Of a stretch of DNA of 21,991 bases, positions 1 through 21,991 are shown one piece after another. Below the pieces are notes generated by a model that ran no database searches, had not been told where the DNA came from, and saw only the letters and a program-made list of their open reading frames with translations. Every line of letters begins with the position of its first letter. Positions within the stretch are counted from its first letter, which is position 1. The stretch covers positions 1-21,991 of IMG/VR virus record IMGVR_UViG_3300035698_001713; one strand, 5' to 3'. The stretch comes from a virus. Made by a program: the position numbers and the translations under genes.

Positions 1-2
1 AC

Positions 3-1379
3 CACAAGGGGCCTGTGCAGCGGTTCATCCTCACATCGGCACAGAACAACGTCCACGTCCACGAGGGCTTCCTGACCAACCTAGAGGCTCTCGCGGCCAA
101 GCTAGACGCGGGCCTGATGATCAGCTACAGCTTGTACGACCGCACGGGCTACCGTGGCATGGTCAACAAGGGCGACGCTCAGATCAGCAAGAAGGACGTG
201 TGGTTCGACGCACGCACCAAGAAGTATGCCGTCAACTCCCGGGTACGCCTTGCTAAGCGGCTCGCGTTCTGTGGCGAGCTAGACATCCTCGCGACGGCGA
301 AGAACCCCCTGTCCAGCCTCGAAGCGTACTGCGGCCGATCCTCGCTGATCGTGCCCCACAACAAGTTCTCGTTCCACTGCGTCGAGAGCCGCAAGAACCA
401 GATGCCCAAGGAGATGTTCACGACCGGCAGCGTCACTACCCGCAAGTTCATCCAGCGTAAGGCTGGCCAGCTTGCCCACTTCCACCACGTCCTCGGTGCC
501 GTGCTAGTCGAAGTCACGAGCGACGGGTACTGGCACGTCCACCATCTCAACGCCGAAGAGGATGGCAGCTTCTACTGGCTCGACAAACGAGTCGAAGGCG
601 GCAAGGTGAAGCGGAACAAAGAGGGCATCGAAGGTATCGTGCTCGGTGACATCCACGTTGAGAAGGGCGATGAAGAAGCCACCCGCTTGACGACGTCGAT
701 GCTGTCGGACCTCAAGCCGAGGCACGTCGTCCTGCACGACCTGATCGACTTCCGCTCTCGCAACCACCACAACCGAGACGATATCGTCTTCAAGATCAAG
801 ATGTTGGATCAGGGTAGTACGGTTGCGTCCGAGATCAAACAAGCTCGGGACTTCGTCGAACGACTGTACGCCGCCAATAACGATACCGAGATCGTCGTGG
901 CTCGGGGCAACCATGACCTCGCGTTAGATCGCTGGCTCAAAGAGACCGACTGGCGGAACGACCCGATCAACGCCCAGTTCTACCTCAAGCTGGCCGGCCA
1001 GATGGTGGACGCCGCCCATAGAGGAGGGAAGTTCAACGCCCTTGAGTCCGCGATGGGGTGCTCGTCCAGTCTCGTCAGCTTCCTCGAACTGGATGAGAGC
1101 TACGAAGTCGCCGGCGTCGAGTGTGGTATGCACGGACACGTTGGACCTAACGGAGCACGCGGCAACCCCAAGCAGTTTAAACGCTTAGGCTTCAAGACGT
1201 TCACCGCACACACACATAGCCCGTCGATCTATGACGGAGCCTACACCGTGGGCGTAACAGGCAACCTCAACATGGGGTATAATGTCGGGCCGTCGAAGTG
1301 GCTCCAGTGCCACGGAGTTATCTACCCTAATGGGAAGAGGTCATTTTTGTTCCTCAAGAACGGGAAGTACCGAGCATGA
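3..1379 (+). CDS. Phage metallophosphoesterase, 5' end outside window
   Basis: Calcineurin-like metallophosphoesterase with a phage-type N-terminal extension. Counting from the GTG at 15, metal-binding motifs come in the family order: GDIH (211-214), HDLIDF (241-246), GNHD (298-301), GMHGH (371-375) and AHTH (398-401). All expected Asp/His/Asn ligands are present, so hydrolase activity on a phosphoester is likely; the substrate is unknown. The first 200 residues resemble a domain seen in other phage proteins that begin with a stretch like RFILTSAQN, followed by a second conserved region around GQLAHFHHVLGA. The frame is open to the left edge (codons start at base 3). The GTG at 15 has only a poorly spaced AAGGGG before it, so the true start is probably upstream. 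The stop overlaps the next start (ATGA). The enzyme class is secure; its role in infection is not known. Confidence 0.85.
   Translation, partial: HKGPVQRFILTSAQNNVHVHEGFLTNLEALAAKLDAGLMISYSLYDRTGYRGMVNKGDAQISKKDVWFDARTKKYAVNSRVRLAKRLAFCGELDILATAKNPLSSLEAYCGRSSLIVPHNKFSFHCVESRKNQMPKEMFTTGSVTTRKFIQRKAGQLAHFHHVLGAVLVEVTSDGYWHVHHLNAEEDGSFYWLDKRVEGGKVKRNKEGIEGIVLGDIHVEKGDEEATRLTTSMLSDLKPRHVVLHDLIDFRSRNHHNRDDIVFKIKMLDQGSTVASEIKQARDFVERLYAANNDTEIVVARGNHDLALDRWLKETDWRNDPINAQFYLKLAGQMVDAAHRGGKFNALESAMGCSSSLVSFLELDESYEVAGVECGMHGHVGPNGARGNPKQFKRLGFKTFTAHTHSPSIYDGAYTVGVTGNLNMGYNVGPSKWLQCHGVIYPNGKRSFLFLKNGKYRA
1175..1182 (+). repeat. GTTTAAAC palindrome, copy 1
   Basis: Exact copy inside the metallophosphoesterase gene, followed by GCTTAG; codes for part of Gln-Phe-Lys-Arg. 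Confidence 0.8.
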
Positions 1380-1606
1380 AGCGAGTCAAACCCCTAAACC
1401 CAGATGCCCTCCATCGGTTGATCAGGACGGGTACTGATTATATTGGGGGTGGCGAACTATACCGTGTAGCTGCTGCAACCTACGCGGTAGAACCCGGCCA
1501 ACCAGCACTCAACAAAATCTCACGCAGAGAAGCACTCCGCAAGTTGCGGCGGCTACTAGACACGCACGGGCTTCTAGCCCACAACCTCATCCTCGAACTG
1601 CCGTAG
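1376..1606 (+). CDS. Small hypothetical protein, 76 aa
   Basis: Not recognised. It starts with an ATG that overlaps the metallophosphoesterase stop (ATGA), which implies translational coupling, and GGAAG lies just upstream inside that gene. The protein is basic, with many Arg and Lys in two helical stretches (around residues 7-17 and 48-65, containing SRREALRKLRRLL). It has no signal peptide, membrane segment or cysteine motif. The basic helices would suit nucleic-acid or partner binding, but that is only inference. The tight junction and sensible codon use support a real gene. Confidence 0.6.
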   Translation: MKRVKPLNPDALHRLIRTGTDYIGGGELYRVAAATYAVEPGQPALNKISRREALRKLRRLLDTHGLLAHNLILELP

Positions 1607-1646
1607 TTCAGGATCACCACCCCCCGCTCTTGAAAGGAGCACACTT

Positions 1647-1844
1647 ATGTCCAGTACAGATACCAAAACAAAGCCCGGCCTCAAAACCACTGAGTTCTGG
1701 CTGAGCCTCGCAGCGGCCATCGCGTCGTTCGTCGTCGCTCAAGGCTTTATCAGTGACGATCAGCTTAGTGCTGTCGTGGCTGTCGCCGGTCCCATTGTCG
1801 CCGCCTTCGGCTATAGTATTAGTCGCGGCCTCGCTAAGAAGTAA
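1647..1844 (+). CDS. Two-helix holin-like membrane protein, 65 aa
   Basis: A short basic N-terminus is followed by two predicted membrane helices (about residues 17-34 and 41-58), separated by a short acidic turn (SDDQ), and a basic tail ending GLAKK. Small phage proteins with a 'KTTEFWL' entry into the first helix and a 'GYSISRGLAK' end are common and are usually annotated as membrane or holin-like proteins. The size, two helices and charged tail fit a class II holin, which would oligomerise in the inner membrane to trigger lysis. A strong AAAGGAG lies 7 nt before the ATG. A lipoprotein gene follows at once, which also suits a lysis group. No endolysin is visible in this window, so the holin role is inferred; a structural membrane protein is the alternative. 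Confidence 0.65.
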   Translation: MSSTDTKTKPGLKTTEFWLSLAAAIASFVVAQGFISDDQLSAVVAVAGPIVAAFGYSISRGLAKK

Positions 1845-1887
1845 GCCGCGTGTGCTTACAGTCACACCACCCCCGCCGGAGAACCCT

Positions 1888-2208
1888 ATGAAACGCTTCG
1901 CCCTCACCGCACTCGCTGCTGCACTCGGCCTATTGGTCGTGCTGTCTGTAGCCGGGTGCAACGCCAACCCCCGCGTCGAGTTCGCTAACGCACAGGACAC
2001 GTACAACGCTGTCGTGTCTCAGCTTATCGAGAACCGGGACAAGTTCGATGACTGGGAAGGGGACGTGCTGCCGGCTATCAAGGCCGGCGACGCTGCCCTC
2101 GATCAGTATGACCTGCTGACACAGGCCGGCCTCCCCGCGGACAGTGCCAAAGATACGTTCCGGCAAGTCCTCGTCCTACTCTCTACGTTGCTCGAACAGG
2201 TCGAGTAA
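1888..2208 (+). CDS. Small lipoprotein, 106 aa
   Basis: The start is set at the ATG at 1888 with GGAGAA 4-9 nt upstream. From there the protein opens with a clean lipoprotein signal: Met-Lys-Arg, a hydrophobic core, and a lipobox ending VAGC with the lipidated cysteine at residue 24. The +2 residue is Asn, so the inner-membrane retention signal (Asp) is absent. A longer reading frame opens upstream at 1753 but overlaps the membrane-protein gene and lacks a signal. The mature part (about 82 residues) is helical, acidic and Cys-free, with no C-terminal membrane helix, so it is not a one-component spanin. Next to a holin-like gene it could be an outer-membrane spanin-type or superinfection-exclusion lipoprotein. 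No partner inner-membrane spanin was found. Confidence 0.7.
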   Translation: MKRFALTALAAALGLLVVLSVAGCNANPRVEFANAQDTYNAVVSQLIENRDKFDDWEGDVLPAIKAGDAALDQYDLLTQAGLPADSAKDTFRQVLVLLSTLLEQVE

Positions 2209-2223
2209 CACAACACCCGGGTC

Positions 2224-2231
2224 GTTTAAAC
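2224..2231 (+). repeat. GTTTAAAC palindrome, copy 2 (intergenic)
   Basis: Exact copy in the gap between the lipoprotein stop and the ribosome-binding site of the 72-aa gene; extends to CGTTTAAACG. Confidence 0.8.
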
Positions 2232-2254
2232 GTCCACTACTACCGGAGACAACT

Positions 2255-2473
2255 ATGTCCTTATCAACCTCTGCCCTCATCCTCCAAAGCCTCATCGTGA
2301 TCCTCGATCTGTTCGATGAGATCCAACGCAACGGTAAACTCAGCCCCGAGGCACTGGAGCAGAAGATCGCCCAAGCTCGCGACGTCCGCAAGGCTCTCGT
2401 CGAAGAAGCCGGAGGCGAGCCCGAAGTGGAAGAGCCTGAAGTGGAAGAGCCTTCGGACGCATCGCAGGACTAA
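2255..2473 (+). CDS. Small hypothetical protein with acidic tail, 72 aa
   Basis: Not recognised. The ATG at 2255 follows a well spaced GGAG (2245-2248). The ORF is open further upstream, but that part overlaps the lipoprotein gene and gives an implausible Ser/Arg-rich sequence. Residues 5-20 form a hydrophobic, probably amphipathic helix (ALILQSLIVILDLF). A charged helix follows to about residue 52, then an acidic tail with two exact EVEEP copies. It may associate with membranes or form a helical oligomer. A GTTTAAAC palindrome lies in its 5' leader at 2224-2231. Its place right after the holin-like and lipoprotein genes is the only functional hint. Confidence 0.55.
   Translation: MSLSTSALILQSLIVILDLFDEIQRNGKLSPEALEQKIAQARDVRKALVEEAGGEPEVEEPEVEEPSDASQD
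2423..2452 (+). repeat. Perfect 15-bp tandem duplication
   Basis: GAAGTGGAAGAGCCT occurs twice in direct tandem (2423-2437 and 2438-2452), giving two EVEEP units in the acidic tail of the 72-residue protein. It keeps the reading frame and looks like a recent slippage duplication. Confidence 0.9.
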
Positions 2474-2477
2474 CCTG

Positions 2478-2831
2478 ATGCTCGCACGCCCCCTCCACTC
2501 ACGCGACGATCTACTTGCACGGCTGCAGTGTCCAAGCACAGCTTGCGAACGGGCCCTGCGGGACGACATCGTTACACTTCTCGGGAGCTTCGCGGCTCCC
2601 GGGGAGCTTCCCTTCTACCTCGTGCGTATACAATCGGCACGGGGTAACCAATGGCACGTCGGCCTGAAGATCGACGACGAGCAAGTTCGGTACGTTCCGT
2701 TCTGGCTAGATAAAGCGGACATCCCGTGGCAACACTGGGACGGATACCGCCACGGCACCAACCCCATACGAGACGGGGACATCCCAGAGTGGTGTCACCA
2801 CCGTCGCAGTTGTGCAAGGACTAAACCATGA
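2478..2831 (+). CDS. Hypothetical protein, 117 aa
   Basis: Not recognised. The most sensible start is the ATG at 2478, 4 nt after the preceding stop; the upstream open frame overlaps the previous gene and gives a Lys/Ser-rich shadow sequence. The N-terminal third is helical with two cysteines (CPSTAC). The middle looks like a small beta domain with many aromatics (around YLVRIQ, WHVGLKIDD, VRYVPFW and WQHWDGY). The end is rich in His, Arg and Cys. Clustered Trp/His/Cys could bind metal or ligand, but no family motif is complete. The stop overlaps the next start (ATGA), so the two genes are probably translated together. Confidence 0.55.
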   Translation: MLARPLHSRDDLLARLQCPSTACERALRDDIVTLLGSFAAPGELPFYLVRIQSARGNQWHVGLKIDDEQVRYVPFWLDKADIPWQHWDGYRHGTNPIRDGDIPEWCHHRRSCARTKP

Positions 2832-3040
2832 GCACCCCCGGACCACCTACTACGTTGAAGATCTCTGATGTGCCCACGTTCGTGAAGCGAACCACGGGCA
2901 TAGACATCACCCGGCAGACCGTCTACAACTGGCGGAAGTACGGCAAGCAAGGCACCAAGCTCCAAGCAACCAAGACGGCCAAAGGCTACTACACCACCGA
3001 GGACAAGGTACGTGACTTCTTATCTAACATATCACGATGA
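2828..3040 (+). CDS. Small helix-turn-helix DNA-binding protein, 70 aa
   Basis: A compact winged helix-turn-helix protein of the MerR/excisionase-like type. The segment ITRQTVYNWRKYG (about 27-39) is the turn plus recognition helix, followed by a basic strand region and YYTTEDKVRDFL (54-65), which matches the wing and last helix of excisionase-like or HTH_17 folds. Small single-domain proteins of this kind usually bind DNA as repressors, excisionases or transcription regulators. No integrase is visible, so a regulator or a DNA-packaging or recombination accessory are both open. It overlaps the upstream gene by 4 nt. It is the only clear DNA-binding regulator in the window, hence a candidate reader of the repeated GTTTAAAC sites, which is speculation. 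Confidence 0.7.
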   Translation: MSTPGPPTTLKISDVPTFVKRTTGIDITRQTVYNWRKYGKQGTKLQATKTAKGYYTTEDKVRDFLSNISR

Positions 3041-3326
3041 CACGGTCTTCGACATCGAAGACTACCCCATGGAAAAACTCCGCTCCCTTATCGAAGGGGG
3101 CGGAATCTTGTTCTGGAGTATGAACGGTTTGTTGGGTAAGTTGCCCAACCCGGTCCTAGCGGATGCTCTGCGACTGAATGAAGCAGTGGGCACGGCGAAG
3201 GAACGTAATCGATTCCTGATGCACAGCGGAGACGCCCCTTGGCTCATCCACTGGCATCAGACGGTTACGCCCCAAGACCCTGTAGCAGCTTGGCAACGCC
3301 CACTGCTCCACCCGACCCAGCCATAG
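3012..3326 (+). CDS. Hypothetical protein at the convergent junction, up to 104 aa
   Basis: Not recognised. The frame opens with GTG at 3012 inside the helix-turn-helix gene, where the AAGG is only 3 nt away; an ATG at 3069 (85 residues) is an alternative with weak GAAG upstream. The central part, GGGILFWSMNGLLGKLPNPVLADALRLNEAVG, looks like a real folded protein with a hydrophobic helix. The last 62 nt overlap the end of a minus-strand gene on the opposite strand. The ORF follows the plus-strand operon without a gap. No motif gives a function; moderate confidence that it is expressed. Confidence 0.45.
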   Translation: MTSYLTYHDDTVFDIEDYPMEKLRSLIEGGGILFWSMNGLLGKLPNPVLADALRLNEAVGTAKERNRFLMHSGDAPWLIHWHQTVTPQDPVAAWQRPLLHPTQP

Positions 3327-3570
3327 CCGCACCAGCCACGATCCAGATGGCCTTGTTTAAACGCCGTTCTGCGTAGCCGTGCGAGTCTTCCGCATCATCA
3401 TGCTGCCGGATCAGGAAAGCTGTGTGCTCTCGCGATCGCCGATGCTGATCCGGCACCACTTCTTTTAAGTAGTAGTCGAAGTATTGACGTACGGCCAGTT
3501 CGGCTCGTGCGTCTACTTCTCGTATCTGAGCCGGGGTCAAGGGAACTTCTCTTGTTTGTGTATCAGCCAT
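3265..3570 (-). CDS. Small C-tail membrane protein, 101 aa
   Basis: The first 70 residues are soluble, helical and charged (containing RREHTAFLIRQHDDAEDSHGYAERR). A single C-terminal membrane helix follows (about 74-96, AIWIVAGAAMAGSGGAVGVAKLL). This layout, with a His/Glu-rich helix before one C-terminal helix, is frequent in small proteins encoded at the end of phage virion modules and is annotated there as membrane or holin-like. The start lies 2 nt after the stop of the 1584-residue gene, so it is the last gene of the structural operon. Its 3' end overlaps the opposing plus-strand gene by 62 nt. A holin-type or virion membrane-contact role is possible but unproven. Confidence 0.6.
   Translation of the reverse strand: MADTQTREVPLTPAQIREVDARAELAVRQYFDYYLKEVVPDQHRRSREHTAFLIRQHDDAEDSHGYAERRLNKAIWIVAGAAMAGSGGAVGVAKLLQGLGA
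3355..3362 (+). repeat. GTTTAAAC palindrome, copy 3
   Basis: Exact copy in the small minus-strand membrane gene, read there as Leu-Asn, a different codon frame from copy 1. Confidence 0.8.
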
Positions 3571-3572
3571 GG

Positions 3573-6500
3573 TTAAAATCCTGTGTTCTTTCTAATGTAC
3601 GTCCCGACGCCTTCGGGATACCATTCTTCCATCGGTGAGTAGTCGCCGGCTTCGCGGATCGTCTTGCGACGTTTCTTCTCCGTGGCCCATGCCTCCCACT
3701 TCGATTCCATCTCAGCGTTATCGATACGCCACGGCCGGTTACCCGCTAATGCCAACAAGGCAAGAGCCAGCTTGCTCTCAGAGTTTTCAGCCTTCATCGC
3801 TTCCGCCACGTCTTTGAACGCAAGCGGGTACATGCGGGAAGCCGTGGCCCCGATGGGCTCGAACGGTTTGCCAAGGTAGTCGGCCCCGGTGCCCGTATCG
3901 ACCGTGTATGAGGCTACAGGTGATAGCTTACCACGGACCTTGCGAGCAACCAAGTCGAATGCGTCGCCCTTGCCCCAACCTGCGTAGCGGATGTCCTGTA
4001 CCTCGCCAGCCGGGGTGACCCGCGTGCCTGTAATCAAACGGGACCAGAACGCGACTTCCCCGCCTAGTTGCCCGGACGGGTCGAAGTTATACTTGTGGCC
4101 GTCCTCGTCGGTCCAAGACATTCGCAAGAAGCCGCTCGACCGGGGGTCTAGTTCCGCCTCCCCGCCGAACAATTCCCATAGGCCGATCAGGATCCCAAGG
4201 GCACCGAGGAAGCGAGCGTACTCTTTGGCAACGACCGCCGTCGCCCGCTTGTCGCCCTTCATGGCGGCACGGATCAGGGGTGCTCCGACAACCAATTCGA
4301 TCTTGCTTGACCAGTTGCGTGCTGAGAAGAACAGGATGCTGAGCAAGCCGGATGCGTTGTTGAGCTTAGAACCCTTGGGCCCCAACGAACCCCGGCCTGT
4401 GGCAGTGTTCACATAGGAAGCGTAGAGCGATGCTCGTTCATCCGTAATGATGCCGCCGTCCTTTTCGACGAGGGCCGCAAAGGAGTTGTACCGAAGCGTG
4501 TTCAGGAACGTGGTGTACGCCCGAGTCGAACCCCGCAACGCGGTGCCAAGGACGGGCACACGTTCGAGCAAGTCTGATCGGAACTGTTCCTCACGTTCGT
4601 TTAGGTTGCCCCGCCACGACGTGATCTCTCCACCTTGGCGGACGAACTGTGCATAGTGCCGCCCATTCATGATCGCATCAAGTTGTTGCTGGGCCGACAC
4701 TTCGCTCACATAGGACCTAAGCATACCGGGCACTGCTCGTGCCGTATCGACTGGGTGAGCTAATGCGTTCCACGCACCTTGGATACCAATCATCGATACG
4801 TCCATGGAGGCCATCAGTGCCCGGGGGATGCCGAGGTAGTTCGCTGTCCGCTGCCACGGTGTGTGGGGGACAAGGGCAGCTTGCCACTCAGCGATCTTCG
4901 CACGCAGGATGTTACGTCGAGCTTCGAGTTCGGCCAACCGTTCAGACGCCTTGCGTTGTGACTTGGGCGGATCTTGGAACTGACCCGTCCGAAGCTGCTG
5001 CTCAAGGTTCGCGATGTCGCGTAACAGAGAGAGTTCTTGTCGTCGGTCACGGAGGCGATCACGAAGATAAGTCAGAGCGTCACCGCCCTGATCAGTCTTC
5101 ATGTCGTCGTACTTGCCGCTCTCGATTTGAGCCTCGGTCTCCGCGATCTGCTTCTGCAAGTCACGCTCGCTCCGCATACTCGACCGCTTCTCTTCCAGCA
5201 TGGCCAGTACAGAGTCGGTCGTCTTCTTTCCGTTGGGCCGGCGAGTTGTCCACTCTCCAGTCTCAAGCTCGTCGAGGAGTTGCCCGATTTCGTTGCGAGC
5301 CTTAGCCTTGAGTTTGAGATCCCGTTTAAACAGCCCGAGCAGGGACACGGTCTTCTTCTTCGTCTCCGTACCCTGTTGTAACAGATAGCCGTACGTGTTG
5401 TCCTCGATCATCACGTCTTGCGTCTTGATATTAGTGCCGGGGGCAAGAGGCACAACAGCCTTCGTGGCGTCGAGGATCGACTGGTACGACCTGTTGTGGG
5501 CCGGATGCTTCGCCCGGTTCAACGCGACTTGAGCGAGGTAGTGCGGATCAGCAGGATCTAGCTCGGCGAGTTCGGCGTCGAGTTCTGCTGGGGTCTTTGC
5601 TTTCCTACCATCAGGCTGCTTCTTACGCTTAGCTTTGCTGGCGTCTTTAGTGATCTTATCCTTCGCATTCTTACGCTCGGTATCCTTCTCCTGCTTGCGT
5701 GCATCCTCTTCGGACTTACGGTGTTTACGTTCCAAGCTCTCAAGCTCGCTACGCTCCTTGGGAGTGAGGGGAGAGCCCTTGCGTGCCTTAGCTTCGTTGA
5801 CCAACGACGCGAGGGTCCAGTCCTTGTGGATCGCCATCTTACGAGCGACGAGGGCTCGGCCAGCTTCAGCACCCGCGGCCTTATCAAGGGCGTGCGTGAT
5901 GATGTCGATGCTCTCCTCAATCTCGTTACGGGTCGCTGCGAGCGTTTTAATGTCCGAGTCAGATTCAGCCTTTTCGATCAGACTGGTGAGCTTCGTGTGC
6001 TGGTCGAATAGTGATCGCAGCTTGAGCACGATGCCCGCGTTCTCTACGGGTGTGATCACGCGGGGCTTGTCCAATAGATCGCGGGCCATGGCCTCGGCAC
6101 GATCAGGGATGCCTTCCGCGATCGCTAGCTCACGCCAGCTTTCAAAGGTCTGGGCATCGTGGTCTTCTAGGGTACGAAGATCAAGTTCGCGACGGATCGC
6201 TCGGGTCTCTTCCTGCTTACCGGACAACCCTTCGCCGTCCGCGAGCTTCTCGGTGAGGCTGCGAGTGTCTTCGACTTGAGCTTGTTTGACAGCCGGAGCG
6301 GTCGGAGTCTCGCTGATCTTGGACATGGCCTCGGCCCGGCTGGTGACTTCACCGCGTGCGACCTTGCCGGCAAGTTTCGCCTCTGTAGAAAGATTGTCCG
6401 CACGAGCATACGCATCGGAAAATGATTCGCCGGGTTGCACCGAGGTTACGCCAATGCTAAGGCCTGTTGTAACTCCGGGGACGATCTCTTTACGGCCGAC

Positions 6501-8327
6501 ACGCTCCTGCACGCGGGTGACCAAGTCATTCATCTCTTGCTCGGTCATCGGACCAGTAGGGATGATGGCGAACTCATCACCGCCCTGACGGTAACCTTTA
6601 GCGGCCCCGCCCGATTCTTCTCGGATGATATCGGACCACTCCCGCATGACTGCGTCTGCACCTTCGTGGCCCCACGCTTCGTTCATCACCTTCAGGTTGT
6701 CGGCGTCCACGAAGGCGAATGGTTGTGGCGTGTCGGTAGCAGCGGCGTCAAACTCGATCTCTTGTGCCCGCGTGTCCAGTGCTCGCTTGTTGCCGAGCCC
6801 GGTCAGCGGGTCCGTATTCATCTCTGTGCGTAGGGACTCGACGGCCTCAATAGCTTTCTCAGTCTCACCCCGTCTGATCAGGTCCTCGATCTCGGCTCGG
6901 TTGTCGGCTCGCTCAGGATCGCGACGCTCTTCGCGTTTAAACGTCGGAGCCTCTGGCACATCCTGTCCGACTGGAGCAGGGGCTTCAGTGGGTGCTACCG
7001 TCACATCGTTGGGGCCATCGGCTGCTGCTTCAGTCTCAGGAGCCGGAGGCTGCGTGAGTGGGGTTTGAGGCTCGACTTCTGGCTTGGGTCCAGTGGCCTG
7101 CTCTACGTCCTGTACGGCCGTCTCCTGCTGAGTCGGTGCTGCGTCCTGTGGGGCCGCTGCGGGTGACGTAGGAGATGGGGGGGTCTGTGTACCCTCACGG
7201 GCGAACTTCTGCTGGGCGAGCCCTGCGGCCTTGCTGCCCACCTTACGTCCGCCCTCAGCTAAGCCCATGGTCATCAGGGTAGTGAGGCTCGTCTCGGCGA
7301 TCATGCCGGGGATGTCAGCCGCGTTAAGCTCGTTGACGCCTGCGAGGTCGTCAGCGACGGCACTGGCGAGGGTGATGATGTTCTCTTCGCCGAGTTCGGC
7401 TAGGGTCTGGATACCCACTTGCTTCAGGGCCCCACGAAGACCTTGCTTGGCGGCTGCTCCCGCTGGCGTGCGTTCGAGACCACCAAGGCCTAGACGCTGG
7501 AACACGGCGGTGACGGTGCCTTCGATAGCACCTTGGGTCATCATGTAGTTACCTAGCTCCGGCCCTTCGAGACCAGCCTCCCGGCCGGTGAGTTCCGCAT
7601 CCTGCACAGCCTTAGATACGAAGCCGCCGATGACACCTACGCCACCTGTAGCGGCGAACGTCAACAGGTCCATAACGGAACGAACGGCTCCTTCGGCGGA
7701 GTCTTCGATCATCGACGTACCAAGGTTGCGTCGGCCCTCACTAAGCTCTTTGTCGATTCCTGTGTAGACTCCAGCAGCGTCTTCTGTCACACCGAGGGCG
7801 TCGGTCACTTGCCCGCCGAGAGCCATAGTAGACATGGTAGACCCAGCCAGCCCCGTCAATGGCGTGCGGAGAGCCCGGGGTACTCGACTGAGGTTATCTT
7901 GGACGAGTTCGCCTTGTGTGGGTACCCGCTGCCCGCCGATGTCTCGGAGCGACTGCTCTAGGTTGTTCTCACGAGCCGCATCGATCAGGCGGTTAGCTCC
8001 GGGTCGTAGTGAGACGGACGAAGCCGCGGCAGTTTCTTGCTGGGGGGACAGCGTGGGTAGTTGGGCTCGGCCACCTTGGGTATCGGTTTGGTTGTACTCG
8101 CTGAAGTCGAACTGCGTGCCGGGCATGTTGCGAGCAAGCTCAAGCATACGAGGATCGACGTCACCGCCCGCAGTAGGGGCAGTGAAGTTCTGTGGCACGC
8201 TGGGCACGGTCTGCGTACTCGTCATTCGCTGCTTGATGCGAGAGATGACCTCCGACCGGGTTGCACCGGCGGGGCCGTCGATCGAGTAGTTCTTCCCGTC
8301 AGGGCCTTTGATCGTGTATACAGGCAT
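3573..8327 (-). CDS. Giant polyvalent/internal virion-type protein with GGDEF domain, 1584 aa
   Basis: Multidomain protein. It opens with a short MPVYTIKGPDGKNY motif (1-35) typical of large phage virion and polyvalent proteins. Residues 150-375 are Gly/Ala-rich hydrophobic helices. Residues 378-462 are a Pro/Ala/Gln linker. A GGDEF domain fills about 505-658. Residues 690-1150 are helical and coiled, including a very charged stretch at 855-910. Residues 1150-1510 match a conserved C-terminal region of phage large polyvalent proteins (around GIPRALMASMDVS, RGSTRAY, NTATGRG, LFFSARN, DPRSSGF). That region is common in giant short-tailed-phage proteins thought to be carried in the particle and ejected with DNA, and the place after the tail genes agrees. 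Start: AAGGAAGGG before the ATG on the upstream stop. Virion location is inferred; domain calls are strong. Confidence 0.85.
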   Translation of the reverse strand: MPVYTIKGPDGKNYSIDGPAGATRSEVISRIKQRMTSTQTVPSVPQNFTAPTAGGDVDPRMLELARNMPGTQFDFSEYNQTDTQGGRAQLPTLSPQQETAAASSVSLRPGANRLIDAARENNLEQSLRDIGGQRVPTQGELVQDNLSRVPRALRTPLTGLAGSTMSTMALGGQVTDALGVTEDAAGVYTGIDKELSEGRRNLGTSMIEDSAEGAVRSVMDLLTFAATGGVGVIGGFVSKAVQDAELTGREAGLEGPELGNYMMTQGAIEGTVTAVFQRLGLGGLERTPAGAAAKQGLRGALKQVGIQTLAELGEENIITLASAVADDLAGVNELNAADIPGMIAETSLTTLMTMGLAEGGRKVGSKAAGLAQQKFAREGTQTPPSPTSPAAAPQDAAPTQQETAVQDVEQATGPKPEVEPQTPLTQPPAPETEAAADGPNDVTVAPTEAPAPVGQDVPEAPTFKREERRDPERADNRAEIEDLIRRGETEKAIEAVESLRTEMNTDPLTGLGNKRALDTRAQEIEFDAAATDTPQPFAFVDADNLKVMNEAWGHEGADAVMREWSDIIREESGGAAKGYRQGGDEFAIIPTGPMTEQEMNDLVTRVQERVGRKEIVPGVTTGLSIGVTSVQPGESFSDAYARADNLSTEAKLAGKVARGEVTSRAEAMSKISETPTAPAVKQAQVEDTRSLTEKLADGEGLSGKQEETRAIRRELDLRTLEDHDAQTFESWRELAIAEGIPDRAEAMARDLLDKPRVITPVENAGIVLKLRSLFDQHTKLTSLIEKAESDSDIKTLAATRNEIEESIDIITHALDKAAGAEAGRALVARKMAIHKDWTLASLVNEAKARKGSPLTPKERSELESLERKHRKSEEDARKQEKDTERKNAKDKITKDASKAKRKKQPDGRKAKTPAELDAELAELDPADPHYLAQVALNRAKHPAHNRSYQSILDATKAVVPLAPGTNIKTQDVMIEDNTYGYLLQQGTETKKKTVSLLGLFKRDLKLKAKARNEIGQLLDELETGEWTTRRPNGKKTTDSVLAMLEEKRSSMRSERDLQKQIAETEAQIESGKYDDMKTDQGGDALTYLRDRLRDRRQELSLLRDIANLEQQLRTGQFQDPPKSQRKASERLAELEARRNILRAKIAEWQAALVPHTPWQRTANYLGIPRALMASMDVSMIGIQGAWNALAHPVDTARAVPGMLRSYVSEVSAQQQLDAIMNGRHYAQFVRQGGEITSWRGNLNEREEQFRSDLLERVPVLGTALRGSTRAYTTFLNTLRYNSFAALVEKDGGIITDERASLYASYVNTATGRGSLGPKGSKLNNASGLLSILFFSARNWSSKIELVVGAPLIRAAMKGDKRATAVVAKEYARFLGALGILIGLWELFGGEAELDPRSSGFLRMSWTDEDGHKYNFDPSGQLGGEVAFWSRLITGTRVTPAGEVQDIRYAGWGKGDAFDLVARKVRGKLSPVASYTVDTGTGADYLGKPFEPIGATASRMYPLAFKDVAEAMKAENSESKLALALLALAGNRPWRIDNAEMESKWEAWATEKKRRKTIREAGDYSPMEEWYPEGVGTYIRKNTGF
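5324..5331 (-). repeat. GTTTAAAC palindrome, copy 4
   Basis: Exact copy in the giant gene (Leu-Phe-Lys-Arg); the trailing G of the extended motif is on the minus strand. Confidence 0.8.
6354..6815 (-). other. GGDEF (diguanylate cyclase) domain, residues 505-658 of the giant protein
   Basis: Aligned by eye to PleD-type cyclases, key positions are present. DPLTGLGNKR (506-515) opens the domain. D541 in DADNLK is a metal ligand. N549 and D558 (in GHEGAD) are the guanine-binding Asn and Asp. GGDEF itself is at 582-586. SIGVT is at 624-628. The end ADNLSTEAKLAGK (643-655) keeps the phosphate-binding Lys (K651), with Lys for the usual Arg (K655). The residues where an RxxD inhibitory site would sit (573-576) are GGAA, so product inhibition should be absent. 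A helical lead-in (478-503) precedes the domain, as in bacterial cyclases. Predicted activity: two GTP to c-di-GMP, requiring dimerisation. Confidence 0.9.
6935..6942 (-). repeat. GTTTAAAC palindrome, copy 5
   Basis: Exact copy in the giant gene, just before the GGDEF region (Thr-Phe-Lys-Arg); extends to the palindrome CGTTTAAACG. Confidence 0.8.
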
Positions 8328-8338
8328 GGGTCCCTTCC

Positions 8339-9352
8339 TTATTGAACAGTAACGTCGCTACCCCAGCCGTCGTTAGCGGGAGCAGGTTGGTTCGTCGGTC
8401 GATTGCTGTATGGATCAGGTCGGGACTGGTCGCCGCCGCGGATGAGTTGGTCCCACGCCATCGTTGATCGTCGTCGCTCCTGCTCCAACGATTTCAGTTG
8501 GGTATATGCGTTCACCGCATCTTCACTGACAGGCCGACCGAAGTCGTCGGCCAACTGAGTAGGTGGCATGTCTGGGTCAAGCCCGGTGGCAGTGACGCGA
8601 GCCCTCGCAGCTTCGAGTGCTGGTTCCAGTTCGTCGAGCTTAAAGCGAATCTGACGAATCCGTTCTTGCTCACGATCCCGTTGGCTCAAACCGGAACCGC
8701 GAGACTCCGCCGTCGCCTCTGACAGAAGACCCTCGAACTGGTTCGCGGGAAGCCCTGTCTCAATGGCAAACCGAGTCGCTGCTGCTACCTGCTGTTGCTT
8801 CTCTGGAGACAGCCCGACGGACCGCTGCTGAGCGTACTCTGCGTATGGGTGCTGCTGCTGTGGAAGTGTGGCAGGAGCAGCGAAGTTGCTACGAACAGTT
8901 TGCCCGGTGTTCAAGTCCGTGGGCCGAGTATCAGACGTGATACCATATTGGCCCTCATCAGTGGAGAGCATCCCCATGCCCGTGCCACCAGTGTTGCGGA
9001 ACGTCTGCACAGGTGCCTGCTGCTGTTGGTTGATCGGATGCTGGGAGTTGGCAGCGGTGGGAACGAACCCACCCCCCTGATCTTGGCTCCAGTATTCTTG
9101 GTTGCGGAACTGGGTCACGCCCGTTCGTTGAGAAGGTGCGGCCGCAGGACGTCGCGTGTTGCGGAATGCGTTCTGCATCGAGCGGGAGTTGGACGCGGCA
9201 CGAGCCCGGCGATTAGCATAGGCTTGAGCCAGTTGTTGCTGGTCACGCTGTGCAGCGATGTCGCCACGTCGGTCCTGATACGACTGCATCCCTCCTTGAG
9301 CTACGGCTGCAAGGAGGGGGACGTCGTTACTATGATTGATGACAATGGGCAT
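8339..9352 (-). CDS. Gln-rich putative virion protein, 337 aa
   Basis: Not assigned to a family. The N-terminal 35 residues are helical, then comes a long low-complexity region rich in Gln, Asn, Arg and Pro (about 35-180) with runs such as QQQQ. A helical domain follows (about 180-300), with REQERIRQIRFKLDELEPALEAARARV suggesting a coiled coil. The tail is Pro/Asn/Gln-rich. There is no membrane segment. It sits between two small helical virion genes and the giant protein, where short-tailed phages encode internal or ejection proteins. A virion-internal role is thus likely by position only. AAGGAAG precedes the ATG and overlaps the upstream stop. Confidence 0.6.
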   Translation of the reverse strand: MPIVINHSNDVPLLAAVAQGGMQSYQDRRGDIAAQRDQQQLAQAYANRRARAASNSRSMQNAFRNTRRPAAAPSQRTGVTQFRNQEYWSQDQGGGFVPTAANSQHPINQQQQAPVQTFRNTGGTGMGMLSTDEGQYGITSDTRPTDLNTGQTVRSNFAAPATLPQQQHPYAEYAQQRSVGLSPEKQQQVAAATRFAIETGLPANQFEGLLSEATAESRGSGLSQRDREQERIRQIRFKLDELEPALEAARARVTATGLDPDMPPTQLADDFGRPVSEDAVNAYTQLKSLEQERRRSTMAWDQLIRGGDQSRPDPYSNRPTNQPAPANDGWGSDVTVQ

Positions 9353-9361
9353 GGGTCTTCC

Positions 9362-10051
9362 TTATCGAGTAAATGTTCGGACGGCCGTTCGCCCGGAGCT
9401 ACCCGAGCGGGACACGGGGCTCGGTGCGTTGCTCATGAAGTTACCGCGAGCCTGCGTAAACTTGCCCCCGCCAACACTGCTACCGGGGCCAAGAACCACC
9501 TTCCGCTTCTTGAGGCTGTCGTAGTACGCCGGGGTCTTGCGGCCCCCGCTTGTCGGGGCGTCTCCGTTGAACGCACCTTTGTTGGCCGCGGCACTTAGCA
9601 GCGATCCATACTGGGCCGTGTCTGGTCCAATATCATACCTTGATTCGATGGCGTTGCCAAGCATCTCAGTGGTGCCGATCTCATTGGTGAGACCAGCTTG
9701 CGTGTTGTTGATGGACTGCATCGCGGCTACTTCATCAGCGGCCTGCTGCATCAGTGCGAGGTCAGACTGGATGCCCCCGCCGGCACCCGCAGCTACAGAC
9801 CCACCAAGCCCGCGAGCTTGGAGATCAGCCTTGGCTTTGGTCGTCTGTTCGTCGGCCTTGGTAGCGGCCTTCTGCTTCTTGCTGGTAAGGTTGGCCTCGA
9901 TCTCTTGGGCCATCTCCGTGTTGCCTGTACGTGCAGCTTCACGGGCCGCAGTGAGCAACGAGATAAGCTCCTCGTATCGAGCTTCGTTCCCAGCGTTGGC
10001 GTCGTCTCGGCCTTGTTGGTATTTCTGAATGATGTCGTCGAAGATGCTCAT
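9362..10051 (-). CDS. Helical putative virion protein, paralogue of its neighbour, 229 aa
   Basis: Start chosen at the ATG at 10051 with AAGGAG 4 nt upstream, rather than an ATG 24 nt earlier that overlaps the preceding gene. The N-terminal 90 residues form charged helices (FDDIIQKYQQGRDDANAGNEARYEEL), then an Ala/Gly-rich middle, then GPDTAQYGSLLSAAA and a Gly/Ser/Arg-rich tail. It shares two landmarks in the same order with the next gene upstream: the N-terminal QQ-DxAN-ARY helix and a GPD-Y-SL-AAA motif. The pair probably arose by duplication. The lack of a signal peptide and the position after the tail genes suggest a virion-internal or tail-associated protein. Function unknown. Confidence 0.65.
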   Translation of the reverse strand: MSIFDDIIQKYQQGRDDANAGNEARYEELISLLTAAREAARTGNTEMAQEIEANLTSKKQKAATKADEQTTKAKADLQARGLGGSVAAGAGGGIQSDLALMQQAADEVAAMQSINNTQAGLTNEIGTTEMLGNAIESRYDIGPDTAQYGSLLSAAANKGAFNGDAPTSGGRKTPAYYDSLKKRKVVLGPGSSVGGGKFTQARGNFMSNAPSPVSRSGSSGRTAVRTFTR

Positions 10052-10059
10052 GGTGCTCC

Positions 10060-10656
10060 TTAGTATACTTTCCACTTACCATTTACAAGTTTATATTGCC
10101 GGGGTGTGCCGTCTGGGTTCTTGCCTTGCAGCAACATCTGCTGGTCGAACGAGAGTCCGCCGCTACCCGCACCACCTTCTGCCGCTGCGGTGATCAGTGA
10201 TGCGTAGGTGCCAAGGTCTGGGCCTTCGTTGCTCATGTTGGCGATCGCGTCGCCCTTAACCCCGGCGAGGTTGATATTGGAGTTGATCTGTTGCTGCTGG
10301 ATCGCGTTGCGTTGGTTCGCGAGGTTGGTGTCCACATCCTGCTCGGCGAAGCCTGCTTGAGTAGCCGCCTCACGTTGAGCCGAGGGCCGCATCGTCGTGT
10401 TGCTTAGGCCGGAACTGATCAAGCTCTGATCGATGTTCGCGTTCTCTTGCGTCAGCCCTCGCTGAATCTTGGTCTTCTCCAGCCCACCGAGTTGTGTCTG
10501 CTTCGCAAGCATATCTGCGTAGGCCGTGTCGGAAGATTGTTGAAGTCCGCCAAGCTCAGTAGTGAGTTGGTTATAGCGGGAGGCGTTCGCAGAGTTGGCT
10601 GAGTCAACCGACTGCTGGAAGTGTGCCAGAATGTTTTGGTAATCTACTGCTGCCAT
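10060..10656 (-). CDS. Helical Gln/Asn-rich putative virion protein, 198 aa
   Basis: AGGAG precedes the ATG by 5 nt and overlaps the stop region of the upstream gene. The protein is mostly helical and rich in Gln, Asn and Ala. It begins with a helix like FQQSVDSANSANASRYNQL and has NEGPDLGTYASLITAAA near residues 143-159. The end has a short beta-hairpin-like RQYKLVNGKWKVY. It is a likely tandem paralogue of the gene that follows it. There is no recognised domain, membrane segment or signal. By position between the fibre-like and giant proteins it may be an internal or tail-associated structural protein. Confidence 0.65.
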   Translation of the reverse strand: MAAVDYQNILAHFQQSVDSANSANASRYNQLTTELGGLQQSSDTAYADMLAKQTQLGGLEKTKIQRGLTQENANIDQSLISSGLSNTTMRPSAQREAATQAGFAEQDVDTNLANQRNAIQQQQINSNINLAGVKGDAIANMSNEGPDLGTYASLITAAAEGGAGSGGLSFDQQMLLQGKNPDGTPRQYKLVNGKWKVY

Positions 10657-10667
10657 GGTGTCTCCTA

Positions 10668-11345
10668 TTATACCAACATCCAGTTGGTGCCGTCGCTCAT
10701 CAGCCGAAGGTTTCCGTACGCGGATGTGATCGTCGCCGACCCCGCCCCGTCAATCGTCTCCGCCCCGCTGGCGTTGATTGTGATTGTGTTCGTACTAGCA
10801 CTGACGTTCTTGAAAACCACGGTGAGGCCGGCAAGCCCGGCTGCGGTAGGTAGTGTACCAGCCTGTGCTCCACTTGTGGGGTCGAGCCGGTGGACGACTC
10901 CCACACCACTGATCGTGATGCCGGCCCCAGTCTGCACACTACCGATCGTGAACCGACCGGATTGATGTGTGACCCGTAGGCCGGAAGCTGAGCGGGTGAG
11001 ACTTGTGCCGTCAAGCACGGTACCCAAACCACTGCCGTCGATGGATAGCCCCTCGTTGGCTCGGACGTCTACTAGCAGATCATCACTGCTGAAGTTGAGT
11101 CCGCTCGCAGGGCTGGCGAGGCGAATCCGCAAGCCCGCGGCCGTCACACCCAAGCCGGAATTAGTCGCCGTGAGGTTGATAGCAAGCTCACCACCCACGT
11201 ACTTAAGCCCACCGTTAGTAGCAACAGGGGTCTCTGCGTCAGCGAGCAGTTCTGCGATGTAGATATTCGTAGACGCAAGAGCGTCTTGGTTTCGTCGGTC
11301 GCGTGCTGCTCGCTGCGGTGCTCGATTTTGTCCGGGTAGGCTCAT
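10668..11345 (-). CDS. Putative tail fibre with beta-spiral-like repeats, 225 aa
   Basis: Start taken at the ATG at 11345, which overlaps the upstream stop (TAATG); a longer frame runs into the tail gene. Residues 1-42 are helical and basic, a plausible attachment end. Residues 46-155 show six units beginning with Gly-Leu or Gly-Ile (at 46, 64, 82, 99, 122 and 142), each followed by alternating hydrophobic residues. The C-terminal domain (about 157-225, containing TLPTAAGLAGLTVVFKNV and GAETIDGAGSATITSAYGNLRLMSDGTNW) is a beta domain common at the ends of phage fibres and surface proteins. The likely role is a trimeric fibre for host contact. At 225 residues it is short, so it may be an adaptor or a minor fibre. 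Confidence 0.7.
   Translation of the reverse strand: MSLPGQNRAPQRAARDRRNQDALASTNIYIAELLADAETPVATNGGLKYVGGELAINLTATNSGLGVTAAGLRIRLASPASGLNFSSDDLLVDVRANEGLSIDGSGLGTVLDGTSLTRSASGLRVTHQSGRFTIGSVQTGAGITISGVGVVHRLDPTSGAQAGTLPTAAGLAGLTVVFKNVSASTNTITINASGAETIDGAGSATITSAYGNLRLMSDGTNWMLV
10881..11210 (-). repeat. Six-unit fibre-shaft-like protein repeat
   Basis: Codes for residues 46-155 of the fibre-like protein. Gly-Leu/Ile pairs recur at 46, 64, 82, 99, 122 and 142 (spacing 18, 18, 17, 23, 20). After each pair come alternating hydrophobic residues and a turn, as in GLKYVGGELAINL, GLGVTAAGLRIRL and GLNFSSDDLLVDV. This periodicity resembles the triple beta-spiral of adenovirus fibre shafts, a fold also described in some phage fibres. 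DNA identity between units is low. Confidence 0.6.
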
Positions 11346-12940
11346 TAGTACCCCTTCTGACGCATGGGGGAGAAGATACTCGCGGCTCCGGTCATCGCTT
11401 CGTAGGCCCACGTAGAATCAGATACGTTCTGGCTCAGGCGAACCACGAGGGCACCATCGGCGACAGGTGGACGGAAGCGTCCGTTGCGGCCGGCACGAGC
11501 GACACGGCGGAAGCGGGGAGCGGTTGCAGCAAGAGCGTTCGCGTTTGCTTCCTCTTCCGTGCTTCCGCCGTAGATGTCGAGCGTAACCGAACCCCCATCC
11601 TCATCAGTGACGAGGAGCAGTTCGCGAATCGCTGTAGAACGTAACACGTCCCCAGCAGCGATAGGTCCGAACTGAACAAAGGTGTTGATCGCCGATCCAT
11701 CATCGCCCGTGGTGTCCGTGTCGAAGCGGTACAAGAACCCGTCCCACCCACCGAAGATCAGCCCAGATGCTTCGGGGTCGTCCGAGGCTAGGTACGTCGC
11801 GGTCGTTGGGCCGATGTCGAGCGGGTACTGGTCTTTCCAGAAGCTATCGGTACGCTCGTCCCACCAGAAGTGAAACGGGGCTGTGGCGGGCTGGGAACCC
11901 TTGGGCACCACGGCGATGTGTACGCCTTGCCACAGAGGGTCGTAGCTTAGCTGCACGTCGTTCGAGGACAGGTCGATGTCGCGGAAGCTCTTATCGAGCC
12001 GGGCCTGCGAGACAGGCTGTGGGTAGCCCGGCCCCGGCGGCATACGGTAGAGCCCGTTGTCGGCGAAGAAGTAGAAGTTGCCATAGGGGTCGTAGCACCC
12101 GGCACGGGGACCGGCGATGCCGATGCCCCGTACGATGTTGTCGATACGTCCGCCGGCTGCGGGGTCGCCAGCCATCACCCAGATCGAGTTGGCTCCGCCC
12201 ATGATCATGTAGTCATCTTGGAACGGAAACAGGCCCGTGATGATATCACCGACGTAGCCGGCGTCAGCGTTGTTACCTGCGACGGCTTGGACCGCGGTAG
12301 GTGTGGTCGGGCTGTAGTCCCAGTCTAAGGGGTCGAAGACCTTGGACATGAACCAGTTTTGCGGGTCCTCTTCCAGACCAGACAGGACGATACGTCCGCG
12401 GTAGCTCACGCAGATGGTAGCACCGACCGTGTCGTCGGTCGTGCCGCGTGGGAGCGTGCCTGCGGTCAGGGCAGCTTCCCAATCGACCATCGTGTTCGTT
12501 GCGTAGTTGAGGTACTGGTAGTTGGCGAAGACGCCATCAGCGAAGAAGAGCCGTTGAAGGTTCGATGCCCCCGTGATGAATGCTTGGCTCGTGCTCAACG
12601 CACCAGACCCGCTCGTCACGTTCGTGAAGGTCTCAAGGTCTGTGCCTGATCGTTGCACGTCTCCGTTGGCTACGGCGATAAGCCGAGTCTCTCGGACGTT
12701 ACCGGAGGCCACGGTCGTGATGGGGCGAATGAACTGAACGCGGTTGTCGGCGGAGATGGCCGCACTCGATTGAGCGAGGATGCCGGATCGTTTACCGCCA
12801 CGAAGTCGTTGGTCCAGCGAGTCCCAGTTCCGCACGTTTAAACAGTCCACCGTGCTGCCGGCGGGCTGCATGGTGTTAGGCGTGCTCTCTACTAGACCTT
12901 TAGTCGGCCATAGGACTTTAAATGGATTGAACTGCGGCAT
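11345..12940 (-). CDS. Tail tube/nozzle-type protein, 531 aa
   Basis: Largely beta protein with no membrane segment or signal. Recurrent strands with short loops (around RLIAVANGDVQR, LQRLFFADGVFANY, GRIVLSGLEEDPQNWFMSKV, GDIITGLFPFQDDYMIMGGANSIWVM and NFYFFADNGLYRM) give the look of a beta-propeller tail protein. Phage tail tubular B or nozzle proteins of short-tailed phages carry such repeated 'is this sample shown / what does it read' strands and are of similar or larger size. It lies in the expected place after the adaptor and before fibre and internal proteins. GGAG precedes the ATG by about 9 nt, directly downstream of a terminator hairpin. One GTTTAAAC copy lies near its 5' end. The role is inferred from fold and position. 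Confidence 0.7.
   Translation of the reverse strand: MPQFNPFKVLWPTKGLVESTPNTMQPAGSTVDCLNVRNWDSLDQRLRGGKRSGILAQSSAAISADNRVQFIRPITTVASGNVRETRLIAVANGDVQRSGTDLETFTNVTSGSGALSTSQAFITGASNLQRLFFADGVFANYQYLNYATNTMVDWEAALTAGTLPRGTTDDTVGATICVSYRGRIVLSGLEEDPQNWFMSKVFDPLDWDYSPTTPTAVQAVAGNNADAGYVGDIITGLFPFQDDYMIMGGANSIWVMAGDPAAGGRIDNIVRGIGIAGPRAGCYDPYGNFYFFADNGLYRMPPGPGYPQPVSQARLDKSFRDIDLSSNDVQLSYDPLWQGVHIAVVPKGSQPATAPFHFWWDERTDSFWKDQYPLDIGPTTATYLASDDPEASGLIFGGWDGFLYRFDTDTTGDDGSAINTFVQFGPIAAGDVLRSTAIRELLLVTDEDGGSVTLDIYGGSTEEEANANALAATAPRFRRVARAGRNGRFRPPVADGALVVRLSQNVSDSTWAYEAMTGAASIFSPMRQKGY
12836..12843 (-). repeat. GTTTAAAC palindrome, copy 6
   Basis: Exact copy near the start of the tail gene, read as Cys-Leu-Asn-Val. 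Confidence 0.8.
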
Positions 12941-12959
12941 GGCAAGACTCCGTCTGGAT

Positions 12960-12993
12960 AAAAGGGTACATACTTCGTTGGAAGTGTATACCC
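12960..12993 (-). terminator. Stem-loop with T-run between the 176-aa gene and tail gene
   Basis: On the minus strand a 13-bp stem (GGGTATACACTTC with GAAGTATGTACCC, one G-T pair and one mismatch) with loop CAAC is followed by TTTT. It starts 10 nt after the upstream stop and ends shortly before the ribosome-binding site of the tail gene. It looks like a leaky intrinsic terminator that lowers downstream expression. Confidence 0.7.
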
Positions 12994-13003
12994 AAACTTC
13001 GGA

Positions 13004-13534
13004 TTAGCGAAGGGGGTTGCCGCTGGAATCCACTTGGTTATAGGACACCAGTGTGGATCGGTACGTGGGGACAGCCACGAGTTGATCGAGGGCATCAGTA
13101 GTGTGAGCACCTGCGGTGATCGCGATCAGGAGTACGTCGTCCTTGAGGAGATCGTTGCTCGACAGGTCGATCGTCGCCGACTGCTGAGCCGTGCTCGCGG
13201 TGAACAACGCTGCGGTCGTGGTTAATGTGGCATCGGTGACGCCGACACGCACGCGGGTGACTGTGACGGTCAGGGCCGGAGTATCGGTAGCACCTGCGGA
13301 CTGGCCTTGGACCTTGAGGAATAGGTTGTCGGCACCCTCATCGTAGTCGCGGGGGATGTGGAAGGCTTCGACGGGTAGAGCCGTCTCAGCGGCGGCACTG
13401 GTCGATGCACCGAGGAGGCTCGGGACATCTTTGAGGAAGCCCGCATCGGCTGCTACGCCACCGGCGATGGCGGACTCGCCGCCGACGATGATCTGTCGGA
13501 CGGCACTGGTGAAGTTGTTGGTAGAAAGTTTCAA
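13004..13534 (-). CDS. Small beta-rich structural protein, 176 aa
   Basis: The start is probably the TTG at 13534: AAGGAG lies 6 nt before it, whereas the in-frame GTG at 13567 has no ribosome-binding site. The protein opens MKLSTNNFTSAVRQIIVGGESAIAGG, then has a beta-sandwich-like half rich in Thr, Val and Ala (ALTVTVTRVRVGVTDATLTTTAALF and SATIDLSSNDLLKDDVLLIAITA). There is no membrane segment. It lies between the adaptor and the tail protein, and a terminator follows it. A small head-decoration or connector-associated protein is the likeliest guess; the family is not recognised. Confidence 0.65.
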   Translation of the reverse strand: MKLSTNNFTSAVRQIIVGGESAIAGGVAADAGFLKDVPSLLGASTSAAAETALPVEAFHIPRDYDEGADNLFLKVQGQSAGATDTPALTVTVTRVRVGVTDATLTTTAALFTASTAQQSATIDLSSNDLLKDDVLLIAITAGAHTTDALDQLVAVPTYRSTLVSYNQVDSSGNPLR

Positions 13535-13570
13535 GTTTAGCTCCTTGCGTGGTGACTCGGAGGTCACGGG

Positions 13571-14587
13571 TTATGAGTTGAAGCCCACAGTTGGGCGATC
13601 GTAAAAGTTCTGTCGGAAGTCTCGCACGTTGGTTGGCGAGCCTCCACCGTTTCCAAAGTAGCCCAGTCGTTTCGGCGTGGACTGAGCGTCGATTCTGTAG
13701 CTGTTGAGTAGTGCCTTTTGATAGTAGGCCCAATCTGGCCCGAGGTTTTCTTCAACGTCCTTCTCAACCATCGCGAGGCAAGCGGCCCGGATCGTATCGT
13801 CGTGACTGAAGGGGCATGGCGGGACTTCGTCGAGGTCAATCAGCTTGTCGAACCCTAGAGTGTAGGGGAAGGACAGCGTCATCACTTCATCAGGCTTGGG
13901 GTACACGAGTAGCTCCCATCGACGACGGGGACTGCCCACTGTCATAGGCCGAACAGCGGCCCAGTAAGGGTCACCCGTTTCGTCTGACACATCCTCTCGC
14001 CACTGGCGGATAACACCTTCGCTGTTCCACGCGATGTCGAGGCCTTGATTCGTGTTCGCACCGTACGAGATCACACCGCCGTGCTGTCCACTGAACGTCA
14101 CCGGCAACGTGTAGTTGCCATCAGCGGTAATCGACCAAGTGGATGCGGAAGCCGCGGTTGCGTCCCCGGTCACCTTGATCTGCGTGGCAGAATCGTACGA
14201 GGCGATGTTGAACGTACCCACCCCGGTGATGGTGATGTCCTTCAACTCCATCGTGGGGTAGAAAGAATCGACGTTAGCTGTCAGCGTGGTCACACCACTA
14301 AAGATACCATTGGACGTCAGCGTCTTCGTAGGCGTTGCCCCTTGGTTGCCCCAGATCGTGATCGACGCAGTAGGCTTAACCCACTGCCACCCGTGCGGCG
14401 AAGGGCCGTCATGGATGAACATGCGGATTGCGTTGTTGACGTGTCGCTTTGCTTCGGACAGGTCGTAGGCGTCCTGCGGAATCTCCAGCGAACCGTCACC
14501 ATCGGCACCGGCGTATGCCGTGCGTGACTTACGGGCGACCTCTAAGATGAGGTCCTCGAATGTCAGTGTGCTTGTTGGTTCGGGCAT
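13571..14587 (-). CDS. Head-tail adaptor / connector-like protein, 338 aa
   Basis: Helices at both ends look like adaptor proteins that bind the portal ring: N-terminal TFEDLILEVARKS and EAKRHVNNAIRMFIHDG, and C-terminal HDDTIRAACLAMVEKDVEENLGPDWAYYQKALL. Between them is a beta-rich, Thr/Ser-rich insertion (about 70-190), which may be an Ig-like surface domain. Short-tailed phages have such an adaptor (P22 gp4 or T7 gp11 type) between portal and tail tube, and the position before the tail gene fits. AGGAA lies before the ATG. An intrinsic terminator precedes the gene, so part of its mRNA may come from read-through. Confidence 0.65.
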   Translation of the reverse strand: MPEPTSTLTFEDLILEVARKSRTAYAGADGDGSLEIPQDAYDLSEAKRHVNNAIRMFIHDGPSPHGWQWVKPTASITIWGNQGATPTKTLTSNGIFSGVTTLTANVDSFYPTMELKDITITGVGTFNIASYDSATQIKVTGDATAASASTWSITADGNYTLPVTFSGQHGGVISYGANTNQGLDIAWNSEGVIRQWREDVSDETGDPYWAAVRPMTVGSPRRRWELLVYPKPDEVMTLSFPYTLGFDKLIDLDEVPPCPFSHDDTIRAACLAMVEKDVEENLGPDWAYYQKALLNSYRIDAQSTPKRLGYFGNGGGSPTNVRDFRQNFYDRPTVGFNS

Positions 14588-14605
14588 GGTGTGTTCCTAT
14601 GAAAG

Positions 14606-14679
14606 AAAAAACCCCACTGCCCCCTACCACTGGTATAACCAGAGATCAGACAGGGACAGCAGGGCAGACGGGCGAGGGG
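14606..14679 (-). terminator. Nested three-stem terminator after the lectin-fold gene
   Basis: Three nested complementary pairs: CCCC 14612-14615 with GGGG 14676-14679; CTGCCC 14617-14622 with GGGCAG 14662-14667; CTGGT 14630-14634 with ACCAG 14638-14642 (loop ATA). On the minus strand the structure is followed by TTTTTTC at 14611-14605. It begins just after the stop of the 274-aa gene and precedes the adaptor gene. The T-run direction marks it as a minus-strand intrinsic terminator. Confidence 0.75.
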
Positions 14680-14680
14680 A

Positions 14681-15505
14681 TTAGGTACGCTTTTGAGCAG
14701 CGTATCGGACCCAGTCGGTCGCGATCGATACGGCTGCGGCTGCACCTGTCTTGAGGGACAAGATTGCACAGTAGTTCTTCGCCTGATCCACGGTGCTGTC
14801 CACTTCTTGCGACGCGACCTGCACGCCGTTGAAGTACCAGTAGATCTTGTTGCGGCCGTCGTAGCGGACGCCCAACTTGAACTCCGTATTAGCGACGAGA
14901 TCGGCACGATCCGCGACGGCGATGGCGGTGCTGTTGTTCACGACCGAGGCAACTTCGACCACGGTGCCGGCGTCCTTCCTGTAGACCGCATCGACGCCGT
15001 TTTGGTCGTCGGTGAGAATCTGGAAGCCGACGAGCGATTCGCCGATCAGGGCACCAGCGGCGTCGGCGACGACGTCGAGGGATGCACCAGCTTCTTCGAC
15101 GAGGCCGAAGAACAAACCTTGGTCAGCGATGGCACCCAGTTCGATCCGAGCTTCGGCCCAGATCTTTTGACCCGAGCCCTTCTGGATTCGGCCAAGGGGT
15201 TCGCTGAACAGAGCGAAGGCGTCGTTGTCGTCACCATCGGTTTCGATGTCTTGGTAGCCGCCGACTTCAGCCGCCTTGGCGGCGAAGACAGTGTCATTGT
15301 CGCAGTCGATGGCGAGGGCACCATCGAGAACCGGACGTTGCTCACCGGAAGCGATGGTATCAGCGAGGGGTGCGAGGAACTCGACGTGCTTGTAGTAGCC
15401 GAGGCCGAGGTCTGGGAGCAGGGTGTTCTTGCAGTCTTGCCACACAATGGGGCTCGGCTGGTCGTTGTCGCCTGCGTTGTCATATCCTACAATTCCTGCG
15501 GACAT
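14681..15505 (-). CDS. Lectin-fold (ConA-like) capsid-associated protein, 274 aa
   Basis: The N-terminal 100 residues are acidic and helical or irregular (many Asp). Residues 112-270 form a ConA/LamG-like beta-sandwich: KIWAEARIELG, QGLFFGLVEE, ESLVGFQILTDD, VDAVYRK, FKLGVRYDG (209-217), WYFNGVQVAS and a closing IATDWVRYAA. Phages often place such proteins beside the major capsid gene, where they act as decoration or as surface proteins that may bind polysaccharide. It follows the capsid gene after a pair of hairpins and is ended by a strong terminator, which suggests high expression with the capsid protein. AGGAG lies 6 nt before the ATG. The fold call is good; the exact role is inferred. 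Confidence 0.75.
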   Translation of the reverse strand: MSAGIVGYDNAGDNDQPSPIVWQDCKNTLLPDLGLGYYKHVEFLAPLADTIASGEQRPVLDGALAIDCDNDTVFAAKAAEVGGYQDIETDGDDNDAFALFSEPLGRIQKGSGQKIWAEARIELGAIADQGLFFGLVEEAGASLDVVADAAGALIGESLVGFQILTDDQNGVDAVYRKDAGTVVEVASVVNNSTAIAVADRADLVANTEFKLGVRYDGRNKIYWYFNGVQVASQEVDSTVDQAKNYCAILSLKTGAAAAVSIATDWVRYAAQKRT

Positions 15506-15528
15506 GGGTATCTCCTATCTGGGGGTGA

Positions 15529-15579
15529 CTTTGCGGCTCACTCACCGCAAAGAACTTGGGGGACTACGTGTCCCCCAAG
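15529..15579 (-). other. Two adjacent perfect hairpins after the capsid gene
   Basis: Two perfect inverted repeats stand side by side: CTTGGGGGAC 15555-15564 with GTCCCCCAAG 15570-15579 (10-bp stem, 5-nt loop) and CTTTGCGG 15529-15536 with CCGCAAAG 15545-15552 (8-bp stem, 8-nt loop). They occupy the gap between the major capsid gene and the lectin-fold gene. Only short T-runs follow on the minus strand, so they may be a weak terminator, an mRNA-end stabiliser or an RNase processing site. Confidence 0.75.
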
Positions 15580-15580
15580 C

Positions 15581-15588
15581 ATTTAAAC
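15581..15588 (+). repeat. ATTTAAAC near match (intergenic)
   Basis: One mismatch from the motif, followed by GTC as in other copies; lies between the capsid stop and the hairpin pair. Confidence 0.6.
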
Positions 15589-15599
15589 GTCATGCTACT

Positions 15600-16718
15600 T
15601 TACGCAGTGAGCACGTTGTGCAGGACGAAACCTGCGGTGCGGCGGTTGACGCACAGGTTGTTGTGCGAACCGTCGAGGAAGACCGTGAAGGTCGTGTGCT
15701 GGCCGCGATCGACCATGGGCTCGCCCTCTTCCATCCAGTAGCCGTCTTGGACGACAGGCTGGAGCTTAGTCCAGTCCACGCAGTAGAGCGGGTTGGGGGA
15801 GTTGACCGTACCCGAGCCGCCGGTGACGGAGAAGCCGTCCAGTTGCGGGACGTACTTGACCGGGATGCGGTTGAACATGATCTCGCCGTCGAAGTCGTGG
15901 TAGAGACTCTTGTTAGCGAGGTCTTTCGGTGCCGTGTTGTCGTCACGCTTGTCAGCGAGGTCGATCAACTCGGTCATCAGGTCGTCGTTGGCGTACATCT
16001 TGACCGGCGAGCCGACCTTGTCGTTGCCGGGCGAATCGACGAAGGGTGCAGGGCGGAAGCGGGTTCGGCGGATGGCCGAGCGGAGCTTACGGAGGAACGT
16101 GTTATCCACGTTCACGTAGGAGTCCGCGTAGTTACGCCACTTCGACTCGGTAGCTGCGTCGAGGCCGGCACAGATCGTGCCAGTGGTGCCGCCTTGGTAG
16201 CGGATCGTCTTACCGTTGAAGCCCGCGGTGGTCGAGCCATCGTCAAGCATGTTCAGGTAGTAAGGGATGCCGTAAGGATACAGCGTGTCGGTGGCCGACT
16301 GGGGAGTCTGCCAACCGCGTTCCTCGATCAGTTCCGCGATGTCCCACATGCGTTCAGTACGCCGGGAGCGGAGCAGGTTGATGAACCCCTTCTCGGAGTT
16401 TTTGTTGCGGAGAATTTCCACAACGTCCCACGAGTAGTCGGTGCCGATCTGCGTCCAAGGGACGGTGATCGTCTTCTGGTTGTTGTCAACCTGCGGGGTG
16501 TCCGTGTCATACAGACGACGGTAGCGAGCCCGACCGTTGCGGTTGAGCATGACGTTACGTTGAATGCTCGTACCGCCGTCGATCTGGCGACGATGCTGTT
16601 GGTAGATGCGGCAGAACTCGTAGTCCTGTGAGTCCCACATGACCTCGAACTCACCCTTGGGCAAGTCTTTCAGTGTGGTTTGAATGAGGTCCGATAGTGC
16701 TGAGTTGTTTACGCCCAT
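15600..16718 (-). CDS. Major capsid protein, 372 aa
   Basis: Size, position after the scaffold and before a decoration-type gene, and sequence style all fit an HK97-fold major capsid protein of short-tailed phages. The N-terminal part has helical and arm-like segments (SQDYEFCRIYQQHRRQIDGG, with RNVMLNRNGRARYRR). Later parts contain the beta-rich P- and A-domain-like stretches (KYVPQLDGFSVTGGSG, PLYCVDWTKLQPVVQDG). The C-terminus is FVLHNVLTA. Arg-rich elements would help subunit contacts around DNA. AAGGAG lies 7 nt before the ATG. A promoter upstream of the scaffold gene and hairpins after the stop suggest strong, separately tuned expression. The protein makes the icosahedral shell. Confidence 0.85.
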   Translation of the reverse strand: MGVNNSALSDLIQTTLKDLPKGEFEVMWDSQDYEFCRIYQQHRRQIDGGTSIQRNVMLNRNGRARYRRLYDTDTPQVDNNQKTITVPWTQIGTDYSWDVVEILRNKNSEKGFINLLRSRRTERMWDIAELIEERGWQTPQSATDTLYPYGIPYYLNMLDDGSTTAGFNGKTIRYQGGTTGTICAGLDAATESKWRNYADSYVNVDNTFLRKLRSAIRRTRFRPAPFVDSPGNDKVGSPVKMYANDDLMTELIDLADKRDDNTAPKDLANKSLYHDFDGEIMFNRIPVKYVPQLDGFSVTGGSGTVNSPNPLYCVDWTKLQPVVQDGYWMEEGEPMVDRGQHTTFTVFLDGSHNNLCVNRRTAGFVLHNVLTA

Positions 16719-16760
16719 GGGGGGCTCTCCTTGGTGTGTTGTTTAGAGGGATCAGGCAGT

Positions 16761-17894
16761 TTATCCGAAGACTTGCTTGAGCCGTGTACGTGTCCGAGCC
16801 TGAAGCTCTTTCTCGTTGCTTGGCTCTCCCTTGCGGGACAGATCCGCTTGGCCGGTTGCCGTTCGTTGGCTTGGCCGGGCGGTGATGCCGCGATTACGCT
16901 TCTTGGCCTCCTGCTTGATTTTGCGTCGAACGCTCGCTTCCGAGACTTCGACCGAGAGGGCACCGTGTGCCCGTGCGAGTGCGTCCTGAACCGAGACGGT
17001 TCGGCCTTGGAACTGAGCACCCGATACAAGGGCATCAGCCATCTCCAAGACTTCGACCCTAGCACGTTCCTGCTCGGGGGTCAAAGGGGCACCTGCGGGA
17101 CCGTAGTGGTCCCCGAACGCCTTGAGTGCCGGATCAGCAAAGAAGCTCTCGACTTGGCGGGAAAGTGACTCGCTCGCCTGTTGTTCGAGACTCTGCTGAG
17201 CCTGCTGCTGCTGAGACATCATCTGGTTAAGGACGGCTGCCTGAGCGTTCATCTGCTGAGCGAAGGTGTCGATGAGTTCATCGTCACCAAACTTCTCCCG
17301 CAGTACCTCAACACTGACCGGCTCGATCTTCGAGCTTGGGCCCGGGTTTGCCGGCGTCGTCTGGTTCTGGTGCGGCCCGGAGGCGGCAGGAGTTCCAGAG
17401 GTCTGCGACGGCTGGCCAAGGGATTTGGCCATACGTCCGAGTTCCGCCATCCGCTGTGTCTCGGTGTTACGCTTCTCGTGTTGGCGAGCGGCGTAATCCG
17501 AGAACCTCTCGGCACCCATGTTCTTGTAGAGATCAGCGATCTCTTCACGGGTGTGGTTGGCGAGCAAGGACCGTTCGTGGGCCGTTGGGATGGTAGGGGC
17601 GTCGTCATCAACAGCATCCTGCTCGTCGATGTCGTCATCCGCTGATCCCGCGTCCTCGGGGCCTTGCTCCTCGTCTTCTTCGTTGTCTGCTTCGTCCTCT
17701 TCGGAGAAGCGGTAGTCGTCGTTATCGTCTTGGGGGTCGTCTTGGTAGTCGTCCTCGTCCTCGGTGCCGAACGCTGCGGCGAAGCCGCTACTGATTTTGT
17801 CCGCGAGGGCGGCCTCATCGAACGCATCCTCGGGTTTTGGGGCGTCCGCAGGGGGGGACAGTGAGATACTTCCGTCTCGTGTGGGGGTGGGCAT
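16761..17894 (-). CDS. Capsid scaffolding protein, 377 aa
   Basis: Typical scaffold composition: the first 110 residues are extremely acidic (long Asp/Glu runs such as DEDDYQDDPQDDND). The middle is Pro/Gln/Ser-rich. Residues about 220-260 form a Gln-rich coiled coil (NQMMSQQQQAQQSLEQQASESL). The C-terminal third is helical and basic, ending near LQARTRTRLKQVFG, as expected for the part that binds the inner capsid surface. It lies directly before the major capsid gene and has its own promoter. GGAG precedes the ATG by 9 nt. It should guide procapsid assembly and be removed before packaging; no protease domain is visible. Confidence 0.8.
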   Translation of the reverse strand: MPTPTRDGSISLSPPADAPKPEDAFDEAALADKISSGFAAAFGTEDEDDYQDDPQDDNDDYRFSEEDEADNEEDEEQGPEDAGSADDDIDEQDAVDDDAPTIPTAHERSLLANHTREEIADLYKNMGAERFSDYAARQHEKRNTETQRMAELGRMAKSLGQPSQTSGTPAASGPHQNQTTPANPGPSSKIEPVSVEVLREKFGDDELIDTFAQQMNAQAAVLNQMMSQQQQAQQSLEQQASESLSRQVESFFADPALKAFGDHYGPAGAPLTPEQERARVEVLEMADALVSGAQFQGRTVSVQDALARAHGALSVEVSEASVRRKIKQEAKKRNRGITARPSQRTATGQADLSRKGEPSNEKELQARTRTRLKQVFG

Positions 17895-17959
17895 GATTTT
17901 GTTCTCCGTCTGGTAGCTGCCGCAGGGATTTGCGGGGTAGGAACCTAATATCTACTATA

Positions 17960-17987
17960 AGTATAGCATAGTTTAAACGCCTTGCAA
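17960..17987 (-). promoter_or_regulatory. Sigma70-like promoter for scaffold and capsid genes
   Basis: On the minus strand, -35 TTGCAA (17982-17987) and -10 TATACT (17960-17965) are separated by 16 bp, in an AT-rich patch unlike the rest of the window. A start site near 17953 would leave a leader of about 60 nt to the scaffold ATG. The spacer holds a GTTTAAAC palindrome (17971-17978), positioned as an operator would be. No terminator separates it from the upstream zinc-ribbon gene. Confidence 0.65.
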
Positions 17988-18147
17988 GTTATTTTTCAGA
18001 TTTTCCTCCTATTTTCTTTCCACGCACCCCGTAGCGGCCAGTGCGGAGAGCTTTTGTTTGCGGGATTTGGCGATCGGGACGCCATATAGCTCCGATTTGG
18101 GGTTCATTTCTACGTAAACGTCGGGAGCTTGGCGTTTAAACGCCTTG
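17971..18147 (+). repeat. 14-bp direct repeat GTTTAAACGCCTTG
   Basis: The same 14 bases occur at 17971-17984, inside the capsid promoter, and at 18134-18147, inside the zinc-ribbon gene, 163 bp apart. The second copy is part of a perfect 14-bp palindrome GGCGTTTAAACGCC (18131-18144). The pair could bind one regulator at two sites. Confidence 0.85.
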
Positions 18148-18350
18148 ATCTCCTCGTCATCCGTCAGGCCGATCGAGTACATCTCGATCGGCTTGTGAAA
18201 CTCCTTCATATCAGTGTGCGGGAGGGACACTTGGCGGTCGTACGTGTCCGATCCGCACGCGGGGCAGGCCGTAAGATGGTCTTCCCGCATGTGTTGGAAC
18301 TCGTCTTCCTCGTGATTGCAGGTCTGACATTGATACGGGTATAGTGGCAT
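18009..18350 (-). CDS. FmdB-type zinc-ribbon protein, 113 aa
   Basis: The N-terminus MPLYPYQCQTCNHEEDEFQHM is followed by CPACG, giving two CxxC knuckles (Cys 8/11 and 29/32) of an FmdB-like zinc ribbon, probably binding one Zn. The rest is charged and helical, with a C-terminal region (SELYGVPIAKSRKQKLSALAATGCVERK) like that of zinc-ribbon proteins often found between portal and scaffold genes in phages. The role is unknown; transcription control or assembly help have both been suggested for the family. AGGAG overlaps the portal stop. One GTTTAAAC copy lies within the gene and codes for Phe-Lys-Arg. Confidence 0.75.
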   Translation of the reverse strand: MPLYPYQCQTCNHEEDEFQHMREDHLTACPACGSDTYDRQVSLPHTDMKEFHKPIEMYSIGLTDDEEIKAFKRQAPDVYVEMNPKSELYGVPIAKSRKQKLSALAATGCVERK

Positions 18351-18359
18351 AGGATCTCC

Positions 18360-20234
18360 TTACACGCCCATCGATTTAAGGACAGACTGCATGTCGTTGG
18401 CTCCCGACTGGGCGTCAGATCGGTCGCGTGTGTCTTGGCTCGGGTTGCTGGCTACGGTGCCGGGCTGGCCATTCTGAAGAATCTGTGACAGAGGATTCGC
18501 TTGGTTCGGCATTAGCTGACCCTGCGACCCCTCCATCTGCGGGCCACGCATCGCGACCATCGCGGTACGCATCTGGAACTCAGGATCGAACCACACTTCG
18601 TCCATCCACTTGATGCCGCGGTCTTTGGCCATACGGGTGACGAAGGTCTTCACGTCGAACGGGATGCCCATCATCATCGCGGCTTGGCCGGCCTGCATCG
18701 CAGCGGGCATAATCTTCACAGCGAAGTCCATGGCCTGTGCGAAGCGGGTGGTGCTGTCTTGTCGGCCCATGGACTCGACCTCGACGTCGAAGTGGAAGTC
18801 CATCCAGTCGCCGCTGCGGGCTTCGGGCGTGAGGATGACCTGAATCTCTTCCATCCGAGCGGGCTGCTGCATCACGGGGCCGAGGGGGCTCTGACTGAAC
18901 TGAGCAGGGAACGTGAATCGCTTCACAAGCGGAACCTCGATCAGCGGATCAGTGTGCATGTACCACGCTCGCTTGCGGCCTTCGGAAGCGGCCATCTGGT
19001 ACACGAGGTCTTTCATATCTTCAAGGCCGACGTTCGCGTTTGCGGCGAGGAGCTTGGCCTCCGTCGCGGAGTTGGCGTCGAACCGCTGGCCGGCGAGAGC
19101 CTGTGGGTTCGCGGCCATCTGGTTGAACCAGCCCTGAAGCTGTGCCAGCATGATCTCGTTCTTCTGGTTCTGCCCGCCGAAGCTCAGGACACGAACACCA
19201 TCCGGGTCGTCCGTGGCAACGGAGCCCCCATCAGGTTCGTCACGCAGGGCTTCAGCGTCGTCCGCTGCGGCACGTCGATAGGCCACAACGTCTTTCTGAC
19301 GCTCGGCTTGGTCGATGATCTTCTTGGCCATACGGTTGCCGAGTACGTGAAGATCGTTCCACACGCCGACAAGGGGGATGGGCAGCGGGTTGTCGGGCAC
19401 TGGCGGTGTTAGCGACAGGAACGTGTACGGGCCTTCGTCCGGCCCGTAGTATTCGTCCTCACGCAGGAAGCGATCGAACGTGACTTCTGTGCCGCCGGGC
19501 ACCGTAACAAGCTGGTTCGCACCCGGAATCCAAATCTCCGCGATCTCTACTTCGTCGTATGCGTCGTGGTCTCGGTTCGCGTCTCGCTTCTTCTGCGACA
19601 GCAGGTGGGACGTCCGATCAGACGATACGGCGTCGCCCACGGTGGGAAGTTGCTCGACCAGTTCGTTGTCGTAGCGGCCCGATTCCAGCAGCGAAGCCCG
19701 GGACACGATGCTACGATCACCCAGCCACTTCGCGTCTTTGAACAGGTGCTCCCGCGACGTAGGATCAACGAGGAGGTTGTCGAAGCTCACGCACCCCGTA
19801 TAGATCTCTCCAATATCAACGCGATCGTACTCATCGAATGTGTAGACCGAGTCGCTTTCGGCGATACCCGTCTTCAAGATGCCGAGCGTGAAGATCGCAT
19901 CGACCAACACTTGCCGGTACGTGGACCGGATGTCGATCTGCTTATCGTGAAAAGCGAGAGCCTCGCCCAGTAGCTCGGCGTACTGCCGGGACTGGAGGAA
20001 GTTGCTCGACACGTTGTGCGTCGGAAAGTTCATCACGATGTTGGGTACGAGCACCCGGATCGCGTTGAAGATCATGTTCAGCGATTCCTCGCCGATGTTC
20101 CCCTTCTCCTTATCGTAGTAGGGGCCGGTGTAGTTCCGCAGGAACATCATTCGCGACATGCGGAAGTTCTTCAGCCGGTCGCTACCACGTTTGACGGACT
20201 CTTGCAAGTCTCGGGGGGTCAATATATTTGGCAT
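18360..20234 (-). CDS. Portal protein, 624 aa
   Basis: Size, position directly after the terminase, and sequence match portal (head-tail connector) proteins of short-tailed phages. The N-terminus has the helical FRMSRMMFLRNYTGPYY and NMIFNAIRVLVPNIVMNFP, typical of the family start. A beta-rich wing/clip follows (DRVDIGEIYTGCVSFDNLLVDP, a near-invariant type of motif in these portals). A long helical stem region follows, with MAKKIIDQAERQKDVVAYRR. The C-terminal 100 residues are Met/Gln/Ala-rich, as in barrel or crown extensions. Twelve copies would form the DNA channel at one vertex and dock the terminase. AAGGAG sits on the terminase stop, 5 nt before the ATG. Confidence 0.85.
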   Translation of the reverse strand: MPNILTPRDLQESVKRGSDRLKNFRMSRMMFLRNYTGPYYDKEKGNIGEESLNMIFNAIRVLVPNIVMNFPTHNVSSNFLQSRQYAELLGEALAFHDKQIDIRSTYRQVLVDAIFTLGILKTGIAESDSVYTFDEYDRVDIGEIYTGCVSFDNLLVDPTSREHLFKDAKWLGDRSIVSRASLLESGRYDNELVEQLPTVGDAVSSDRTSHLLSQKKRDANRDHDAYDEVEIAEIWIPGANQLVTVPGGTEVTFDRFLREDEYYGPDEGPYTFLSLTPPVPDNPLPIPLVGVWNDLHVLGNRMAKKIIDQAERQKDVVAYRRAAADDAEALRDEPDGGSVATDDPDGVRVLSFGGQNQKNEIMLAQLQGWFNQMAANPQALAGQRFDANSATEAKLLAANANVGLEDMKDLVYQMAASEGRKRAWYMHTDPLIEVPLVKRFTFPAQFSQSPLGPVMQQPARMEEIQVILTPEARSGDWMDFHFDVEVESMGRQDSTTRFAQAMDFAVKIMPAAMQAGQAAMMMGIPFDVKTFVTRMAKDRGIKWMDEVWFDPEFQMRTAMVAMRGPQMEGSQGQLMPNQANPLSQILQNGQPGTVASNPSQDTRDRSDAQSGANDMQSVLKSMGV

Positions 20235-20243
20235 GGGTTCTCC

Positions 20244-21991
20244 TTACGCGGCTCGCCAGTCGAAGCTGGTCTTTAGGGCACGTCGTTTTTTCGATTTCTT
20301 CCAAGTCTTCATACGCCCGGCGAACGATCGCTCGGGAGCCAAGGGTCCGGCCACTCGTTTGCCGCCGCTTCGTCCGGCCCCGATCAGGCAGAGCATGTCC
20401 GCGATGACGCGGTCACCGTGAGTGGCCCGTGCGGTGCTCGACTCTTCCAACAACTCAGAGGGGCCGATGCCCCCGCTGTCATAGTGGACGTACGTCAGCG
20501 TCTCGTCGAGGCTCTCGACGCTGTGGTTGATGATGCCCCCATGGGCATACGCACGACGCAACAGGCCGAGGCCTTCGGCTTTCTTCTCTCGACTGGACCG
20601 CCAACCGTACCGCTTGCCGACCTTCTCGGCAACGGTGCCGCTGCTTCGGTCGAAGTAGATGTTGGGGTATTGGTACTTGCGTGCCACCATGTTACCGAAG
20701 TCGAAGCCGGGGTCCCCGTTGTTCTCCCAGATCAGCAGTGCTCGGTTCTTGCCGCCGACCCAGAGGCACGCGGCACAGGCGACCTTCGCGAGTTCGTAGG
20801 GCGGTGTGTTGGCACAGGCGAACTCGGCAATCTTCTCCTTGGTCTCGTTGCACAGGATCGAAATGACGGAGTTCGAGGCACCCATGCCCTTGCCGATATC
20901 CACGCCGACCGAGTAGGTCTTGGATTGATCGGGGCGGGCCTTGGTGAGAGAGCACCAGATTCGCCAGCGGCCATTAGGCGTATAGTGAATCTTCGAGAGG
21001 TCTTCCTTCTGCAAGTAGCCGGGGATCGCAGAGTCCGGTACCTCCGAGTCGAAGTTGATCGTCATCTTGCGGACGCGGTTCTGATACTTCGGCCCAGCGA
21101 ACATCAGCCGGTGCTCTTCGATGATCATCGCCTCAAAGAACGTGTCGCCCGAGCCGACGTGGTCCATGTCCACTTCGATCGCGAGTTCTTTGGGGGAGCG
21201 GGCTTCGGCTTCGTTGTTATACCACGGCGAGCGAATCTTCCAGCGGCCAAGCTCGTCTTGTTCGAGGTAGCGGTTGGCCCCCTTTTCTGGATGCTCCCAC
21301 CACGCCAGCACGAACACAGGGATCGTACCGCTGAGCCGCCACTTAGAGTACGCAGTACCCGCACCGTTAGGAGTGGAGCAGGGTAGGCGGCACGCGGACA
21401 CGTCGCGGGTCGATCGCTTGATGTCTTCGCCGTGTTCCATCTTCGACATCTCGTCGAGGAAGATCGCGTCGCGACGGCCGGACGTACCGGCGTTCTTGTT
21501 GGCCGACTCGCCGTCGATACGGGAGTTGTTGTGGCGGTTGACCATGTGCAGACGCTTGCGTTCCACGGTCGGTCGCATCCACTCAGGCAGGAAGCTGACG
21601 ATGTAGTCGAGCTTACCGAACAGCGTGGCGGGGTCCGCCATGGTGCCGCCGCTCAACTGATCGACGTTGTCTTCTTTGTTGGACACGACGAGGAACGAGC
21701 GGTCGCCCTCAAAGATGAACTTGTGCATCAGCACGGTAAGGTGATCCCACGTCGCACCCATGTCCCGGGACTTATCAGTGAGGAGGTCCTCGCCGACGTC
21801 GATCGCGTGCTCGATCCGCAGCATGTGGCGGTCTTGAATCTCCCACGTCACCATCGGCGTGTGCTTGGTCTCGACCTGCTTGACGCCACCGACCTCGTCG
21901 GGCTGGAAGTATCGGAGCGTCCACACGAAGGCATTCACCCAGAACAGAACCGAGTTCCCGCACGCAGTATACAGGTCTTGCTGAAGCTGGG
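20244..21991 (-). CDS. Terminase large subunit, 5' end outside window
   Basis: DNA-packaging motor with both expected domains. ATPase: a Walker A variant LLTDKSRDMGATW (near 21750-21787), Walker B plus catalytic Glu in DAIFLDEM (near 21448-21470), and the coupling-like CSTPNGAGTAY. Nuclease (RNase H fold): acidic residues in VGVDIGKG (near 20900), LLIWENNGDPG (near 20720) and THGDRVIADML (near 20400). The frame stays open to the right edge. The GTG at 21938 is internal, because the upstream residues (LYTACGNSVLFWVNAFVW) read like the usual terminase N-terminus. A basic C-terminus (KTWKKSKKRRA) follows. The partner small subunit is not visible here. Confidence 0.9.
   Translation of the reverse strand, partial: QLQQDLYTACGNSVLFWVNAFVWTLRYFQPDEVGGVKQVETKHTPMVTWEIQDRHMLRIEHAIDVGEDLLTDKSRDMGATWDHLTVLMHKFIFEGDRSFLVVSNKEDNVDQLSGGTMADPATLFGKLDYIVSFLPEWMRPTVERKRLHMVNRHNNSRIDGESANKNAGTSGRRDAIFLDEMSKMEHGEDIKRSTRDVSACRLPCSTPNGAGTAYSKWRLSGTIPVFVLAWWEHPEKGANRYLEQDELGRWKIRSPWYNNEAEARSPKELAIEVDMDHVGSGDTFFEAMIIEEHRLMFAGPKYQNRVRKMTINFDSEVPDSAIPGYLQKEDLSKIHYTPNGRWRIWCSLTKARPDQSKTYSVGVDIGKGMGASNSVISILCNETKEKIAEFACANTPPYELAKVACAACLWVGGKNRALLIWENNGDPGFDFGNMVARKYQYPNIYFDRSSGTVAEKVGKRYGWRSSREKKAEGLGLLRRAYAHGGIINHSVESLDETLTYVHYDSGGIGPSELLEESSTARATHGDRVIADMLCLIGAGRSGGKRVAGPLAPERSFAGRMKTWKKSKKRRALKTSFDWRAA

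Follow-up and report, generated by a model that had tools for sequence, protein, structure and literature searches.

A predicted diguanylate cyclase domain within a giant late-gene protein of a metagenome-derived phage

Does a phage that encodes a GGDEF domain inside a giant protein, next to its virion genes, carry a working diguanylate cyclase, and could that enzyme reach the host together with the phage genome? The window analysed here is the whole of a 21,991-base virus record, a metagenome-derived contig that is probably a fragment. The domain had been noticed in a reading of the sequence alone, as part of a 1584-aa phage protein of polyvalent, possibly ejected type. The gene is found at the downstream end of a late (virion) run, made up as follows:

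20244-21938, minus strand: terminase large subunit gene (phrog_5989, E 5.1e-8), its 5' end near the window edge
18360-20234, minus strand: portal gene (SU10 portal, PF23899, E 2.1e-8), which served as bait for relatives
16761-17894, minus strand: likely scaffold, from gene order and size
15600-16718, minus strand: likely major capsid, from gene order and size, with one weak phrog match (E 0.047)
8339-10656, minus strand: three Gln/Ala-rich genes (198, 237 and 337 aa) directly upstream of the giant gene
3573-8327, minus strand: gene of the 1584-aa protein with the GGDEF domain, an open ORF

Further head and tail genes lie on this strand between the putative capsid gene and the three small genes. 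The terminase gene precedes the portal gene, and the giant gene lies 10 kb past the portal on the same strand, so that the proximity to late virion genes described for phage polyvalent proteins is also seen here. Its ATG is preceded by a ribosome-site-like stretch (AAGGAAGGG), and one short ORF follows it. The position of the three small genes suggests that they encode internal or ejection proteins. The only family match found for them was phrog_25608 (E 0.038) on the 237-aa protein, and neither these three proteins nor the C-terminus of the 1584-aa protein matched known ejection proteins. Searches of PDB sequences with the portal and two tail/head proteins of the window returned nothing credible.

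Other genes of the window were also recorded. An FmdB-type zinc ribbon protein (18009-18350, minus strand; TIGR02605, E 8e-15) is encoded between portal and scaffold, and the relative G017 has a comparable short Cys-rich ORF after its portal gene. On the plus strand, a 5'-truncated gene at 1-1379 strongly matches phrog_1745, "DNA transfer protein" (E 1.8e-163); its product has a metallophosphoesterase-like core and presumably resembles phage T5 A1. An ORF at 1753-2208 (plus strand), among genes of the opposite strand, carries a lipoprotein-like signal (MKRFALTALAAALGLLVVLSVAGCNA).

The elements of the domain and the stretch just ahead of it are:

6819-6917, minus strand: two predicted helices, residues 471-503 (AlphaFold2), placed like the linker helix of WspR and DgcB
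6363-6818, minus strand: GGDEF (diguanylate cyclase) domain, residues 504-655 (Pfam PF00990; AlphaFold2)
6705-6707, minus strand: D541, the metal-binding aspartate, shared by each of the ten phage domains in the alignment
6570-6584, minus strand: GGDEF motif, residues 582-586 (G582-G583-D584-E585-F586), from the sequence

The sequence-only reading had placed the domain at 6354-6815 (residues 505-658). Pfam PF00990 matched residues 504-655 of the protein with E = 4e-20 (72.6 bits, with a cut-off of 23.8), and a profile search at the DNA level located the same stop-free stretch at 6363-6818 (E = 8.3e-24). With an E-value of 4e-20 a chance match is excluded, and the assignment as a real GGDEF domain, made from the sequence, is practically certain. 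The metal, guanine and catalytic residues said to be kept (D541, N549, D558, GGDEF 582-586 and K651) are all present; together with K546 they give the D, K, N, D, GG[DE]EF and K/R that characterize PF00990, and R580 and K655 are found as well. Matches of the domain to PDB sequences were nearly all named cyclase or GGDEF proteins (SiaD, DgcB, WspR, PleD). The window domain is probably catalytically competent. The feedback site (I-site) RxxD, expected five residues before GGDEF at -9 to -6, is missing as that reading had claimed: the window domain has GGAA there, and nine other phage GGDEF domains likewise have no RxxD at the canonical spacing. To call the enzyme "unrestrained" on this basis is an overreach, since diguanylate cyclases also need two GGDEF domains brought together; loss of the I-site removes product inhibition only.

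Structure prediction agrees with this assignment. An AlphaFold2 model of residues 470-690, built on an alignment of 37 sequences from the window and the fetched loci, has a diguanylate-cyclase fold with a mean pLDDT of 93.7 and a pTM of 0.86. With this model, Foldseek retrieved diguanylate cyclases and GGDEF proteins at E-values down to 1.5e-11; 97 PDB chains were found at E <= 0.001, and the best 50 of the 97 are all cyclase or GGDEF entries. Superposition on WspR (3i5b/3i5a) by VIA-align gave a Z of 21.1 at 2.0-2.3 A, with 2.0 A over 154 residues for the GGDEF domain. With the longer WspR chains the match reaches into the linker helix ahead of the domain, and against 3i5a it starts at model residue 15 (aa 484). 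Such helices pair in WspR and DgcB, and the window helices at residues 471-503 are in a like position. Prediction had been proposed as a check for a broken active site, and no breakage is seen at the level of fold and residues, from which we infer that the active-site geometry of the model is probably intact. Among the top structural matches in the BFVD library, phage proteins with a diguanylate cyclase or GGDEF annotation formed the majority, so a GGDEF domain in a virus is in itself nothing new.

GGDEF-fold enzymes and their relatives can use ATP or mixed substrates. The domain could thus make a different cyclic or linear nucleotide, whose role would be to feed or mislead cyclic-nucleotide defence and not to serve c-di-GMP signalling. 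Its phage-type sequence group, with variants at unusual positions (DAANLK/DADNLK, RQGGDEF), would allow this, as would the product diversity of Panoptes OptS and Cas10 within the GGDEF-type fold (PMC12657218). We hold such a product to be improbable, however, because the domain retains Asn549 and Asp558, which specify guanine and point to GTP as substrate and c-di-GMP as product.

Neither the GGDEF region nor the C-terminus, each used as a single-sequence query, found a match in IMG/VR; relatives were retrieved with the portal as query. A broader portal scan of IMG/VR led to 21 longer records, chosen by length and with no GGDEF criterion. A giant ORF of at least 1100 aa occupies the slot in 14 of these 21 records, five with GGDEF and nine without; the fraction is rough, as some records end before the giant gene and ORFs were examined in 17 of the 21. 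All five GGDEF domains (5/21) lie inside the giant ORF, of 1440-1786 aa, 10-12 kb past the portal. In the window and in G012, G017, G019, G021, G035 and G037, portal and giant gene share a strand, and the giant gene is found 10.0-12.7 kb further downstream. With 9/14 slot proteins lacking it, GGDEF is an optional part of these proteins, and Pfam revealed no convincing domain in the nine that lack it. Scans based on GGDEF or on the frame added G021, L156 and L051, which belong to the clade or carry its frame, and G020, G031, L137 and L138 from other phages; domains retrieved by a GGDEF pattern were excluded as evidence for motif conservation. In the phages collection, the portal query found no relative except one weak partial match.

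The five domains obtained without GGDEF bias all keep the metal Asp, the Lys, the Asn and the exact GGDEF, and four of the five keep the guanine Asp (Asn in G035, D558N). Altered residues also occur elsewhere: L137 carries K546G, and a conserved His is missing in L137, L138, G031, G038 and G049. Strict catalysis is therefore perhaps not required everywhere. FimX and LapD are examples of degenerate GGDEF receptors, and the changes in these few relatives would suit a domain that is no longer a cyclase and serves as a GTP- or nucleotide-binding module, for example a host nucleotide sensor or a structural spacer. For the window we consider this unlikely, given the 5/5 conservation of metal Asp, Asn and GGDEF and a domain that has every named residue; a needed spacer, moreover, is at odds with relatives in which the domain has been swapped out.

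The survey of related phages for the same fusion, which the sequence-only reading had suggested, found the domain not only in the same slot but exchanged as a cassette. The phages L156 and G012 are 96.9-98.5% identical over most of the DNA that they have in common; a stretch immediately ahead of the slot is at 84%. Nucleotides 2082-2833 of L156 (752 nt) encode GGDEF, where G012 has 497 unrelated nucleotides (L155 7899-8395), and the reading frame is open in both versions. In these phages, then, the frame does not require the GGDEF unit, which is acquired or dropped as a whole. The alternative cargo of G012, about 165 codons, is unrelated in sequence and has no Pfam match. In L006 and L007, the closest relatives of the window (portal 97%), the giant gene is cut off by the end of the sequence; the swap is observed in relatives, and for the window itself we infer it. 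Near-identical pairs with and without the cassette provide a natural comparison of what the domain is worth to the phage. They also suggest that effectors are exchanged in the middle of the giant proteins, where a search for other cargoes would be worthwhile.

The remainder of the 1584-aa protein comprises:

7236-8075, minus strand: N-terminal helical region with a hydrophobic Gly-rich stretch, residues 85-364, common to the same-slot protein of G019
6918-7202, minus strand: Pro/Ala/Glu-rich linker, residues 376-470, from the N-terminal region to the payload
4014-4832, minus strand: C-terminal region, residues 1166-1438, common to the 1582-aa protein of phage MW202497

The N-terminal region (residues 85-364) has low-identity matches in other clade members; its AlphaFold2 model is poor (pLDDT 47) and unfit for structure searches. 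The C-terminus had been described as typical of large polyvalent proteins, and this description was not confirmed. A Pfam scan of it at E up to 10 gave zero matches, LPD38 (PF18857) included. By hhalign it was unrelated to an alignment including the LPD38-bearing G020 (with a window-side profile of two sequences), and the three C-terminal types that bear GGDEF (window/MW202497, G017 and L137) were mutually unrelated at the depth of these shallow profiles. Such mosaicism fits an exchanged payload. Separate Pfam scans of the N- and C-terminal parts found no second domain, leaving GGDEF as the sole Pfam domain of the protein; the several disparate domains per polypeptide that mark polyvalent proteins are thus not seen by Pfam here. 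Relatives with additional domains are G020 (LPD38) and G031 (ddrB-ParB).

A contig derived from a metagenome might be an assembly chimera, or might record a recent chance capture of a bacterial cyclase that has no phage function. Against this, the same fusion occurs in the same slot of several independent contigs, whose GGDEF regions are only about 25-39% identical to that of the window, and the phage domains cluster apart from the sampled bacterial ones in a quick tree. The independent fusions in effect refute such an origin, which we rate as very improbable. In the tree, the smallest well-supported set with the window domain consists of nine domains of phage giant proteins and that of L051 (support 98), and the G031 domain falls outside this set. 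Most phage GGDEFs thus group apart from the sampled bacterial cyclases, in a quick tree that joins long branches and whose bacterial sequences were chosen by sequence pattern, the careful search being unfinished. L051 is filed as a Planctomycetia MAG; its contig is read as phage because it carries the portal of this clade at 49% identity and GGDEF in a 2538-aa protein.

Several of these giants have further features. The 2538-aa protein of L051 (3574-11187) seemingly includes J-domain-like and radical-SAM-like stretches, judged by eye. Proteins of L137 (6795-13553, 2253 aa; catalytic Lys lost) and L138 (6759-14912, 2718 aa) combine GGDEF with a zincin-like motif H-E-A-G-H and other regions. In L153 (5683-11025), a 1781-aa protein has GGDEF and, by eye, a ParB-like stretch, and its guanine Asp is replaced by Asn (GHEGAN). 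The phages collection also yielded many cyclases of other kinds, and two such matches were not counted. That in "Pseudomonas phage Y1" is a response regulator-GGDEF in a bacterial-looking stretch, next to an ORF resembling, by eye, a peptide chain release factor; in E. coli phage 613R3, a gene annotated DgcN lies at the edge beyond the integrase.

For the protein as a whole, we give an even chance to its being an ejection-type late protein with an exchangeable mid-protein payload site that holds a GGDEF cyclase. The N-terminal helical and C-terminal regions would form the structural frame, with the payload site between them. The protein would be packaged and enter the cell together with the DNA; two copies would pair their GGDEF domains through the preceding helices, and the paired domains would turn host GTP into c-di-GMP. 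The product would act on host effectors, which are proposed as its target because searches of eight phage records (the window and relatives) turned up neither a PilZ nor an EAL protein. Early in infection, the cell might then be shifted to a sessile, surface-polymer-rich state, or nucleotide-based defence might be disturbed.

The step on which delivery depends, presence in the virion followed by ejection, is favoured by gene context, if not strongly. An active enzyme could also stay in the cell that makes it: made late, it would raise c-di-GMP in the dying or a neighbouring cell and affect surface, biofilm or superinfection, or the giant might be a late protein outside the virion. Packaging is argued from gene position alone, and some phages encode GGDEF in a gene of its own (Yuavirus PAC9 ORF52; Bordetella phage LK3, PMC8471281), both of which speak for this possibility. 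We nevertheless consider it the less probable course, at perhaps one chance among several, because the giant size, the position at the end of the virion genes and the hydrophobic N-terminal helical region fit ejected proteins better, and because Iyer et al. 2017, in the passages on such proteins, argue for delivery (PMC5512222). That a change in c-di-GMP is the selected benefit is plausible, at slightly under even chances. The widest claim, that a phage clade reserves a site for exchangeable payloads within an ejected virion protein, with a phage-specific active cyclase lineage as one of the cargoes and c-di-GMP synthesis from genome entry, is put forward only tentatively. An active and ejected domain would amount to a second-messenger synthase delivered by the virion, and the 2017 proposal would become directly testable.

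That proposal is the nearest precedent. In its passages on polyvalent proteins, PMC5512222 reports GGDEF domains in those of phages and conjugative elements, for example Acetonema longum WP_004096050.1, places the phage proteins near virion genes and proposes delivery and cyclic-nucleotide signalling; the idea of a delivered GGDEF in a phage giant protein is thus already published as a proposal. The window protein has in common with them a GGDEF within a giant phage-encoded protein, the late/virion context and the proposed role. WP_004096050.1 has at least nine domains, whereas the window protein has GGDEF alone by Pfam and is read here as a single-cargo, slot-exchanged version of this type. 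Slot frequency, cassette swap and catalytic conservation are what the present analysis adds to those passages; prior reports are possible, as the literature covered was open-licence, and within it no paper used wording such as "phage-encoded diguanylate cyclase".

Other large enzyme-bearing phage proteins that are packaged, the N4 virion RNA polymerase and P1 DarB/DdrB, are precedents for packaging according to the same passages (PMC5512222); their enzymes differ from that of the window, the likeness is one of size and enzyme content, and no sequence relation emerged from the searches described here. c-di-GMP can matter to a phage, although at adsorption rather than after entry: infection by N4 depends on host c-di-GMP through a glycan receptor (PMC8669472). 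Lysogens of Bordetella phage LK3 over-produced biofilm (PMC8471281). Stand-alone phage GGDEF proteins (Yuavirus, the Bordetella Vojvodinavirus phages LK3 and CN1, and, in BFVD, Bacillus phages G, gp350, and SP-15) have the same fold, but each has a gene to itself (157 codons in PAC9) instead of lying within a giant late protein; those of Yuavirus match the window only weakly and in part. Finally, the bacterial cyclases of the WspR/SiaD/DgcB type share the fold, the linker helix and the catalytic residues with the window domain, which differs from them in having neither a receiver or sensory domain nor an I-site, in its DADNLK and RQGGDEF variants, and in being embedded in a phage protein.
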